Origin: an uncultured Verrucomicrobiota bacterium
GTDB taxonomy: Bacteria; Verrucomicrobiota; Verrucomicrobiia; Limisphaerales; UBA9464
Assembly: GCA_903939515.1 (NCBI GenBank)
Contig: CAJAHH010000010.1
Coordinates: 62,001-126,000 of the forward strand
Direction: 5' to 3'
Length of the DNA stretch: 64,000 bases
The notes below the pieces were generated by a model that did not search any database, was not told the DNA's origin, and saw nothing but the letters and a program-made list of their open reading frames with translations. Made by a program: the position numbers and the translations under genes. The number at the start of each line of letters is the position of its first letter. Position 1 is the stretch's first letter. Of the stretch, positions 1 through 64,000 are shown piece by piece.

Positions 1-47
1 CCCAAATCAGCCGGTCGCTGTGGCCATTAATTGGGGGTAAACCGCTG

Positions 48-1064
48 CTAGATCAACCGACCCTGGCCGGTTCGACCCATGGTCAGACCCAGCTTGCGGT
101 AGGCCTTTTCGGTGCAAATACGGCCTTGAGGGGTGCGCTGGATGTAGCCTTCGAGAATCAGGTAAGGTTCGTACACTTCTTCGATGGTGTCGGGCTCTTC
201 ACCCACTGCCACCGCCAAAGAACTCACGCCAACAGGGCCACCCGCAAACTTTACGATCACCGACTCGAGGATGCGTGTGTCCATTTCGTCAAGACCGTCC
301 TTGTCGATCTCCAAGATCTCGAGGGCCTTGTTGGCGATCTCCTCGGTGATCCGACCATCGGCGCGGACTTGCGCATAGTCACGCACCCGCCGCAGCAGGT
401 TGCCCGCAATTCGAGGCGTGCCCCGGCTGCGGCGGGCGATCTCCATGGCACCCAGTGGCTCGGTGTCCACGCCCATCAGGCCGGCACCCCGCTGGACAAT
501 TCCCTGCAACTGCGCGGCCGTGTAGTAGTCGAGCCGTTCTCGAATACCGAAGCGGGTCAGCAGCGGAGCACTGAGCAAGCCACTGCGCGTGGTGGCTCCG
601 ATGAGCGTGAAGCGCGGAAGGCTCAAGCGAACACTGCGGGCGTTGGGCCCTTGGTCGATGATGATGTCGAGTTTGAAGTCCTCCATCGCCGGATAAAGGT
701 ACTCCTCGATGGTCTTCTGAAGACGATGAATCTCATCAATGAAGAGCACATCCCCTTCGGAAAGATTGGTGAGCAGACCCGCCAGGTCAGCGGCTTTTTC
801 AATGGTCGGACCGCTGGTGGTACGCAGGGTTCCTCCCATGGCGCCGGCCAAGATGTTGGCAATGGTGGTCTTTCCAAGACCGGGAGGTCCGCTCAAGAGG
901 ATATGATCCAACGGCTCTTTGCGGCGCAGCGCCGCCTCGACGGCGATCTCCAAGCGCTCCTTGACCTTGGCTTGGCCGGTGAAATCGGCAAAAGCAGCCG
1001 GCCGCAGCGCCACCTCTAGGGTGGCATCCACCTTGTTTAATGAATTTAGCGCGCGCTCGGCCAT
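48..1064 (-). CDS. ruvB: RuvB, Holliday junction branch-migration ATPase
   Basis: Motor of the RuvAB complex: a hexameric AAA+ ATPase that pumps DNA through a RuvA-bound Holliday junction in recombinational repair. At 338 aa it has the family length. Visible motifs are Walker [10 protein letters not shown] (about residues 59-67), Walker B FIDEIH (about 108-113), the sensor stretch [18 protein letters not shown], and the C-terminal winged helix with the typical RTPQGR ending. The ATG start gives the usual N-terminus that leads into [12 protein letters not shown]. It stands alone here: ruvA and ruvC are not in the window. The 232-bp gap to the next gene is a divergent promoter region. Identification is by family motifs and is very secure. 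Confidence 0.98.
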
Positions 1065-1296
1065 GCGCCCTCAAGTGTGGGACTCCCGGCACTCCGGGCG
1101 AGGAGTTTTGCGGGAATCCTTCGCCTTTTCCTAAAAAGACAGTTCCGTCACCAACCACCGAACCCCAGAAAGCCTCAGGATTGCGCTGAACACCCACCTC
1201 CCTTCGAGCGTCCGATCTGGGCATCCGGGATTGTCCGAAACACTGCTCCATGGCAGGAATACGGGTGCGATAGTATTTCGATAGGATTTGGTTGCC

Positions 1297-2964
1297 GTGA
1301 CGTTTGAACACCTACTGCGGAAGAACGCCCTTCTTCCCGAAGACAAAATTGCCGAAGCCAAACACCTGGAGGCCACGGAAGGGCTACGCCTAGACCGGGC
1401 GGTCGTGCAGCTCGGCTTGCTGACCGAGCGGGCGGTCCTGACCTTGATGGCCGAGCAACTTCAGTTGCCGCTGCTCGATTTGTCGGCCACGGAAATCCCT
1501 TCCGACATCCTCCAGTCACTGACGACCAAGGTGGTGTTCCGCAAGCGCATCGTCCCCATCGCCCGCGAAGGCAACACCCTCCGGGTAGCCACTTGCGATC
1601 CCTTCGACCTCTACGCGATGGACGATGTGCGGATGACGACCGGGCTTCAAATCGACACCGTCTTAGCCACCAAGGACGACATCGAGAAGCTCATCAAGAC
1701 CCACTATGGTCTCGGCGGCGACACCTTGGACGAGCTGGCAGCCAACGACGACGAACCCAGCGGCCCCGTGTCCAGCGGCGGTGATGACTTGCTGGAGATG
1801 GCCCAGGAGGCGTCGGTCATCCGACTGGTCAACGAGATCATCGTCGAGGCGGTGAACGAACGGGCCAGCGATATCCATATCGAGCCCTACGAGCACCAGA
1901 TGGCCATTCGCTACCGCATCGACGGTATCTTGCACGAGGCCTCGGTACCGCCGCAAATGAACCGCTTCCAGGCGGCGATCATTTCGCGCATCAAGATCCT
2001 AGCTAATCTGAACATTGCTGAGCGGCGCGTCCCTCAGGACGGACGGATCAAGTTCAACGTGGGTGGGCGACAAATCGACGTCCGCGTCTCGGTCATCCCC
2101 ATGCTGTTCGGAGAGGGCGTCGTCATGCGTCTGCTCGACAAAGCCAATGTTCTTTTCACCCTGCCCCAGCTCGGCATGGATCAAGAGACTTACGGCCGAT
2201 TCCGAGGCCTGATCGAACGCCCTCACGGGATCGTTCTGGTGACCGGCCCTACCGGTTCCGGCAAGACCACCACACTCTACGCGTCGCTCAACGAAATCGT
2301 GGGCCCAACGCTCAAGGTGCTGACCGTCGAGGACCCCGTTGAATACCATCTTCAGGGTGTCAACCAAATCCCCGTCGACCATAAGGTGGGCATGACCTTC
2401 GAGGCGGGCCTGCGCGCCATCCTGCGTCACGACCCGGACGTGGTGATGATCGGGGAAATCCGCGATTTCGAGACCGCGCGCGCCGCCATTCAGGCGTCGC
2501 TGACCGGTCACCTGGTCCTCTCCACGCTGCACACCAACGACTCCGCCTCGGCAGCCACGCGACTCATCGACATGGGGGTGGAACCCTTCCTCATTGCTAG
2601 CAGTCTGGCCGGTGCCATGGCGCAGCGCCTGGTCCGCAAGATTTGCTCTAAGTGCCGAGTCCCCTACGAGCCGGATCGCACCAAGTTTCCCCGAGATTTC
2701 TCGATGGCACCCGGAGAGCAGCTCTTCCGGGGCGAGGGCTGCGACCACTGCCGCAAAACCGGCTATCGAGGACGTTCCGGTCTCTACGAATTGCTCTGCA
2801 TCGACGAAGAAATCGCCCAGATGATCGTCGCCCGCGAATCGGCTCCCCGAATCATCCAATCCGGGCGTCGCACTGGCCTCCGATTGCTCCGCGAGGATGG
2901 GTGGTTGAAGGTCCGTCAAGGCATCACCTCATTAGACGAGGTTCTCACCTGCACGGCACTCTGA
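1297..2964 (+). CDS. gspE: GspE/PilB-type secretion/pilus assembly ATPase
   Basis: Cytoplasmic hexameric ATPase that powers assembly of a type II secretion pseudopilus or type IV pilus. An N-terminal MshEN/GspE-N domain (about residues 5-140) is followed by the ATPase core, with Walker A GPTGSGKTT near residue 315, the Walker B-like box VVMIGEIRD, and the His box LSTLHTND. Two Cys-X2-Cys pairs (CSKC and CDHC) form the zinc-binding insert seen in GspE/PilB but not in PilT. I place the start at GTG 1297 because AGGA (1283-1286) lies about 10 nt upstream; a TTG at 1288 is in frame but too close to it. gspF follows 7 nt after the stop. Whether it serves secretion or pili cannot be decided from these two genes. 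Confidence 0.93.
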   Translation: MTFEHLLRKNALLPEDKIAEAKHLEATEGLRLDRAVVQLGLLTERAVLTLMAEQLQLPLLDLSATEIPSDILQSLTTKVVFRKRIVPIAREGNTLRVATCDPFDLYAMDDVRMTTGLQIDTVLATKDDIEKLIKTHYGLGGDTLDELAANDDEPSGPVSSGGDDLLEMAQEASVIRLVNEIIVEAVNERASDIHIEPYEHQMAIRYRIDGILHEASVPPQMNRFQAAIISRIKILANLNIAERRVPQDGRIKFNVGGRQIDVRVSVIPMLFGEGVVMRLLDKANVLFTLPQLGMDQETYGRFRGLIERPHGIVLVTGPTGSGKTTTLYASLNEIVGPTLKVLTVEDPVEYHLQGVNQIPVDHKVGMTFEAGLRAILRHDPDVVMIGEIRDFETARAAIQASLTGHLVLSTLHTNDSASAATRLIDMGVEPFLIASSLAGAMAQRLVRKICSKCRVPYEPDRTKFPRDFSMAPGEQLFRGEGCDHCRKTGYRGRSGLYELLCIDEEIAQMIVARESAPRIIQSGRRTGLRLLREDGWLKVRQGITSLDEVLTCTAL

Positions 2965-2971
2965 ATTGGTT

Positions 2972-4165
2972 ATGCCTAAGTTTCGCTACATCGCCCTCAA
3001 CGCAGACGGACGACAAGTCTCGGGCCAACTCGAGGCCGAAGGAGAGGCCTCCGCTGTGCGGATGCTGAGTGAACGTCAACTCTTCCCCGTCAATATCGCC
3101 TCGGCCGATGCCTCGCGGTCCAAACGCAGACGGGTCTCGAGTCGCGACATCGGCATGATGTATGGCCAATTGGCCGACTTGATTGGATCGGGCGTACCCA
3201 TGCTGAGAGCGCTCGATTCGCTCATCCGATCCACGGTCCATACTCAGCTCAAGGCCATCCTTAAAGAGGTCCGGACCGCAGTTGCGGATGGCCAGACGCT
3301 GACGGACGCCCTGCGCAAGTTCCCGGAGGTGTTTCCACCACTCCACACCTCGATGGTTCAGGCCGGCGAGCGAGCCTCCTTCCTCGAGGATGTCCTGCGA
3401 AGCCTTTCAGAGTTCCTCGAACGCCTCGACGAACTCCGGGCCAAGGTCTTGGGAGCCATGATCTACCCGGCCCTGCTCTCAGCTCTCGGCGCCACGGTCA
3501 TGGCCGGCGCTCTCATTTTCTTCGTCCCTAAGTTCGAACCTCTGCTAGCCGGTGCACAAAAGCCCCTGCCCACCGTGCTGTTGTTCGGAGCCAGCACGAT
3601 ACTTCGGAGTTACTGGTACATCGTGGCCTTAGTGCTCGCTGGATTGGTCGGCGGCCTCATTTCGGCCCTGAGTAAAGAGTCCTCCCGACGCACCTTAGAA
3701 ATCTGGCAACACCGGGTCCCCGTGGTGGGCTCTGCCCTCAAGATGCTCGCGATCACCCGCTTCTGCCGCATTCTCGGAACCATGCTAGCCAATGGCGTCC
3801 CCATGTTGGGTGCGCTCAAGATAGCCAAGGATGCCACCGGCTCGCGGCTGCTCGGTGAAAAAATTGCCATCGCTGCGGAGAGCATCCGCGATGGTAAATC
3901 TCTCTCCGGCCCGCTGGCGCAGGGGGGGCTCTTTCCCGATCAAATTATGGCTATGATCACCGTGGCCGAAGAATCAAACAAACTCGACAAGGTGCTGCTC
4001 CAAATCGCCAACACGGTTGAGCGCCGTACCAACCAACAGGTAGACCAATCCGTGCGCCTCATTGAGCCGGTGATTCTCTGCCTCGTCGCAGCCGGTATCG
4101 GTTTCTTGGCCCTAGGACTGCTGTTGCCCATCTTCACCCTGGCAGGCTCACTCGGAAAACACTGA
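2972..4165 (+). CDS. gspF: GspF/PilC-type inner-membrane platform protein
   Basis: Inner-membrane platform protein that couples the GspE/PilB ATPase to pseudopilin assembly. It has the family layout: an N-terminal stretch beginning PKFRYIALNADG, then two T2SSF domains (about residues 70-190 and 270-390), each ending in hydrophobic segments (around 165-190, 215-235 and 365-392). Length is 397 aa, normal for the family. The start is taken at ATG 2972 because translation from it gives the canonical N-terminus; an in-frame TTG at 2966 is less likely. It is co-transcribed with the ATPase gene 7 nt upstream. The prepilin-like gene at 45.4 kb could be a substrate but is unlinked. Confidence 0.92.
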   Translation: MPKFRYIALNADGRQVSGQLEAEGEASAVRMLSERQLFPVNIASADASRSKRRRVSSRDIGMMYGQLADLIGSGVPMLRALDSLIRSTVHTQLKAILKEVRTAVADGQTLTDALRKFPEVFPPLHTSMVQAGERASFLEDVLRSLSEFLERLDELRAKVLGAMIYPALLSALGATVMAGALIFFVPKFEPLLAGAQKPLPTVLLFGASTILRSYWYIVALVLAGLVGGLISALSKESSRRTLEIWQHRVPVVGSALKMLAITRFCRILGTMLANGVPMLGALKIAKDATGSRLLGEKIAIAAESIRDGKSLSGPLAQGGLFPDQIMAMITVAEESNKLDKVLLQIANTVERRTNQQVDQSVRLIEPVILCLVAAGIGFLALGLLLPIFTLAGSLGKH

Positions 4166-4233
4166 GCGCCTCGACAACGGATCCGGGATTTGGCCACTCT
4201 CCACACACACCCTTTCGGAGAACTTCGGCCACC

Positions 4234-5733
4234 ATGAACAATACCTCGCCATGGCATCGCTCGACCGACCCCGCGCCGCTCACGCGCCGTGAATTCCTCT
4301 GGCGTTCCGGGGGCGGACTCGGCGGCATCGCGCTGGCCTCTCTCCTCAATCAGGATGCCCTGTTAGCCGCCGCGGCGTCGCCCAGTTCCAAGGCTCCCCC
4401 CACACGCCCACGGGCCAAGCGGGTGATCCAACTCTTCATGGCCGGAGCCGCAAGCCATGTCGATCTCTGGGACTACAAACCCTTCCTCGAAAAACACCAC
4501 GGAGAGAAATGGGATCCCGGCGAAGCCGTGGAACTTTTCCAGGATGGACTGGGCTCCACCTTCGCCTCCCCTTGGAAATTCAAGCCCTACGGCCAAAGCG
4601 GTAAGCACCTCAGCGAGGTCGTGTCCCCACTCGGTCGCTGTGTCGATGACATGGCCTTCATCCACAACCTGGTGGGCAAGAGCGGTGTCCATTCGCAGGC
4701 GACCTTGCTCCAGGCCACCGGATTCCTGACCCCTGGATTCCCGGGCATGGGCTGCTGGACGAGCTACGGATTGGGCTCGCTCAACGAAAACCTGCCCACC
4801 TTCGTGGTGATGCCCGACTTGCGCGGAATGCCCTCGAATGGCGCCAAGAATTGGGACTCGGCCTTCCTGCCTGCCGAGCATCAGGGAACCTTAATTCGGG
4901 TGGGTTCTGAAACCCCCATCGAGGCACTCTTTCCGCCGTCTGACAGCGGCTACATTACCCCCCGGTCTGAGGTCGATGGGTTAGCTGCTCTCGAGCGGTT
5001 GAACCGAATTCATGCCGCAACACGCCCCGGGGACCAACGTCTAGAGGCTCGCATCCGCACCTACGAACTGGCCGCCCGCATGCAATTGGCGGCACCTGAG
5101 GCGCTAGACCTCTCGAAGGAACCCGCCTGGATCCAGGAAAACTACGGCATCGATAACACCACCAAAAAGTGGCCCTCCGAAATTAATGCGCCCGAGGAAA
5201 CTGACATCATGGGGCGGAAGTGCCTCACCGCCCGCCGCCTCATTGAGCGGGGCGTGCGCTTTGTCCAGATTTGGTCAGGCAACGATAACAGCTTTCCTCG
5301 TCGCAATTGGGATTCCCACGAGAACATCGCCCAAGACCACGGTCCGCTCGCCATGGGCATGGCCAAACCCATCGCGGCCCTGATCGAGGACCTCAAGCAA
5401 CGAGGCTTGTTGGAGGACACGATTATCTTGTGGACCACCGAGTTTGGTCGCATGCCCTGCGCCCAGGGTGGCAAGGGGCGCGATCATAATCCCTTCGTGT
5501 TTACCAACTGGCTGTGCGGCGGCGGCATCCGCGGCGGGGTTACACACGGTGAGAGCGATCAGTGGGGCTACAAGCCCGCAGACCGTACCAACGTCACCGA
5601 GGTGTACGACATCCATGCGACCCTCTTGCACCTCCTCGGGATCGACCACACCCGACTGACCTTTCGTCACAACGGCGTGGACCGCCGCCTGACCGACGTC
5701 CACGGCGAGGTCATCCGCCCCATCTTGGCGTGA
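4234..5733 (+). CDS. DUF1501 domain protein with Tat-like signal
   Basis: Exported protein of the DUF1501 family, which is strongly amplified in planctomycetes and verrucomicrobia and shares the alkaline phosphatase/sulfatase-like fold. The N-terminus carries a twin-arginine-type leader (TRREFLWRSGGGLGGIA, about residues 18-34) with a hydrophobic stretch, so export of a folded protein is likely. Typical family motifs are LFMAGAASHVDLWDYKP near residue 68, the NWDSHENI stretch, and TTEFGRMPCAQGGKGRDHN near residue 405. In these phyla DUF1501 genes usually sit next to a DUF1549/DUF1553 cytochrome-like gene; none is present here. Substrate unknown. The plain ATG at 4234 is preceded by GGAG (4216-4219). 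Confidence 0.9.
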   Translation: MNNTSPWHRSTDPAPLTRREFLWRSGGGLGGIALASLLNQDALLAAAASPSSKAPPTRPRAKRVIQLFMAGAASHVDLWDYKPFLEKHHGEKWDPGEAVELFQDGLGSTFASPWKFKPYGQSGKHLSEVVSPLGRCVDDMAFIHNLVGKSGVHSQATLLQATGFLTPGFPGMGCWTSYGLGSLNENLPTFVVMPDLRGMPSNGAKNWDSAFLPAEHQGTLIRVGSETPIEALFPPSDSGYITPRSEVDGLAALERLNRIHAATRPGDQRLEARIRTYELAARMQLAAPEALDLSKEPAWIQENYGIDNTTKKWPSEINAPEETDIMGRKCLTARRLIERGVRFVQIWSGNDNSFPRRNWDSHENIAQDHGPLAMGMAKPIAALIEDLKQRGLLEDTIILWTTEFGRMPCAQGGKGRDHNPFVFTNWLCGGGIRGGVTHGESDQWGYKPADRTNVTEVYDIHATLLHLLGIDHTRLTFRHNGVDRRLTDVHGEVIRPILA

Positions 5734-5837
5734 TCTGAGAAGCCGCGGACACGAGTTCACCGCCCCGGGATCGGATGGCCGATTGACCCGATCCGTGTGC
5801 CCACCATAGCCTCCGAGCTGGTTCCCAATTGCTCACC

Positions 5838-7676
5838 ATGTTTTCTCCACTGCTTGCCGCGGTCGATCCCTGGATCGTTTCATTGAGCGCCCTGACGGTC
5901 TTGGTGACTGTGGGTATGGGATTTTGGGCGGCAGGCCGCGCCAAGAGCGCCTCTGATTTCTTCGTCGCCGGTCGAGGTGTGTCCGTGGGGTGGAACGCGT
6001 CGGCCATTTCCGGAGAATACCTTTCAGCCGCCTCCTTCATGGGCGTGGCCGGCATGGTGATGTCCAGCGGTTATGACGCCCTGTGGTACCCGGTGTGCTA
6101 CGCCTGCGGCTACCTGTTCTTGTTGCTCTTCATTGCGGGACCGCTGCGGCGTTTCGGTGCTTATACGATCCCCGACTTTGCCGAAGGTCGATACGACTCC
6201 CCGCTCTTCCGCAAGATCGCTGTCGTGTTCGTCCTCTTCATCGGATTCTTCTACACGATGCCCCAAATGAAAGGGGCAGGTACAACCCTGGCCTACGTCT
6301 TCCAAGAGGTCGATTTTCGCGGAACCTTCCTCGAGCTCTTGGCTCCTCACGGTGCCGACGGATCTGCCCTGAAGGGGTTTCCTTATTGGGCCGGGGTCGT
6401 GGTGGTTGGGGCCGTGATCACCTTGAACGTGGCCCTCGGGGGCATGAAGGGTATCACCCTTGTGCAGGCCTTCCAGTACTGGGCCAAGATGTTCGCTATC
6501 TCGGTGCCCGTGTTTGTCCTAATGGCAGTCCAGGGACACTACGGCCAGCATCTCCAGGCCAACCAACTCCAGAACCCTCCGACCCAGAGCATTTCAGCGG
6601 AGGCTCAGCACAGCACCGAGATGGCGACCGCATTGAAACGCGCCCCGCTGTCCGCCAAGGCTCCGCCCGACTCCAACTGGCTCAATCCCTTCGGCCCCCT
6701 GACCAGCAAGGCCGCCAAGGCCGCCAAATTGGGTGCTGAGGAATCCAAGCCGTATGCACTGCTCTACACGTACTCATTAATCATTGCATTGGTCTGCGGC
6801 ACGGCCGGGTTGCCTCACATCCTCGTCCGCTTCTACACCAACCCCGACGGAGCCGCCGCCAAACGGACCACCATGTGGGTGATGATCCTCATCGGCATCT
6901 TCTATGTCTTCCCGCCGGTCTTTGGTGTGATGGGGCGCAATTTGTTGCCCGCGCTCTACGAGGGCAGCGGATCCAAAGGAACAGACAAGATCGTGCTCGA
7001 ATTGCCCAAGGTACTCGATGCGGCCATCGGCAATTCCGGCGCGATTCCCTGGGGATCCATCCTCTCGGGCATGACTTGCGCCGGCGCCTTCGCCGCCTTC
7101 ATGAGCACCTTCAGCGGCCTGCTGGTCTCCATGACGGGAGCGTTGGCTCATGATGTCTACGGCCGCATCCTACGACCGCAGTCCACCGCCCAGGAGCGCA
7201 TGCAAATGTTCAAATGGTGTGCAGTCCTCTTAGGCGCTGTCTCAACGCTGCTGGGCTGTTTCGTAGAACAACTCCAAATTAACTTCATGGTCGGCCAAGC
7301 CTTCGCCATCGCTGCCGCCAGTTACTTTCCGCTGCTGTTCATGAGCGTCTGGTGGCGCGGCATGACCATGACCGGTGCAGCCACCGGCATGCTTACCGGC
7401 GGTGTCTGCGCCCTCCTCACAGTGGGATTGACCAATTTCTCCGATCTCAAGTGGCTGCCTCTGGGCGACTTTTGGGTCACCCATCCGCTGCTCCGAATCT
7501 TGTGCGAACAACCGGCCATTTGGTGCGTGCCGATGGCTATCGGCCTCATGGTTGTTGTTTCAAAACTCACCTCGTCCACGGTGCCCTCGGACATCCGCAT
7601 GAAAATGCTCGTGCTCCACGCTCCGGAAGCCCTCGGACTGCGGCAGGAATACATTCGGGATCAAGAGGGGCATTGA
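5838..7676 (+). CDS. Sodium:solute symporter (SLC5/ActP-like)
   Basis: Polytopic permease of the sodium/solute symporter family, closest in feel to acetate/pyruvate-type (ActP) carriers. About 13 hydrophobic segments are readable. Family motifs include SASDFFVAGRGVSVGWNASA and SGEYLSAASFMG near residues 35-70 and GTAGLPHILVRFYTNPDG in the middle. Length is 612 aa from ATG 5838 (a TTG at 5829 is in frame but weaker). A hydrophilic, alanine- and lysine-rich stretch of about 75 residues (about 232-308) interrupts the membrane core and is longer than usual in ActP. The substrate (acetate or another monocarboxylate) is inferred from the family only. Confidence 0.88.
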   Translation: MFSPLLAAVDPWIVSLSALTVLVTVGMGFWAAGRAKSASDFFVAGRGVSVGWNASAISGEYLSAASFMGVAGMVMSSGYDALWYPVCYACGYLFLLLFIAGPLRRFGAYTIPDFAEGRYDSPLFRKIAVVFVLFIGFFYTMPQMKGAGTTLAYVFQEVDFRGTFLELLAPHGADGSALKGFPYWAGVVVVGAVITLNVALGGMKGITLVQAFQYWAKMFAISVPVFVLMAVQGHYGQHLQANQLQNPPTQSISAEAQHSTEMATALKRAPLSAKAPPDSNWLNPFGPLTSKAAKAAKLGAEESKPYALLYTYSLIIALVCGTAGLPHILVRFYTNPDGAAAKRTTMWVMILIGIFYVFPPVFGVMGRNLLPALYEGSGSKGTDKIVLELPKVLDAAIGNSGAIPWGSILSGMTCAGAFAAFMSTFSGLLVSMTGALAHDVYGRILRPQSTAQERMQMFKWCAVLLGAVSTLLGCFVEQLQINFMVGQAFAIAAASYFPLLFMSVWWRGMTMTGAATGMLTGGVCALLTVGLTNFSDLKWLPLGDFWVTHPLLRILCEQPAIWCVPMAIGLMVVVSKLTSSTVPSDIRMKMLVLHAPEALGLRQEYIRDQEGH

Positions 7677-7724
7677 AGCCCTCGAAGCCAACCCTTCCCA
7701 GAACCCGCGAAGCCCCTCACGGCG

Positions 7725-8579
7725 TCACGGTGGAAAACCAAAACTCAGTTTGACCACCGAATACTCCGGGTGAATCGAACCGTCGGCGCAGCGAATGACC
7801 AAGGGGGGCTCCGTCCAGGTGCGGCTTCGCAGGCCCTCGGGCAAATCGTCAGCCCGATTCATCAGAAACAGTCCCAGCAAGGGGGCATCCCCTTCCCGCA
7901 AGACCACTGACCGCATCCGAAGAATGGCCAACCCTGCCGCCTGTGCTCCGTCACGAACCCGTTGATGCTGGTCGTCCGGGCGGATTGGAAACACGCAGGC
8001 AAAGACCCCTCCCGGAGCCAGGTGACGAACGGCGGTCTGACAGTAATCGGCCACGGTTCCGCGCACCTCAAAGCGACAGGCCAGCTTTTGTGGATGAGTG
8101 CTTTCCACCCCGGTGCCGAGTGGAAAATAGGGAGGACTGCCCAGAATTAAATCGAAGCGCTCGTCCTCACGCAGCACCGATGGATCGCGCAGGTCGCCAC
8201 AACGGATGTCATAGCGATCCTCCAACCCATTCCAAGCGGCCGATTTGCGGGCAAGACGAACGCTCTCCGTTTGGGCTTCCACGGTAACAAACCGTGCATG
8301 CGGCAGCCTCCAAGCGGCGATCATTCCGACCGTACCAATACCACTGCCCAGATCGAGAATCGACGACGCCGATGGGCATCCTTGAGTGCCGTACCAGGCC
8401 GTCAGCACATCATCGGAAGAAAACCGATGACCATCGATGGCTTGAAATAGGCGGAAATGCCCACTAATGGCATCGAGACTTTCCCCCGGCTCTACCGCAG
8501 GCCCCGCTCCCAAGGCTCCCGGTGGAATCGGCCCCGGTTTGGTCCAACCCTTGAATTGTCCGGCCACACTCATTGCCAT
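7725..8579 (-). CDS. TrmN6-like N6-adenine methyltransferase
   Basis: SAM-dependent methyltransferase of the class I fold, similar to TrmN6/YfiC, which methylates N6 of A37 in tRNA-Val. The SAM-binding motif LDLGSGIGTVGMIAA lies at about residues 97-111. The catalytic motif is LGSPPYFPLGTG, i.e. SPPY where E. coli TrmN6 has NPPY; the [DNS]PP[YFW] pattern is accepted for N6-adenine enzymes. An N-terminal stretch of about 30 residues precedes the core. It converges on the symporter gene and stands apart from other translation genes. The exact RNA substrate is not certain; release-factor methyltransferase PrmC is less likely because it normally has NPPY and a separate helical N-terminal domain. 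Confidence 0.8.
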   Translation of the reverse strand: MAMSVAGQFKGWTKPGPIPPGALGAGPAVEPGESLDAISGHFRLFQAIDGHRFSSDDVLTAWYGTQGCPSASSILDLGSGIGTVGMIAAWRLPHARFVTVEAQTESVRLARKSAAWNGLEDRYDIRCGDLRDPSVLREDERFDLILGSPPYFPLGTGVESTHPQKLACRFEVRGTVADYCQTAVRHLAPGGVFACVFPIRPDDQHQRVRDGAQAAGLAILRMRSVVLREGDAPLLGLFLMNRADDLPEGLRSRTWTEPPLVIRCADGSIHPEYSVVKLSFGFPP

Positions 8580-8682
8580 GTGCCTTTGAGTCTCGGACTC
8601 CGCACTGCGCGGCTCAATGTTTCATTGCACCCCTCTCGAGTTGACCATTGCCGCACCACCGCCGGAGACCAAGAGTCGCCCC

Positions 8683-9168
8683 ATGAATCGCACCCTGTTG
8701 CGGCACGCCCGGGTAGAAGACGTGGATCTAGTTTTGGAACTAATCCGCGGGTTGGCGGATTTCGAGAACCTGAGCCATCAAGTTCAGGCCACTCGGGAAC
8801 AGCTTCAGGAAACGTTGTTCGGAGCCAAACCGGCCGCTGAAGTGGTTCTAGCCTGTGAAGGGGAAACCGTCGTGGGCTTTGCCGTGTTCTTCCCCAACTT
8901 CTCCACGTTTCTCGGCAAACCCGGGCTTTACCTCGAAGACCTCTACGTCCGCCCAGAATTCCGGGGTCGTGGTCACGGTCGAGCCCTGCTGAGACATCTA
9001 GCAACCTTGGCTTTGGAACGTGGTTGCGGTCGCTTTGAGTGGACCGTCCTGGACTGGAACGAATCAGCGATCGAATTCTACCGCCGACAGGGGGCCGAAG
9101 TCCTTCCTCAGTGGCGCATTTGCCGGGTGACTGGTGAGACCTTGGCACAAATGGCGGCGGCGTCCTGA
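8683..9168 (+). CDS. GNAT family N-acetyltransferase
   Basis: Acetyl-CoA-dependent N-acetyltransferase of about 161 aa. The N-terminus (RHARVEDVDLVLELIRGLADFE) and the motif EDLYVRPEFRGRGHGRALL (acetyl-CoA pyrophosphate loop, about residues 84-102) resemble the diamine/spermidine acetyltransferase (SAT) subgroup, as does the downstream stretch WNESAIEFYRRQGAE. The start is set at ATG 8683; the reading frame continues upstream to 8617 but those residues do not match the family. It is transcribed divergently from the TrmN6-like gene. The substrate, a polyamine or a small amine, is inferred from subgroup resemblance only. Confidence 0.85.
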   Translation: MNRTLLRHARVEDVDLVLELIRGLADFENLSHQVQATREQLQETLFGAKPAAEVVLACEGETVVGFAVFFPNFSTFLGKPGLYLEDLYVRPEFRGRGHGRALLRHLATLALERGCGRFEWTVLDWNESAIEFYRRQGAEVLPQWRICRVTGETLAQMAAAS

Positions 9169-9234
9169 CGCACTCAGCAGGTCGTCGCGGGGCTACCTGA
9201 TCCAAAGGCCAGGCATCCGGCTCTTGTAAACAGC

Positions 9235-9258
9235 AAAACGGCGGACCTAAGTCCGCCG
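9235..9258 (-). terminator. Rho-independent terminator of the rpsF-ssb-rplI operon
   Basis: A perfect 8-bp stem (CGGCGGAC/GTCCGCCG, 9239-9246 and 9251-9258) with a 4-nt loop. On the minus strand it is followed directly by TTTT (complement of 9235-9238). It lies about 65 nt past the rplI stop codon, so it closes the ribosomal operon. Confidence 0.85.
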
Positions 9259-9321
9259 CTTGTCTGAATCGGATCAGGAAGAAGTCTCTCTCAAGACCTT
9301 CCCGGCCCATCCATTGAACTG

Positions 9322-9876
9322 TTACTTAGAGTCACCACCGGAGCGGGGGCCGCCACGGAAGGAGCGCTTCTCAGTCTTCGAGACCTCAGCCGCAGGAGCC
9401 GCCACGGGCTCGGGCAACGGGTTGGCGCTCTTAACGATCAACTTGAAGGTGGAATGCACCTCAGCATGCAAGCGAAGCTCGATCTCATACTCACCCAAGG
9501 CCTGGATGGGCTTCTCGAGGTTAATCTTGCGCTTGTCGAGAGAGACTTCCAGTTGAGTCTTGAGCGCGTCAGCGATGGACCCGGTGGTCACACTGCCGAA
9601 CATCTTGCCATCATCACCGGTCTTCACGGAGATGGTGAGGGTCACCTTGCTGAGGCTCTTGCCCAACTCAGACATGGAGCTGAGTTCCTTGGCTTCGCGG
9701 TCGGTACGACGCTGGCGCAAGGCCTCGACGCGACGCTTGTTGCCCAAGGAAACCGGCACAGCCAGTCCCTGGGGGATCAGATAGTTGCGTGCGTAGCCGG
9801 TGGAGATCTTGACCAGATCGGACTCGCCGCCCAGACCGATCACGTTATGAATAAGGAGGACTTCTGTCTTTGGCAT
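9322..9876 (-). CDS. rplI: 50S ribosomal protein L9
   Basis: Large-subunit protein bL9, which bridges domains on 23S rRNA. The N-terminal domain shows the signature VLLIHNVIGLGGESDLVKIS followed by GYARNYLIPQGLA (about residues 25-38), then the long connecting helix and a C-terminal RNA-binding domain. At 184 aa it is longer than the usual 148-150 aa because of an Ala/Pro-rich tail of about 35 residues ending in a basic RGG-like stretch; this tail may be disordered. It is the last gene of rpsF-ssb-rplI, 45 nt after ssb, and is followed by a strong terminator. In most bacteria rpsR (S18) sits just before it; here it does not. Confidence 0.97.
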   Translation of the reverse strand: MPKTEVLLIHNVIGLGGESDLVKISTGYARNYLIPQGLAVPVSLGNKRRVEALRQRRTDREAKELSSMSELGKSLSKVTLTISVKTGDDGKMFGSVTTGSIADALKTQLEVSLDKRKINLEKPIQALGEYEIELRLHAEVHSTFKLIVKSANPLPEPVAAPAAEVSKTEKRSFRGGPRSGGDSK

Positions 9877-9921
9877 GTGAAATAGGGATTAAATTATTAG
9901 TTGAAAAGGATATGTTGAGGA

Positions 9922-10428
9922 TCAGAACGGGACATCGTCATCGTCAGGAGGTCCGCCCTCTGTATCCGCAGGGGCAGAAGGAGCGGCCGGTGCAGGACGA
10001 TTGCCCGTCACCCGCCCTGGCACGGAGCCAGAGGCAGGAGGAGGCATTGGACCCGCTCCACTGCCACCCATACCACTGCCACCCGATCCATCTGGGCGGC
10101 CACCAATGAAGGTGAAGCTTTCAAGGACAACACCCAAGCGGGAACGCTTCTGACCTGTCTGCTTATCGTCCCATTGATCGAGTTTCAGTCGCCCCTCGGC
10201 CAGCAACCCTCCACCCTTTCTGAGGTACTGGGAAATCACTTCAGCTTGCTTGCCAAAGGCGTCGATGTCGACGTAGGTGACCTCTTCGCGGGTCTGACCA
10301 TCTTCACCGGTCCACTTGCGGTTCATCGCCATAGAAAGCTTGGCGATAGCCGTGCCTTTAGGGGTGTAACGCAATTCCGGGTCCCGGGTGAGGTTCCCGG
10401 CCAGAATGACCTTGTTGAAACTGGCCAT
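9922..10428 (-). CDS. ssb: Single-stranded DNA-binding protein
   Basis: Tetrameric ssDNA-binding protein of replication, repair and recombination. The OB fold occupies about residues 1-108 with the standard opening ASFNKVILAGNLTRDPELRY. A Gly/Pro-rich disordered linker (about 112-158) leads to the acidic C-terminal tip DDDDVPF, which recruits SSB-interacting proteins. Length 168 aa is normal. It lies between rpsF and rplI, the usual position, with 54 nt to rpsF and 45 nt to rplI. Identification is certain. Confidence 0.98.
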   Translation of the reverse strand: MASFNKVILAGNLTRDPELRYTPKGTAIAKLSMAMNRKWTGEDGQTREEVTYVDIDAFGKQAEVISQYLRKGGGLLAEGRLKLDQWDDKQTGQKRSRLGVVLESFTFIGGRPDGSGGSGMGGSGAGPMPPPASGSVPGRVTGNRPAPAAPSAPADTEGGPPDDDDVPF

Positions 10429-10482
10429 AAACGGTTGAAGTCTGGAGTAAGCCGAGCGGAATGGGCCGTATTAGCCGTATAT

Positions 10483-10791
10483 TTAGGCCTTGGCGACCAC
10501 CGGAGCCGGAGCTTCGGTGAACAACACACGGATCACGTCGGAAGCGAGCTTGAAGCGGGCGCGCAACTCGGCGACCGCCTTGCCCTGGGCCTCAAAAATG
10601 ATGTTCACGAAATGTCCGGCGCTTTCGCCACTGCGGGCATTCCGTGCAAAGGTCTTCTTTTCGAGCTTTTGGACGGTCTCGATCTTGCCACCCACGGAGG
10701 CGATCTCCGCCGACAACTTGTCGACGACTTCCTTGATGCCTTCTTCCTTGCCGGAGAGATCTAAAATAAACAGTCCTTCGTAGCGTTTCAT
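10483..10791 (-). CDS. rpsF: 30S ribosomal protein S6
   Basis: Small-subunit protein bS6 (102 aa), which binds 16S rRNA as a heterodimer with S18. It opens with the family pattern KRYEGLFILDLSGKEE and contains the KLEKKTFARNARSGESAGHF stretch. It is the first gene of rpsF-ssb-rplI on the minus strand. The 543-bp region upstream is the likely promoter and leader and contains a hairpin (10834-10872) that could be an S6:S18 autoregulatory element. Its usual partner gene rpsR is not in the operon. Confidence 0.96.
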   Translation of the reverse strand: MKRYEGLFILDLSGKEEGIKEVVDKLSAEIASVGGKIETVQKLEKKTFARNARSGESAGHFVNIIFEAQGKAVAELRARFKLASDVIRVLFTEAPAPVVAKA

Positions 10792-10833
10792 GGTCTTTGA
10801 ATTGGTTCTAATTCGCTGGTTTAAAATTGATTC

Positions 10834-10872
10834 CTCCGTGGCCGGTTTCCGTCATCGAAAACCTGCCGGGAG
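10834..10872 (-). promoter_or_regulatory. Candidate structured leader of rpsF (S6:S18-type)
   Basis: On the minus strand this stretch folds into an apical 8-bp stem with one G-U pair (complement of 10844-10851 and 10856-10863, loop of 4), an asymmetric internal loop containing a CCGGC stretch, and a basal CTCC/GGAG stem. It ends about 43 nt before the rpsF start. S6:S18-binding leaders with a CCG in an internal bulge are known upstream of rpsF in many bacteria. The assignment is inference from position and shape only. Confidence 0.35.
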
Positions 10873-11068
10873 GCTACTTGCCGCCATTCTTACGTTCAAT
10901 TACCCGTCTGATTCAAAATTGTTTTCTCACCTCGCGGAACCCATCTGCGATGAATTTGCGCCGGTTAACTATTGCTGATTTCACTCCCGGACTACCTGGA
11001 CCCACCAGATCGTCACTCGATCACTCCATTAACTTCTTTGCCCGCTTCTCGTTCGCTTCTTGTTTGTT

Positions 11069-11111
11069 CGTTTCCTTACAAACTCAGCGTCGTTTCCTTA
11101 CAAATTCAGCG
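11069..11111. repeat. 21-bp tandem repeat, 2 copies
   Basis: Two copies of CGTTTCCTTACAAACTCAGC(G) at 11069-11089 and 11091-11111, with a 22-bp period and one C/T difference between copies. It lies in the pth-rpsF gap. Confidence 0.85.
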
Positions 11112-11192
11112 CCACCGCTGATTGCGCCCTCTAACCATACTCTTCGAACCGTTGAACCCAATCCTTTCAAAGATTTTGGTTTTTTTTCAACT

Positions 11193-11237
11193 GTTTCGAG
11201 AACACAGGTTTCGAGAACACGGGTTCCAAAAACACGG
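11193..11237. repeat. 15-bp tandem repeat, 3 copies
   Basis: Three adjacent 15-bp units: GTTTCGAGAACACAG, GTTTCGAGAACACGG and GTTCCAAAAACACGG. The third copy has diverged more. It lies in the pth-rpsF gap, 80 bp from the first repeat family. Confidence 0.85.
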
Positions 11238-11300
11238 TTTAGGAGACTTCTGAAGCCGAGCCACAATCGCCTGAAAACTCGGGTTCATCAGTTGCTATCC

Positions 11301-11347
11301 CATCATTGGCTTCGGCCATCATTGGCTTCGGCCATCATTGGCTTCGG
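11301..11347. repeat. 16-bp tandem repeat, nearly 3 copies, across the pth stop
   Basis: Units of CATCATTGGCTTCGGC at 11301, 11317 and 11333 (the last is truncated). Each contains TGGC-TTCG-GCCA, a small stem closed by a UUCG-type tetraloop in a plus-strand transcript. The array overlaps the last codons and the TGA stop of pth, so it grew from the 3' end of that gene. Confidence 0.88.
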
Positions 11348-11916
11348 TTGTAGAGACTCATTGCTTTTCCGATGTTTTCTTCGATCCAGCTCAAAATTTG
11401 TTGGTCAGCCAATTTCAGAACCTCGTTCAAGCGCACCTGCTCATCGGCAGAAAAAACTCCCAACACATGCGATGCTATATCTCGAACTGCCTGAACCGGC
11501 CGGGCCACACCAATTCGTTGCCTCGGAAATTCCTGAGTCCCCAAATGCTGGATAACCGATGCCAGTCCATTGTGCCCCCCTGCCCCACCCGATGGCCGCA
11601 TGCGAATCGCACCCAAAGGGAGATCGGCATCGTCGGCTACCACCAAAATCTGATCTGGCGTGATGCGGTAGAAACGGCTCACGGCCGCCACTGCCTCACC
11701 ACTCAAATTCATGTAGGTCAGGGGTTTCACGCAGACCACCTTTCGGCCGCCGCAGTCACCCGTCGCCAATTCTGAAAAGAACTTCCGCTCCTTCCGCCAA
11801 CCGGAGTTCCGGCTGGCGGCGAAGCGATCTACTACCATGGCACCCGCGTTGTGTCGGGTGCCTCGATACTCGTCTCCTGGGTTTCCAAGACCCACAATCA
11901 TTACAGGAGGGGTCAT
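11335..11916 (-). CDS. pth: Peptidyl-tRNA hydrolase
   Basis: Cytosolic hydrolase that recycles tRNA by cleaving the peptidyl-tRNA ester after premature drop-off. The opening VGLGNPGDEYRGTRHNAGAM (about residues 8-27) holds the catalytic His and the family signature, followed by KPLTYMNLSG near residue 62 and the loop GGAGGHNGLASVIQHLG near residues 110-126. Length 193 aa is standard. It follows rplY at 32 nt in the common prs-rplY-pth order. Its last codons lie inside a 16-bp tandem repeat, so its C-terminal tail may vary between strains. Confidence 0.97.
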   Translation of the reverse strand: MTPPVMIVGLGNPGDEYRGTRHNAGAMVVDRFAASRNSGWRKERKFFSELATGDCGGRKVVCVKPLTYMNLSGEAVAAVSRFYRITPDQILVVADDADLPLGAIRMRPSGGAGGHNGLASVIQHLGTQEFPRQRIGVARPVQAVRDIASHVLGVFSADEQVRLNEVLKLADQQILSWIEENIGKAMSLYNRSQ

Positions 11917-11948
11917 TGGAAAAGCCCGCAGGGCGACGATGCGTCAGA

Positions 11949-12611
11949 TCACTTCTTCTTAGCCGGCGCAGGAGCTTCTTCTTTCTTCTCCTTGATCATC
12001 TCCGGCTGCTTGGATTCGGCGGCCGCGGCCGGAGCTGCTTCAACCTCAGTGGTCGGCGCGGCAACAGCGAATACGCGAAGATGCTTGTCTCCAAGGATCG
12101 TCACACCAGCCGGGGCTTGGATCTGGCCGATTTGGATCGCTTGACCCACCGCCAAACCGGAAACATCGACCAAAATCTGCTCAGGCAAATCCTTGGGCAG
12201 TGCCGTCACACGAACCTTCTGAATGACGTGCTCGAGGGTTCCACCGCTGCTCCTCACACCTTCAGCCTCGCCCGAGGCCTCCACAGGGATGCGGATGGTG
12301 ATCATCTCATCTTCCTTCACCTCATGAAAGTCAACGTGGAGCACTTCGCCGCTCAGCGGGTGGTGCTGAACATCCTGAACCAGAGCCAGTCGGGTCTTGG
12401 AATCACCAGAAACCTCGAGGTCCACAAGAACGATCTCGGAGTGAGCAGAATTAATCAGATCGATGAACGCATCGGAATCGATCTCAACATTCTGGGAGGC
12501 AATGGACTTGCCGTAAATGTTGGCAGGAATGAGTCCGGCAGAGCGGAGCGCCTTGGATCCCTTGCGCCGCGTCTGGGTGCGAGGGGCCACTTTCAACTTC
12601 AATGATTTCAT
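11949..12611 (-). CDS. rplY: 50S ribosomal protein L25 (long, CTC/TL5 form)
   Basis: Binds 5S rRNA in the large subunit. This is the two-domain CTC form (220 aa): an N-terminal L25 domain (about residues 5-95, RKGSKALRSAGLIPANIYGK) and a C-terminal TL5 beta domain (about 100-185, with LPEQILVDVSGLAVGQAI). The tail of about 35 residues is rich in Ala, Glu and Lys and is probably disordered. It sits 39 nt after prs and 32 nt before pth, a conserved neighbourhood in which the proteins share no pathway but are often co-transcribed. Confidence 0.95.
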   Translation of the reverse strand: MKSLKLKVAPRTQTRRKGSKALRSAGLIPANIYGKSIASQNVEIDSDAFIDLINSAHSEIVLVDLEVSGDSKTRLALVQDVQHHPLSGEVLHVDFHEVKEDEMITIRIPVEASGEAEGVRSSGGTLEHVIQKVRVTALPKDLPEQILVDVSGLAVGQAIQIGQIQAPAGVTILGDKHLRVFAVAAPTTEVEAAPAAAAESKQPEMIKEKKEEAPAPAKKK

Positions 12612-12650
12612 GAATTAGTCGTATCTGCCGAGCCGCACTTGCAAGCGGCT

Positions 12651-13583
12651 TCAGCCCTTAAACTCAAATAGGGAAGTAACCGACGAATTCGTGTAAATTC
12701 GCTTGATCGCTTCTCCCAGCAAACCAGCCACCGAAAGGGTCGTAATTTTGACCCCTTCAATAGACGGGCGGATTACACTATCGGTGGTGATCAGTTCGTC
12801 AATCTCCGATTTGCGAAGGCGATCAATTCCCAGATCATTGATCAAGGCGTGCGAGACGCAGGCCTGGATTCGGCAGGCACCCCGCTGCTTCAGCAAATGC
12901 GCGGCATTGACCAGGGTTCCCGCGGTCTCAGTCAGATCGTCCACCAAAAGAACATTCTTACCATCGATATCACCGATGACCGAAATGGCCTCGGTTTCGG
13001 TGGGGCTCTTGCGGCGCTTGGCCACGATGGCCAACTCGGCGCCCAGCGTCTGAGAATAGGCGGCTGCCATCTTTAAGCCCCCCAGATCCGGGCTGACCAC
13101 TACGAGGTTTGGGGTCTGCTGGCGAGCGATGTACTCGAGCAGCACGGGTGCTGCGTAGAGGTGGTCGACCGGGATGTCGAAGAACCCCTGAATCTGCTGA
13201 GCGTGCAAATCCATCGTGAGAACCCGGTTAACCCCGGCTGCCACCAGCAAATTGGCAACCAACTTGGCAGTGATAGGAACGCGCGGCTGATCCTTGCGAT
13301 CCTGGCGGGCATAACCGTAGAAAGGCAGCACCGCGGTGATCCGCGATGCGCTCGCCCGCCGCAACGCATCGATCATGATGAACATTTCCATCAGATGCTG
13401 GTTGGCTGGCTGGCTGGTGGACTGGATCACAAAGACGTCCGTGCCGCGGACGTTCTCGTCGATCTTGACGAAGGTCTCCCCATTGGGAAACGGCTTCACC
13501 GTGGAGCAACCCAAGGGGATTCCGATGGAATCGCAGATCGCCTTGGCTAAATTTGGATTGGAGTTACCGGTGAAAACTTTCAC
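12651..13583 (-). CDS. prs: Ribose-phosphate pyrophosphokinase (PRPP synthetase)
   Basis: Makes 5-phosphoribosyl-1-pyrophosphate from ribose 5-phosphate and ATP, feeding nucleotide, His and Trp synthesis. The length (310 aa) is standard. Visible are the ATP/ribose region (FYGYARQDRKDQPRVPI, about residues 93-109), the metal/flexible loop region (VVSPDLGGLKMAAAY), and the PRPP-binding loop VDDLTETAGTL (most enzymes read VDDMIDTAGT). It leads the prs-rplY-pth run on the minus strand, 118 bp after ispA. Class I bacterial type by sequence. Confidence 0.97.
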   Translation of the reverse strand: MKVFTGNSNPNLAKAICDSIGIPLGCSTVKPFPNGETFVKIDENVRGTDVFVIQSTSQPANQHLMEMFIMIDALRRASASRITAVLPFYGYARQDRKDQPRVPITAKLVANLLVAAGVNRVLTMDLHAQQIQGFFDIPVDHLYAAPVLLEYIARQQTPNLVVVSPDLGGLKMAAAYSQTLGAELAIVAKRRKSPTETEAISVIGDIDGKNVLLVDDLTETAGTLVNAAHLLKQRGACRIQACVSHALINDLGIDRLRKSEIDELITTDSVIRPSIEGVKITTLSVAGLLGEAIKRIYTNSSVTSLFEFKG

Positions 13584-13701
13584 AGAATTGTCAGACAGAT
13601 CCGAAATCAGCCGCTACCGACGGCAGGTTGGGCGAGTGGATGCTCACGGAGTCCGAGTCAGCATCGCAAGCGCATTTTCAACCCATGCCGTTTCGCTCTT
13701 C

Positions 13702-14592
13702 TCAGGATTGGCGCCGGAGCAGGTAGTCTGAAATGGCTTCCAAGGCGACCGCCTTGCCCCGGAAGGGTTGGAGCGCGACCTCCGCCTTGGCGGTCAGTTC
13801 CGCTGCGATGACACGGGATTTTTCAAGTCCCACGATCGACGGGTAAGTCGCTTTCTGTGCCTTGATGTCCTTGCCCGCGGTCTTGCCCAACTGCTCGGAG
13901 GTTTGTGTAACATCCAGGATGTCGTCGATCACCTGGAAGGCCAAGCCGACATGGTAACCAAAGTCTGTCAACGCATCGAGTTGCGCTGGTGTGCAGTTGG
14001 CGCTCATTCCTCCCAACCGCACGGAGCAGGCCAGCAGAGCACTGGTCTTGCGTTCATGGATGTATTTAAGCTGGGCACGGGAGATTTTTTTGCCCTCGCC
14101 CTCCAGGTCGGCCACCTGACCGGCAATGAGTTGCAACGATCCAGAAGCTTTCGCGATCTCCAGCACAACATCCTTGATGCTGTAGCGTTTCCATCCGGTA
14201 CAAGAGGCGGCGATCTCAAAGGCCTGAGTTAGCAGGCCATCTCCAGCAAGAATCGCTATGCCCTCACCGAAAACCTTGTGGTTCGTCGGTTTCCCGCGCC
14301 GCAAATCGTCATTGTCCATTCCGGGCAAGTCGTCATGGATCAAGGAGTAGGTGTGGATGCACTCGACGGCACACGCCAGAGGCATAGCCGCCTCATGAGT
14401 ACCTCCACAGGCCTCGGCCGCGGCAAGGACCAACGCCGGTCGCATTCGCTTTCCCCCGGCAAAGAGGGAGTAACGCATGGCCTTATGGATCGTGGCGGGC
14501 TTAGCGGCGGCCTTGGGAAGGAATCGGTCCAAGGCTCGATCAACCTCTCGAGTTTGCGTGGCGATCCAGGAAGCAAGGTCGAAGTGAGACAT
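13702..14592 (-). CDS. ispA: Short-chain polyprenyl diphosphate synthase (farnesyl/geranylgeranyl)
   Basis: Condenses isopentenyl diphosphate onto allylic primers to give C15 or C20 isoprenoid diphosphates. The first aspartate-rich motif is the bacterial DDX4D type (HDDLPGMDNDDLRRGKPTNH, about residues 84-103) and the second is DDILD (about 220-224). The start is taken at ATG 14592 (MSHFDLASW), which leaves the normal 296 aa; the frame stays open upstream but without family residues. A second, longer-chain-type synthase is encoded at 54.2 kb, so the two presumably supply different chain lengths. Product length cannot be read with certainty. Confidence 0.93.
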   Translation of the reverse strand: MSHFDLASWIATQTREVDRALDRFLPKAAAKPATIHKAMRYSLFAGGKRMRPALVLAAAEACGGTHEAAMPLACAVECIHTYSLIHDDLPGMDNDDLRRGKPTNHKVFGEGIAILAGDGLLTQAFEIAASCTGWKRYSIKDVVLEIAKASGSLQLIAGQVADLEGEGKKISRAQLKYIHERKTSALLACSVRLGGMSANCTPAQLDALTDFGYHVGLAFQVIDDILDVTQTSEQLGKTAGKDIKAQKATYPSIVGLEKSRVIAAELTAKAEVALQPFRGKAVALEAISDYLLRRQS

Positions 14593-14717
14593 CCAGCCGG
14601 GTAAGTAACGCGGCGACACCCCAGCTTTCAAGGCAATTGCCCGAGAAGGGCCCAACGATTTAACCGCATCCCGATTTGACGGCCCGGAGCCAGAGCGCGA
14701 TCCTGTTCCACCGCCCG

Positions 14718-15281
14718 ATGCCCAGTCCGACCAATAAATTTTCCCGCTCCGCCCGGTTCTGGGAGCGCCTTGCTACTCCTGAATTCCCGGATCTGGGGCC
14801 GGGCCCGAGAAGCATAGTCCTCTCAGAAGTGACCCTTGAAATCCGCCTTCTAGAGCTCACTTGCGAGTTTAAGCTGTCGGTTCCCACGACAGAACTACTC
14901 ACAGCCACCGCCCTACTCTATCACGACAACCATGACCCGGCTCACAATCGGGTCGAAGATCGCGGCGATCGGGACGCTTGCTTGATCCATGCCCTGCTGC
15001 ATCGCCGCGAACCGGACTACTGGAATGCCGCCTATTGGTTCCGCAGAGTTTCCGGACACCCAATCTACGCAACAGCCACCCCCGCGGTGATCCGAGCGGC
15101 GCAAACCCCCGAGGCCCGATCTGTACTGGAGCGATTAACCCTGTCCGGAAATCTCGATCCCCTGGCCTTGGTTCAAGAATGTGAACGCATGGCCGAACGC
15201 CCCGATACCCAAGCCATTGCCTACCTTCGTCAGGTCCAACATCTGGAATTCGCGGCATTGATCGAGCACCTGCTCGCCTGA
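14718..15281 (+). CDS. Conserved hypothetical protein
   Basis: A soluble protein of about 187 aa with no function I can name. The central part, with HALLHRREPDYWNAAYWFRRV (one residue beyond the motif limit is omitted here: read as HALLHRREPDY then NAAYWFRRV) and SGHPIYATATPAVI, resembles uncharacterised proteins annotated in planctomycetes and verrucomicrobia that share an HRREPDY...YWWRRVG-like core. His, Arg, Glu and Trp conservation there suggests an enzyme active site. The start is set at ATG 14718; a TTG at 14676 is in frame. It is divergent from ispA (125 bp between starts) and 18 nt upstream of the AEC permease, so probably co-transcribed with it. Confidence 0.72.
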   Translation: MPSPTNKFSRSARFWERLATPEFPDLGPGPRSIVLSEVTLEIRLLELTCEFKLSVPTTELLTATALLYHDNHDPAHNRVEDRGDRDACLIHALLHRREPDYWNAAYWFRRVSGHPIYATATPAVIRAAQTPEARSVLERLTLSGNLDPLALVQECERMAERPDTQAIAYLRQVQHLEFAALIEHLLA

Positions 15282-15299
15282 TCTCCGGCTTCGAATCCC

Positions 15300-16259
15300 A
15301 TGATGCCCCTGAGCGATGTGCTGTCGGCGGTACTGCCGGTTTTTTGCCTAGCCCTGGTTGGCATCGGGCTACGCCGCATCCGCTGGCTCACCGAAGAAGC
15401 CGACGCGACCCTGCTGCGATTGGTCGTCAACGTTCTGACCCCGTGCCTCATCTTCGACAAGGTGCTCGGTAATCGGGCTCTACAGCGGGCCGAAAACCTC
15501 TTCATCCCCCCACTAATAGGCTTCGGGGGCATCGTCTTGGGAATCGGTACCTGCTGGCTCTTCCGCCGACGGGTGGGGCTCAAGACCGATCCTGAGCAAC
15601 GAACCTTCGCCCTGGTCGCCGGACTTCAAAATTTCGCGTATGTGCCCTTCCCCTTGGTCCTCATGCTGTTTGCAAACCATCCGGACACTCCGGGTGTTCT
15701 TTTTGTCCACAATCTGGGCGTAGATATCGCCATGTGGACCTTGGGGTTGATCACTCTAGGTCATGCCACCGGACCCGGTGAATGGCGCAAGCTCATCAAC
15801 GCCCCCCTCGTAGCCATCGTCCTCTCCCTGCTCCTTAACTCCTGCGATGGGGCACACTGGGTGCCCCGACCTCTAAGCATCACGGCCTCCATGCTGGGAG
15901 CCTGTGCTTTTCCGTTGGGCATCCTGCTGACCGGGGCGATGATGGCCGACCAGGTCCGCCAACTGCATCCCGCGCGGGCCACGGGCACCCTCCTCTGGTC
16001 TGCGATTTTTCGCCTAGGAATCATCCCCGCGCTGATGCTGGGAATCGCACGCATTCTGCCCTGCTCGGTGGAAATCAAACGAGTCATCCTCGTCCAGGCG
16101 GCCATGCCCGCCGGGATTTTTCCAATTGTTCTTTCCCGACTCTATGGAGGGGATCCAGCCACCGCCGTGCGCATCGTGGCAGGCACGACCATCCTTAGCC
16201 TGATCACCATTCCGTTGTGGATTCAGTGGGGCATCGCCTGGCTTCATCTGGCTCCCTGA
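15300..16259 (+). CDS. AEC family permease
   Basis: Integral membrane transporter of the auxin efflux carrier (AEC) family, 319 aa with about ten hydrophobic segments in two halves of five. The opening LSDVLSAVLPVFCLALVGIG and RRIRWLTEEADATLLRLVVNVLTPCL match the family, and the second half carries QAAMPAGIFPIVLSRLYGGDP. Family members move small organic acids or amino acids; nothing here fixes the substrate. It follows the hypothetical gene at 15281 by 18 nt. ATG 15300 and ATG 15303 are both possible starts. Confidence 0.88.
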   Translation: MMPLSDVLSAVLPVFCLALVGIGLRRIRWLTEEADATLLRLVVNVLTPCLIFDKVLGNRALQRAENLFIPPLIGFGGIVLGIGTCWLFRRRVGLKTDPEQRTFALVAGLQNFAYVPFPLVLMLFANHPDTPGVLFVHNLGVDIAMWTLGLITLGHATGPGEWRKLINAPLVAIVLSLLLNSCDGAHWVPRPLSITASMLGACAFPLGILLTGAMMADQVRQLHPARATGTLLWSAIFRLGIIPALMLGIARILPCSVEIKRVILVQAAMPAGIFPIVLSRLYGGDPATAVRIVAGTTILSLITIPLWIQWGIAWLHLAP

Positions 16260-16371
16260 ATCCGACGGAGGGGCCTCGCTCCCAAAACTCCAAAGCTCCG
16301 GAGTTTGCACACGCGGACAGCCTCTTCCCGGTTGCGGTCGCCGCCCTATCGACTCAACTTCCTGCCAACTG

Positions 16372-17646
16372 ATGTATGGACTCTCAGAACTCCCCGGCGG
16401 TCTGCGCGTAGTGACAGCCACCCTGCCGCACCTGGCCAGCGTGTCGGTGGGCATTTGGGTCAACACCGGCGGGCGACACGAGACGGCCCGCGAGAACGGA
16501 GCCGCCCACTTCATCGAGCACATGCTCTTTAAGGGAACGCGCCGACGGTCGGCCGCGCGGATTTCGCAAGATGTCGAGGGGATCGGTGGCTATCTCAATG
16601 CCTTCACCGACGAGGAACACACCTGCTTCTACAGCCGAGCGGTAGCGTCCCGGTTGCCCGAGCTGCTCGACGTGCTCTGCGACATGTTTCTCGAATCCAA
16701 GTTTGCCCCGACGGAGATTTCCAAGGAACGGGATGTCATCCTGGAAGAACAAGCCATGTACCGCGACCAACCAGCCGAACTGGTGCATGACCTCCTCAAT
16801 CAAGTCCAGTTTGCCGAGCACCCACTGGGACGCCCGGTGATCGGTTCGGCAAGCTCGGTTCGAGGACTCCGTCGAAAAAACTTGTTGGGGTTCTTCGAGC
16901 GTCGATACGTCAGCGGATCCATCGTCATCGCTGCCGCCGGCAACCTGACTCACGCAAACCTGCTCACCGAGGTGAATCGATGGATCCGACGATTCCGCCA
17001 GGGCTCCCACCCTCCGGCAGAGCCCGCTCCGGCCACCCCTGAAAAACCCCGCTGGCTGCTGCACTCCAAAAAAACCGAGCAAACCCATATCGCCCTGGGA
17101 TTTCGGACCGCCTCCCGGCAAGACGAACGCCGCTTCGCGCTGCGACTGCTCAACGTCCTGCTCGGTGAGAACATGAGTTCGCGGCTGTTCCAGACGATTC
17201 GCGAAGAGCACGGCCTGGCCTACAACATCCAGAGCACCGGAACCTCCTGGAGCGACTGCGGTGATTTGGTGATCTCAGCGGGTTTAGAGGACACCCAATT
17301 GGAAAAGGCTCTGAAGCTCATTCTCAAAGAAGTGCAGCGACTTGTGGATCGGGCTCCCGGACGGGCGGAACTGTCGCGAGCGCGGGATTACGCACTGGGT
17401 CAGGCAGACCTATCCCTCGAAGGGTCCGAGCAAATGATGATGTGGCTCGGCGAACAAGTACTGGGATTCGGAAGGGTCGTTCCGCCCGAGGAGACCCGAG
17501 CTCGGATCGCGGCCGTCCAACCGGCCGACATCCGTCGGGTGGCCCGAGATTTCCTGAATCCTTCCCGACTTTCGCTGGCGCTGGTCAGCCCACGCACTTC
17601 CGACCGGGGACTCGGAGCCTTGCTCGAATCCTGGTCTGGACGGTGA
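16372..17646 (+). CDS. M16 family zinc peptidase
   Basis: Insulinase-family metallopeptidase (424 aa) of the processing-peptidase-like M16B group. The inverted zinc motif HFIEH (His46, Glu49, His50) is intact, followed downstream by EEQAMYRDQPAEL carrying the third ligand Glu. The second half has the substrate-binding pattern SSRLFQTIREEHGLAYNIQS (Arg and Tyr of the R/Y pair). Such enzymes degrade peptides or signal peptides; many verrucomicrobial genomes carry a single-chain copy like this with both halves. No signal peptide, so probably cytoplasmic or periplasm-associated by another route. Confidence 0.92.
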   Translation: MYGLSELPGGLRVVTATLPHLASVSVGIWVNTGGRHETARENGAAHFIEHMLFKGTRRRSAARISQDVEGIGGYLNAFTDEEHTCFYSRAVASRLPELLDVLCDMFLESKFAPTEISKERDVILEEQAMYRDQPAELVHDLLNQVQFAEHPLGRPVIGSASSVRGLRRKNLLGFFERRYVSGSIVIAAAGNLTHANLLTEVNRWIRRFRQGSHPPAEPAPATPEKPRWLLHSKKTEQTHIALGFRTASRQDERRFALRLLNVLLGENMSSRLFQTIREEHGLAYNIQSTGTSWSDCGDLVISAGLEDTQLEKALKLILKEVQRLVDRAPGRAELSRARDYALGQADLSLEGSEQMMMWLGEQVLGFGRVVPPEETRARIAAVQPADIRRVARDFLNPSRLSLALVSPRTSDRGLGALLESWSGR

Positions 17647-17728
17647 ACAGGCCCTGGGGAGGGGGCCACTGTTCTGACTATGGGTTCTTTGAGGACTGCG
17701 AATTAGAGCCTCTTTGGCCCGAAAGGGT

Positions 17729-19099
17729 CTAACGACTGCCCGTTTCGATCACCAGGCGTACCCCCTCACCCATGGCCCGCTCCAATTTCGCCCGAGCGAC
17801 GGTGTAGTCGCGCAGCGCCTGGCTATACTGGGTGCGGGACAGCTTGAGGGCGGTCTGTGCCGACAACACCTCTAGCTGTGTGCTGCTACCCGCATCGGCT
17901 CGAGCCGTCACCAATCGCACGGCCTCCTCGGCCTGTTCAATGACCCGGGTCTGGGACAACAGCACTTCTTTGGATTCCAGAAATAGTGAAAATGCCGTGC
18001 GAACCTCAAGTTCGATGCGACGACGGACATCCTCGACTTCCAGCCGAGCTCGTTCTTCGCGGGCTCTGGCCATGTTCACCTTGGCCTGGGTCTGACCAAA
18101 GTCGAAGAGCAGCCAATTGGCCTGCACGCCCACCGTCCAACCATCGAGCGTCCGGTCGAGATCCCGAACAAAGTTGCGGTTCTGCACGCCGTAGCCGGCA
18201 ATGCCCGAAACCGATGGCAGTAAATCTGCGCGGGTTTGGAGAACCTCTTCGTGACGCAATTGGGAGGCACTCTGAGCCGCCTTAATCTCGGGTCGGTGAA
18301 CCCAGGCGGCATTGAGGGCCGCACCCACTGAAACCTCGAAGGGCTCGGCCTTGAGGCTGTCGGCGGTCCGCAGCGGAATGTCTACCCCAGACTCGGCAGG
18401 GATGTCGCAGCCCAGCAGGAGAGCGAGCGTATTGCGGAAAATCCGTTCCTGATTGCGGGCCCGAATTAGCGGGGGAAGTGCATTGGCCAGTTCAACCTCG
18501 GCCCGCAGCACATTGAACTTCGGAACGGTTCCGGCCTCGAGGCTCCGGCGCGCCGTCTCCAATTCCCGTTCGAGCAGTTTTTTCGAAGCTTCTTGAACGA
18601 CGATTTGCTCCACCGCCAAGAGCACATCGCTGTAAGCGGTCCGCACCTCGAGAAGGGTATTGGCCACCAGCGCTTGGTAGGAGGCCAGCGCCGCTTCCCG
18701 AGTCAACCGCGAGGAACGAGCCATCGAGTTGTATTTGCCTCCCGCATAAATGGGCTGCGTCACCACCAAATTGGCGTTCCAGCTCTGGTTGTTCAGAAAA
18801 GGGGTCGCGGGTTGGGCTGCGGAGAACTGAACTTTCTCGATTCGCGACTCATCCAATTGCTGATAGCCACCGGTGGTGGCCAGACGGGGCAACCGGGCCG
18901 CGCGTTGCTGAATGGCAAGCCCCTGAGCCTCCTCCAAATCCTGCCTCCCTTTCCGCAGCGTCACATTATGCGCCAGGGCGAACTCAAGAGCTTGATCGAG
19001 GCTCAGCGGCCCAGACGGCAAAGGAACCGCATTGGTGACGGCGGCCGTCATCGGAAGCCCGAGAGACAACAGCAGCGAAATGAGGACAAGGGATCTCAT
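17729..19099 (-). CDS. TolC family outer-membrane efflux protein
   Basis: Outer-membrane channel of a tripartite exporter. A signal peptide (about residues 1-20) precedes two repeated outer-membrane efflux domains rich in long helices; the pattern NVVTQPIYAGGK-like (read LVVTQPIYAGGKYNS) and WLLFDFGQTQAKVNMARA are typical of the TolC family. 456 aa. It is the last gene of the permease-ATPase-adaptor-channel operon, 6 nt after the HlyD gene, so it is most likely the dedicated outer-membrane partner of that system. Confidence 0.9.
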   Translation of the reverse strand: MRSLVLISLLLSLGLPMTAAVTNAVPLPSGPLSLDQALEFALAHNVTLRKGRQDLEEAQGLAIQQRAARLPRLATTGGYQQLDESRIEKVQFSAAQPATPFLNNQSWNANLVVTQPIYAGGKYNSMARSSRLTREAALASYQALVANTLLEVRTAYSDVLLAVEQIVVQEASKKLLERELETARRSLEAGTVPKFNVLRAEVELANALPPLIRARNQERIFRNTLALLLGCDIPAESGVDIPLRTADSLKAEPFEVSVGAALNAAWVHRPEIKAAQSASQLRHEEVLQTRADLLPSVSGIAGYGVQNRNFVRDLDRTLDGWTVGVQANWLLFDFGQTQAKVNMARAREERARLEVEDVRRRIELEVRTAFSLFLESKEVLLSQTRVIEQAEEAVRLVTARADAGSSTQLEVLSAQTALKLSRTQYSQALRDYTVARAKLERAMGEGVRLVIETGSR

Positions 19100-19105
19100 G
19101 GAAAC

Positions 19106-20068
19106 TCAAGGAGTGGACTGAGCCGCAGTCTGGGGACGTTGAATGAACACATCGACCTGCTGACCCACGTAGACCGGAAAGGCCGGGCGATCGAAGGCGT
19201 AAACAATTTGCAACACTCGGGTATCTACACGCTCGAGACTGTCACCGGTCAGACTGCGCTTGGGCACAACATAGGGTTCGATACGAACGAACTTCAACGG
19301 TGTCTTCATCTCCGAATGCCCCTTCAAGGAAGCGACAGCCGGATAGTCGGCTCGGATGAGCACAGAATCCTGCTCATCGACCTCGGCCCTGACCTGATAG
19401 GAATCCACATCGCCCAGGAGCATCAACGGTTCGGAGGGGGATTTCACGGAGGCAAATTCCCCCTCGCGCAAGTTCACCTGAAGCAAACGACCATCCCGGG
19501 GTGCGCGGACGGTGAGAATCTCCAGATCGGTGTTGGCCTGACGCACTGCCTCCTCAGATGCGGCAGCCACAGCGCGCGCGGACTCAGTTCTGGCCCGAGC
19601 CGTGCCCAGGGAAAACTCACGCCGCTTGACCTCATCCTCAGTCGCCACTTGATCTCGCCCCAACTGGGCGAACCGCTTCAACTGATCGGCCAAATCAGCA
19701 ACCTGGGCCTCTTCGACGGCAATCTGAGAGCGGAGCGATCGCGCCTGCGCCTCCAGCACCCGAACACGGGCTCGAACCTCGCGCTCGTCCAACTGGAAGA
19801 GTGGCGCTCCCTCTTTGACCGAATCGCCTACCTTCACGAAGACCCTCGCCACCAACGCCTCGCGGGGCGCGGCGATCTTCACGTTCTCTCGCGAGGCCTC
19901 GATGAGGCCGGTCGATGCCACGGTGCGCGAATAGGGGGATCGGGCCGGTTCGGACACCGGCCCCGGATTGGCAACCTTGACGTTCTGCCCCCGGAGGAGA
20001 AAAACCATGAGACCCACGCCCAAGAGCGCCAGCCAGAATGAGAGACGTTTCAAGAGGATCATGGACAA
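19106..20068 (-). CDS. HlyD/DevB-type periplasmic adaptor
   Basis: Membrane fusion protein linking the inner-membrane ABC pump to TolC. One N-terminal membrane segment (about residues 10-28) is followed by a biotinyl-lipoyl-like half (ENVKIAAPREALVARVFVKV), a long coiled-coil hairpin (about residues 95-205) and the second half of the lipoyl domain (TVRAPRDGRLLQVNLREGE). 320 aa. It ends 6 nt before the TolC gene and starts directly after the ATPase stop. The overall set resembles the DevBCA/MacAB-like exporters that move glycolipids, peptides or drugs. Confidence 0.9.
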   Translation of the reverse strand: MSMILLKRLSFWLALLGVGLMVFLLRGQNVKVANPGPVSEPARSPYSRTVASTGLIEASRENVKIAAPREALVARVFVKVGDSVKEGAPLFQLDEREVRARVRVLEAQARSLRSQIAVEEAQVADLADQLKRFAQLGRDQVATEDEVKRREFSLGTARARTESARAVAAASEEAVRQANTDLEILTVRAPRDGRLLQVNLREGEFASVKSPSEPLMLLGDVDSYQVRAEVDEQDSVLIRADYPAVASLKGHSEMKTPLKFVRIEPYVVPKRSLTGDSLERVDTRVLQIVYAFDRPAFPVYVGQQVDVFIQRPQTAAQSTP

Positions 20069-20863
20069 TTAGGAACGGTTTTCCGAATGAATGTAGGAAG
20101 AAAGAGATGCCCCGGCGTGGACGTGGGTGACTCGGCCGTCCTCCATCACACTAATGCGATCGGCATAGCCGTAAATTCGAGGATCATGGGTAACAATCAA
20201 AACGCAGCGTCCCGGAGCCTTCGCTGCAGTGCTCAGCAGTTCCATGATCTGGTGTCCCGTCATCGAGTCCAGCGCGCTGGTAGGTTCGTCGCAAATCACC
20301 AATCGAGGTTCATGGACGAGGGCTCGGGCTATGGCCACCCGCTGTTGTTGCCCACCCGAAAGCTGGGTCGGCAACTGGCGCTCCCGTCCAGCCAAGCCCA
20401 CCTGTCGCAACCTCTCCGCGGCCTTGGCTTCAGCGTCGCGGCGACCGGCCCCATTGAGCAGCAATGGAACGCTCACATTTTCAACCAAGGACAAAGTTGG
20501 GATCAGGTTGAACTGCTGAAAAATAAACCCAATGTGCCGGCATCGAAACCGGGTGACCTCCGAGGCCGACAGGCCAGTCAGGCGCGTACCAAAGAGATTT
20601 ACCTCACCTTGATCGCTCGACAGCGTCCCGGCCAACACGCTCAAAAGAGTGGTCTTGCCACAGCCAGAAGGACCGACAATGAGGTGCAACTCCCCCTCGC
20701 TCGCCTCAAAATCAGCCCCCTTCAAGGCCTGAGTGCGGGCATCTCCCACACCAAACACCTTCACGATGCCTCGGGCGCCGACGGCCAAACTGCCCGACGA
20801 GTTAAAGACGACCGGGGCGGCGGTCGGTAAGGCTGGGTTCACAGAGCGAAGCGGTGTGGTCAT
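20069..20863 (-). CDS. ABC transporter ATP-binding protein (DevA/LolD/MacB-like)
   Basis: Nucleotide-binding subunit of the exporter. Walker A GPSGCGKTT, Q loop, signature LSGGQQQRVAIARAL, Walker B LVICDEPTSALD and H-loop THDPR are all intact, so it should hydrolyse ATP. The order of motifs and the FQQFNLIPTLSLVENV stretch place it in the LolD/MacB/DevA branch, which works with FtsX-like permeases. An N-terminal extension of about 25 residues precedes the domain. It lies 9 nt after the permease gene. Confidence 0.95.
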   Translation of the reverse strand: MTTPLRSVNPALPTAAPVVFNSSGSLAVGARGIVKVFGVGDARTQALKGADFEASEGELHLIVGPSGCGKTTLLSVLAGTLSSDQGEVNLFGTRLTGLSASEVTRFRCRHIGFIFQQFNLIPTLSLVENVSVPLLLNGAGRRDAEAKAAERLRQVGLAGRERQLPTQLSGGQQQRVAIARALVHEPRLVICDEPTSALDSMTGHQIMELLSTAAKAPGRCVLIVTHDPRIYGYADRISVMEDGRVTHVHAGASLSSYIHSENRS

Positions 20864-20872
20864 GAGCGAAGG

Positions 20873-22018
20873 TCAACCACGGAACACGATCGCCGGCTCC
20901 AGCTTGGCCACGCGCCGGATACCGAACAACGCCGCGAGCGCACAAATCACAAGAACAGCAGCCAATGACTGGAACACGAAGGCAGCGTCTGCCTTGAACG
21001 GCGGTTGTCCGCTCTGAGCGACCGTTAAACCAAAGAACGCCGTCAGTCCGATTCCCATGCCGAATCCAATCAGCCCCACGATCATAGCCTGAAACAGAAG
21101 CATTCCGGCCAAAAGGCCGTTACTGGCCCCCATGGCCTTAAGGGCACCGAGGTTTCGCAGGTTCTCCAGGACGAAGGAGTAGAACGTCTGGCCACAGACG
21201 GCGACCCCAACCACGAAGCCCAAGATGATGGTGGTCAGGAAGGAGATGGGAATGCCCGTATTGTTCCAGACCCATCGGATCGTAGAAGCCTCGAGTTGTG
21301 GAACGGTGAAGGCACGAAGACCGGTCTCTTTCATGATTCGCTGTGCGACCTCTGCCGTGTCCCACCCGGGTTTTGGCTCTGCCAAGATCATTGAAAGCAT
21401 CTTTCGCTGACGCGGTGAATACTGGAGGGCTTGATCGTAACTAGAGAAAACATACGGGTAGCCAAAGAAGTGTCGTTCCGTTTGGCAAATGCCGACGACC
21501 CTGGCCTCCCGATCGTTGATCTCAAACACGTCACCTACCTTCAACGGCCTGCCCATCCCCGATCCGAGACGCGTGCTCTCCATCGCCAGCGTGTCGATGA
21601 CGACGCTGTTGGGTAGACGCAATTGGGCGATATCGCCCTCGATCATGCGCGGAGGACGCCCGTAAAGGGTCCCGGAGTGCAATCCGATCATCTGAATCAT
21701 TTTGTCGGAACCGTCGGCAGTCCGGGCCTTGAGGACTCCCTGGAACAGGGGCACTGCAAAATCGACCCCTTCGACCGATCGAACCCGATTCAAGTCGGTG
21801 TCCCGCATGGCCTTGGATTCATTCACCTGCTCTACGCGAGATTCGACGACCCAGATCGAAGCCCGCATGTTGCGCATGTGGCTCGTCGTCCAAGACATCA
21901 GTCCCTGGAAAACAGAGTACTGCTGGGTCATCAGCAGGGATGAAAACGCCAAACCCCCGACCAGCATCCAATACTTGGCGCGGTCACCGAGCAGCATTTT
22001 CAGGGCGAGCAGGAACAT
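20873..22018 (-). CDS. ABC transporter permease (FtsX/DevC-like)
   Basis: Inner-membrane subunit of the exporter, 381 aa with the MacB/DevC topology: one N-terminal membrane segment (about residues 15-35), a large extracytoplasmic domain (about 40-255), then three C-terminal membrane segments (about 258-280, 300-325 and 345-370). The opening is typical of DevC-like permeases. It is the first gene of the four-gene minus-strand operon. The 280-bp gap to rseP holds a 17-bp perfect dyad (22145-22161) that may control it. Exported substrate unknown. Confidence 0.88.
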   Translation of the reverse strand: MFLLALKMLLGDRAKYWMLVGGLAFSSLLMTQQYSVFQGLMSWTTSHMRNMRASIWVVESRVEQVNESKAMRDTDLNRVRSVEGVDFAVPLFQGVLKARTADGSDKMIQMIGLHSGTLYGRPPRMIEGDIAQLRLPNSVVIDTLAMESTRLGSGMGRPLKVGDVFEINDREARVVGICQTERHFFGYPYVFSSYDQALQYSPRQRKMLSMILAEPKPGWDTAEVAQRIMKETGLRAFTVPQLEASTIRWVWNNTGIPISFLTTIILGFVVGVAVCGQTFYSFVLENLRNLGALKAMGASNGLLAGMLLFQAMIVGLIGFGMGIGLTAFFGLTVAQSGQPPFKADAAFVFQSLAAVLVICALAALFGIRRVAKLEPAIVFRG

Positions 22019-22144
22019 AATTTAAACCAAAGACCGGCGGAAAGGACCTGGCCCCAAACATCCACACATTCAAGATACCAGCGTATCAATCTGAACTTTC
22101 AGTCTAGCGCCTCCAACGGATGAGATTTAGCGACTGAAAAAACA

Positions 22145-22161
22145 AGTTATCTTAGATAACT
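22145..22161. promoter_or_regulatory. Perfect 17-bp dyad, candidate operator
   Basis: AGTTATCTTAGATAACT is a perfect inverted repeat (8-bp arms around a central T) in the gap between the divergent exporter operon and rseP, 127 bp upstream of the permease start. Its AT content contrasts with the GC-rich surroundings. No regulator gene is adjacent. Confidence 0.5.
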
Positions 22162-22298
22162 CACCTTGAAAGGGGGCTTCGTCAAACGGGTTTTACCAAA
22201 AATCGCATCGAGATGCGGGTCGTCATAATGGATGCTGCGCTTTTTTCGAGAGTGGCGATTGCTCACTCGGAATCCATTATCTACGGTACGGTACGTTC

Positions 22299-23690
22299 AT
22301 GATCGGAGATCTGTTTCACAAAGCCTACGTGGTGCTCGCGGTGATTGTATTCTTCGGCGCCTCCGTGTTCGTCCATGAATATGGGCATTTTTGGATGGCC
22401 CGTCTGCGCCGCATGGTGGTTCTCGGGTTTTCCATCGGTTTCGGACCCAAGGTGTTCGGATGGGTAGACCGGCAAGGGGTCGAATGGGCCGTGCGTTGGA
22501 TTCCCGCTGGGGGCTTCGTGAAGCTGCCTCAGATGCTGACTTCCGAAACCATCGAAGGCGCAGCGGATCCGGCAGTGCCCCCGGCCTCGCCCGTCTCAAG
22601 GATCTGGGTCGCCCTCGCCGGACCAACGATGAACATTTTCTTTGCCTTGGCCATCGCCAGCGTCATTTGGCTTGTCGGCCTGCCCGTCCCGGTCAACCCG
22701 CCGATCATCGGCTACGTCGAGCCCGATTCAGCAGAGGCGCGGTTGGGCATTCGCGAAGGCGATCGTGTCGTCCGGGTCGACGGCAAAATCGTAACCCGGT
22801 GGCAAGATGTCCAACGCTTCACGGTGCTGGCCCGGTCCCAGACCATCCCGGTGGAAATCGCTCGGGGAGATTCAGTCTCCAATTATGTGCTGACGGCCGT
22901 CGTCAACCCTACCTTTGGGCTCAAGTTGCTCAACCTAGACCCAAAAGATCATCCGGTGATCATGGATCTGGCTCCGAGCGGTGCCGCCCAAGAGGCGGGT
23001 CTGGCCGTGAATGACCAGTTCGTCTCATTCGGCGGGGTTCCTGTGGTCGGACAATCCCAATTGGTGGATCTCATACGGGCCCAAACAAGCAAACCGGCTC
23101 AAGTCGAGGTGCAACGCGCGAACCAGCGCATGACCTTCACCGTGACCCCTCGGGTGGACCCCACCAGCGGAGTAGCCCGCATCGGTGTGACGATCTCCCC
23201 GAGCCGCGTACTGACCTACCAATTGCAACGACCCGGTCCAACCCCTTGGGAGCAGGTTTCTGGGGTGTTGGTCCAGATGGGGGAATTGGTCGGTGCCTTG
23301 GCGCACTCTAAGGAAACAGGTGTCAGCGCCAAAGACATGAGTGGACCGGTGGGGATTTTCGGCAAACTTGCCGCCGACGTGAACGCCGACATCCGCCTGG
23401 CCCTCAGCTTTCTTGTGATGCTGAATGTCAACTTGGCCATCATCAATTTGCTGCCGATTCCGGTATTGGATGGCGGGCACATCACCCTAGCCCTCTATGA
23501 GATCATCACCCGCCGCCGCGTCGCTCCGCGCTTCCAAGAGATTGCGACGTCGGCCTTCGCGGTGATCCTGCTCAGCTTTATGGCCTATGTTTCCTTCTTT
23601 GATGTGGTGAAACGAGGCCCTCTGTTCAAGGCAATGTTCCGCCAAGAAACCGTTATCGAAGCCCCCTCGCAGCCGACGCAGGCCCCATAA
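22299..23690 (+). CDS. rseP: RseP-type site-2 protease
   Basis: Intramembrane zinc protease that cleaves anti-sigma factors and signal-peptide remnants. The HEXXH motif is HEYGH (His26, Glu27, His30) in the first membrane helix; the second active-site motif NLLPIPVLDGGH lies near residue 390 in the penultimate helix. Two PDZ domains fill the periplasmic region (about residues 120-300). 463 aa matches E. coli RseP. dxr, the usual upstream neighbour, is absent, but ispG follows 85 nt downstream, as in many bacteria. Two ECF-type sigma factors in the window (53.6 and 60.3 kb) could use such a protease, but no link is shown. Confidence 0.95.
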   Translation: MIGDLFHKAYVVLAVIVFFGASVFVHEYGHFWMARLRRMVVLGFSIGFGPKVFGWVDRQGVEWAVRWIPAGGFVKLPQMLTSETIEGAADPAVPPASPVSRIWVALAGPTMNIFFALAIASVIWLVGLPVPVNPPIIGYVEPDSAEARLGIREGDRVVRVDGKIVTRWQDVQRFTVLARSQTIPVEIARGDSVSNYVLTAVVNPTFGLKLLNLDPKDHPVIMDLAPSGAAQEAGLAVNDQFVSFGGVPVVGQSQLVDLIRAQTSKPAQVEVQRANQRMTFTVTPRVDPTSGVARIGVTISPSRVLTYQLQRPGPTPWEQVSGVLVQMGELVGALAHSKETGVSAKDMSGPVGIFGKLAADVNADIRLALSFLVMLNVNLAIINLLPIPVLDGGHITLALYEIITRRRVAPRFQEIATSAFAVILLSFMAYVSFFDVVKRGPLFKAMFRQETVIEAPSQPTQAP

Positions 23691-23775
23691 GAGTTCGTAC
23701 ACAGAACGTCCGGAGCGATTCTCCGGAGCGTTGACGCCGCAGGCCGACATCCCATTTATTTCCTCTCAGCGATTC

Positions 23776-25545
23776 ATGAAGTATTGCCCTTCTCTCTGGA
23801 GTTACAGCCGCAGACCCGCCCGCAACGTCACTGTGGGCGACCCCACCTGCGGCGGCGTGGTGCTTGGGGGTGATCACCCGGTGGTCAAGCAATCGATGCT
23901 CACCTGCGACACCATGGACACCGCCGAATGCGTGCGGCAGACCTTGGAACTCGTGGCCGTGGGGTGCCAGATCGTTCGAATCACGGCTCCGACCGTGAAG
24001 GACGCAGCCAACCTCCAAAATATCGTCCAAGAACTACGTCAGGTCGGTTGCCACGTTCCTCTGGTGGCGGACATCCATTTCAAGCCGGATGCGGCGATGG
24101 AAGCCGTCAAGTGGGTTGAAAAAGTTCGGATCAACCCAGGCAATTACGCCGACAGCAAGAAGTTCGCGATCAAAGAATACACCGACGAGGCCTACGCTGA
24201 AGAACTGGCACGGATCGAGGAACGCTTCACGCCTCTGGTGCTGGAAGCCAAACGTCTCAATCGAGCCCTGCGCATTGGAACCAATCACGGATCCCTCAGC
24301 GACCGGATCATGAACCGGTACGGAGACTCCCCGCTGGGCATGGTTGAAAGCGCCCTCGAATTTGCCCGCATTTGCCGCAAGAACGGTTTTCACAACTTCG
24401 TCTTCTCGATGAAGTCTTCCAATCCGAAGGTGATGATCGAGTGCTACAGGCTGCTGGCCGCCCGCCTCGACCTGGAGGGCCCCGACTGGAACTATCCGCT
24501 GCATCTGGGCGTCACCGAAGCAGGTGAAGGCGAGGACGGCCGCATCAAGTCGGCCATCGGTATCGGATCCCTGCTCTGCGACGGCATTGGCGATACGATC
24601 CGAGTCTCCCTCACCGAGGACAGCCCGCGCGAAATCGCCGTTTGCAACGACCTGTTAGTCCAGATCCCTCGACTCATCGTATCCCACTCAGGACTCGGAA
24701 ACCCCTCCCTACCCTGGGACCCCTTCAATTTCAAACGACGCGAATCGGTTGCGTCAGCGTTGGGTGATTTGCCAGCAGGCGGAGAGAACCTGGTTCGAGT
24801 GGTGGTCGAACGCAGCACCTTCGACGCGGTCGCTCCGAAGATCTCCCCGAAGGTCGATGTCAAACCCGAGGCCATTTACGAAGACCTCCAACTCATGGAG
24901 GTCGACCCCACCTCGGATTTTGCGCATCCCCCGTGCGAGACCCAGTGGATTACCGTCCAAGATGGAGTCTCATTGCCTCCCATCACCGCCTTCCGATTGC
25001 TGACAGTCCGGTTGGCGGCACTGGGCAGCCGCAACCCCATACTGCTCAAGGACCGGCTCATTGCCCCGTCTGAGGCATTGACCCCGGAGGCGGCTCAACT
25101 GCAGGCGGCCGTCAATCTCGGGTCCCTACTGGCTGATGGCATCGGCGATGCAATTCTTGTCCGATCAGAACCCGGCGCCGGGCAATCCCTGCGATTGGCT
25201 TTCAACATCTTGCAAGCCTCTGGCTGCCGATCCTTCAAGACCGATTACGTCGCCTGCCCTAGTTGCGGACGCACGCTGTTCAATTTGCAAACGGTCACCG
25301 CGCGCATCAAAGCTCGGACGGAGCACCTCAAAGGCGTGAAAATCGCGATCATGGGGTGCATCGTTAATGGTCCCGGTGAAATGGCTGACGCCGACTTCGG
25401 CTACGTGGGTGGGGCTCCCAACAAGATCAACCTCTACGTGGGCAAGAAACCAGTCCGTTTCAATATCCCTGAAGACGAAGCCGTCGATCGACTGGTAGAC
25501 CTCATCCGCGAACACGGTAAGTGGCGGGATCCTGAAGTAGTTTGA
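23776..25545 (+). CDS. ispG: IspG, HMBPP synthase (long form)
   Basis: 4Fe-4S enzyme of the MEP isoprenoid pathway that makes 1-hydroxy-2-methyl-2-butenyl 4-diphosphate. The N-terminal TIM barrel contains PLVADIHFKPDAAM and VEKVRINPGN; the C-terminal cluster-binding domain has CPSCGR and GCIVNGPGE (three Cys ligands). At 589 aa from ATG 23776 it is the long form with an inserted domain of about 250 residues, as in chlamydiae, Bacteroidetes and plants, not the 370-aa E. coli form. A TTG at 23731 is in frame but less likely. It supplies precursors for the two polyprenyl synthases in the window. The stop codon lies in a 20-bp duplication. Confidence 0.96.
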   Translation: MKYCPSLWSYSRRPARNVTVGDPTCGGVVLGGDHPVVKQSMLTCDTMDTAECVRQTLELVAVGCQIVRITAPTVKDAANLQNIVQELRQVGCHVPLVADIHFKPDAAMEAVKWVEKVRINPGNYADSKKFAIKEYTDEAYAEELARIEERFTPLVLEAKRLNRALRIGTNHGSLSDRIMNRYGDSPLGMVESALEFARICRKNGFHNFVFSMKSSNPKVMIECYRLLAARLDLEGPDWNYPLHLGVTEAGEGEDGRIKSAIGIGSLLCDGIGDTIRVSLTEDSPREIAVCNDLLVQIPRLIVSHSGLGNPSLPWDPFNFKRRESVASALGDLPAGGENLVRVVVERSTFDAVAPKISPKVDVKPEAIYEDLQLMEVDPTSDFAHPPCETQWITVQDGVSLPPITAFRLLTVRLAALGSRNPILLKDRLIAPSEALTPEAAQLQAAVNLGSLLADGIGDAILVRSEPGAGQSLRLAFNILQASGCRSFKTDYVACPSCGRTLFNLQTVTARIKARTEHLKGVKIAIMGCIVNGPGEMADADFGYVGGAPNKINLYVGKKPVRFNIPEDEAVDRLVDLIREHGKWRDPEVV

Positions 25546-25581
25546 TCAAAAGCCGGAGGGGTTGATCAAAAGCCGGAGGGG
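25542..25581. repeat. 20-bp perfect tandem duplication over the ispG stop
   Basis: TTGATCAAAAGCCGGAGGGG occurs twice back to back (25542-25561 and 25562-25581). The first copy contains the last bases and TGA stop of ispG, so the duplication did not alter the protein. Confidence 0.92.
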
Positions 25582-25639
25582 TAGCAACACACACACACCC
25601 GAAGAATCCCCTCCTAAGATTCCCCTCCGAAGAACCTCA

Positions 25640-25676
25640 GGTCGGATCGAATTCAATCCTTCGGCCGAATCCGACC
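25640..25676. terminator. Hairpin between convergent ispG and DUF420 genes
   Basis: GGTCGGAT (25640-25647) pairs with ATCCGACC (25669-25676). It lies about 95 nt past ispG and 117 nt past the DUF420 gene, so it could end transcription from both sides. There is no T-run, so intrinsic termination is uncertain. The rest of the 247-bp gap has a CA dinucleotide run and no gene. Confidence 0.4.
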
Positions 25677-25792
25677 GAAGTGACTTCTGATTCGCATCCC
25701 AGCCGCACGATTCTAGGACGGAGGGCCAAAGGGCAATCCTTGAGCAACCAACGTGCAGGACGGCGTTGCAAGCGAGAGCGCCCGATCTCCAA

Positions 25793-26224
25793 TCAGGGCC
25801 AGATCTGGTAGAGAACCAGATACACCAACACTCCGGTCACCGAGACATACATCCAAATTGGCCAGGTCCAACGGGCGATCTTCTTATGTCGCTCCAGGTC
25901 TCCGGCACTGGCACGACGCAAGGTGATCATCGCCAACACCGGCACTGCGGCGGCCAGCAGGATGTGCGAAAAGAGCATCCCATAATACCAGGGCCGAAGG
26001 AACTCCGGGCCCTTGAAGGGGGTATGAACCGATTTCAGCAAGTACTTGTGGGTCAGGTACAACAACAAGAAGACGCACGAGGTGATAAATGCAGCCACCA
26101 TGCACTTGCGATGCGCCTCACGACGGCCGGCCTTAATATGGATCAGTCCGGCCACCAAAAGAATACCCGCCAAGCCATTGAGACAGGCGTTGACCAGCGG
26201 CAGGAAATGGAGGGATTGGTTCAT
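25793..26224 (-). CDS. DUF420 membrane protein (CtaM/YozB-like)
   Basis: Small integral membrane protein (143 aa, four membrane segments) of the DUF420 family. Staphylococcal CtaM and Bacillus YozB belong here and are needed for maturation of heme-copper oxidases. Conserved His residues are visible (LVAGLIHIKAGRREAHRKCM, YLTHKYLL, LFSHILLAA), as expected for metal or heme handling. Its ATG overlaps the SCO stop codon (ATGA, 26221-26224), so the two are translationally coupled. It is the last gene of the oxidase locus, which supports the assembly role. Confidence 0.85.
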   Translation of the reverse strand: MNQSLHFLPLVNACLNGLAGILLVAGLIHIKAGRREAHRKCMVAAFITSCVFLLLYLTHKYLLKSVHTPFKGPEFLRPWYYGMLFSHILLAAAVPVLAMITLRRASAGDLERHKKIARWTWPIWMYVSVTGVLVYLVLYQIWP

Positions 26225-26820
26225 AGAATGCCTTTGAGACGCTTGACCGACCGGATGACCTGATCTTCGGCATCCGAATCTTCGCTGTGGATAACAAATC
26301 GCAAACGGCCCTTCGAATCCAGCACACCGAAATCTGCCGTATGGATGAATAGATCCTCCAATTTTGCAGACGGCTCCCCTGATTCGACCACCGCAAATTT
26401 CAAATCAGCAATCGCCACCCGATAGACTTCTGATTTTTGGCCGGTGAGCATCCACCAAGTTTCCGGGGAGGCTTGATACTCTAAGCCATAGCGCTTGAGA
26501 ACCTCCGGCGTGTCGAACTCGGGATCCGCAGTCAGAGAAATCAGGCGCACCCCAGATGGAATTCGCGACTGAAGCCGCTGCATTTGGGCCGACAATCGTC
26601 GGCACTGAGTAGGACACCGGGTGAAGACTATGTTGACGACACTAATCCGCCCTTTGAGGGAATCCTTACCCACCGATTGCCCCAGTTGATTGGTCAGTGA
26701 GAAATCATGCAACTGGCTAAGAACGGGAGGTGCCCCCCGGGAGTTAAAGTAAGCCACCGAGACCGCTAACAAACTGGCGACCAGAGTTCCCCAAAGAACC
26801 CGTTGTATATTCGACTCCAT
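26221..26820 (-). CDS. SCO1/SenC family copper chaperone
   Basis: Membrane-anchored thioredoxin-fold protein that delivers copper to the CuA site of cytochrome oxidase subunit II. An N-terminal membrane segment (about residues 8-26) is followed by the copper motif CPTQC (Cys69, Cys73) and the distal ligand His160 (LFIHTADFG). 199 aa. It is coupled to DUF420 by an ATGA overlap. The region just before its start carries a terminator-like hairpin with a T7 run (26828-26858) and no clear ribosome-binding site, so its expression is probably held below that of coxB. Confidence 0.92.
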   Translation of the reverse strand: MESNIQRVLWGTLVASLLAVSVAYFNSRGAPPVLSQLHDFSLTNQLGQSVGKDSLKGRISVVNIVFTRCPTQCRRLSAQMQRLQSRIPSGVRLISLTADPEFDTPEVLKRYGLEYQASPETWWMLTGQKSEVYRVAIADLKFAVVESGEPSAKLEDLFIHTADFGVLDSKGRLRFVIHSEDSDAEDQVIRSVKRLKGIL

Positions 26821-26827
26821 CGTGATT

Positions 26828-26858
26828 AAAAAAAGGCCGCCGGTATGAAACCAGCGGC
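26828..26858 (-). terminator. Terminator/attenuator between coxB and sco
   Basis: On the minus strand GCCGCTGG and CCGGCGGC (complement of 26851-26858 and 26836-26843) pair with one mismatch around a 7-nt loop, then C and seven T. The hairpin begins 40 nt after the coxB stop and the T-run ends 7 nt before the sco ATG. Confidence 0.72.
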
Positions 26859-26897
26859 TGATCCGGCGGACTCAATCGGTAGCCTGATTCGAGAGGG

Positions 26898-27671
26898 TTA
26901 TTCGAAGCTGCCACCCGCACCACCAGCCTTAGACTTTTCGGCAAACCACTTATCGTAATCCGCCTGCGAAACCACCTTGAAAACACCCTTCATCGAAGCG
27001 TGTCCGTTGCCGCAAAGCTGGGCGCAGGTAATCGTATAATCCCCGACCTTGGTCGGCGTAAAGTGAACAGGAATGGTTAAGCCAGGAATCACGTCCTGAG
27101 TCACTCGCATGGCTGCAAGTTTAAAGCAGTGAATCACATCCATGCTAGAGGTTCTGGCAATGACCGGGCGGTTGACTGGCAACAAGAAGGCTTCGGTCAC
27201 CACAGAGATGTCGTCTTTCGCATCGGCATCGCTCGTATCCAATCCGAAAGGATTGCCACGATCGGCAAATTTGGTGTCCTGCTTGCCCCACTTGCCATCC
27301 GCACCCGAGAAATGGGCCGCCCAAGCAAACTGCTGAGCCATCACCTGAATTTCGACGGGCTTTTGGTCAGCACCTGGAGGGCTGTCCACGGCCTTGGCCC
27401 AAAGCGGCACCGCTAGGCCGATCAACAGAACAGCCTCCACGACGGCCACGCCAATCTCTAGATAGGTCGATGCATGGCTACGAACACCCACGTAATCAGC
27501 CTTGGGATTGGAAGACTTATTGAAGCGCAGCATCACAAAGACAAAATAGGCGAACCATCCCACGAACAGCGCCCCCATGAGGAGGTGCACGTACAGGATC
27601 AATTCATCGATGCCTTTGCCATGGGCCGAAGCCACTTCCGGCATTCCAAAATATCGAAGCAGAGAGGTCAT
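26898..27671 (-). CDS. coxB: Cytochrome c oxidase subunit II
   Basis: Subunit carrying the binuclear CuA centre that takes electrons from cytochrome c. Two membrane segments (about residues 24-48 and 70-92) anchor the periplasmic cupredoxin domain. CuA ligands are His181 (DVIHCFKL), Cys216, Cys220, His224 and Met227 in CAQLCGNGHASM; the usual Glu between the cysteines is Gln here. QFAWAAHF matches the electron-entry aromatic patch. There is an inserted loop of about 35 residues (123-157). No fused cytochrome c domain. It lies downstream of the two small membrane genes, not beside coxA as in many operons. Confidence 0.94.
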   Translation of the reverse strand: MTSLLRYFGMPEVASAHGKGIDELILYVHLLMGALFVGWFAYFVFVMLRFNKSSNPKADYVGVRSHASTYLEIGVAVVEAVLLIGLAVPLWAKAVDSPPGADQKPVEIQVMAQQFAWAAHFSGADGKWGKQDTKFADRGNPFGLDTSDADAKDDISVVTEAFLLPVNRPVIARTSSMDVIHCFKLAAMRVTQDVIPGLTIPVHFTPTKVGDYTITCAQLCGNGHASMKGVFKVVSQADYDKWFAEKSKAGGAGGSFE

Positions 27672-27692
27672 GTATTTCCGAAAATTTGAAAA

Positions 27693-27947
27693 CTATCGAA
27701 CCGAAGGAGATTCGCCCGCTTCAGCCTCCGCGTTCACACGCTGAGAGCGACGGGCAATAAAGACAAAAAAACTACCGAATAACACCCAAGCAGCCACCAC
27801 GAAAATTAGCATCACATAGATGCCCGCATTCATTCCCTGTGCAAGAGCCTCATCAGTCTTGCCAAAACAGGCGGTGCACGCGTTCAAGGAGGGCATTAAC
27901 AACAATGCCGCTGCCAAGAAACTGGAAATCCTCAAATAGAATTTCAT
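27693..27947 (-). CDS. Small membrane protein of the oxidase locus
   Basis: An 84-aa protein that I cannot assign to a named family. A signal peptide-like N-terminus (about residues 1-23) is followed by ACTACFGKTDEALAQGMNAG, with two closely spaced cysteines (CTAC), one membrane segment (about 42-67) and a basic, then acidic tail. If the leader is cleaved near LNA-C, the first Cys could be lipidated; the alternative is an uncleaved two-helix protein. The CTAC pair at the membrane face could bind copper. It starts inside the next gene's stop (overlap 27944-27947) and precedes coxB by 21 nt, so it is part of the operon. Confidence 0.75.
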   Translation of the reverse strand: MKFYLRISSFLAAALLLMPSLNACTACFGKTDEALAQGMNAGIYVMLIFVVAAWVLFGSFFVFIARRSQRVNAEAEAGESPSVR

Positions 27948-28150
27948 AGATAACTAATGTTCCGAAGCTTCCTGAGGAAGAAACGACCGTAAACCACAAG
28001 GCCCACCACCGAGCATGCCGCGCACAGACTCCAGCCAAGGTAATCCGCAGAGCGGGTCTCTTGATAGGCCAAGAAACTCCATCCGGTCAGGAACGCCATC
28101 AGAATGACTGAGGCCGCGACAAACACGATGTGGAAGGCTTTAAGGGACAT
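27944..28150 (-). CDS. Small two-helix membrane protein of the oxidase locus
   Basis: A 68-aa protein with two membrane segments (about residues 7-27 and 39-56) separated by a short polar loop (YQETRSADYLG) and ending in a basic tail. No family recognised. It overlaps the coxD gene by 11 nt upstream and the CTAC protein gene by 4 nt downstream, a tight coupling that argues it is a real gene and likely an oxidase accessory or assembly factor. Size and topology recall the tiny fourth/fifth subunits of bacterial oxidases, but I see no sequence proof. Confidence 0.72.
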   Translation of the reverse strand: MSLKAFHIVFVAASVILMAFLTGWSFLAYQETRSADYLGWSLCAACSVVGLVVYGRFFLRKLRNISYL

Positions 28151-28508
28151 ACAAAGTTTTGGTCGTCGAATTTCTGGGAAGGTCGTTGCTGCCCCAAAGG
28201 GTCAGGCCCATCAACGCGACGAAGAAAATGGCTGAAAGAACCAGAACCCCGTAGACCAATTTCTTCTCCGACAGCAGATGCATGAAATACCCGGCGACCA
28301 AGAAGGCCTTGATCGACGCGATAAACAAGGCTATGGCCACCGTCAACGCCATGCTGCTGAAGTCGACGTAATACATCGCCACCGTTAGGACGGTCCCGAT
28401 GAGCAAAGCCCCAAAGATGATGAGATAGGTTCGGACGTGAGCCGCGATGTCATGATCATGATCATCGCCGCCATGGGAGTCCGAAGTAGAAGCGCTATGT
28501 TGGCTCAT
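28140..28508 (-). CDS. Cytochrome c oxidase subunit IV (caa3/bo-type)
   Basis: Three-helix small subunit (122 aa) of the COX4/CyoD-like family, which stabilises subunits I and III. The pattern IASIKAFLVAGYFMHLLSEKK (shown in part: IKAFLVAGYFMHL, about residues 65-77) is diagnostic. The N-terminal 25 residues are rich in His, Asp and Ser (SHGGDDHDHDIAAH), which could bind metal transiently. It lies 8 nt after coxC and overlaps the next small gene by 11 nt. Confidence 0.88.
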   Translation of the reverse strand: MSQHSASTSDSHGGDDHDHDIAAHVRTYLIIFGALLIGTVLTVAMYYVDFSSMALTVAIALFIASIKAFLVAGYFMHLLSEKKLVYGVLVLSAIFFVALMGLTLWGSNDLPRNSTTKTLYVP

Positions 28509-28516
28509 AAATGAAA

Positions 28517-29368
28517 TCAGAGGAGGTAAACCACCGGGAACAAGAAGATCCAGACGAGATCCACGAAGTGCCAGAAAAGGCCACCCACCTCGATGCGGTT
28601 AATGAACTGCTCCGGATTGGACTTCCACATCTTGGCTCCGGGGAAGGCAAAATAACCCAACACGAGAGCCCCACCCAAAACGTGCAAACCGTGCAACGCG
28701 GTGATTAGAAAATAAACCGCGAAGAACGGATGGGTTGCCGGGGTGTAGGAGCCCAAGGAGACGATATCGGAAACAGCCACTTCACGCACTTCATGATCGT
28801 GGGATCCATGCGCCTTAACGTGACCATTCATGTCACGCTCCGGATCGACCTCGACCTTGATCTTAGTGACCTTCTGGTCCGCCAACTTGGCCACACTCCA
28901 CTGATCGCTGAAATTCCAAAATCTCGGATGCTTCCCGTCGACCTCGATGTGACCCGTTAACGCCTTGCCGTCCTGAAGGCGAATGACGTAGTGGCTAAAC
29001 TTGTCGTTGTACTCGAACGACTTAATGCCCAAGAAGGCAAAGGCGCACAACACCGTGATCACCATGTACACTCGGAACCGCGCGAAGTTGTTCATCTTGA
29101 GCGCCGCCCAAGCCAACACGACAGTGACCGAAGAAGTAATTAGAACGGCTGTATTGAACGTACCAATCGGAATATTGAGCAACCCTCGAGGCCATGCTAA
29201 CGCCACATCCGGCCAAAAGCCGAGCGGTGCGCTAACCCGGAGAAGGATGTAAGCAGAAAACAAGGCTCCGAAGAGCATGATTTCCGAGGCCAAGAACAGC
29301 CAAATGCCCACCTTGGCATTGTAGAGGCCCGTATCAGGTCGGGCTTTGTATGTGTAGGGAATTTCCAT
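28517..29368 (-). CDS. coxC: Cytochrome c oxidase subunit III with inserted loop
   Basis: Core structural subunit of the aa3-type oxidase. Membrane helices are readable at about residues 18-42, 66-90, 97-118, 212-240 and 260-282, with the conserved EIMLFGALFSAYIL and FFAVYFLITALHGLHVLGG (the His-rich helix) and WHFVDLVWIFLF at the end. Between about residues 124 and 210 there is an inserted hydrophilic stretch of about 85 residues, rich in charged residues and His, that ordinary 200-aa subunit III proteins lack. It lies 33 nt after coxA. Confidence 0.93.
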   Translation of the reverse strand: MEIPYTYKARPDTGLYNAKVGIWLFLASEIMLFGALFSAYILLRVSAPLGFWPDVALAWPRGLLNIPIGTFNTAVLITSSVTVVLAWAALKMNNFARFRVYMVITVLCAFAFLGIKSFEYNDKFSHYVIRLQDGKALTGHIEVDGKHPRFWNFSDQWSVAKLADQKVTKIKVEVDPERDMNGHVKAHGSHDHEVREVAVSDIVSLGSYTPATHPFFAVYFLITALHGLHVLGGALVLGYFAFPGAKMWKSNPEQFINRIEVGGLFWHFVDLVWIFLFPVVYLL

Positions 29369-29401
29369 TATTGGATCGGTAAAAGGTTGGACCGGAACCG
29401 T

Positions 29402-31210
29402 TCAGTTCTTGTCTCCCTGAGGAGTGAAGTCGGTCTTGGCTCCGGGAACGCTGTACTCGTAGGGGCCACGGTAGGCAACCGGCTCTTGGAGGAAGTTGCC
29501 GTGCGGCGGGGGGGTTGGTGTGGCCCACTCCAAAGTGGTGGCCTGCCAAGGATTGTCCGAGGTGACACGCTTACCAGCGAAGATACTGGAGAAGAAATTG
29601 ATAATGAAGGGGATCTGGCAAATTCCCAAACCGATGGCACTCCAGAGAATCATGTTGTTCAGCTTCAGAACGCCCGGATCGACACCCTGACCGAAGTAGG
29701 TGGTACCACCATCAGACATACGTCGGGACATGCCCTTGAAGCCCTGAATGAACATCGGGGCGAACACGCAGTTCATGAAGAAAAGAGAACCAGCCCAGTG
29801 AAGCTTGCCCAAGAGTTCATTCATGTGCCGCCCCGTAATCTTGGGGAACCAGTAATAAATGCCCGCAAATACCGCGAACATGGTGCCCGGGGCCACTACG
29901 TAATGGAAATGACCGATCACGTAGTACGAATCGTGCAAGAAGATGTCGGAGGCGTTGAAACCCAGAGGCAGGCCAGTGAGTCCACCAATGCCGAACATGG
30001 GCAGGAAGGAGAGCGCGAAGAGCGAGGCAGAGTTGAAGCGAATGGAACCACCCCAGAGAGAGATGAACAACGCCGTGAGGATGATCACCGAGGGGATCGA
30101 AATCATCATCGTCGTGGTTTGGAAGAAGGTGGCCACTTTCGTGCCCATGCCGGTCAGGTACATGTGGTGAGCCCACACGATGAAGGAGAGGAATCCGATG
30201 CTCATGGCCGCATAAACCATGCTCTTGTAACCCCAGAGCGGCTTGCGAATGTTGTTGGAGATCACCTCGGCGACGATGCCGATGGCCGGCAGAATCAAAA
30301 CGTACACCTCGGGGTGACCCAAGAACCAGAACAAGTGCTGCCAGAGCAACGGGCTACCGCCACCTGAAACCGGCAGCGGGCTTCCACTGACCACGAGGCC
30401 TTGGGGCAGGAAGAACGAGCTACCAAAAAGGTTGTCCATCAACTGCATCAGGCCGGCGGCTTCCAGCGGGGGGAAGGCCAAGAGCAGCAAGAAACCGGTT
30501 ACGAACTGAGCCCACACGAAGAAGGGCATCCGCATCCAGCTCATGCCGCGGCAGCGCAACTGGATGATGGTGGCGATGAAGTTCACCGAACCCAGCAAGG
30601 ACGAAGTGATGAGCAAAACCATACCCATCAGCCAGTAGGTCTGACCATCAAAGCGGTTGGCTAGGTCGGTCACCGAGGCGAGCGGGGAATAGGAAGTCCA
30701 ACCGGATCGGGCGGCACCACCCGGGGTGAAAAAACTGGCAAACATCACCACTCCACCCAGGAAGTAGCAGTGAAAGCTCGCCATGTTCAACCGAGGAAAA
30801 GCCATATCAGGCGCACCGATTTGCAGCGGGGTGACATAGTTGCCGAAGGCCCCGAAGAGCACCGGAACGATGGCCAAGAACACCATGATGGTGCCGTGCA
30901 TCGCACCAAAGGAATTGTAGAGGTCACCGCCGACGATCCCGCCCTTGGCCATGTCTTCACCCAAGACCGTCTCTAACAAAGGCCCCACCAACGGGACCGC
31001 CCTGCCTGGATACGCCAACTGAAAGCGCATCACCAGCATCAGGAAGAAGCCGAAAAGCAGGAACAGCAGCGACGACACTCCGTATTGGATGCCGATGACC
31101 TTGTGGTCGGTGCTGAAGATGTACTTGCTGAAGAAACCCGGCTCATGATGCGCGTGACCGTGCGAAGAATCGGTCGCGCTCGTGTGGGCGTGGGATGCTG
31201 TGGATTGCAT
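29402..31210 (-). CDS. coxA: Cytochrome c oxidase subunit I
   Basis: Catalytic subunit (602 aa) holding heme a and the heme a3-CuB centre. The HPEVY motif with the cross-linked His-Tyr and proton-channel Glu is intact, as are the WAHHMY CuB histidines, the APDMAFPRLN D-channel entry and the FHYVVAPGTMFA heme ligands. The N-terminus has a His-rich leader (ASHAHTSATDSSHGHAHHE). The segment after the K-channel helix reads ISIPSVIILTALFISLWGG instead of the common IPTGIKIFSW. I take the ATG at 31210; a TTG at 31225 overlapping the ctaB stop is also possible. A-family oxidase by these residues. Confidence 0.96.
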   Translation of the reverse strand: MQSTASHAHTSATDSSHGHAHHEPGFFSKYIFSTDHKVIGIQYGVSSLLFLLFGFFLMLVMRFQLAYPGRAVPLVGPLLETVLGEDMAKGGIVGGDLYNSFGAMHGTIMVFLAIVPVLFGAFGNYVTPLQIGAPDMAFPRLNMASFHCYFLGGVVMFASFFTPGGAARSGWTSYSPLASVTDLANRFDGQTYWLMGMVLLITSSLLGSVNFIATIIQLRCRGMSWMRMPFFVWAQFVTGFLLLLAFPPLEAAGLMQLMDNLFGSSFFLPQGLVVSGSPLPVSGGGSPLLWQHLFWFLGHPEVYVLILPAIGIVAEVISNNIRKPLWGYKSMVYAAMSIGFLSFIVWAHHMYLTGMGTKVATFFQTTTMMISIPSVIILTALFISLWGGSIRFNSASLFALSFLPMFGIGGLTGLPLGFNASDIFLHDSYYVIGHFHYVVAPGTMFAVFAGIYYWFPKITGRHMNELLGKLHWAGSLFFMNCVFAPMFIQGFKGMSRRMSDGGTTYFGQGVDPGVLKLNNMILWSAIGLGICQIPFIINFFSSIFAGKRVTSDNPWQATTLEWATPTPPPHGNFLQEPVAYRGPYEYSVPGAKTDFTPQGDKN

Positions 31211-31221
31211 AGATTGGGGTA

Positions 31222-32235
31222 TCAAGCGCCGTCTCCCGGAAGACGGAATATTCGATAGGATACAAACGCGCCGGGGCGTGGTACAGAAATTGTTGAACTC
31301 CCTCGAAGTAATGAGCTCTTCGAAGACTCTTCCTTAGTTCGATCCATGACCAACGCGGCCAAGAGGATGGGAAGATAGAAAATTGAGGCAAAAAACAGCC
31401 GCCGCGCTGCCATGGCGTTCAGAAGGAGAGCAAACCGGATGGCTTGAATCAAAAACAGCCCCCCAAAGACCAGTGCCACAGAGAGATAAATCCGTCCGCT
31501 AATTCCCTGAAGGAAGGGCACAATGCTGACGAAAATCAGGGCAATCGAGTTGCGGATGGCCGATGAAGCTGAGCGACGCCCTTCGGGATCACGACCGGAT
31601 AACATCCGGAAACCCGCTTGGGAATATTCTTCACGATACAACCAGGCAATGGCCATAAAATGGGGCAATTGCCAAAAAAACAGGATCGCAAACAACGACC
31701 ACCCCCCGGCGCCGAGTTCGCCGGTTGCCGCAGTCCATCCCATCAAGGGAGGCAACGCTCCGGGAATGGCACCGACCCAAGTGTTGAGTTCGGTGATCTG
31801 CTTGAGAGGGGTGTAAACAAACACATAAATGGCCAAGGTCAGCGCCCCCAGAAACGCAGTGAGGAGATTTACCAAGAAAACCAACCACAGCAGCCCCAAA
31901 ATGGACATCACCACACCGAAGGCCAAAACGGTCAAGGGCGTGAGGATGCCAGCCGGGAGAGGCCGCGAGGCCGTGCGACGCATGCGGGCGTCTAAATCGC
32001 GCTCCCACCACTGATTCAAAGCCGAGGCGCCAGCCGCCAGTAGCGAAGTACCCACGATGGCATGGAAGCAAGCCGTCCAATCGGGTGCCTGAGCTGAACC
32101 CAGAGAAAACCCCATCCAGGTGGTCAGAACCACCATTAAGGTCAACCGGGCTTTGACCAAGTCGCTGATGACCTTCACCCACCCGCGCAGACTTTGCGTG
32201 GCAACGGTGGTTTCGATGGAAGCAGCAGCGTTCAC
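31222..32235 (-). CDS. ctaB: Heme O synthase (protoheme IX farnesyltransferase)
   Basis: UbiA-family prenyltransferase that adds farnesyl to heme B to make heme O. The aspartate-rich motif NQWWERDLDARMRRTASRPL (about residues 77-96) and the second motif region DPEGRRSASS are intact, with eight or nine membrane segments. A C-terminal tail of about 40 polar residues follows the last helix and is unusual in the family. It overlaps ctaA by 4 nt (32232-32235). With CtaA it makes heme A for the oxidase encoded next door. Confidence 0.94.
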   Translation of the reverse strand: MNAAASIETTVATQSLRGWVKVISDLVKARLTLMVVLTTWMGFSLGSAQAPDWTACFHAIVGTSLLAAGASALNQWWERDLDARMRRTASRPLPAGILTPLTVLAFGVVMSILGLLWLVFLVNLLTAFLGALTLAIYVFVYTPLKQITELNTWVGAIPGALPPLMGWTAATGELGAGGWSLFAILFFWQLPHFMAIAWLYREEYSQAGFRMLSGRDPEGRRSASSAIRNSIALIFVSIVPFLQGISGRIYLSVALVFGGLFLIQAIRFALLLNAMAARRLFFASIFYLPILLAALVMDRTKEESSKSSLLRGSSTISVPRPGAFVSYRIFRLPGDGA

Positions 32236-33470
32236 AAAGGTTGAGCTGATCGTACCGCAGATATTTTCGGAAGGACTGACCCCGGCAAGACTCTGGTTTC
32301 TTCAGCAAATCGGGACTGATTCGCTTTCACGGACCAGCAGGACCAGCAACCCACAGCCAGGGTCAACGACCCCACAGCGACGTGGGCTGTGGCGATGTCG
32401 GCGGCTCGGTCGGTGAGGACGGTAAACAATCCCAATGCGAACTGAACAGCAACCAGGCACAACCAGGCTGTTCCCAGGGTCCGCACGGGATGTCCCTGGG
32501 GCTGCTTCCTCGAGAACCCGAAGGCCATGCAAATGGCCAAGACCGCCAAGACTGCATTGATCCGATGAAACAGGTGCATGTGGATTTGAAGGGCCGTGAT
32601 GGAGTCCACCCCTTCACGTCGGCCCGCGTAACGCACCAAAGATTCGGTGTCTGTCTTGGGCCACCATTGGCCGTAAGCCAGAGGGAGATCCGGAATAGCC
32701 AGACCCGCATGCTGGTGGCGCATCCAAAGCCCAAGAATCAACTGCCCAAAAACCAGGGCCGTCGCCAAAAACACCCAGTAGGACCCTCGAAGGTCGATAG
32801 CGCGGCGAGTCCACTGTGGGTACCAACCCGAGAGGGACACGGCCAAGCAGGTGGTTAGCACGAAGAAAACTTGCCCGAGGCACCCGTGGATCATTCCAAA
32901 AACAGTGCCTCCGGTGGTGCCACCGATCGCCCAGGAATCAAGCACTACCCGGAGACCACCCAAACTCCCCTGGATTTGGACCAGCCAAAATGCGGCCCAG
33001 GCCAAGCGGACCGCCAAACGGGAAGCCGGGGCGTTTTTCCAACCGACCGCCGCGGCCGCCAAAACCACACCGCCAATTCCCAACAGAAAATGAGCCTCAC
33101 CCTTCAAGAGTGGGTTGACCCGCATCAGGATGACTCCCGCCAAAACTTCTGCAAACCCCACTCGGGCCAGGATTTTCCGAGAAACACTCCCCGCGGTCCA
33201 CCGGGCCAAAAACACCACCAAAAGCCCCACTCCAGAAGCCCAAACCCGGTGGGTGTGTTCATGAAACACCCCCCCGGTCATCCACATGGAGATGGGCAAC
33301 GCAAACATGCTGTAGCCGAAACTGGTGGGCCAATCTGGAACCGACATGCCCACCCCCTTGCTGGTCACCAATCCACCAATGCACACCAATCCGAGCGTCG
33401 TCAAAGCCACCAAGGCGGCGAAGCGAAACAACCAGACAGAATGAAGGTTTTGAGGGGTGGATGAGCTCAT
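32232..33470 (-). CDS. ctaA: Heme A synthase (CtaA/COX15)
   Basis: Membrane enzyme that oxidises heme O to heme A. The 412-aa length and eight membrane helices fit the two-repeat COX15 form. Conserved His contexts are visible: GGVFHEHTHRVWAS in the first half, and LWMRHQHAGLAIPD and HMHLFHRINAVLAV in the second. FRFAALVALTTLGLVCIGGLVTSKGVGMSVPDWP gives the standard N-terminal helix (cited in part: GGLVTSKGVGMSVPDWP). A strong GC hairpin (33478-33502) ends 8 nt before its ATG and there is no Shine-Dalgarno sequence between them, so its translation may be low or controlled. Confidence 0.94.
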   Translation of the reverse strand: MSSSTPQNLHSVWLFRFAALVALTTLGLVCIGGLVTSKGVGMSVPDWPTSFGYSMFALPISMWMTGGVFHEHTHRVWASGVGLLVVFLARWTAGSVSRKILARVGFAEVLAGVILMRVNPLLKGEAHFLLGIGGVVLAAAAVGWKNAPASRLAVRLAWAAFWLVQIQGSLGGLRVVLDSWAIGGTTGGTVFGMIHGCLGQVFFVLTTCLAVSLSGWYPQWTRRAIDLRGSYWVFLATALVFGQLILGLWMRHQHAGLAIPDLPLAYGQWWPKTDTESLVRYAGRREGVDSITALQIHMHLFHRINAVLAVLAICMAFGFSRKQPQGHPVRTLGTAWLCLVAVQFALGLFTVLTDRAADIATAHVAVGSLTLAVGCWSCWSVKANQSRFAEETRVLPGSVLPKISAVRSAQPL

Positions 33471-33477
33471 ACGAAAC

Positions 33478-33502
33478 GGCCGCGGCGGTTCGCGCCGCGG
33501 CC
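33478..33502 (-). promoter_or_regulatory. 10-bp GC hairpin directly upstream of ctaA
   Basis: GGCCGCGGCG (33478-33487) and CGCCGCGGCC (33493-33502) form a perfect 10-bp stem around a 5-nt loop. It lies between the cupredoxin gene and ctaA, with no T-run, and ends 8 nt before the ctaA start. It could protect the 3' end of the cupredoxin message, attenuate transcription, or mask initiation. Confidence 0.7.
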
Positions 33503-33539
33503 TCGGATTCGCTGACCAGCGTATCGAATTTACCTCAGC

Positions 33540-34244
33540 TTACTTAACAGCCAATTCCAGATTCAGCGTGGCCTTGCCACCCTTCACCTCGACCTCACCG
33601 CTCACCAGGCCGGACTTGAGGTGATTGGCCTCAACGGTGTATTTACCATCGGGCAAATCACCGCTGATGACGAAGTGGCCATCCTTGTCGGACACCGCAA
33701 AGAACGGGTGATCGAACACGTGGACATACCCGGACATCCAAGGATGAACGTTGCAAATCAGCTTGACGGCCAATTCGGCCTTGTCGAACACGCGGGGATT
33801 CACCTGACCCTGAGTGGCCTGAGCAAAGTTGAAGCCCTTGTTCACTTTGGCTTGGCAGTTCACGTTGTGCATGAACGTGTCGGAATTCTTGATGTCCACG
33901 GTCTGTCCGACCATGGCCACGGTGACCACCGGCTCATAAACGCAGCCGACTTGATCAATCAACGGCTTGCTCGCCGGAGCGGTGTAGGTCTTGCCGGCCG
34001 GAAGACCCGCCTTGATGTAGACAGCCACATTGGCCAATCCGTGATCGGCACCCACGACGTAGGTGCGGGTCATAACCGGCTTGGTGTGCAAAGCACCGCA
34101 CAGCCTGTCACCCTTGATCGGGGTGATTTCCCGAGCAGGGGGAACTTCGCCGTTAATCTTGATTTTACCGGTGATCTCGCCTGCGAGAGCGCTGGAAGCT
34201 GCAACCGCCGCCACCATCGAGACAACCTTCAGTGTGTTTTTCAT
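33540..34244 (-). CDS. Exported cupredoxin-like protein with carboxypeptidase-regulatory-like domain
   Basis: Secreted protein of 234 aa with a signal peptide cleaved after about SALA (residue 21). Residues 25-175 look like a plastocyanin-type cupredoxin: His126 (DTFMHNVNC), then CNVHPWM giving Cys164, His167 and Met170, the full type 1 copper ligand set. Residues 178-234 form a carboxypeptidase-regulatory-like beta sandwich (DKDGHFVISGDLPDGKYTVE). AGGA 8 nt before ATG 34244 supports the start. As first gene of the oxidase locus it may be the electron donor to CuA in place of, or beside, cytochrome c; that role is inference. Confidence 0.82.
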   Translation of the reverse strand: MKNTLKVVSMVAAVAASSALAGEITGKIKINGEVPPAREITPIKGDRLCGALHTKPVMTRTYVVGADHGLANVAVYIKAGLPAGKTYTAPASKPLIDQVGCVYEPVVTVAMVGQTVDIKNSDTFMHNVNCQAKVNKGFNFAQATQGQVNPRVFDKAELAVKLICNVHPWMSGYVHVFDHPFFAVSDKDGHFVISGDLPDGKYTVEANHLKSGLVSGEVEVKGGKATLNLELAVK

Positions 34245-34310
34245 TTCGTTTTCCTAGTTAGACCCCAGATTCGGTGGGACGCTAATCCTCGCGAATTGTG
34301 GGTCAAGAGA

Positions 34311-34331
34311 CTTCGTGAAATTTTTCACAAG
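34311..34331. promoter_or_regulatory. Crp/Fnr-like dyad upstream of the oxidase operon
   Basis: Read on the minus strand it contains TGTGA-N6-TCACG, nine of ten positions of the Crp half-site consensus (TGTGA-N6-TCACA), within a longer near-perfect dyad. It lies about 70-87 bp upstream of the cupredoxin ATG. A TTGACC (complement of 34301-34306), a possible -35, follows it closely; I see no good -10. Confidence 0.5.
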
Positions 34332-34475
34332 CTATCACCTCCGACGATCCATGGTGTTAGATATTCGAAGAGCGGCCAGCAGGCCCCTGGCCTGGAACAA
34401 ATTAAGTGGGATTGGACAGGCTGGCTCAGAAACACCTTTGAAAACTCCGTCGTGTCCTTTGAGTACGGAAACCAC

Positions 34476-34499
34476 CGGGCCACAACAGCCCTTGGCCCG
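34476..34499 (-). terminator. Hairpin after the TPR gene
   Basis: CGGGCCA and TGGCCCG (7-bp stem, 10-nt loop) start immediately after the TGA of the TPR gene on the minus strand. No T-run follows, so termination strength is uncertain. It separates the TPR gene from the oxidase promoter region. Confidence 0.45.
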
Positions 34500-34997
34500 T
34501 CATAATGCATCAATAAAGGCCCGCAAGGGTTCCAGATCGGTGTCTTCTTCGGCCATCTCTTTGACTGAGGCCTTACCGCCGATGCGAACCGCCTGATTCA
34601 GCCACCGCTGGGCAACATCCAATTGACCCATCTGGCAGGCGTAACACGCTAGATTGTACGGAATTACGCTTTCTTCCGGAAATTTGAGCACAATCGATTG
34701 CAAGAATTGAAAGGCTTCGTCGGTCCGACGGAGTTCGTGGAGGCTGTAACTCTGGTGGATCCAGCCAGCAGGCAATTGAGGAGCCACCGCAATGTAGCGC
34801 TGAGCGGCCCGAAGGGCTTCGGGCCAGGCCGACTGGGCGGATAAAATTCGCCAATGGATTTCCAAGGCGATCGGGTGACCCGCTCCTCCCGGGCTGAGCC
34901 GCTCGAATTCCCGCGACGCTTCGGAGGCATCCCCAAGCCCCAACCAGCCTTCGGCAGCCTCAACATAATGACGGTCCGGAAACCCCAACTCTTCCAT
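34500..34997 (-). CDS. TPR repeat protein
   Basis: A 165-aa protein made of tetratricopeptide-like helical repeats. Repeats are readable at about residues 10-40 (YVEAAEGWLGLGDASEASRE), 45-80, 82-115 (GWIHQSYSLHELRRTDEAFQ) and 117-150 (YNLACYACQMGQLDVAQRW). No signal peptide, so a cytoplasmic protein-interaction module. I set the start at ATG 34997; the frame is open upstream but that part overlaps the divergent rph start and is Gly/Ser-rich. Partner unknown. It is divergent from rph with 107 bp between starts. Confidence 0.8.
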   Translation of the reverse strand: MEELGFPDRHYVEAAEGWLGLGDASEASREFERLSPGGAGHPIALEIHWRILSAQSAWPEALRAAQRYIAVAPQLPAGWIHQSYSLHELRRTDEAFQFLQSIVLKFPEESVIPYNLACYACQMGQLDVAQRWLNQAVRIGGKASVKEMAEEDTDLEPLRAFIDAL

Positions 34998-35104
34998 GGC
35001 TGATGGCTTTACGGGGCTCAACCGAGCAGCGTAAAGAGCAAAATGCCCAAAACTCTTCCGAACCCGTTGCTTTTTGGCCAAAATCACCCAGCCTCGCCGA
35101 CCCG

Positions 35105-35842
35105 ATGACTGATACCGTCCGAATCGATGGTCGCCGCAACGACCAACTCCGCCCGATCCGCTTCCAGAACCACATTGCCCCGCACGCCGCGGGCTCGACA
35201 CTCATCGAGTGGGGAAACACACGAGTCATTTGTGCGGCCACCGTCGAAGAGTCTGTCCCTCGTTGGATGAAGGAACAAAAGGTGCCCGGTGGCTGGTTGT
35301 CCGCGGAGTACTCCATGCTCCCCTACTCCACCTTGGACCGGAAGTCTCGGGACATCTCCAAGCTCAAGCTCGATGGACGCTCTCAGGAGATCCAACGGTT
35401 GATCGGTCGCGCGCTGCGAGCGGTCGTCGATCTGGAAAAGCTAGGGTCCCGCACCCTGTGCATCGACTGCGATGTGCTGCAGGCCGATGGCGGCACTCGG
35501 ACGGCCTCGATCACCGGCGCCTTCGTGGCTGTCAGTCTGGCCATCGCCAAACTTCAGGCCGCCGGTTTGCTCACCGAAAACCCCATCACTGGCTCGGTGG
35601 CCGCGGTCAGCGTGGGAATATTTAGGGGCGTGCCGCTCCTCGACCTCAACTATGTCGAAGACAAGGATGCATCGGTGGACATGAATCTGGTCATGAATGA
35701 CAAAGGCCAGTTCATCGAGCTGCAAGGCGCTGGCGAAGAAGCCACGTTCTCGGACTCCGAGTTGGCCGCCCTGCTCGCACTCGGGCGCCCGGGGATTCAA
35801 CAACTCATCGCCGCCCAGCAGCAGGCCTTGATCGCCCCATGA
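35105..35842 (+). CDS. rph: Ribonuclease PH
   Basis: Phosphorolytic 3'-5' exoribonuclease that trims tRNA 3' ends. The N-terminus RIDGRRNDQLRPIRFQ is the family start, followed by the phosphate-binding SRDISKLKLDGRSQEIQRLI region and DCDVLQADGGTRTASITGAF (cited in part). 245 aa from ATG 35105, the usual length. Its ATGA overlap with the next gene (35839-35842) shows translational coupling. Certain identification. Confidence 0.97.
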   Translation: MTDTVRIDGRRNDQLRPIRFQNHIAPHAAGSTLIEWGNTRVICAATVEESVPRWMKEQKVPGGWLSAEYSMLPYSTLDRKSRDISKLKLDGRSQEIQRLIGRALRAVVDLEKLGSRTLCIDCDVLQADGGTRTASITGAFVAVSLAIAKLQAAGLLTENPITGSVAAVSVGIFRGVPLLDLNYVEDKDASVDMNLVMNDKGQFIELQGAGEEATFSDSELAALLALGRPGIQQLIAAQQQALIAP

Positions 35843-36462
35843 CCCAACTTTTTCTGTGCCGGCACGCCGAAGTGGAAGACCTGTACCACAAGAAGTTCGG
35901 GGGCACGATCGACATGGCCCTTTCGGCCCGAGGGCACACTCAGGCCCAAGCCCTGGCCTCATGGATGAGCCGCCACTCCTTCGATACAGTTTACGCCAGC
36001 CCCATGCAGCGGGTCCAATTGACGCTGGAACCCTTCCGGCGCCAATTCTCAGGCACGCCCGTGCTGGTGGACGGTTTGCGCGAGGTAGACTTTGGCGCGT
36101 GGACGGGTTGCGGCTGGGATGAAGTCGAGCACCGCTTCGGCATGAGCGCCTATGACTGGCTGAAGCACCTCGAAACCGACGCCATCCCAGAGGGTGAAAC
36201 CCTCAACCAATTCCAAGGCCGAGTCGGGCAAGCCCTAGAGCACATCCTCCGTGCATCGGCGGGCCAACGCGTGGCCGTCTACGCGCATGGCGGCGTGATT
36301 CGGATGGCTCTGGCCATCTTGCTGGACCTGCCGCTCAGTAAGTTCGAACACTTCGAAATCGACTACGCTTCGACCACCTGGTTGGACATCGGTGAAATTA
36401 AAGCCGGCAGGCCCCGCACCGAAATTCAACTCCTCAACTTCACCCCTTGGCGAGACGCATGA
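35839..36462 (+). CDS. Histidine phosphatase family protein
   Basis: Phosphoglycerate-mutase-like phosphatase of 207 aa. The catalytic motif is LCRHAEVED (RHAE in place of the common RHGE), with His9 as the phospho-acceptor. The second site YAHGGVIRMALA carries the other catalytic His, and SPMQRVQLTLEP and EVDFGAWTG match CobC/PhoE-like members. Substrate cannot be told; alpha-ribazole phosphatase, acid phosphatase and fructose-bisphosphatase relatives all look like this. It is coupled to rph upstream and prmA downstream by 4-nt overlaps. Confidence 0.87.
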   Translation: MTQLFLCRHAEVEDLYHKKFGGTIDMALSARGHTQAQALASWMSRHSFDTVYASPMQRVQLTLEPFRRQFSGTPVLVDGLREVDFGAWTGCGWDEVEHRFGMSAYDWLKHLETDAIPEGETLNQFQGRVGQALEHILRASAGQRVAVYAHGGVIRMALAILLDLPLSKFEHFEIDYASTTWLDIGEIKAGRPRTEIQLLNFTPWRDA

Positions 36463-37361
36463 GCAAACTCCTCCGATCCATTTCCATCACCACTTCCCTG
36501 TCCGCTGAAGATGCCGTGGGCGTCCTGCTGGAACTTGAACGGGGACAAACCCCCTCGTCCTACACCGATGCCCTCACCCGACTGTCCACGGTCAGCGTTT
36601 ACGGTGAGATCGAGACCCAGGATGTGGCGGGCATTAAGCGACGCCTCCGCGAAGGACTCCAAGCGCTGGCGGCCGATGGGATCGATATCGCACCGGCAAG
36701 AATCCAGGTCAAAAAGGTTCCTGCCCGCGACTGGTCTGAATCTTGGAAACGTCATTTCAAGCCACTCGATCTCGGCCCTCGGTTGCTCGTCAAACCCACC
36801 TGGAGCCGACGCGTCCCGAAGAAAACTCAGGCCCTCGTGGTTCTCGACCCGGGCCTAAGCTTTGGCACAGGCCAACACGCGACCACCCGCTTCTGCCTCG
36901 AGCAACTCGTCGCCCTCCGCGATCCCCAGTCGGAGCAGTCCATGCTCGATGTCGGCACCGGGTCCGGCATCTTGGCTATCGCAGCCGTCAAGCTAGGCTA
37001 TCAGCCCGTCAATGCCTTCGACTTTGATGCCGACTGCGTGCGAGTCGCCAACGAGAACACCGAACTCAACGGGGTCACCGCGGTTCTGAGCGTGACCCAC
37101 GACGACATCACGCAAGTTCCCAAGAAACCCAAGCAGCGCTACTCAGTGGTCTGCGCCAACCTGATCTATGACTTACTCATCGCCGAGCGGGATCGACTGC
37201 TAGCCCGCGTGGCTCCGGGTGGATCGCTGGTCCTGGCTGGAATCCTGGAGACCCAGTTCGGCATGGTCCGCAAGGCCTTCGAAGAGGCTGGGTGGAAACT
37301 GGTGGCAGCCACCACGGACAAAGAATGGCGCTCCGGCACCTTCAGGGAAGTGGCTTTGTAA
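36459..37361 (+). CDS. prmA: Ribosomal protein L11 methyltransferase
   Basis: SAM-dependent enzyme that methylates ribosomal protein L11. An N-terminal substrate-binding domain (about residues 1-95) with WSESWKRHFKPLDLG is followed by the methyltransferase core with DPGLSFGTGQHATTR and MLDVGTGSGILAIAA and the catalytic-site motif VVCANLIYDLL. The NLI motif takes the place of the more usual NIL. 300 aa. The start ATG 36459 overlaps the preceding stop. Third gene of the rph operon. Confidence 0.9.
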   Translation: MSKLLRSISITTSLSAEDAVGVLLELERGQTPSSYTDALTRLSTVSVYGEIETQDVAGIKRRLREGLQALAADGIDIAPARIQVKKVPARDWSESWKRHFKPLDLGPRLLVKPTWSRRVPKKTQALVVLDPGLSFGTGQHATTRFCLEQLVALRDPQSEQSMLDVGTGSGILAIAAVKLGYQPVNAFDFDADCVRVANENTELNGVTAVLSVTHDDITQVPKKPKQRYSVVCANLIYDLLIAERDRLLARVAPGGSLVLAGILETQFGMVRKAFEEAGWKLVAATTDKEWRSGTFREVAL

Positions 37362-37424
37362 TCTGATTAGGTAGTTATATACATTGTTTTATTGACCGCG
37401 CGGCGTCAAAAAGCAGAACGTTAG

Positions 37425-37451
37425 GGGTTTAGTGTAACTACATCTAAACCC
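37425..37451. terminator. Long hairpin between prmA and the signalling cluster
   Basis: GGGTTTAG (37425-37432) pairs with CTAAACCC (37444-37451), and the inner bases TGTA/TACA extend the stem with one bulged T. It lies 64 nt after prmA. No T-run follows, so it could equally be a binding site for the signalling genes that begin at 37542. An earlier small dyad TTGAC/GTCAA (37392-37408) lies in the same gap. Confidence 0.45.
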
Positions 37452-37541
37452 GTTCCATCTCACCGTGGTAATCCTCCAGAAGATCCATGTAGCAGCGATG
37501 ACAATGGGGCATGATAAAGCAAAATATTACCCATTGAACCA

Positions 37542-37964
37542 ATGAACCTCGCGATGCCGATGAGCCGGATCGATCGACAACTAAGAATTCTCGTGGTGGA
37601 CGACTTCCCGGAAATGCGCAACGGGTTGCTCCGAACTCTGTCTGCCCTCGGATTTAAATCAGTTACGGCGGCCGAAGAAGCCCTCGCTGCGATTCGGTTG
37701 ATCGAGGAGTGTCACGAATTTGATTTGATTATCTCCGACCTCAACATGCCTCAGATGTCGGGTCTTGAACTGCTCAACTACGTGCGGAATGTCGACCGAC
37801 TGGCCTCGATTCCGTTCCTCATGATCACGGCCGAGGCGACCAAGGCCAACGTGTTGGCAGCAGCTAAAGCCGGGGTGACCGATTTCATCGTCAAACCGTT
37901 CTCGGTCGAGCAATTGGTGCTGAAGATCGAAGGACTGCACCGTCGGGAGAACCTGACCCATTGA
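37542..37964 (+). CDS. Stand-alone receiver (CheY-like response regulator)
   Basis: A 140-aa single receiver domain. The acidic pair is VVDDFPEMR, the phospho-acceptor is Asp66 (DLIISDLNMPQMSGLEL), and the switch Thr and Lys are in MITAE and FIVKPFS. It has no output domain, so it must act by protein contact, like CheY, or as a phosphate shuttle. Several ATGs lie near the N-terminus (37542, 37554 and 37560) and none has a clear ribosome-binding site. It leads the four-gene signalling cluster, 109 nt before the kinase. Confidence 0.93.
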   Translation: MNLAMPMSRIDRQLRILVVDDFPEMRNGLLRTLSALGFKSVTAAEEALAAIRLIEECHEFDLIISDLNMPQMSGLELLNYVRNVDRLASIPFLMITAEATKANVLAAAKAGVTDFIVKPFSVEQLVLKIEGLHRRENLTH

Positions 37965-38073
37965 TCCCACCGGCGTCCCCCGCACCATCGCCGGAAAACC
38001 CCACCGACCAAGCTCTTTGGTCGCTTCTCTGCGGTCCACCGGCAACGGCGGATACCGATTACCGGCCACCCCC

Positions 38074-39774
38074 ATGAAGGCACTCGTCGACACGATCCGG
38101 AAGTCTCCGGCGCTCACGCTGATCGTCCGAACGGTGATCATCGCGCTCGCGTATTCCCTCTCGGGGGAAATCGGTCTCTGGTCCGCAAAGGAGCGCGAGC
38201 TCTGGCCTACCTTGTGGTTCCCGTCAGCCGTTGGGCTCACCGCCGTCACATTCTGGGGGCCGAGCGCTGCGATCGGGATCGGGCTAGGTGCGCTGTTGAT
38301 GCGATTGTTCAAGGATCCGTCCCTGCTGTCCCTGCTGAACAGCGTCATCCCCAACGTCGTTGAAGCCTACATCGGCAGCCTATTGCTACGTAAACATTTC
38401 GGCCTTCCCCAACGACGGCTCACGACCCAGGAGGTTCCCGAACTGGTCCTCTCACTGGCGATGATCACCAACATCGGCGCGATTATCGGCACTGCCACGC
38501 AGGTATTCACTGGGAGTTTCCCTAGTTCCGAAATCGTACGAGTCTGGTGGAGCTGGTGGTCGGGCAATGCCGCAGCCGTGATCCTGATTGCACCGATCTG
38601 GCTTTGGGGCCGGGAAGTCGAACTCCAGGGCGAGGGCAGTCCCGTGAACCGGCGGATCGTCTTATTTGTCGGAGTCGCGATGGGTCTGGCCCTCAGTTTC
38701 CTGCCGATGCCCAAAGGGCCTACGGAGATGTGGCGCCCAACCCTCGCCTTCTTACCCTACCTGCTCATCCATTGGGTGAGCCTTTCGCTGGGCGCGCGTT
38801 CGGTCGCCTTCGGCGGGGCCATCGTGGGCGTAGTCATCTCGCTGGCGACCAACCTGGGCCATGGCCCCTTTGCGACCACCGACCCGCTGGCTTCTTACGA
38901 CGCGGCCTGCCTCTTTAATCTGGTCACCGGCACTTCCACCCTGTGGCTGTCCACCCTGGCCGCAGAGCGCAACCTCGTTGCCCGGGCCTTGGCGATGCAA
39001 CAAAAGCAACTCGAGGCGACAGTTCTATCCCGGACACGGGACCTGGAGGAACGAACCAACGAGTTGCAGTCGTTTTCTTACGCGGTTTCACACGACCTCC
39101 GGGCCCCGCTCCGCGGGATCTCCGGATGGATCTTTGCCCTCGAGGAAGACTGCGGTGCCCAGCTGGACGCCACCGGCCAGCGGCACCTTGAGCGTATCCG
39201 GAACGAGGCTCAGCGCATGGGAATGCTCATCGAGGGTCTGCTCTCGCTGTCGCGGATCAGTGCAACGGAGATCCGGGTCAAACCCATTGATATATCCGGC
39301 CTCGGAACGGAGATCCTGAACCGGCTCGCCGAGGCCCATCCAGATCGGATCGTCCGGACCGAAGTCCATCCTGGAATCATAGTCGATGGGGACGAGGTGC
39401 TCTGCGAGATCGCCCTCACGAACATCTTGGAAAACGCCTGGAAGTTCACCGCCAAATGCCCCGAAGCCCGCATCGGGATCGAGCCTGTGGAGAGCCCATG
39501 CGGCCGGGGTTTCCGTGTCCACGACAACGGCGCTGGATTCGCCCCGTCCAACCGAGACCGTCTGTTCATTCCTTTCCAACGGTTCCATCGCGCCTCCGAA
39601 TTTCCAGGCACGGGCATCGGTCTGGCCACGGTCCATCGCATTGCCCGGCGCCACGGCGGTTCCCTAGAGGTGGAATCCACACCGGGCGTGGGCACCATTG
39701 TCACCATGATGTTGATTTTTCCGAAAACCGAAGCACGGTCCGAAATGAGTATTAAAGTATACAATGCACTCTAA
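38074..39774 (+). CDS. MASE1 membrane histidine kinase
   Basis: Sensor kinase of 566 aa. An N-terminal MASE1-type membrane domain with about eight helices (residues 12-300; WFPSAVGLTAVTFWGPSAA is typical) is followed by a short coiled coil, a HisKA domain with the phospho-acceptor His340 (SYAVSHDLRAPLRGISG), and an ATPase domain with N box NILENAWKFTA, G1 DNGAGF, F box FQRFHRASEFPGTG and G2 GTGIGLATVHRI. This kinase core is the type found with phytochromes and Rcp1 receivers, and an Rcp1-like receiver overlaps its 3' end by 11 nt. The signal sensed by MASE1 is unknown. Confidence 0.92.
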   Translation: MKALVDTIRKSPALTLIVRTVIIALAYSLSGEIGLWSAKERELWPTLWFPSAVGLTAVTFWGPSAAIGIGLGALLMRLFKDPSLLSLLNSVIPNVVEAYIGSLLLRKHFGLPQRRLTTQEVPELVLSLAMITNIGAIIGTATQVFTGSFPSSEIVRVWWSWWSGNAAAVILIAPIWLWGREVELQGEGSPVNRRIVLFVGVAMGLALSFLPMPKGPTEMWRPTLAFLPYLLIHWVSLSLGARSVAFGGAIVGVVISLATNLGHGPFATTDPLASYDAACLFNLVTGTSTLWLSTLAAERNLVARALAMQQKQLEATVLSRTRDLEERTNELQSFSYAVSHDLRAPLRGISGWIFALEEDCGAQLDATGQRHLERIRNEAQRMGMLIEGLLSLSRISATEIRVKPIDISGLGTEILNRLAEAHPDRIVRTEVHPGIIVDGDEVLCEIALTNILENAWKFTAKCPEARIGIEPVESPCGRGFRVHDNGAGFAPSNRDRLFIPFQRFHRASEFPGTGIGLATVHRIARRHGGSLEVESTPGVGTIVTMMLIFPKTEARSEMSIKVYNAL

Positions 39775-40207
39775 CAGCGGACCCATCATTCTCGTTGAGG
39801 ATAACGAGTCAGACGCCGAAGTCGCACGGCGCGCCATTGAGCGGAGCAGCCCAACTCGCACGCTGGTGGTGGTCGGGGACGGCCTGTCTGCGGCGGAGAT
39901 GCTTCTTGGCACCGAAGGGCAGGCGCCCTGCCCCCGTCCGAGGCTCATGATGATCGATATTAACCTTCCGGGCCTCGACGGCATCGAACTGCTCACCCGC
40001 ATCCGCAGCAATCCCGATCTCCGCGGCGTCGCGGTGGTCATTGTTAGTTCCTCGGCCGAGGAGCGAGACATCCGGAAGGCCTACGACCGGGGCTGCAACA
40101 GCTACGTCACTAAGCCGCTCGACATCCGCGCGCTCCAATCCCTGTACGCCAGCGTCGTGAATTACTGGACACAGACCAACATCGGCTACCCCAAGCCCGT
40201 CGGATGA
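39764..40207 (+). CDS. Rcp1-like response regulator
   Basis: A 147-aa receiver of the Rcp1 type known as partner of cyanobacterial phytochrome kinases. The acidic residues are ILVEDNESDAEVA, the acceptor is Asp65 (LMMIDINLPGLDGIELL), and the Lys is in SYVTKPLD. The long insertion between helix 2 and strand 3 (LLGTEGQAPCPRPR) is typical of Rcp1. It overlaps the MASE1 kinase by 11 nt and the hybrid kinase by 4 nt, so it is presumably the direct phosphate acceptor of the kinase upstream. Confidence 0.93.
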   Translation: MHSNSGPIILVEDNESDAEVARRAIERSSPTRTLVVVGDGLSAAEMLLGTEGQAPCPRPRLMMIDINLPGLDGIELLTRIRSNPDLRGVAVVIVSSSAEERDIRKAYDRGCNSYVTKPLDIRALQSLYASVVNYWTQTNIGYPKPVG

Positions 40208-42489
40208 ATACCCCGGTCAGGCTGCTCATTGTCGAGGACAACCCGAGCGACATCGACTTGCTGCTGCGGCAGCTCAGGCGCTCGGACTTAGAGTTCGCAT
40301 CGGTTGTATCCGATGACATCGGTGAGATTCACCAACTCATCTCGGAACAGGCGTTCGACGCGATCCTGACCGACCACCAGTTGGCGGGGTTCACCGCGTC
40401 CGAGGTGTTGGCGGAGATTGCTGGCAGGCAGCTCGACATCCCCGTCCTGGTCGTCTCGGGAGCCGTAGGCGAGGACCGTGCGGCCGCCTTGATGCGGGAA
40501 GGGGCCGTTGACTTCGTCCGAAAGGAAAATCTCTCGCGCCTAGTGCCGGCCCTGCAAAGAGAACTCCGGGAAGCCGAGGGACGTCGCCATCTGCGCGAAG
40601 CCACGGAGCGCCGCACCCGTAGCGAGTCGTTGCTCCGCTACGTGGTCGAGCTTTCTGGTGACAGCTTCTGGGAGTGGGACCTAGCGACGGGTGGATTGGC
40701 TTGGAGCGATACCTTCCTCGCCCTCTGTGGCGACGGAAGCTCGCCTTCGTCGAAGATCAACGTCTGGCGGGACCGTCTTCACCCGGAGGACCGCGAGGAC
40801 GTGGTGGTCGGCATCGATGCGGCCATCGCCTCCAGCGGAGGCCACTGGTCGGGGACATTTCGCTTCAAACGCGGCGATGGCACGTGGGCGCTCCTGATGA
40901 CCCGGTGTTTCGTTGTTCGGGAGGAGGGTCACGCGGTGCGCGTCATCGGGGCGATGTCGGACATCTCCGAGCGCCAGTCACTGATCGAACGCCAGCGCGT
41001 CTTCACAGCACTGGTCGACCAGGCAGCCGAGTCCATCGGGGTGATCGACCCCGAGGAGGGACGATTCCTCGAGTTCAACACCACGGCGCACCGATCCCTC
41101 GGCTACACTCAGGAAGAGTTCGCCTCCAAAACCGTCTTCGATATCGACTGCCAGCACAGCCAAGAGGAGATCACCAGGCTACTGCAGCAACTTCGACAAA
41201 CTGAGAAGCGTGACCTGGTCACCCGGCACCGGGCGAAGGACGGTGCACTGCGCGAGGTCCGCCTCCATTCGCGTCCCATCCGCATCCAGGGGCGCACCTA
41301 CCTCGCGGCCGTCTGGCAAGATGTGACCGAGCGCTTGGCCATTGAGGCAGAACTCCGCCAGGCGCAGAAAATGGATATTATGGGCCAAATGGCCGGAGGG
41401 GTGGCCCATGACTTCAACAACATCCTCGCCGTGATGCGGCTGAACCTCGACCTGGCCCAGATGAACCCGCCGACCCCCTCGGAGTTGACTGAATTGGTCG
41501 GATTGCTGTCTGGGATGGTGGATCGTGCCTCAAGCCTCACGCAACGCCTTCTCCACATCAGCCGCAAAGACAGCTACAAGGTCGAGGAATACCTCCTGGA
41601 CGAAGCACTGGACGATCTCATCAAGGTTAGCCAGCGAATCCTTGGGGACCGAATTGAAATCCGTCGCATTCGGACCGCCTCGAAGCTCCTAGTGAATGCC
41701 GATCGATCCATCATCGATCAGGTGTTCATGAACCTCTTCATCAACGCCCGGGATGCGATGCCCGACGGCGGTGTCCTGACGGTCGAGACACGCATTACGG
41801 AGTCCGCGCTGCAGGCTTCGGGCACCACTTCTCGGCAGGGTCGCCGGTTTACCCAAATCCGCATCAGCGACACCGGCATCGGCATGTCAAAGGAAACGCT
41901 GGCTCGGATCCAGGAACCGTTCTTCACCACCAAAGCTCCCGGCAAAGGCACAGGTCTGGGCCTCAGTACCGCACGCCGCTACCTCAATGAGCATGGAGGC
42001 TGGATGTCCGTCGAGAGCGAACTAGGCGAGGGAACAACCTTCACTGCCCACCTCCCTCTGGCACCTTTGGCGGCCGCGGTTTCCAACCCCGATCCGACCG
42101 CGGGCGCCCCCCTCCCGCCCCATGTGCTTCTCGTCATGGAAGATGCCCCACTGCAACTGCTCACCCGGAAAGTCCTCGAGAAGGCGGGGTGCCGCGTCCA
42201 TCTGTGCACGGACGCGTCCGAGGCCATGAAGGTCGTTGAATCGGTATCCCCAAGCATCGAACTGGCCATTGTCCCCGCGAGCATGCCCTCCCCTGGGTCT
42301 GAGGCCGGTCTTGCCCATCGCATCAGGGAATTGCTCCCCGCGATCTGCATGATCCTCACCCGGTTGCCCGGGGATGCTCCGGCTCCCCTGCCGTCGGGCA
42401 AGGTCCGTGTGCTCGAGACACCCTTCTCGGTTGCCAGCCTAACGACCTTGGTGACGGAGTCCCTGCCCGGCCGCATCAAAGAGCACTGA
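40204..42489 (+). CDS. REC-PAS-PAS-histidine kinase with degenerate C-terminal receiver
   Basis: Soluble signalling protein of 761 aa. Domains in order: an N-terminal receiver (residues 5-120, acceptor Asp57 in AILTDHQL), two PAS domains with PAC motifs (about 145-262 and 268-385), a HisKA with His402 ([13 protein letters not shown]), an ATPase domain (about 505-625; [18 protein letters not shown]) and a C-terminal receiver-like domain (about 640-755). In that last domain the acceptor Asp is Pro691 (AIVPASMP) and the conserved Lys is Thr739 (LETPF), so it cannot take phosphate in the normal way. There are no membrane segments or DNA-binding domain. Its first receiver is the likely input from the MASE1 kinase. 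Confidence 0.92.
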
Positions 42490-42521
42490 GCCAGAACAAC
42501 TGTTCCAACTGAATCGTTCCG

Positions 42522-42572
42522 GGAAAACAAGGTGAGCCCCGAGCCGCACACACCACAGCCGGGGGCCCTCAC
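42522..42572 (-). terminator. Terminator of the TonB receptor gene
   Basis: On the minus strand the complements of 42562-42572 and 42532-42540 form a 9-bp stem with a 2-nt bulge, then a stretch reading CTTGTTTTCC. It begins 13 nt after the receptor stop. A small dyad GAACA-N2-TGTTC (42494-42505) lies on the far side, next to the kinase stop. Confidence 0.55.
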
Positions 42573-42585
42573 GCTCAGAAAAGGA

Positions 42586-45003
42586 TCAGAACCGGAAACG
42601 AATCTGACCACTGATCCGGAACGGTTGTTCCGGATAAATCACGTCATTGCCGGCAAAACTCGGGTCGATGGAGGTCCAATTCCGTTGGTCGGTAATGTTG
42701 AAGAAGTTGATTTGCACGTCCCACTTCGGCTGGCGGTAGAACACGAAGGCGTTGATCACGTACTGCATGGGGATGCGCAGTGAACCCTCTTGGTTCTGCC
42801 ATTGTTCGCCAGTGACCTGCGGACCGAAACTGGCCCCGAAGCCGTTGTCCAACTGGTAAGTGACGTAGGAGTTGAACATCACCTGAGGCACGCTCGCCGC
42901 GCGGATCTTGCCGCGCTTCACCGTGGTGTAGTTGGGAGAGCCGAGGCCGGTGCCCGAAGCGCCATCCACGAAGAAACCCACCGGGTAGCCGTCTAGGTAA
43001 TTACCCGTCTGCTGGTAGCTGGCGTCGTCCTGCTCCGCGTTCTGGTAGGTGAAGTTGGCGCTGGCGTTAAAGTTCCGGTTGGGTTGGTAGAAGGACTCCA
43101 GCTCGACCCCTTGAGTCTCGATGCCGATCGGATTGCCAACCAACTGCGGAGCCAGGCGGGTTTGCTGAAAGAGCGCCCCGCTCACGAACACCTGATTTTC
43201 GAAGAGACTGGCCTTGGAACCCACCTCGATGAGCTCGCTTTCGGCGGAGAGTGACCGACTGAGCGAGGTCTTGGTGTTGGAGGTGCCGTCGACACCGCCG
43301 AAATTGGCGTTGCCCTGGATGGCATTGACCACGTTGTAGGTGGCATAGCTGCTCAGCACCGGGGTCCACTTGTAAATGCCGCTGATGAAGACCGAGGTGT
43401 TGAAGACATCGGTGGAGACATTGTAATTCGAACCGGCCGCCTTGCCGACGTACTCCGGACTCTTGGTCTGAGCTCCAATGAGATCACCACGGCCGCCAGC
43501 GATAATGGAGAACTTGTCGTGCAACTTCATGTCCCACTGGGTGAAGAAGCCGCTCTGAGCGATCTCGGAATTCTGATCCCCAGAGCCGAATCCGTTGGCG
43601 CCGTAGCCCGGAGCGCCGGGCACCAGCAATGAGCTTCCGCCGTAGGTAGTCACCAGCGGGGTGGGAGGCAGCCGGAACGTCGACGAAGGCTGGGTGACGT
43701 CATAAAGAAACAGCGGCTCCACCGAGAAGTCCTGGTAGGTCACGAGCGACTGGTAGCGCAAGTCCACGCCGCTGATGGTCTTAATCGGCAGCTCATAGTT
43801 ACCCACCGCCGGGGTGATCTCGTAGTGCAGCTCGGAACGGTTGTTGGCCATCCAGTTTTCCGGCACCCATTCGGTGTAGCCATAACCCGAGGCCTTGCGG
43901 GACTCCATGGTCTCGCCATAGGTCCGGTTGACGATCTTTCCGAAGTCGTTGATCTGATAATTAGCGATGAGCTGCGAGGAGAACTTCTGGCCCGCCGCGC
44001 TGTCGAAGGGCGAGTTGATCGTCTGCCACGGATAGACCTTCACCCGCGTGGCGAGGTTGGTATTGAGCAACGCGAAATTGGCGTTCTGGCCGTATGCCCC
44101 GATGGAGGTCAGAGCATCGCCGAAGCGGTTGTTGGGAAGCACCGGTCCAGCGATGTACACCCGGTCATCGATGAGTTCCTGAGTCACACGGTTAATTCCG
44201 ATCACCTCATTAAAGTGCGAGGTGTAGAACTGGGCGTTCCAGTCGACAGTGAGCTTGTCGTTGGCGCGCCAAGTCAGGGCCGTGAAGACATCCTGCGTGT
44301 TGTCCTGCACATTCCGGTAGTAGCCATCAGCCTCGCGACCGAGGTAGCTCACCCGGAAAGCCACCTTGTCGTTGATGGGCCCGCCGAAATCGAGGACCCA
44401 CTCCGGGTTGAAATAGCTCTGACCTCCGGGGACAAAGCTGCCCCACCGACTGATCACCTCACCGTGGAAACCATCGAAGTAAGGGAGCTTGGAAACGAAG
44501 TTCACATAGCCGCCCGGACCTTGTCCTTGCGGTCCGTAGACCGCGGAACCCGGTCCCTTGACGATGTCCATGGCCTCCACGCCGTTGAAGCTGGCGAGCA
44601 TGGAGTTGCGGCTGTAACTCGTCCGCTGCCCGTTTTGGTAAATTTCCGAAAGGTCACCGCGGATAACCGGCACATTGGCCAATCCATAGCGCGACGGCGT
44701 GTAGACGCCCGGGGAGTACTGATTGAAATCCGTGGCTCGAGAAATCGCACGGGCTTCCATCTGGGCCTTGGTCACCAGCGACACCGAACGGGGCGTCTCC
44801 AAAATGCTGCGGTCGTCACCCATGACCGACTCGACCGGACGAGCCGTCGGCAACACGGTCTCCTCAATGGGGAGCCCCTCGACAACAACTTTGTCGAGGA
44901 CGTTGGTGGACCCGGGAGTCTGGGCCATGGCCCAGTGTCCGGTGGACAGCGCAAGGGCCGCAAACGATCCGATGCGGATCGGCAACCATAGAGTGAATTT
45001 CAT
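42586..45003 (-). CDS. TonB-dependent outer-membrane receptor (siderophore-type)
   Basis: Outer-membrane importer of 805 aa. A signal peptide (about residues 1-27) is followed by a TonB-box-like DKVVVEG (about 38-44), the plug domain with IVKGPGSAVYGPQGQGPGGY (about 148-167), and a 22-strand barrel that ends in the aromatic FRISGQIRFRF. The plug pattern is that of ferric siderophore receptors. No Fur-like box is clear upstream and no partner permease or regulator is linked, so iron as the substrate is only suggested. The 372-bp upstream region is AT-rich near 45050-45110, probably its promoter. Confidence 0.9.
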   Translation of the reverse strand: MKFTLWLPIRIGSFAALALSTGHWAMAQTPGSTNVLDKVVVEGLPIEETVLPTARPVESVMGDDRSILETPRSVSLVTKAQMEARAISRATDFNQYSPGVYTPSRYGLANVPVIRGDLSEIYQNGQRTSYSRNSMLASFNGVEAMDIVKGPGSAVYGPQGQGPGGYVNFVSKLPYFDGFHGEVISRWGSFVPGGQSYFNPEWVLDFGGPINDKVAFRVSYLGREADGYYRNVQDNTQDVFTALTWRANDKLTVDWNAQFYTSHFNEVIGINRVTQELIDDRVYIAGPVLPNNRFGDALTSIGAYGQNANFALLNTNLATRVKVYPWQTINSPFDSAAGQKFSSQLIANYQINDFGKIVNRTYGETMESRKASGYGYTEWVPENWMANNRSELHYEITPAVGNYELPIKTISGVDLRYQSLVTYQDFSVEPLFLYDVTQPSSTFRLPPTPLVTTYGGSSLLVPGAPGYGANGFGSGDQNSEIAQSGFFTQWDMKLHDKFSIIAGGRGDLIGAQTKSPEYVGKAAGSNYNVSTDVFNTSVFISGIYKWTPVLSSYATYNVVNAIQGNANFGGVDGTSNTKTSLSRSLSAESELIEVGSKASLFENQVFVSGALFQQTRLAPQLVGNPIGIETQGVELESFYQPNRNFNASANFTYQNAEQDDASYQQTGNYLDGYPVGFFVDGASGTGLGSPNYTTVKRGKIRAASVPQVMFNSYVTYQLDNGFGASFGPQVTGEQWQNQEGSLRIPMQYVINAFVFYRQPKWDVQINFFNITDQRNWTSIDPSFAGNDVIYPEQPFRISGQIRFRF

Positions 45004-45375
45004 TGATCAGTGCTTTGCTTGTTAAACAATTCAAAGCATTACTCCGAAGAGCCAGAAAAAATTCACCATTAACCAATTTGTTTAGTCATTTATTCGAATA
45101 TGGCTGCCTGAGCCGAACCACGTCGTTAGTCAGAGTGATGGCTTGCCGGATTTGCACCGTTCATGATGTAACTCGAGACTGGAGGGCCACGCTGAATGAA
45201 CGAGACATGGTTGGTCCGATCGAGCGGACAGTAGTCCACCTTTCGAGCCCCGAGACATTTGAAGTACAAACCCTGTTTTCTCCCGGCCAGAGATGGGCAA
45301 ATTGAAACTCATCACTTCTGGAGCGATGAGCAGGGACTGAACAGTGTTCAGACACCGACAAACAGCAGGCTCGAT
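45004..45375. other. Intergenic region upstream of the TonB receptor
   Basis: 372 bp without a convincing gene. The part next to the receptor (about 45030-45110) is markedly AT-rich for this genome and probably holds its promoter. A perfect 15-bp dyad CTGAACAGTGTTCAG (45337-45351) lies 25 nt past the prepilin stop; with no T-run it could be a weak terminator or a protein site. Confidence 0.55.
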
Positions 45376-46134
45376 TTATTTCTTGGTCGCAACCGTGGCG
45401 GCCAAGCGGTCGAAGTCGCGATCGACAGGCTTCTGTGCCGGGGCATCCCAACTGTGCTTGCCGGTCATCGGTTCGAGCCACTTGTAGATTTCAGAATGGC
45501 CGTCGGCAAAAGTGAGGTTGGCACCCTTGTTGTGGCGATCCGAGGGATCGTTCTGCCAAACCCGGTTGTCCACTTGGATGGCGAAATACCCATCCTCAAG
45601 GGTTTTCGTGCTCTCATCGATAAACACCAAGGCGCCTGAAGGATCGGGGTCAATGATGTCCGAGGTCTTCCTGCGCACCGGGTAGCGCGGATTCACCCAA
45701 TCGACGTTGCTGTTCATCTGACCCGACATGGCGTAACTGCGGACGCGTCGAAAGCGCCTACCCTGAAACTTGTAGTCATCGGCGGGGCAGACGTAGATCG
45801 CCTCGGATGAATTGTACGGGTACAGCTTGCCCGTAATGATGTTGTTGCGGTTGGTGTGGCCCGGGGCGGAGTTGACGTCCCCGAGAATCCAAGCCTCCGG
45901 AGTACCTAGGTAATTTGGGACCAGCTTTTCTTGATTGTCACCCGTGTAGAGAATCCATGCCAGACAGAGCTGTTTGGTGTTCGACAGGCAGGAGATAGAC
46001 AGCGCCTTGGATTTGGCCTTGGAGAGCGCCGGTAGCAGCATGCCTGCGAGAATGGCGATGATGGCAATGACGACCAACAGTTCGATCAAAGTGAAACCCC
46101 TCCGTTTGCACCCAATTTGTCTCTGAGTTTTCAT
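45376..46134 (-). CDS. Prepilin-type protein with H-X9-DG C-terminal motif
   Basis: Type II secretion/type IV pilus pseudopilin-like protein of 252 aa, of the kind amplified in planctomycetes and verrucomicrobia. The cleavage/methylation motif [19 protein letters not shown] lies at about residues 11-29; cleavage would fall before Phe. The globular part carries the C-terminal motif [12 protein letters not shown] (His, nine residues, Asp-Gly). I set the start at ATG 46134. It is not linked to the gspE-gspF genes at 1.3-4.2 kb. Functions in this expanded family are unknown, but many members are surface or secreted proteins. Confidence 0.9.
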
Positions 46135-46173
46135 AAAATTTTCTTTCAACAGGCGTCTTCGTTTAACCATCAA

Positions 46174-46445
46174 TCACCGTTGCTCGACCCAATCCTTCCA
46201 TGATGGATCAGACAGATCTGATTCGGCCAAGTGGAGTAAAGCGAGCTACTGCCTGAAGTTCTCCCGAGTCAAGCGCCTGTGTTGGATTTGTGCACCTCGC
46301 TCTCTAGGCGATCTTCACCGTCCAATTCTCCGGCACCCACCCGCGAGTCACGATAATCTTCGGAGCATCAAAACATCTTTCAATCCGTGGACTTCGGAAT
46401 TGAGGGTTTGCTGCAAAAGGCGGAGACTGGGAGTCCTTCAAAATC
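46174..46445. other. Intergenic region with a possible gene relic
   Basis: 272 bp before ridA. On the minus strand (about 46311-46376) a frame reads FDAPKIIVTRGWVPENWTV then KIA and a stop, protein-like for some 20 codons but with no start or further body. It could be the 3' remnant of a deleted gene or chance. No promoter stands out. Confidence 0.35.
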
Positions 46446-46907
46446 ATGAGTGCCGAATCCCAACTCGCTGCCCTTTCACTCGTCCTTCCCCCTGCCCCGA
46501 AACCTGTGGCGGTCTACAAACCCCTGGTGGTCTTCGGTAACGCTGCCTACGTGTCGGGTCATGGTCCAGTGCGCACCGACGGCACGTTGATCACGGGCGT
46601 CGTGGGCAAAGACCTCGACTTGGACGCCGGGAAAGCCGCCGCCCGACAAGTGGGCCTGGCCATTCTGGCGACCTTGCGTTCGCAACTCGGATCCCTCGAC
46701 AAAGTGAAGCGCGTGGTGAAGACCCTGGGCATGGTGAATTCGGCTGCTGATTTCTACGATCACCCGAAAGTCATCAACGGCTGCAGCGAGCTCTTCGCGG
46801 AAATCTGGGGCCCTGAGAATGGCATCGGAGCCCGCAGCGCCGTCGGTATGGGACCGCTGCCCGGAAATATTTCCGTCGAGATCGAGGTCATCTTCGAACT
46901 TCACTGA
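46446..46907 (+). CDS. RidA family protein (enamine/imine deaminase)
   Basis: YjgF/RidA-type protein of 153 aa. RidA proteins hydrolyse reactive 2-aminoacrylate and related imines released by PLP-dependent dehydratases. This is the longer form whose N-terminus begins LAALSLVLPPAPKPVAVYKP; the end GARSAVGMGPLPGNISVEIE has the conserved Arg that orients the carboxylate. It is the first gene of a four-gene plus-strand operon, 15 nt before a D-threonine aldolase/D-serine dehydratase-like gene, which is a natural source of such imines. Confidence 0.9.
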   Translation: MSAESQLAALSLVLPPAPKPVAVYKPLVVFGNAAYVSGHGPVRTDGTLITGVVGKDLDLDAGKAAARQVGLAILATLRSQLGSLDKVKRVVKTLGMVNSAADFYDHPKVINGCSELFAEIWGPENGIGARSAVGMGPLPGNISVEIEVIFELH

Positions 46908-46922
46908 TACACCCGCGATCCG

Positions 46923-48050
46923 ATGTCCCCAAACCCCTGGTACGTTCTGGAGAATGCGGCGGAAATTCCGTCGCCGACGCTGGTCCTGCACCGGGACCGG
47001 ATCGAAGCCAATTTGAGACGCATGGTGGCCATCGCTGGAGATCCGCTCCGGTTGTGGCCCCATGTAAAAACCCACAAGCTGCCCGAGCTGATCGCCTGGC
47101 AGGTGGGGTTGGGGATCGTTCAATTCAAATGTGCCACCATTGCTGAGGCCGAGATGGTGGCCGGGGTTAGCGGTGTCCGGAGCATCCTGCTCGCGGTCCA
47201 ACCCGTGGGTCCGCAAATCGAGCGTTGGATCCGTCTGGCCGAGCGATTTCCGGGCATCCAGTGGTCAGCTATCGTCGATGACCCCGAGGTGGTGGAATCG
47301 CTTCGGGCTGCCGCCGCCGCGTGTGCAATCGCACCCCCCCTCAGAATTTGGATCGACCTCGACATCGGCCAACACCGCACCGGCATCGCACCTGATCGAG
47401 TCTCCGGCAGCCAGTTGCTCCGATCTCTGCTGGCCGCGGAGCCCACGTTGCGCTTGGACGGCCTGCATGCCTACGACGGCCATTTGGGCATCACCGATCT
47501 GGCTGAGCGCACCCGCACTTGCGATGAGGCCTTCGCGCCCGTGGCTGCGTTGCGGGCCTCTCTGGAAACCGAGCTCGGATATCGCCTCCAGGTACTGGCC
47601 GGCGGTTCCCCAACCTTCGCCATCCATGCGACGCGCGCCGATGTCTTGCTGAGCCCGGGCACCACCGTGCTCTGGGACGCCGGCTACGCCCACAAGCTGC
47701 CCGACCTGCCCTTCGAGCCCGCGGCCGTGCTCCTGTCACGCATCATCAGCCGTCCCGCCCCCGGGCAAGTGTGCCTGGACCTCGGACACAAGGCCGTGGC
47801 CTCGGAAATGCCCCACCCGCGGACCCTGTTCCTGAACCTCCCGGACGCCACCGCTCTCAGTCACAGCGAAGAACATTTGGTGGTCGAATCGCCGGCGGCC
47901 GACGCTAGGCGTTTGGGCGACACGGTCTACTCCCTACCCTGGCATGTGTGCCCGACCGTGGCCTTGCACCAGGAAGTCTGGCTGGCCGAGAACGGCCGGG
48001 CCACGAGGGCTTGGACGGTCCAGGCCCGCGGCCGTCGAATTTCCATCTGA
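46923..48050 (+). CDS. D-threonine aldolase / D-serine dehydratase-like PLP enzyme
   Basis: Fold-type III PLP enzyme of 375 aa (alanine-racemase-like N-terminal barrel plus C-terminal metal-binding domain). The PLP lysine sits in LWPHVKTHKLPEL (about residues 40-52). The C-terminal motif LPWHVCPTVALHQ provides the His and Cys metal ligands found in both D-threonine aldolase (Mn) and eukaryote-type D-serine dehydratase (Zn). The two activities cannot be told apart from sequence alone: aldolase gives glycine and acetaldehyde, dehydratase gives 2-aminoacrylate. RidA upstream favours a dehydratase; the alcohol dehydrogenase downstream favours an aldehyde product. Confidence 0.88.
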   Translation: MSPNPWYVLENAAEIPSPTLVLHRDRIEANLRRMVAIAGDPLRLWPHVKTHKLPELIAWQVGLGIVQFKCATIAEAEMVAGVSGVRSILLAVQPVGPQIERWIRLAERFPGIQWSAIVDDPEVVESLRAAAAACAIAPPLRIWIDLDIGQHRTGIAPDRVSGSQLLRSLLAAEPTLRLDGLHAYDGHLGITDLAERTRTCDEAFAPVAALRASLETELGYRLQVLAGGSPTFAIHATRADVLLSPGTTVLWDAGYAHKLPDLPFEPAAVLLSRIISRPAPGQVCLDLGHKAVASEMPHPRTLFLNLPDATALSHSEEHLVVESPAADARRLGDTVYSLPWHVCPTVALHQEVWLAENGRATRAWTVQARGRRISI

Positions 48051-48074
48051 TCACCGCCCCGAAATTAAAAGCCC

Positions 48075-48371
48075 ATGCTCGTTGTTCATGTGTTGGTCGA
48101 GGTGAAGCCCGAATCGGTGGCCGACTTCATTGCCGCCACCCGCGCCAATGCCGAAGCCTCACTGCGGGAACCGGGAGTGGCCCGCTTCGACGTGGTGCAA
48201 CAGCAGGACGACCCTTGCCGGTTCGTGCTCATAGAGGCCTACCGCACTGAATCGGCCCCGGCCGATCACAAAGCCACCCCGCACTACGCCACCTGGCGCG
48301 ACACGGTGGCACCCATGATGGCCGTGCCCCGACAGAGCGTGCGCTACCACTCCGTCCACCTTCCGGACTAA
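48075..48371 (+). CDS. LsrG/YgiN-like antibiotic biosynthesis monooxygenase fold protein
   Basis: Small dimeric ferredoxin-like ABM-fold protein of 98 aa. The pattern [20 protein letters not shown] and [16 protein letters not shown] matches the LsrG/YgiN branch, in which LsrG isomerises phospho-AI-2 and others act on quinols. There is no lsr locus here. Its TAA stop shares one base with the next start (TAATG, 48369-48373), so it is translated together with the alcohol dehydrogenase. The actual substrate is unknown. Confidence 0.85.
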
Positions 48372-49540
48372 TGCCCTCTCCGGCCAGCGCCTTCGAATTT
48401 GCCCCACCGGAGCGCATCGTCTTCGGTCCCGGAAAGGTCAGTCAGGCCGGGACGCTCACCGCCTCGTTGAGCAACTCAGCGATGCTGGTCACCGGCCGCG
48501 ATGTGCGACGAGCGGAACCCGTGCGGGAATCTTTTCGATCGGCCGGGTTGAACTGGGTGGAATGGGCGGTGGCGGGCGAACCCACGGTGTCCGAGGTACG
48601 GGCCGGAGCCGAAGCAGCCCGAAGCCTCGGCGTCGACTGCGTGGTGGCTTGCGGTGGCGGATCGGTTCTCGATGCCGGCAAGGCCATCGCGGCACTGACG
48701 CCTCAATCGGGCGATGTGTTCCGATTTTTGGAGATCATCGGACAGGGGCTTCCACTCGAAAACCATCCCCTGCCCTTCCTGGCAATGCCGACCACCGCCG
48801 GGACTGGAGCCGAGGCCACGCGGAATGCAGTGCTCACTTCACCCGAGCACGCGTTGAAGGTCAGTTTGCGGAGCCCGAAAATGGTGCCCCGCATCGCTTT
48901 GATCGACCCCAGCCTGTCCCTCGGGCTTCCACCCGAACTCACGGCCTGCACGGGCCTCGATGCACTCACTCAGTTGCTGGAGCCTTGGGTCAGCTGCAAG
49001 GCCAACGGCATGACCGACGCCTGCTGCCGCGAGGGAATCCCGCGGATGGTGCGTTCGTTGGGCAAGGCCATCGCCAACGGCCAGAACCTCGAAGCCCGTA
49101 CCGACCTCGCCTACGGAGCCTTCCTCAGCGGGTTGGCGCTGGCTCATTCCGGCCTGGGGGCGGTCCACGGGCTGGCCGGGCCCATCGGCGGACGCTTTCA
49201 GGCACCCCATGGCGCGGTTTGTGCCGCGCTGTTGGGCCCCGTCTGGCGGGCCAATGTCGAAACCTTGTCCCGGACAACGCCCGGACATTTCGCCCTCGAA
49301 CGCTACCGACAGGCCGCCCAGTGGCTGACAGGCTGCCCAGCGGCCTCGATCGACGAGGGACTCCGCTGGATCACCGAATCGGTGCACGGATGGCAAATCC
49401 CTCGACTGGCCCAGTATGGACTCCGCGTCTCGGATTTTCCCGAGCTGGTCCGGGCTGCCCAAGCCTCCAGCAGCATGAAGGGCAACCCCATCCGACTGAC
49501 CGATGAGGTGTTGCTGCAAGTCCTCGCTGAGGCGTACTGA
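48371..49540 (+). CDS. Iron-containing alcohol dehydrogenase family protein
   Basis: Group III (iron-type) dehydrogenase of 389 aa. The NAD-binding part has VVACGGGSVLDAGKAIA and the MPTTAGTGAEATRNAV motif. The metal site is in GLALAHSGLGAVHGLAGPIG and GRFQAPHGAVCAALL, with the His residues in place. Family members reduce aldehydes or oxidise alcohols; maleylacetate reductases have a different metal-site pattern. Position at the end of the RidA-aldolase operon suggests it acts on the aldehyde product. Overlaps the ABM gene by one base. Confidence 0.92.
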   Translation: MPSPASAFEFAPPERIVFGPGKVSQAGTLTASLSNSAMLVTGRDVRRAEPVRESFRSAGLNWVEWAVAGEPTVSEVRAGAEAARSLGVDCVVACGGGSVLDAGKAIAALTPQSGDVFRFLEIIGQGLPLENHPLPFLAMPTTAGTGAEATRNAVLTSPEHALKVSLRSPKMVPRIALIDPSLSLGLPPELTACTGLDALTQLLEPWVSCKANGMTDACCREGIPRMVRSLGKAIANGQNLEARTDLAYGAFLSGLALAHSGLGAVHGLAGPIGGRFQAPHGAVCAALLGPVWRANVETLSRTTPGHFALERYRQAAQWLTGCPAASIDEGLRWITESVHGWQIPRLAQYGLRVSDFPELVRAAQASSSMKGNPIRLTDEVLLQVLAEAY

Positions 49541-49561
49541 AGCCGCCCGTCGACCGACGGG

Positions 49562-51298
49562 TCAGCAGTCCGCCAGTCGATCCAAGGCTTCCGAAACCCG
49601 GGCCACGAGCGGTCGAACCGTTTCGCGGCCGAAGTCAAAGCGGCAACCGGCCTTGGCGAAGAGTTCCGGCAACGGGCGACTACCACCGAGAGCCAATCCC
49701 GCTTGATAATCGGCCAGAGCCTTCACCGGATCCCGCTGAGCATTGACCCAAACTTGCAATGCACCCAATTGGGCGATGCCGTACTCGACGTAGTAGAAGG
49801 GGTACAGGAAGACGTGGAGTTGCTTGTGCCAGAGGTTGGCCCGGGCCGATTCGCACCCGGACCAGTCGATGTCTCCGCCAAACCGGTCCATCAACGCCAG
49901 CCAGGCAGCCCGACGTTCGTCGCGGGTATGGTTGGGATGAGAGTAAATCCAATGCTGGAAGGCATCGATGGTGGCAATCCACGGAAAGACTCCAATGACT
50001 CCCTCGAGATGAACCGTCCGTGCCCGCAGCGCGTCCGTCGGACTGTAGAATACCTCCAGATGCTCCGCCCCGAGCAGTTCCATGGCCATGGAAGCCACCT
50101 CGCAAAACTCAATGGGTGCCTCGCGATAGAGGGGCAAATCCTGCTCCCGACAGGCCAGTGCATGAAAGGCATGCCCGGCCTCATGGAGCATGGTCTCCAA
50201 ATCGCGCTGAAGGCCGACTGAGTTCATGAAAATGAAGGGCAAACGCGCCTCGCTCAACGTATATTGGTAGCCACCCGGGGCCTTGCCCTTGCGGTTGTCC
50301 AAATCGAGCAAGCGCTTCTCCCTCATCCCACGGAATCCGGCCGCCAACTCAGGGTTCATGCGGTCAAACACAGTCTGAACCCCAGTCTCCATCTCCGCTG
50401 AGGTGGAAAAGGGCTTCAACGGCGGACGGTTCAAGGGATCGACTTGCGTGTCCCACGGACGCAAGCGCTCCACCCCGAGCTTGTGGCAACGCTCCGACTG
50501 CAACCGCCGAAAAATCGGCATGACCTCCGTTTCAATGGCGTCGTGAAACTTGCGGCAATCCTCCGGCCCGTAGTCAAAGCGTCCCCGCATCCGGTAGGCA
50601 TAGGCCACGTAGTCCGGGAACCCGGCATTGAGGGCAATTTGGTGACGGATGCGAATCAACTCATCGAGGAACGCATCAAAACGATCGGCCTCCTGAACTC
50701 GGCGACCGGCCACCGATTTCCAGGCCTCTTCACGCACAGCTCGATCGGGGTCTTCCTGAAAGCGCCCCATAGCCACGAGCGTCGTCTCCTCGCCCCGGAA
50801 ATTTACCGTCAGGCTGCCACTGAGTTTATTGTACTCGTTACCCACCTTGGCCTCTTCGGTCTCCAGGGGGATATTTTCTGGACGGTATAATTCCACCTGA
50901 AGGGCCGTCGCCCGATCAAAGACCTCATACTTGGCCCGAGGCAACTGGGACCGAAGCGGGTGCTTCAAGAACAACTCGGCCATGGCAAACTGGCGCGGCT
51001 TGAGCGCGGGATCCATTACCTCCACGAAATGCAAGTAGGCCTTCTCAGCCTCGGCGTTGTCGGTGTGGCAGGTCTTGGCGATGTACCGACGGGCCCGTTC
51101 TTCATCGAGAGCGGCGGCCAATTCACCGGAATCCAACAACCACCGTTCCAACTCGGCTACTGTGGCGCAACCGGCCGCTCGGACCTCGAGTTGATCAAAC
51201 AATGGAGCCACAGCCTCCCATTCTCCCAAAGCCAAGATTGCCGGCACAAAGCGTCGAGGGCGATAGGGCGGCAAATCTCCAAATGGCAAAAGACTCAT
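49562..51298 (-). CDS. M3 family oligoendopeptidase (PepF-like)
   Basis: Cytoplasmic zinc oligopeptidase of 578 aa, M3B (PepF) group. The HEXXH motif is HEAGH (His372, Glu373, His376) inside MLHEAGHAFHALACRE, with the third ligand Glu about 28 residues further on in PIEFCEVASMAMELLG. The C-terminal YYVEYGIAQLGALQVW stretch matches the substrate-binding Tyr region. Such enzymes cut short peptides. It is convergent with the alcohol dehydrogenase gene and divergent from the CvpA-like gene, with 97 bp to the latter. Confidence 0.92.
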   Translation of the reverse strand: MSLLPFGDLPPYRPRRFVPAILALGEWEAVAPLFDQLEVRAAGCATVAELERWLLDSGELAAALDEERARRYIAKTCHTDNAEAEKAYLHFVEVMDPALKPRQFAMAELFLKHPLRSQLPRAKYEVFDRATALQVELYRPENIPLETEEAKVGNEYNKLSGSLTVNFRGEETTLVAMGRFQEDPDRAVREEAWKSVAGRRVQEADRFDAFLDELIRIRHQIALNAGFPDYVAYAYRMRGRFDYGPEDCRKFHDAIETEVMPIFRRLQSERCHKLGVERLRPWDTQVDPLNRPPLKPFSTSAEMETGVQTVFDRMNPELAAGFRGMREKRLLDLDNRKGKAPGGYQYTLSEARLPFIFMNSVGLQRDLETMLHEAGHAFHALACREQDLPLYREAPIEFCEVASMAMELLGAEHLEVFYSPTDALRARTVHLEGVIGVFPWIATIDAFQHWIYSHPNHTRDERRAAWLALMDRFGGDIDWSGCESARANLWHKQLHVFLYPFYYVEYGIAQLGALQVWVNAQRDPVKALADYQAGLALGGSRPLPELFAKAGCRFDFGRETVRPLVARVSEALDRLADC

Positions 51299-51395
51299 TC
51301 TGACAAACCATGGAAACCAACTGCCTGATTCGCAAGACTTGCAGGAACTGGATTTTCAGCGTGCGCGTTGGCACAGAACTTTCTAGCCTAACGGC

Positions 51396-52781
51396 ATGCT
51401 TATCTGGGTCGTAGCAATCGCTTTAGTGGGCGGGTTTGGCCTGTTGGGCCATCAGGCTGGCGCTATTCGTTGGGGCGTCGGCTTCATTGGCGCTGCGCTG
51501 AGTTTGATGCTGGCAGGCGTTGTCAGTGGACTGGTGGGTGCCGGACTCGCCTTAATGGGGGTCAAGGACTTCATCGACCTCACACTCCTGCCCGGCGTGA
51601 TTGTCTTCAGTCTCTTGACACTCATCTTCCTGGTCATCGGAGTGGCGGCACACCGACCGGTGGAACTGTTCTTCAAGTACCGCACCGATGAGCAGACGCG
51701 GGCTGCCTTCGAACGGATGAACCAAGCCATCGGACTCTTCGTGGGACTCATCTCCGGCATTTGCATTTTCTTTAGCGTGGGGAACTTCGTCTACCGACAA
51801 GGCTACCTGATCACCCAAGTTACCAGCGACAGCGGTGAGGCCACCCCGGTGCGCTACATCGCCCAGTTGCGCAGCGAAATGGAATCCACCGGTTGGGCCC
51901 GCACCTTTGCTGCGATGGACAATTCGCCGGCCAAGTACTACGAAGTCTCGGACATTCTCGGGATCTTGCACGCCAACCCGCTCGTCCAGGGCCGCGCTGA
52001 AAATTACCCTCCGTTTCTGGCCCTCGGCGCCCAGCAAGAATTTGCAGAAATCGGTTCTGATGCCGAATTCCTCAAGCTGATCCAAAGCAAGCCCGCCTTG
52101 TCCGCCATGGTCAACCACCCGAAGGCGGCGGCCGTGATGTTCAGCCCCACCCTGCGGGAAACTTTCGCGAAGGTGGACCTGAAGGACTTCCGCAAGTACC
52201 TCGAAACTGGGATTTCGCCCCGCTATGAAGACGAGAAGATCCTCGGCCGCTGGCGGATGGATCCGGGGACCGTCTTCACCCAACTCAAGCGCGAACGCCT
52301 CAACTTGAGCCCCGCGGAGATGCGGAGCATTCGCGCGGCTTTGGGCCCAATTCTTTCGGGAGCGACTCTGGTGGCTTATACGGACGGCCGCTTCTCCATC
52401 AAGATCAACCCACCAGCCGCCCCTGTCGCCGCGGCCAACCCGGAGGGCGGCGATCCCTCAGCTCCTAATCCGACCACGACCCAGAACGCCTACATGGCCC
52501 GATATGGTCTGCGCCCCTCGTCGGCCGGAACCCCGGCAGCCCAGGCAACCCAACCCAGAGCGGGCAAGGTGGCCAAGCTGCCACCCGGTATCGACTTCAT
52601 CCAGGGACTCAAGTCCTTCGACGGCAGCTGGACGCGGACCGATGGGCGCTATGTGCTCGGGACAGAACTTCAAGGTTCCAAGCAATCGCTCGACGCATTG
52701 GTCAATGAAACGGGGCGCCTGACTTGGACCTTCGGCAGCGGAAACCAGAAGTTCACCGTCTTTTTCGTCCGCACGAGCTAA
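51396..52781 (+). CDS. CvpA-like membrane protein with long C-terminal region
   Basis: Membrane protein of 461 aa. The first 140 or so residues have four membrane segments (about 2-20, 25-52, 65-86 and 108-128) in the CvpA arrangement. CvpA proteins are about 160-190 aa; here about 320 more residues follow: a helical part (150-345), an Ala/Pro-rich linker (345-390) and a small beta-rich C-terminal domain (395-461, PGIDFIQGLKSFDGSW onward). The tail probably lies outside the cytoplasm. Function not known; E. coli CvpA is linked to envelope stress and colicin V release. A strong terminator follows. Confidence 0.75.
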   Translation: MLIWVVAIALVGGFGLLGHQAGAIRWGVGFIGAALSLMLAGVVSGLVGAGLALMGVKDFIDLTLLPGVIVFSLLTLIFLVIGVAAHRPVELFFKYRTDEQTRAAFERMNQAIGLFVGLISGICIFFSVGNFVYRQGYLITQVTSDSGEATPVRYIAQLRSEMESTGWARTFAAMDNSPAKYYEVSDILGILHANPLVQGRAENYPPFLALGAQQEFAEIGSDAEFLKLIQSKPALSAMVNHPKAAAVMFSPTLRETFAKVDLKDFRKYLETGISPRYEDEKILGRWRMDPGTVFTQLKRERLNLSPAEMRSIRAALGPILSGATLVAYTDGRFSIKINPPAAPVAAANPEGGDPSAPNPTTTQNAYMARYGLRPSSAGTPAAQATQPRAGKVAKLPPGIDFIQGLKSFDGSWTRTDGRYVLGTELQGSKQSLDALVNETGRLTWTFGSGNQKFTVFFVRTS

Positions 52782-52819
52782 TCTACGGCTCGAGTCGCCG
52801 AATTCGGGACTTTGTAAAT

Positions 52820-52856
52820 GGGCCGCCTGTGATATCGCAGGCGGCCCGTTGGCTTT
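52820..52856. terminator. Rho-independent terminator after the CvpA-like gene
   Basis: GGGCCGCCTG (52820-52829) pairs perfectly with CAGGCGGCCC (52838-52847) around an 8-nt loop, followed by GTTGGCTTTT. It lies 39 nt past the stop and, because the genes converge, may also serve the anti-sigma gene. Confidence 0.88.
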
Positions 52857-52982
52857 TCGAAGACAAACAGGGGGGGGCCAGAAAACTCCCGCCCACCCCT
52901 GCGCAAATCTTCGGTCGCAACGGTGTTTCAAGAGACGCCAGCCGGCCACTGCACCGTAGGCCCTCCCGAAAGCCAACGGAGA

Positions 52983-53561
52983 CTATCGAGGACTGTTGCC
53001 GAAACGAACCCGGTAAGCCTCGGAACCACCCCCTGAGGCCCCCGGCAACTGAAACAAACCGGAAGGCAAAGGGTTGGTTGACGACAATTCGGGCGAAGAA
53101 CCCGACATCGAAACCGTCACGGGGTGGAATTGAACGCTTCGGGGTTCAACTAATTCGGGCATCGATCTGACCAACATCACTGTGGAAGCCGCTGGTGCAA
53201 CCACTGAGGGATGGCCCAGACGAGCAGCCTGTTGCGGTGAATTGTCGGGCATCCCTTCTGAATTGGTCAGAAGGGAAGCCCAGTAGAGCCCACCCACCGT
53301 AGCTACCAACATCGACAAACCGATGGCGGTATTCCACCCCCCTACAAACCAGAGACCGGATTCCGTGATCGGGCCATTGGAGGATTGCGATCCGCGAGAA
53401 AACCAGCGACGCCATTTGGGGATGGCTCGTTCGGATTCGAGGGCACGAATACGATCCAACACCGTGTCCGAGAACTCATTGAAATAACCCGGAGGCGGTG
53501 TCTCGTGACGCTTCAAACGAAGCAACTGTTGCAGTCTTTTGGAGGATTCGTCGTCGATCAT
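52983..53561 (-). CDS. Probable anti-sigma factor, single-pass membrane protein
   Basis: A 192-aa protein directly downstream (26 nt) of an ECF sigma gene. A cytoplasmic N-terminal part (residues 1-75) has a helical start (DESSKRLQQLLRLKRHETPP) and is followed by one membrane segment (about residues 78-98, AIGLSMLVATVGGLYWASLL) and an extracytoplasmic Ser/Pro-rich tail. There is no zinc-binding ZAS (HX3CX2C) motif. Role as anti-sigma is inferred from gene order and topology only. Start at ATG 53561; an upstream in-frame start at 53612 would overlap the sigma stop. Confidence 0.68.
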   Translation of the reverse strand: MIDDESSKRLQQLLRLKRHETPPPGYFNEFSDTVLDRIRALESERAIPKWRRWFSRGSQSSNGPITESGLWFVGGWNTAIGLSMLVATVGGLYWASLLTNSEGMPDNSPQQAARLGHPSVVAPAASTVMLVRSMPELVEPRSVQFHPVTVSMSGSSPELSSTNPLPSGLFQLPGASGGGSEAYRVRFGNSPR

Positions 53562-53587
53562 AGCCTGCGTTACACTTGAAAAATGAG

Positions 53588-54244
53588 TTACTTCGCCCAA
53601 TCCGCCAACCATCCTTGGAGTTGTTGGTGAGCATAGAAAAGCCTCGATCGAACCGTGCCTGGGTTCACCCCGAGAATCTTGGCGATCTGATCGTGGGGCA
53701 AACCTTGGATATCATGCAGTGTCACCACGACTCGATGATCTTCTGACAGCTTGAGGATAGCTTCGTTCAACCGACGCTGAAGTTCTGCAAGATTGGCTTC
53801 ACGCCGAGGAGTCTTGTCCGAGACCAGGGCCACCAAGTCGGGATGGTTCTCTGGCTGGAGATCCAAATCATTGAGACTGAGATGCTGGGTGCGATTCCGG
53901 CGTAGCTTGAGGTGGTTGAGGCAGGTGTTGACCGCTATCCGGTAGATCCAGGTATAGAAACTGGAGTCGCCCTTGAAATTCTTGAGGGCCTGCCATGCCT
54001 TCACGAAGGTGTCCTGAGCCAGGTCATGGGCATCCTCATGATGGGAGGTCATGTGGTAACAAAGCCCGTAGATCCGCTCCTGGAACTGATGAACCAGTTG
54101 GTCGTAGGCCGCGAGATCGCCCGCCTGAGCCCGACGAACACGCTGCACCACCTCAGACGCCTCTTCGGCATTTAGGGCAGGTCGGCCCAATAGGGTCGAC
54201 GGGGTCGACTCGGCGATTGGATCCATCAATGCTGCGACGCTCAC
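53588..54244 (-). CDS. ECF RNA polymerase sigma factor
   Basis: Extracytoplasmic-function sigma factor of 218 aa. Region 2 (about residues 42-110) has DAHDLAQDTFVKAWQAL (2.2) and FYTWIYRIAVNTCLNHL (2.3-2.4); region 4 (about 158-212) has LPHDQIAKILGVNPGTVRSR. It is close to the RpoE-like group, with an N-terminal extension of about 30 residues. It starts 3 nt after the polyprenyl synthase stop and is followed by the probable anti-sigma gene. The same operon may thus link isoprenoid supply to an envelope stress response. Confidence 0.95.
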   Translation of the reverse strand: MSVAALMDPIAESTPSTLLGRPALNAEEASEVVQRVRRAQAGDLAAYDQLVHQFQERIYGLCYHMTSHHEDAHDLAQDTFVKAWQALKNFKGDSSFYTWIYRIAVNTCLNHLKLRRNRTQHLSLNDLDLQPENHPDLVALVSDKTPRREANLAELQRRLNEAILKLSEDHRVVVTLHDIQGLPHDQIAKILGVNPGTVRSRLFYAHQQLQGWLADWAK

Positions 54245-54247
54245 GGC

Positions 54248-55282
54248 TCAAGAGCCGGCGAGCAAGTCGGTTTGTCGCGCCAGAAAACGGCTGAGCGCAT
54301 ACAAGGCTTCGACCTGCGGTCCGGACTTGAGAGTCGACAACGCAGCATCCGAATCGTTCAAAATCTTTCCGATCACCTCCCGGGATCGCTCCAAAGCTTG
54401 ATACTTCTCTAGGAGGTCTCGCACCTGCGGAAAATATTCAGGCCGCCAATCCTCCAACCATCCGATCAAGGCTTCGCGGTCTGATGGCTTGGAATGATCC
54501 AGACCCATGATGAGCGGAAGGGTCACCTTGCCGCTGGCAAGGTCTGTGCCCAGGGATTTGCCGGCGGAGGATTCGGCGCCGTAGAGATCGAGGCAGTCGT
54601 CGTAAATCTGGTAAGCGGTCCCCAAAGACATCCCGTAGCTTCGCAGTGCCACGATTTCTTCGGGAGTGCCGCCGGAGAGGCGAGCCCCGAGATCGCAAGA
54701 CAGCGCGAACAATTCGGCCGTCTTCATTTCGATGACCTTGAAGTAATCGGCGCGCTCGACCGCCCAGCGACGACGACGGTGGCTTTGGAGAATTTCGCCC
54801 GCGCACACTCGACCACTGGAGGAAGCCACCAACCGCGATACCTCAGCACTGGGGAGTCCGGCCGCCAGTTTGAGTGCATGAGCAAATAAACAATCCCCTA
54901 AGAGAACCGCGACCTGATTACCCCACTTGGCAGCAAGGGTTGCTTTGCGGCGACGCATACTGGCCTCGTCCATGATGTCGTCGTGGACTAGAGTGGCTAA
55001 GTGGATCATTTCGATGATCACAGCCACGGCCACAGAATCGTCGGTCAGTGGACCTACAGTCCCACCCGCCAACGCCACGAGGGTGGGACGCAATTGCTTC
55101 CCCTGGTTTTCCAAGGCGTAACGGGCGTACTCGGCGATCTCCGAATCGAACTCGTCGACCTGAGCCTCCATCATGGCCGATACCCGACTCAGAAATTCCC
55201 GAGCAGGGGCGATCACAGGCTCCCAATCGGCAACGGAAATTGCCTCGGGGATCCCAGACTGCGTTTCAAGTGCGACCAACAT
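54248..55282 (-). CDS. Long-chain polyprenyl diphosphate synthase
   Basis: Trans-prenyltransferase of 344 aa of the octaprenyl/heptaprenyl synthase type (IspB-like), making the side chain of a respiratory quinone. The first aspartate motif is HDDIMDEASMRRRK (DDX2D, distinguishing it from the DDX4D enzyme at 13.7 kb), and the second is YQIYDDCLDLYG. The start is set at ATG 55282, which removes a Cys-rich upstream stretch without family match. It heads the operon with the ECF sigma gene 3 nt downstream. Chain length cannot be read reliably. Confidence 0.9.
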   Translation of the reverse strand: MLVALETQSGIPEAISVADWEPVIAPAREFLSRVSAMMEAQVDEFDSEIAEYARYALENQGKQLRPTLVALAGGTVGPLTDDSVAVAVIIEMIHLATLVHDDIMDEASMRRRKATLAAKWGNQVAVLLGDCLFAHALKLAAGLPSAEVSRLVASSSGRVCAGEILQSHRRRRWAVERADYFKVIEMKTAELFALSCDLGARLSGGTPEEIVALRSYGMSLGTAYQIYDDCLDLYGAESSAGKSLGTDLASGKVTLPLIMGLDHSKPSDREALIGWLEDWRPEYFPQVRDLLEKYQALERSREVIGKILNDSDAALSTLKSGPQVEALYALSRFLARQTDLLAGS

Positions 55283-55474
55283 CGTTGTAAACACTATGGG
55301 TGCACATTGACAGGGGTCAAACTCCGCATCGGGCAGACATCGTGCATCGGATCCGAAACCGAACCTCATTTGGGAGACTTAGAAGCCGGTTTTGGCGACC
55401 TTTTCAGACACTCATTCCAACTGGTTGGAATTTTGCATTGCCCCGCCCCGGCCAAAGGCGTTCAACAGCAGAAG

Positions 55475-56209
55475 ATGTCCGCTTACGATCAATTCGTCTC
55501 CGTCGCCCGCAACCAGTTCGACCGTGTCGCAGATACTCAACGGTCGCCCATCACGACCGCCGGTGACTGGCTGGCCGACTCGCTCGCAGCCAAGGGGTTT
55601 CTGTACGCCTTCGGCACCGGTCATTCCCACATGGTCGCTGAGGAAATCTTCTACCGCGCCGGCCACCTGGCCAGAGCTGTTCCGATTTTGGAGGAAACCC
55701 TCATGATGCACCTCAACGCCACCGAGGCGACCTATCTGGAGCGGGAGCAAGGGCGAGCCAAGACCATCCTCGATCAGTACCCCGTCGCTGCCGGCGATTT
55801 GTTGGTCGTGGCCTCCAACGGAGGGCGCAATGCGGTTCCGATCGAAATGGTTCTGGAAGCCAAGTCCCGCGGTTTGAAGACCGTGGCCATCACCAATTTG
55901 GATCAAACCCGCCGCTGGCCCTCACGGCATCCGTCCGGAAAACGCCTGGCGGACGTCGCGGACCTGGTGATCGACAATTGCGGGGTCGATGGCGATGCCG
56001 CCATGAGCATCGAAGGCTTCCCTCACCGTATCGGCCCGCCCTCAACGATCACCGGCATCCTCATCATCAACCTCATCGTGGTTCACGCGATTGAGCAATT
56101 GGTTCGGCGGGGCGTGGAACCGGAGATTTACATTAGCAGCAACACCCAGGGAGACGACCACAACGATCGTTTGTTGAAGAAGTACAAGGCCCACATTCGT
56201 CATCTTTGA
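55475..56209 (+). CDS. SIS domain protein (sugar isomerase, UPF0309-like)
   Basis: A 244-aa single SIS-domain protein. FGTGHSHMVAEEIFYRAGHL (about residues 45-64) is the phosphosugar-binding start of the fold and VVASNGGRNAVPIEMVLEAK the second loop. It resembles UPF0309/sugar isomerase-domain proteins, relatives of MurQ and KdsD, whose natural substrates are mostly amino-sugar or phosphosugar derivatives. The start is placed at ATG 55475; the frame is open far upstream but that part is antisense to the polyprenyl synthase. It precedes the PQQ-propeller gene by 55 nt. Confidence 0.87.
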   Translation: MSAYDQFVSVARNQFDRVADTQRSPITTAGDWLADSLAAKGFLYAFGTGHSHMVAEEIFYRAGHLARAVPILEETLMMHLNATEATYLEREQGRAKTILDQYPVAAGDLLVVASNGGRNAVPIEMVLEAKSRGLKTVAITNLDQTRRWPSRHPSGKRLADVADLVIDNCGVDGDAAMSIEGFPHRIGPPSTITGILIINLIVVHAIEQLVRRGVEPEIYISSNTQGDDHNDRLLKKYKAHIRHL

Positions 56210-56264
56210 AAGAGCCATCCGCGACCCTGAAACCGATGATCCCCACCAGCACCTCGTTGAAGCC

Positions 56265-57569
56265 ATGAACCTCCGGTCTCTTCTCGTCCTCTCTTCCACT
56301 CTCACCCTGTGCCTGTCGGCGGCCTCGACGGCGGACTGGCCTCAGTGGCGAGGCCCCAACCAAGATGGTTCCATCCGCATGAGTGGCCTGCCCAGCGCTC
56401 TCGGTCCAGAAAGCCTTCGCTGGAGCACGCCCTTGCCCGGAAAGGCCGGTTCCACTCCTGTGGTCAGCGGCCATCGGGTTTTTCTCACCTCGCCCGACGA
56501 GCAGAAGAACCTGCAACTCATTTGTCTGGATCGAACCTCGGGCAAAGCTCTCTGGAGCCGAAATGTCGGCCTGGGCGACAAGGAAGTGGGCCGCAACAAT
56601 ACCTGTGCCCCCTCACCCGTGACCGATGGCAAACGGGTTTACGCGCTGTTCGGCACGGGCGACTTCGCGGCCTTCGATCTCGATGGAAAGCCCCTTTGGT
56701 CGCGCAATCTCAGTAAAGACTTCGGGAGCCTGGGTCTCATGTGGATCTACGGAGCCAGCCCGCTGTTGCACGATGGCCGCCTCTACTTGGCAATCCTGCA
56801 GCGCCGTGAAGTTCCGCCCGACTACCCCCGCTTCGACGGCAAGCCTGAGCGGGATTCATTCCTGCTGTGCATCGATCCCAAGACGGGCAAAGACCTGTGG
56901 AAAACACTTCGAGCTACCGATTCTACAAAAGAAAGCAGTGAATCCTACGCCACACCGGTGCCCTTCCAAGGGCCGAACGGAACCGAGTTAATTGTCGTCG
57001 GTGGCGACCACGTCAGCGGGCACCGCCCCAAGGACGGTTCCGAGATCTGGCGTGCCCGTCTCTATGAGAAACGCGATGACTGGTATCGCATCGTCACCTC
57101 CCCGGTGATCGCCGGCGGATACATTCTCGCTTCGGGGCCCAAGGGCCAACCCGTGGTGGCGTTCAAACCGGGCGGCAAGGGAGATGTAACCACCACCCAT
57201 CGCGCCTGGGATTTTAAGGAAGCTCCGACCGACTGGAGCACCCCCTGCGTGCTCGATGGGCACCTGTTCGTCCTCGACGGACAAAAGAGAATTGTCAGTA
57301 AGCTCGATCCGGCCAACGGCCAGAAGATTTGGTCAGGCAAGATCCCGGGCAACGGCCCCATTTGGGGTTCCTTGTCGGCCGCCGACAGCAAACTTTATTG
57401 CCATGACGAAGCAGGCACCGTGTTTGCGTTGAGCGCCGGCAGGACCTTCGAGGTGCTCTCCAGCCATGCCTTCACCGGCGAGGCCCCCTGCAAAGGCAGC
57501 GTCGCCTTGAGCCACGGGAACCTCTTCGTTCGGACCGCCAATGCCCTCCACTGCTTCGGCAAACCGTGA
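56265..57569 (+). CDS. Exported PQQ-like beta-propeller protein
   Basis: Secreted eight-blade PQQ-repeat propeller of 434 aa. A signal peptide (residues 1-23) leads to WPQWRGPNQDGS, the hallmark start of planctomycete/verrucomicrobial WPQWRGP proteins, followed by repeated DxxTGKxLW-like blades (RTSGKALWSRN, PKTGKDLWKT, PANGQKIWSG). The catalytic Asp/Glu set of true quinoprotein dehydrogenases is not evident, so it is probably a binding or scaffold protein. The ComB gene overlaps its stop (57566-57569), which ties the two together. Confidence 0.88.
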   Translation: MNLRSLLVLSSTLTLCLSAASTADWPQWRGPNQDGSIRMSGLPSALGPESLRWSTPLPGKAGSTPVVSGHRVFLTSPDEQKNLQLICLDRTSGKALWSRNVGLGDKEVGRNNTCAPSPVTDGKRVYALFGTGDFAAFDLDGKPLWSRNLSKDFGSLGLMWIYGASPLLHDGRLYLAILQRREVPPDYPRFDGKPERDSFLLCIDPKTGKDLWKTLRATDSTKESSESYATPVPFQGPNGTELIVVGGDHVSGHRPKDGSEIWRARLYEKRDDWYRIVTSPVIAGGYILASGPKGQPVVAFKPGGKGDVTTTHRAWDFKEAPTDWSTPCVLDGHLFVLDGQKRIVSKLDPANGQKIWSGKIPGNGPIWGSLSAADSKLYCHDEAGTVFALSAGRTFEVLSSHAFTGEAPCKGSVALSHGNLFVRTANALHCFGKP

Positions 57570-58366
57570 GCCATCCTACAATAGCCGCCGTCCGACCCGC
57601 TCCCTCGGTGCGAGTGCTTTTCTCGCCGACGGAGTACGAGGCCATCGCCCGCCAGGATCTTTCGGGCGTGACCTGCGTCGTCTTTGACGTGCTGAGAGCC
57701 ACCTCCACCATGCTTGAAGCCTTGGGCAACGGGGCTACAGGCATCCGGCCGGCCCGGGAAATCGCCGAGGCCATTGCCCTGCGCGGTCGTCATCCAGATG
57801 CGTTGCTGGCCGGAGAGCGGGATGGGTTGCGCATCCGCGCCCACCAAACCGGAGGGGTGGATTTCGACTTAGGAAATTCGCCGCGCGAATTCAGCCGGAA
57901 CCGCGTGGAAGGCCATGAAATCATTATGACCACCACCAACGGCACGCGCGCCCTGGAGGCATGCCGCTTGGCTCGGGCCGTCTTCATCGCGTCCTTCGGC
58001 AACGTGTCGGCGATGGCTCGGCACCTAGTAGCCTCGCAGTCCGAGTGCCTCTGGTTGATTTGTGCCGGCACTCTGGAGAACGCCTCTTTCGAGGACACAT
58101 TGGGAGCTGGAGCCCTGGTTGACCGACTGCTGAAGGAAACGAGCGAACCCCAGACGTGGTCTCTCGACGACTCATCCCAAATTGCCTGGGATTTGTACCG
58201 AGGACACCAACCCCGGTTACTGGAGGCCGCACGGTGCGCTCGCAACGGACGCCGACTGCTGGCCCAACAAGAATTGGCCGGCGATATCCCCGTTTGCTTT
58301 CAGGAGGACCGCAATCCCCATGTGGTTCAACTCGGGGCCGATCAGGTTCTTCGCAAAATCCACTAA
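57566..58366 (+). CDS. comB: ComB family, 2-phosphosulfolactate phosphatase
   Basis: Mg-dependent acid phosphatase family, 266 aa. ComB removes phosphate from 2-phospho-3-sulfolactate in coenzyme M synthesis, but homologues are widespread in bacteria without coenzyme M. Family motifs: VFDVLRATSTMLEALGNGA (about residues 33-51), LAGERDGLRI, DFDLGNSPREF and IIMTTTNGTRAL. The GTG start at 57566 overlaps the TGA of the propeller gene (GTGA). It could serve sulfolactate metabolism; otherwise the substrate is uncertain. Confidence 0.9.
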   Translation: MSHPTIAAVRPAPSVRVLFSPTEYEAIARQDLSGVTCVVFDVLRATSTMLEALGNGATGIRPAREIAEAIALRGRHPDALLAGERDGLRIRAHQTGGVDFDLGNSPREFSRNRVEGHEIIMTTTNGTRALEACRLARAVFIASFGNVSAMARHLVASQSECLWLICAGTLENASFEDTLGAGALVDRLLKETSEPQTWSLDDSSQIAWDLYRGHQPRLLEAARCARNGRRLLAQQELAGDIPVCFQEDRNPHVVQLGADQVLRKIH

Positions 58367-58400
58367 GTCGAAACGACGGATCCAACTCCATCGTTCCGAC
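58367..58400 (+). terminator. Hairpin after comB
   Basis: GTCGAAACGA (58367-58376) pairs with TCGTTCCGAC (58391-58400) with a single mismatch. It begins directly after the comB stop. No T-run follows. It also lies between convergent genes. Confidence 0.5.
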
Positions 58401-58440
58401 TGAGATCCCGAGTACCGACCGACGCCTCGGCACCCGCCCT

Positions 58441-59421
58441 TCAGAATGCCGGAGGGGTCTGGGGTATAAATTTGTTACGGGAGACCTCCACCTTCACGAA
58501 GTGGAGAATCACGGGAGCGAGGATCATTCCGGGGATTCCCATGAGCTTCTCCCCGATGACCAGGCCCAAGAGGGTCAACCACATCGGATTACGAATTCGG
58601 TCACCAATGATCTTCGAGTTCAGGAAATATTCACCCTTGTGGAGGACCACCAAGAACATCAGCGCCGCCAGGGCCATGTTGGGGCTAATGGTCAGGCCAA
58701 TACCCACGATGAGGGTGTTGCTCAGAAGGTTGCCCACGATGGGTAGCATGCCGAAGAGGAAGGTCAGGCCGATGACGACGGTGACAAAGGGATAACCGTT
58801 CCAAATGAGGAACCCGGCTGTGAAGGTGGTGTTAATTGTCGAGATGAGCATCTGGGCTCCCATCACCTTCGAGAAACTGTCGTAAAGCCCCCGGAAACGC
58901 TCTGCGATCTCGCGCCCGACGGCCGTATACAAATTGTCGTCTCCGGCCTCGGGTTCAGCCCCGAAATCGAGTTTGAGACTCAGGAAGAGACTAATGGAGA
59001 CTACTAGACCGATGAGCAGCGATACTGCCTCCACCGCCAGAATTCGAGCGTACTGCCCCAGGTTGGCGAGCTTGGCCTTCACCATGTCGAGCGCGGTGAC
59101 CTTCAGGCTCGCCAAATCCGTGAACGGCAGTTCCAAGCCGATCTTCTGTGCAAACTCCACGACCGCCGGGATCGTTTTCTCTGCGATCTGGGGCAAAACG
59201 ACGTAGGCGTGTTTAACGAAACTGTAGAAGCCGACTCCGAGTGCGCTCAAAAGGAGAAGGAACAGCGTGAGACCCACCCACCGGCTCCGGTTCAGTGACA
59301 GCAAGTTGAGGGCAAAGTAGGCAAACAAGGCAGTGATCAGCGGGGTCGCCAACTGAAGCACCCCCACCAAGACCAACAGCACGGCCATGAACGCGTAGGA
59401 AATGCGGATCGGTTTGCCCAT
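58441..59421 (-). CDS. AI-2E family transporter (PerM/YdiK-like)
   Basis: Membrane protein of 326 aa of the AI-2E/PerM family, with about eight membrane helices: two pairs at the N-terminus (7-38 and 44-70), one near 140-160, and a C-terminal group with NTTFTAGFLIWNGYP and LFGMLPIVGNLLSNT, which is the family signature region. Some members export autoinducer-2 and others act as Na/H antiporters; no luxS is present in the window, so the name is a family label only. It is convergent with comB and in tandem with the GNAT gene. Confidence 0.88.
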   Translation of the reverse strand: MGKPIRISYAFMAVLLVLVGVLQLATPLITALFAYFALNLLSLNRSRWVGLTLFLLLLSALGVGFYSFVKHAYVVLPQIAEKTIPAVVEFAQKIGLELPFTDLASLKVTALDMVKAKLANLGQYARILAVEAVSLLIGLVVSISLFLSLKLDFGAEPEAGDDNLYTAVGREIAERFRGLYDSFSKVMGAQMLISTINTTFTAGFLIWNGYPFVTVVIGLTFLFGMLPIVGNLLSNTLIVGIGLTISPNMALAALMFLVVLHKGEYFLNSKIIGDRIRNPMWLTLLGLVIGEKLMGIPGMILAPVILHFVKVEVSRNKFIPQTPPAF

Positions 59422-59554
59422 CGCGAAGAATCCTAACGGGTCGCCTCAAAAAAGCGATCTCCAGAGAACACTCTCCTCAAGCGCGGGTATCGCCACTATT
59501 GCCCAGGGCGGAGCCCCTCGAGACGAGACCCACTTGCCCACGAACCCGCGCCGA

Positions 59555-60055
59555 TCAAACCCATCGCTCCATGTAGGCGACATCGAGCCAGCGGTCGAAC
59601 TTGAATCCCACCCGCTTGAAGAGGCCGACTTGCTCGAACCCGAAGCGCGCATGGAGTTTCAGGCTCGCGGTATTCTGAGCATCAATCGCCGCCAGGATCG
59701 CCCGAATGCCGATCTCCGCCGCGGCGGGAATCAGCGGTTCCAGCAGACGAGCCCCCAGCCCCTGCCCTCGGGATTCTTCGGCCACGTAAATTGAATTCTC
59801 GGCCGTGAACCGGAAACCCATCCGGTCGTGGTACCGGTTCAGAGCGCTCCAACCCACGATGCGCCCATCGCCCGCCTCGGCCACGAAGATAGCGTGCCCG
59901 GTGCGCTGGTGGTCCTCGAACCAGGCCAACCGGTGTTCCAGCGGGCGCGGCTCATAGTCATAAGTCGCCGTGGTCTTGAGCACGGCATCGTTGTAGATGT
60001 CCAAGATGCCGGAGCAGTCAGCCCGGACGGCCCGTCGGATGTGGATTTCAGTCAT
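59555..60055 (-). CDS. GNAT acetyltransferase, phosphinothricin acetyltransferase-like
   Basis: N-acetyltransferase of 166 aa resembling the Pat/MddA group that acetylates phosphinothricin or methionine sulfoximine-like compounds. Family features: GILDIYNDAVLKTTATYDYE at the start, AENSIYVAEESRGQGLGARL (acetyl-CoA loop) and NTASLKLHARFGFEQVGLFK. The start is placed at ATG 60055, which gives the standard opening IHIRRAVRADCSG. In nature these enzymes often act on L-amino-acid sulfoxides; the specificity cannot be read. Confidence 0.88.
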   Translation of the reverse strand: MTEIHIRRAVRADCSGILDIYNDAVLKTTATYDYEPRPLEHRLAWFEDHQRTGHAIFVAEAGDGRIVGWSALNRYHDRMGFRFTAENSIYVAEESRGQGLGARLLEPLIPAAAEIGIRAILAAIDAQNTASLKLHARFGFEQVGLFKRVGFKFDRWLDVAYMERWV

Positions 60056-60341
60056 GGGATCAGGAAACGCGAGCATCCTGCCGCGGATCCGTTGATGTGT
60101 CCTCGTTCGTCGATCGAACAAAACAAGTAAGACCCGGAACCCGGATCAAGAACAACCCTCCGAAAGCGCCACTCTCCCTGACAAGCACTCTCGACGGCCA
60201 GTACCACGGGGCCAGACCGCTCGGAGACCGATCCCGCCTCCCTCGCAGAGAGGAACTCCGTATGGATTGGCAAAGATTCCTGTCGGATTCGCCAACCCAC
60301 CGGCAGGTTTCCAAATAAGAGTCCTTCAAACCGGAACTGCA
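60056..60341. other. Intergenic region before the fused sigma gene
   Basis: 286 bp between divergent genes. Three GGAAC cores (60136-60140, 60252-60256 and 60333-60337) resemble the -35 element of ECF-type promoters; the last one lies 4 nt before the ATG and may be the ribosome-binding site instead. I see no convincing -10 pairings and no gene. Confidence 0.35.
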
Positions 60342-62012
60342 ATGATGCAAGACGAGCAACCTGCTGACGAAAAGCTGCTTCCAGCCTACCTGATGCGGCG
60401 TGATGAGGCCGCGTTTGGCCACCTGGTGCAACGTCACTTGGGTCTGGTCTTCGGAACGGCTTTTCGCCTCCTCGGTGAGCGGACCTCCGCCGAAGAGGTG
60501 GCTCAGAATGTCTTCATCACCTTGGCCCGCAAAGCAGCCTTGATCCGTCCAGATGGAGGCCTCGCTGGTTGGCTCCACCGGGCCGCAGTCCTCGAAGCCC
60601 AGCTCCGCCAACGAACCGACCTGCGTCGCCGGAACCGTGAAGATCTCGCCGCCCGACTCGCCACCACCATGCCCACCCAGGATCCCGCCGATTCTTTACC
60701 GCTCGACACCCTGGATCAGGCTCTCCTCGAACTTCCAGAGAAGGACCGGCGGGTGCTGCTCCTCCGATATCTCGAAGGTCGCTCTCTACGCGAAGTCGGC
60801 AAAGCCATGGGAATCGGAGAAGATGCCGCCCAGAAACGCACCCGTCGCGCCACCGAAGCCCTTTCCGAAATCCTGCACCGACACGGCGCCACCACGATCA
60901 CAGCGGCGATGGCTGCACGCACTCTAGAGGCCGCTGCCGTGCTCTCGGCACCTGTGCCACCAGCATCCGCAATCACCGCCGCCGCCCTGGCGAGCGCGCC
61001 CTCCGTGGCGGCCGTCGGGATGCTGGTAGCCAAGATTATGGCTCTCTCCAAAACACAGACCGCCACCCTTTGCATTCTCCTGGCCGCCGCACCGGTGGGC
61101 TACCAGTGGCAACTGGCCGATAGGACTCGTGACGAACTGCTCTCCGCCCGCATCCAAGCGTCCAACGCAGCCGTTGCCCTGACCGAAGCGCAAGCGCGGG
61201 CAGCCTACGCCCAGCGGCGGGCCAACGCTTCACTGGCGGCCGTGACCAGCGCCCGCTCTGAACTGCGCATTGCCGTAGACCAACTGAAGAACGTACAGAC
61301 CAAGACCGATGCCTCGCTCTATCTCTGGTCTGAATCGTCTCCCTTTGTCCGAATCCCTAAGGCTATGGTGAGCCACCTCAACCTTGGATCTGTCATCCGC
61401 CTTCCCGTGGCCGACGATCGATCGATCAGGCGCAGTCTCGATGCCGTATCAGCGAACGGAGACCTCTCGGAGGCAATGGAAGAATCCCTAGGCATCATCC
61501 CCACGGAATCCACGTCCATCCACGATGCGTTTTCGTCCCTCAGCCAAACTCTGCTGCAGAAAGCGACTTCTCACGCCTACCTCACCCACCAGCCTCCCGC
61601 TGAGTTCCGGACCTATGGCGGAGTAGCGTTCACCCTGGTTACTCCGGCGCTTCCCAGCGGTGCCAACGCCTTCCAGGAAGCGTTTCGTGCCCGACTCGAT
61701 GGCATTCTCGGCCACGAACGATCGGCCGTCCTCTGGCAAAAGGCACAACCAGTCTTCGCAAAGGAGTTCAATTCCTTTGGGGCAACGGAGCGCATCCAGA
61801 CCGTAGCGATCCATGCCCCCGACAATATGCAATTCTGGGACGCCAACCGAGAGGCCGATGGAAACTTTTCCGCCTGGAGCAACTTCGGCGGCAAATTGAG
61901 CCTCGATATCTTTCCAGAACGTCTACGTCCACTGGTCGCCGACTGGATTGCACGTCATCCGGCTTCGACACCCTCCTCTTCCGCGACTTCCACCCCGATA
62001 CCGCGTCCATGA
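60342..62012 (+). CDS. ECF-type sigma factor fused to a membrane segment, coiled coil and C-terminal domain
   Basis: A 556-aa protein. Residues 10-90 are sigma region 2 (LVQRHLGLVFGTAFRLLGE; EEVAQNVFITLARKAA) and 125-180 region 4 (LEGRSLREVGKAMGIGEDAAQKR). Then come an Ala-rich stretch (187-235), one membrane segment (about 239-257, TATLCILLAAAPVGYQWQL), a coiled coil (about 260-320) and a soluble domain (325-540) that I do not recognise. Topology puts the sigma part in the cytoplasm and the rest outside. ATG 60342 and ATG 60345 are both possible starts. Sigma factors with C-terminal membrane extensions are known in planctomycetes and verrucomicrobia. It is coupled to the next gene (ATGA, 62009-62012). 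Confidence 0.85.
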   Translation: MMQDEQPADEKLLPAYLMRRDEAAFGHLVQRHLGLVFGTAFRLLGERTSAEEVAQNVFITLARKAALIRPDGGLAGWLHRAAVLEAQLRQRTDLRRRNREDLAARLATTMPTQDPADSLPLDTLDQALLELPEKDRRVLLLRYLEGRSLREVGKAMGIGEDAAQKRTRRATEALSEILHRHGATTITAAMAARTLEAAAVLSAPVPPASAITAAALASAPSVAAVGMLVAKIMALSKTQTATLCILLAAAPVGYQWQLADRTRDELLSARIQASNAAVALTEAQARAAYAQRRANASLAAVTSARSELRIAVDQLKNVQTKTDASLYLWSESSPFVRIPKAMVSHLNLGSVIRLPVADDRSIRRSLDAVSANGDLSEAMEESLGIIPTESTSIHDAFSSLSQTLLQKATSHAYLTHQPPAEFRTYGGVAFTLVTPALPSGANAFQEAFRARLDGILGHERSAVLWQKAQPVFAKEFNSFGATERIQTVAIHAPDNMQFWDANREADGNFSAWSNFGGKLSLDIFPERLRPLVADWIARHPASTPSSSATSTPIPRP

Positions 62013-62941
62013 ACTCACTGAACATCGCCTGCCTGATCATCACCTTCACTGCTGCGGTCGGACTTCGTCAGGGCATGAACCATCGGAGCGATCAAAAGGA
62101 ATTGCTGAAGCTTCGTACAGAGGAGCGCACCCTTCAAAATACCATCGCGGAACACGATGCGCGCACCTCCGAATCCAGCCGACGCAGTTCCAATCACCGG
62201 TCCGAGCTCGATCAAATCAACGCCGAACTTCGCGCCATCAGCGACGCGATTGTTCGCACGGCCCCCGTACCTGACCCGGAAACCGAGGGCCGCTGGCCTG
62301 TCGATCGACCGTACTTCCACCTACCCAAACGCCTCCTCGATCAGATCAGCTACTCGATATTCACAGCGGACGGAAAACCCACCGAGGAAACGAAAATCCT
62401 GTTCGGCCTCACGCCCCACGAACGTGAAATGCTTTGGCAGGCTTGGACCGATTTCCGATCCGATCTCCAGGAACTTCAGATTCGATCGGCTGAACGCCTC
62501 CCGGATGGCCCTGTGGTCGCAACGGTCGAGCGGAGTGTCCGGTTCCACATGCATGCAATCACCGAGGAACTTGCCGGGCTTCGGTCCCGACTCGATGGTC
62601 GGATCGAGCACTATCTCGGCCTCACCCGTGCCCGTCTTCTCGCCGATCCGCTGGATGAGCAGATTTCAAACCTCATTCCTCCCATCGGGGATCGGGAGGT
62701 CATCATCGCCTACCAAGCCGACCGCCAAACGGATGGTTCTATCCAACACTACCTGAGCTTCTCAGACCCGGCCGGCACGGTCATGTACAACCAACCTGTC
62801 GAATTCCAAATCCCGAATCCGCCTCTCAACTACGGCGAATCCCCTGCTGTCATCGATACAGGTTCCCGCCTCAGCCCGGACTCTGCCCTGTGGAATTACC
62901 GTCACCTATTCGGCGATCAACCCCTGTTGTCCGCTCCCTGA
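62009..62941 (+). CDS. Unknown coiled-coil membrane protein coupled to the fused sigma factor
   Basis: A 310-aa protein with an N-terminal membrane anchor (about residues 3-20), a coiled coil (about 25-85, KELLKLRTEERTLQN and SELDQINAELRAISD), and a soluble domain (95-310) that I do not recognise. The layout of anchor, coiled coil and soluble domain mirrors the C-terminal half of the fused sigma factor encoded just upstream. The soluble parts may be distantly related, but I cannot show that without alignment. The 4-nt overlap argues that both products form one complex. No enzyme motifs. Confidence 0.7.
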   Translation: MNSLNIACLIITFTAAVGLRQGMNHRSDQKELLKLRTEERTLQNTIAEHDARTSESSRRSSNHRSELDQINAELRAISDAIVRTAPVPDPETEGRWPVDRPYFHLPKRLLDQISYSIFTADGKPTEETKILFGLTPHEREMLWQAWTDFRSDLQELQIRSAERLPDGPVVATVERSVRFHMHAITEELAGLRSRLDGRIEHYLGLTRARLLADPLDEQISNLIPPIGDREVIIAYQADRQTDGSIQHYLSFSDPAGTVMYNQPVEFQIPNPPLNYGESPAVIDTGSRLSPDSALWNYRHLFGDQPLLSAP

Positions 62942-63221
62942 ATCGGAGCGAACCGGTTGGGAGGAAACCGATGGTATGGCGGAATCTTTCGGACGGCGCG
63001 GCGCGGCGCGGGAAGAGCGAGAAGCGAGCCGATTGCCGCCCATCGACCAGCGGACCACGCTTTTGCGCAGAGATAAGCGAGCAATGCACCGAGGCAGCAG
63101 GCTCGTTATGTCCGAACCTTCAGCGTCTGCGATCTCTTGGAAACTGCGAGATGGATACGTTCCCCTACCAACGAACTCACCACGAATTGACAGGATTCTC
63201 GGTAAAACATAGTTTTACAGA
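62942..63221. other. Intergenic region before the toxin-antitoxin pair
   Basis: 280 bp. A short GCGCGGC-type repeat lies near 62993-63012. I see no gene: a 78-codon open frame at 62976 resembles nothing and has biased composition. The promoter and operator of the antitoxin gene lie at its right end (63187-63218). Confidence 0.55.
63187..63218 (+). promoter_or_regulatory. Promoter with palindromic operator of the toxin-antitoxin pair
   Basis: A perfect -35 hexamer TTGACA (63187-63192) is followed by the dyad GTAAAAC-ATA-GTTTTAC (63202-63218), whose centre coincides with the likely -10 (CATAGT or TAGTTT). The dyad ends 3 nt before the antitoxin ATG at 63222, so there is no room for a Shine-Dalgarno sequence and the message may be leaderless. 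A binder of the dyad would block transcription: classic toxin-antitoxin autoregulation. Confidence 0.7.
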
Positions 63222-63449
63222 ATGGTCAAAACGATCTCCAAGATCGGGAATTCGCAGGGATTGATCTTCGATGCCGCGTTGATGGAATTGGCGCATTTGC
63301 GGGTGGGCGATCAGGTGAACGTGGAGGTCCACGACGGCGGCACGATCACCCTCACCCCCCTCCGCCCCAGACCCTCTCGTGAGGAGGTGTCGGAGGTGAT
63401 CCGGAAGACACTGAAGGACTATGCCCAGACGATGAAAAAGCTGGCATGA
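63222..63449 (+). CDS. AbrB/MazE-type antitoxin
   Basis: A 75-aa SpoVT-AbrB-type DNA-binding protein. The swapped-hairpin domain occupies residues 1-47 (KTISKIGNSQGLIFDAALME, HLRVGDQVNVEV, GTITLTPL). The C-terminal 28 residues (SREEVSEVIRKTLKDYAQTM) are helical and probably wrap the toxin. Its stop overlaps the toxin start (ATGA, 63446-63449). It should bind the palindrome just upstream of its own gene. AbrB-type partners for Doc toxins are less common than Phd. Confidence 0.9.
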   Translation: MVKTISKIGNSQGLIFDAALMELAHLRVGDQVNVEVHDGGTITLTPLRPRPSREEVSEVIRKTLKDYAQTMKKLA

Positions 63450-63853
63450 AGGCGATGCCGGAAGACCCGTTTCATCTCACGGTGGAAATCGTGCGGGAGA
63501 TTCATGACACCGCCATCGCGGAATTCGGAGGTTCCACCGGTGTGCGCGAACTGAGTTTGCTGGAATCGGCGGTTGCCGCCCCTCAGGCGAGCATCGGGGG
63601 CAGGTCGCCTTATGCGGATCTCGCGGAGATGGCGGCGGCCTACCTGTTCTATTTGTGCAGAAACCACCCGTTCATCGACGGTAACAAGCGGGCGGCACTC
63701 GGTGCATGCCTCGTGTTCCTGAGGTTGAACGGCCTCGAACCGGAAGCCGACAGCCCGGCGTGGGAAGAACTCACGCTGGCCGTAGCCGCTAGCGAGATCG
63801 ACCGTGAAGGAACCACCACCCGCCTGAGGCGCCTCCTGCCGAAGCGACACTGA
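63446..63853 (+). CDS. Doc/Fic family toxin
   Basis: A 135-aa Fic-fold toxin of the Doc type. The active-site motif HPFIDGNKRA (from about residue 74) keeps the catalytic His, Asp, Asn, Lys and Arg. In Doc, this motif (HXFX[ND][AG]NKR) phosphorylates elongation factor EF-Tu. TVEIVREIHDTAIAEFGG and LLESAVAAPQASIGG match the Doc N-terminus. No inhibitory Fic helix motif is evident inside, so neutralisation must come from the antitoxin encoded upstream with a 4-nt overlap. Confidence 0.93.
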   Translation: MKAMPEDPFHLTVEIVREIHDTAIAEFGGSTGVRELSLLESAVAAPQASIGGRSPYADLAEMAAAYLFYLCRNHPFIDGNKRAALGACLVFLRLNGLEPEADSPAWEELTLAVAASEIDREGTTTRLRRLLPKRH

Positions 63854-63872
63854 TCCACAGCACAGTCGGAAA

Positions 63873-63920
63873 GTAGTCCACAAACGCCCGGTGAGGGTAG
63901 TTCGTAAACGCCCGGTGAGG
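63873..63920. repeat. 24-bp tandem repeat, 2 copies, with flanking inverted repeat
   Basis: Two adjacent 24-bp units (63873-63896 and 63897-63920) share GTAG and AAACGCCCGGTGAGG and differ at a few bases near the middle. A GCCTACA (63928-63934) and TGTAGGC (63960-63966) inverted pair follows. This looks like a dispersed intergenic repeat family rather than part of the toxin gene. Confidence 0.7.
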
Positions 63921-64000
63921 GCACCGAGCCTACAGCCTACCCAACCCACGAAGTCACCGTGTAGGCCGTGGCCCCTACCCGGCGTCCCCCACGCCAAACC

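Follow-up and report, generated by a model that had tools for sequence, protein, structure and literature searches.

A MASE1 kinase, Rcp1-like receiver and REC-kinase core with predicted branched wiring in an uncultured Verrucomicrobiota bacterium

In Agrobacterium tumefaciens a kinase, BphP1 (Agp1), an Rcp1-like receiver, AgR, and a REC-kinase, ExsG, are encoded in one operon, with a separate receiver, ExsF, next door (PMC3899027, PMC1552090). BphP1 phosphorylates AgR and the ExsG receiver in parallel, and ExsG phosphorylates ExsF, not AgR (PMC3899027). Ramlibacter tataouinensis has the putative operon hmuO-bphP1-RtBRR-RtBHK, combining a kinase, a CheY-type receiver and an atypical hybrid kinase, and strains that have lost RtBHK resemble in phenotype those that have lost either BphP (PMC6848086). 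In the Leptospira LvrA-LvrB system one kinase acts on another by phosphorylating the latter's N-terminal receiver, and the target of LvrB is a putative anti-sigma protein, LvrC (PMC5863495, PMC13269768).

The window analysed here is a stretch of 64,000 nucleotides from an uncultured Verrucomicrobiota bacterium, and all features given below lie on its plus strand. Gene 1 (37542..37964) encodes P1, a CheY-type stand-alone receiver of 140 residues; gene 2 (38017..39774) encodes P2, a MASE1 membrane histidine kinase of 585 residues when read from a TTG; gene 3 (39764..40207) encodes P3, an Rcp1-like receiver of 147 residues with a C-terminal extension; and gene 4 (40204..42489) encodes P4, a REC-PAS-PAS-HisKA-HATPase-pseudoreceiver protein of 761 residues. 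Genes 2 and 3 overlap by 11 nt (39764-39774) and genes 3 and 4 by 4 nt (40204-40207). For gene 2 the start codon is ambiguous: the TTG at 38017 is not conserved in the congener G001, nor the ATG at 38074 in G017, and the distance from gene 1 is accordingly 52 or 109 nt. Above the Pfam cut-offs we find REC in P1, MASE1-HisKA-HATPase_c in P2, REC in P3 and REC-PAS_3-PAS_9-HisKA-HATPase_c in P4. The initial annotation had placed the four genes, their domains and overlaps in the same way, and the reading frames and Pfam bear it out. It had also described the locus as having no DNA-binding output. No HTH, GGDEF, EAL or HPt domain exceeds its Pfam cut-off in P1-P4 (an HPTransfase match inside the P4 kinase scores 13.2 bits, below the threshold of 22.9), and the statement stands for these four genes; it fails in the sibling genomes G004 and G013, where a divergent NtrC-family gene (REC-Sigma54_activat-HTH_8) lies just upstream of P2. 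A promoter and terminator scan of the region found one promoter-like site, with 1.2 expected by chance: a weak one before gene 1 (37498..37525; 9/12 matches) that carries no evidence of function.

P2 has a MASE1 membrane sensor domain (38212..38961; Pfam, 46.9 bits, cut-off 29.8), and the H-box of its HisKA domain (39067..39264; Pfam), FSYAVSHDLRAPLRG, is one that we take to be of the phytochrome-kinase type. Pfam gives no GAF or PHY match in P2, which has MASE1 instead and so no phytochrome photosensor. P3 keeps its phosphorylation site, and PDB sequence matches and alignment together place it in the Rcp1 family, as originally proposed: the best matches are 5ic5, 1i3c and 1jlk (Rcp1), 5te9 and 1k68 (RcpA), with E 2e-23 against the Rcp1 structure 1i3c, and Trp 135 is invariant across 18 aligned homologues. 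The top match, 5ic5, presumably comes from Ramlibacter tataouinensis. Output of P3 by protein contact, the mode first suggested for it, is plausible.

With a kinase, an Rcp1-like receiver and a REC-first kinase ordered on one strand, the core of the locus is a MASE1 version of the published BphP1-AgR-ExsG (with ExsF) kind, the separate receiver next door being P1 here. Since P2 carries MASE1 and no GAF or PHY domain, the locus is a variant of that type and not a member of it. BphP1 has a phytochrome sensor where P2 has MASE1; ExsG, as described, has an HWE kinase directly after its receiver and no PAS domain or pseudoreceiver; and ExsF, unlike P1, is encoded downstream on the other strand. The Ramlibacter system differs in its phytochrome sensor and in its phenotype, rod division. 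In Leptospira, LvrA is cytoplasmic, unlike P2, and has a REC-kinase fused to it; there is no separate Rcp1, and LvrB is described as REC-DHp-CA without PAS or pseudoreceiver.

LvrB (8vc9) is the best PDB match of the P4 kinase core. This kinase, HisKA (41380..41574; Pfam, VAHDFNN type) plus HATPase_c, is CckA/LvrB-like and not of the HWE class; its best NCBIfam match is CckA at 221 bits, with the AtoS model at 172 bits. The N-terminal receiver (40225..40548; Pfam REC) has intact catalytic residues, including the phosphorylation site, and precedes the DHp-CA unit with the two PAS domains between, an architecture that, apart from the PAS domains, is that of the Rec-controlled histidine kinases (LvrB class). 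At the C-terminus (42121..42468), Pfam calls no REC in residues 640-755; the best of five AlphaFold2 models of this domain (pLDDT 85.4, pTM 0.81; two of the five reach just 67-68) is receiver-like without helix 4. Foldseek matches this model first to a human Rossmann-fold protein (28tm, E 2.3e-7) and then mostly to receivers (2rdm, E 7.7e-7). In the alignment a proline occupies the phospho-Asp position ('LAIVPASM') and the catalytic lysine is missing. Model and alignment agree with the earlier assignment of this domain as a pseudoreceiver, a predicted receiver fold minus the phospho-Asp; such a class (PsR) is described in PMC12632262. The C-terminal Asp is retained in 14 of 14 homologous second kinases possessing the domain, and is absent in the window and in the congeners G001, G004, G006 and G012. 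With no HPt above the cut-off and a C-terminal receiver without Asp, P4 offers no intermediate for a His-Asp-His-Asp relay.

Genes 2-4 form a stable core, and gene 1 lies outside it. The three genes occur in the same order in 8 of 18 congeners. They are complete in G001, G003, G004 and G018 (with a shortened P4 in G003 and G018) and cut by a contig end in four more, inside P2 in G006 and G012, P3 in G017 and P4 in G013; in the remaining ten, incomplete MAGs, nothing matched P2 at E 1e-40 or P4 at E 1e-50. The same gene order recurs in 16 of 60 Rcp1-like loci, three of the 60 being congeneric paralogues and the other 57 lying outside the genus. Two of the eight core-bearing congeners, G001 and G017, have an orthologue of gene 1. 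Its site is visible and lacks it in G003, G018, G004 and G013, and no orthologue was found elsewhere in these four or in G006 and G012, all incomplete MAGs. Counting the genome of the window, the four-gene set is present in three of nine core-bearing genomes of the genus, and also on contig L068. The initial annotation had named separation of the genes in relatives as an argument against a shared pathway; such separation is seen for gene 1, whereas genes 2-4 belong together and were not found apart. Alignment of the intergenic regions gave no distinction between gain and loss of P1.

Evidence on the wiring comes from co-variation in 32 kinase/Rcp1/REC-kinase triples, 15 in a discovery set (L178 and L180 left out as near-identical to L169) and 17 in a held-out set (L327 and L333 left out as near-duplicates). 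Across the 32, Rcp1 and the N-terminal receiver (N-REC) of the second kinase co-vary solely in alpha-1, the kinase-contact helix: the permutation p-values, which leave kinship among the triples in place, are 5e-5 in both sets, versus 0.31 (discovery) and 0.32 (held-out) for the rest of the domain, and sliding windows over all 32 peak at P3 residues 9-32 (z 7.0, 7.5 and 4.2; next 2.1). Thinning at 60% (n=17) gives p=5e-5 and 0.13 for the rest; thinning to <=50% identity (n=9) gives p=0.0006, with the rest of the domain also up (p=0.015). Distance-matrix correlations (discovery/held-out) between kinase 1 and Rcp1, N-REC and the C-terminal receiver (C-REC) are 0.80/0.76, 0.81/0.77 and 0.55/0.38, respectively, and those of kinase 2 are 0.83/0.79 with C-REC, 0.52/0.21 with Rcp1 and 0.46/0.18 with its own N-REC. 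For the class, co-variation pairs the first kinase with Rcp1 and with N-REC alike; for the window alone the signal is weaker, its own P3/P4-REC pair being 12th of 32 by the alpha-1 ranking.

In the discovery set kinase 2 is still correlated with Rcp1 and N-REC, which counts against a branched view. When 11 receivers of its own genome were ranked as targets of P2, P4-REC and P3 came first and second, a ranking that partly mirrors their membership of the Rcp1/N-REC class.

Because kinase 1 tracks both receivers and kinase 2 its C-REC, branched wiring is most likely, and not serial transfer via Rcp1. We give a probability of about two in three to the reading in which genes 2-4 form a branched two-kinase cascade, with P4 passing the signal to P1 as its likeliest acceptor. 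P2 would autophosphorylate and then phosphorylate P3 and the N-terminal receiver of P4 in parallel. P3 would act via protein contact, and the phospho-state of the P4 receiver would switch the P4 kinase on or off; the sign of the switch could be either, inhibitory as in ExsG or activating as in LvrB. P4 would in turn phosphorylate a further receiver, which in most homologous triples examined would be the C-terminal receiver of P4's counterpart. Since the predicted C-terminal receiver of P4 is dead, P4 would have to phosphorylate some other protein, for which the neighbouring CheY-type P1 would be the likeliest substitute in this lineage. The contact partners of P1 and P3 are likewise putative.

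The initial annotation had instead routed the signal by way of Rcp1 into the second kinase's receiver, P1 serving as a second branch or a sink. Gene order and overlaps would suit such a serial phosphorelay from P2 to P3 to P4 and beyond. Asp-to-Asp phosphotransfer between receivers requires an intervening His, however, and with no HPt above the cut-off in the four genes the sole His carrier on offer is the DHp of P4, whose counterparts track C-REC over Rcp1. The co-variation across the 32 triples and the Agrobacterium precedent, in which phosphorylation is parallel and AgR is not a substrate of ExsG (PMC3899027), led us to reject the serial route via Rcp1 as very improbable.

P1 could alternatively serve P2, and not P4, as a phosphate sink or a second target. 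Its position directly upstream of P2 wherever it occurs in the genus (three genomes) would fit, but when the 11 own-genome receivers were compared with alpha-1 helices matching P2-like kinases it ranked 7th; the ranking does not support P1 as a P2 target, and we consider this quite unlikely. The part of the original proposal that survives is that gene 1 can be a separate branch. As a target of P4, P1 ranks 4th of the 11. Its alpha-1 class is common to most ordinary receivers, and six control receivers lean nearer to the C-REC class than P1 does.

In G003 and G018 the core persists although P1 is absent, so that P1 is dispensable there, and their P4 stops before the pseudoreceiver. This absence, the failure to find P1 in G004-type genomes, the 52-109 nt gap before gene 2 and an upstream region of its own (though the promoter-like site there is no better than chance) would agree with P1 being an unrelated neighbour that receives its phosphate from a different kinase or from acetyl phosphate. 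We think this rather unlikely, given the constant position of P1 where it occurs and the tendency for a stand-alone receiver to lie within 600 nt of those triples that lack a C-terminal receiver (6/10, versus 2/21 of those with one; Fisher p=0.006, with 4 of the 31 triples short of the full 600 nt on at least one side and L319, in which two REC matches and no kinase domain were detected, scored as having the C-terminal receiver).

The usual partner of P4 might also be a DNA-binding regulator encoded elsewhere, which is possible if still unlikely. AtoS has an NtrC-type partner, AtoC, and P4 matches the AtoS model, yet it matches CckA better; the divergent NtrC-type regulator adjoining the core in G004 and G013 points the same way. 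Against this, no orthologue of that regulator was found in the window or in the few own-genome loci compared (nearest L008, 34%).

If the cascade is branched, the operon yields a wiring rule that can be tested in a widespread gene set. The first kinase would phosphorylate a pair of receivers in parallel, and the second would be matched either to its own C-terminal receiver or to a detached receiver. One biochemical case, that of Agrobacterium, fits this rule, and we found no statement of it for the class in those parts of the open-licence literature that were searched. Gene 1, present in some relatives and missing from others, may pass the signal on.

P1 has the five catalytic residues of chemotaxis CheY (D D D T K) and is closest to it in sequence (97.9 bits versus PDB CheY). 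Against the NCBIfam CheY model NF007901 it scores 109.5 bits, higher than any other receiver in 19 congeneric genomes; this is below the equivalog cut-off of 189, which was exceeded in just one of 14 control genomes. It shows 45-48% similarity to CheY genes that adjoin cheZ on three plasmids from Acetobacteraceae, and among the matches listed reaches <=41% with non-orthologous receivers of 59 relatives and <=40% with those of 288 genomes of the phylum. Mainly on the similarity to the plasmid CheY, P1 may have been acquired from outside the phylum. A CheY tree (L155, L240 and L002 left out for short or missing matches) places it among nine proteobacterial CheY proteins and receivers with a weak ultrafast bootstrap of 41 (69 without ve_G010, a badly aligned row), and with four alphaproteobacterial receivers alone at 25 (34 without ve_G010). 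A search of phage sequences returned 12 records and nothing informative.

The genome of the window has flagellar switch genes, with two FliM proteins, FliM-1 and FliM-2, and FliM-1 begins MADQAGSMGDVLSQSEVERLL, an N-terminus that we take to resemble the E. coli CheY-binding peptide and hence to be a predicted binding site. Unlike chemotaxis CheY, P1 is encoded outside any che cluster, and searches of this genome for CheW and MCP gave no match to either; CheA carries a CheW-like domain. At the eight FliM-contact sites of CheY named in PMC8225110, P1 is of the E. coli type at five, counted from alignment rows. The same count is 5, 5 and 6 in other verrucomicrobial single receivers (G187, G144 and G293) and 1 in the CheY-like receiver of G006, and is not decisive for P1. 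A bold and doubtful reading of these sequences is that a chemotaxis-type CheY, probably from outside the phylum, may have been wired to the MASE1/Rcp1/REC-kinase cascade in place of the dead C-terminal receiver, so that in a flagellated bacterium an ordinary membrane kinase would steer the flagellar switch without CheW-type proteins or chemoreceptors, the receiver place being exchangeable. If this is true, the flagella would be controlled with no chemotaxis kinase involved.

Next to the core, the receiver place holds a CheY-type protein in one lineage and an NtrC-type protein in another, and is empty in a third.

Four open reading frames re-derived from the window have the order and overlaps described in the initial annotation, which had also claimed that no output domain was present; a profile scan of the four proteins found none over the cut-off. 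P1 (37542–37964) is a lone receiver, P2 (38017–39774) a MASE1-HisKA-HATPase_c kinase and P3 (39764–40207) a receiver with Rcp1 and RcpA among its best solved relatives. P4 (40204–42489) has the arrangement REC-PAS-PAS-HisKA-HATPase_c followed by a degenerate C-terminal receiver, a pseudoreceiver for which there was no Pfam call. The best AlphaFold2 model of this last domain has a pLDDT of 85.4 (two of the five models only 67–68) and matches a human Rossmann-fold protein first, then receiver structures. The phospho-accepting aspartate is missing here and also in four congeneric genomes (G001, G004, G006 and G012); its loss therefore predates the window species. It is kept in all 14 homologous second kinases that have a C-terminal receiver domain, three being congeneric paralogues and the others from outside the genus.

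P3 orthologues (59–95% identity) occur in eight of 18 same-genus genomes, where P2 and P4 orthologues flank them as in the window. This three-gene core is complete in G001, G003, G004 and G018, and is broken by a contig end within P2 (G006, G012), P3 (G017) or P4 (G013). Searches of the remaining ten congeners gave no match to either P2 (threshold E 1e-40) or P4 (E 1e-50). Two of the 18, G001 and G017, have a P1 orthologue (84–85%), and in both it is the gene immediately before P2. The genes on either side of the locus keep their places in G003 and G018 (rph, pgm and prmA before, a TonB receptor after; the first three names are our reading of window ORFs, the domain scan having covered the TonB receptor plug only) and P1 is absent between them. 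P4 in these two genomes ends after 631 codons, ahead of the pseudoreceiver, with an intact kinase core and a decayed remnant downstream. In G004 (contig L051, 4170–5630) and G013 (L052, 3978–5435) the gene on the upstream side of P2, divergent from the core, encodes an NtrC-family regulator (REC, sigma-54 activation, HTH_8). The order of the core is thus kept while its P1 or NtrC-type neighbour differs: the core is stable and the adjoining receiver variable.

We went down the P3 match list and surveyed 60 Rcp1-like loci, omitting core orthologues and near-duplicates (57 loci outside the genus and three paralogous loci in G004, G006 and G012). An upstream kinase (kinase 1) and a downstream REC-kinase (kinase 2) were both present, forming a triple, at 16; kinase 1 alone accompanied 21, kinase 2 alone two and neither 21. 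A further 60 loci of the list gave two triples, 71 named loci (the nine nearest omitted) four triples at three loci, and 20 plasmid loci, picked by eye for diversity out of 60 before their neighbours had been seen, 13. In the later sets the threshold for the P3 match of the centre gene was E 1e-4, having been 1e-12 earlier; in the plasmid set receiver-first genes of at least 300 aa were also allowed downstream because HWE kinases escape the profile.

The triples carry a co-variation signal. Similarity between Rcp1 and the N-terminal receiver of kinase 2 (N-REC) was scored over the 16 residues past the conserved aspartate at the start of the first receiver helix (alpha-1), centred by row and column, and compared with 20,000 permuted pairings. 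In a discovery set of 14 triples plus the window p was 5e-5, the permutation minimum, against 0.31 for the rest of the domain; 17 held-out triples, of which 15 come from other phyla, gave 5e-5 and 0.32. With the C-terminal receiver (C-REC) in place of N-REC, the alpha-1 comparison gave 0.79 (n = 13, counting the inactive domain of the window) and 0.93 (n = 8), respectively. Across all 32, only sliding windows inside P3 residues 9–32 stand out (z 7.0, 7.5 and 4.2; next 2.1). Such tests account for relatedness only in part: with the set thinned to a maximum of 60% identity (n = 17), p stayed at 5e-5 (rest 0.13), and with a maximum of 50% (n = 9) it was 0.0006 (rest 0.015). The own N-REC ranks first or second for 14 of the 32 Rcp1s; that of the window ranks 12th. 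This looks like a general rule for the gene set in several phyla, judged from loci L161–L220, L254–L333 and L077–L147 and the window.

The initial annotation had proposed checking kinase dimerisation helices (DHp) against receiver interfaces. Run as distance-matrix correlations (group sizes: discovery, 13; held-out, 17, 12 or 8), this check has kinase 1 tracking Rcp1 (0.80/0.76, discovery/held-out) and N-REC (0.81/0.77) more closely than C-REC (0.55/0.38), and kinase 2 tracking its own C-REC (0.83/0.79), with its own N-REC (0.46/0.18) and Rcp1 (0.52/0.21) followed less. Taken with the alpha-1 signal, these correlations are most naturally read as kinase 1 phosphorylating both Rcp1 and N-REC, and kinase 2 phosphorylating its C-terminal receiver.

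For the window, when 11 receivers from eight loci of its genome, part of its total, were compared with those accompanying P2-like kinases, P4-REC ranked first, P3 second and P1 seventh; the top ranks partly reflect receiver class. By this ranking, predicted signalling from P2 to both P3 and P4-REC is well supported. As partner for P4, P1 ranked fourth of the 11; the best alpha-1 match was a 378-aa protein of own contig C35 (L006, 1408–2541) with two receiver stretches and no further Pfam domain. A putative step from P4 to P1 is nevertheless suggested by position, the dead C-terminal receiver, the precedent of ExsG-ExsF in an Agrobacterium cascade (PMC3899027) and a trend among triples: a stand-alone receiver lies within 600 nt of 6/10 second kinases without a C-terminal receiver and 2/21 with one (p = 0.006; 5/9 versus 1/20, p = 0.005, once two triples that overlap at L078 are excluded). 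The triples of Azospirillum lipoferum and A. ramasamyi are followed on the same strand by a fourth gene, for a stand-alone receiver.

By analogy, the core probably works like Agrobacterium BphP1-AgR-ExsG, and its REC-gated kinase like LvrB of Leptospira. Unlike the former system, it has MASE1 rather than a phytochrome, HisKA rather than HWE in the second kinase, and additional PAS domains and a pseudoreceiver, which make it a variant and not a member of that type.

P1 scores 109.5 bits with the NCBIfam CheY model and its two orthologues 106.7; other receivers among the matches listed from 19 congeneric genomes, those with chemotaxis genes included, reach at most 86.1. The closest outside matches found are CheY genes adjoining cheZ on Acetobacteraceae plasmids (45–48%). 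A bold reading would have P1 act on the flagellar motor. FliM occurs in 15 of the 19 genomes, including all three with P1, which have two copies each. The N-terminal stretch of FliM-1 presumably resembles the CheY-binding peptide; the start of FliM-2 does not. Against the motor as target, 12 congeners have FliM but no MCP match, and nine of these also lack P1, so flagella there do without it; moreover, the FliM face of P1 is no better than in some other single receivers. The case of McvR (PMC8995066) suggests that single-domain receivers like P1 may lack FliM binding altogether. A further point against the motor comes from Spartobacteria AMD-G4, a MAG described as small, which has all four genes on a contig (L068) at 99.6–100% identity to the window: its paper reports flagellar genes for no MAG but two others, both larger (PMC5673642). 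This point is tempered by a completeness of about 80% and by possible mis-binning of the contig.

The window's own genome has no CheW match (four of 13 congeneric genomes of the same panel have one) and no MCP match (four of 19 have one). Its two FliM copies lie in separate flagellar clusters on contigs C8 and C72 (L223, L224) with different FliM/FliN pairs. One holds export-ATPase, FlgD, hook/rod, FliL, FliM and FliN-type genes, the other export-ATPase, hook/rod, FliL, FliM, FliN, FliP, FliR, FlhB and FlhA-type genes.

Elsewhere in the window, consecutive COX1, UbiA and CtaA-type genes (29402–33470, reverse strand) form a haem-copper oxidase cluster. Beside it, at 33540–34244 on the same strand, is a 234-aa protein with no Pfam match at E 1e-4. 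It starts much like a signal peptide, carries motifs rich in His, Cys and Met (HNVNC, CNVHPWM) and is perhaps a cupredoxin.
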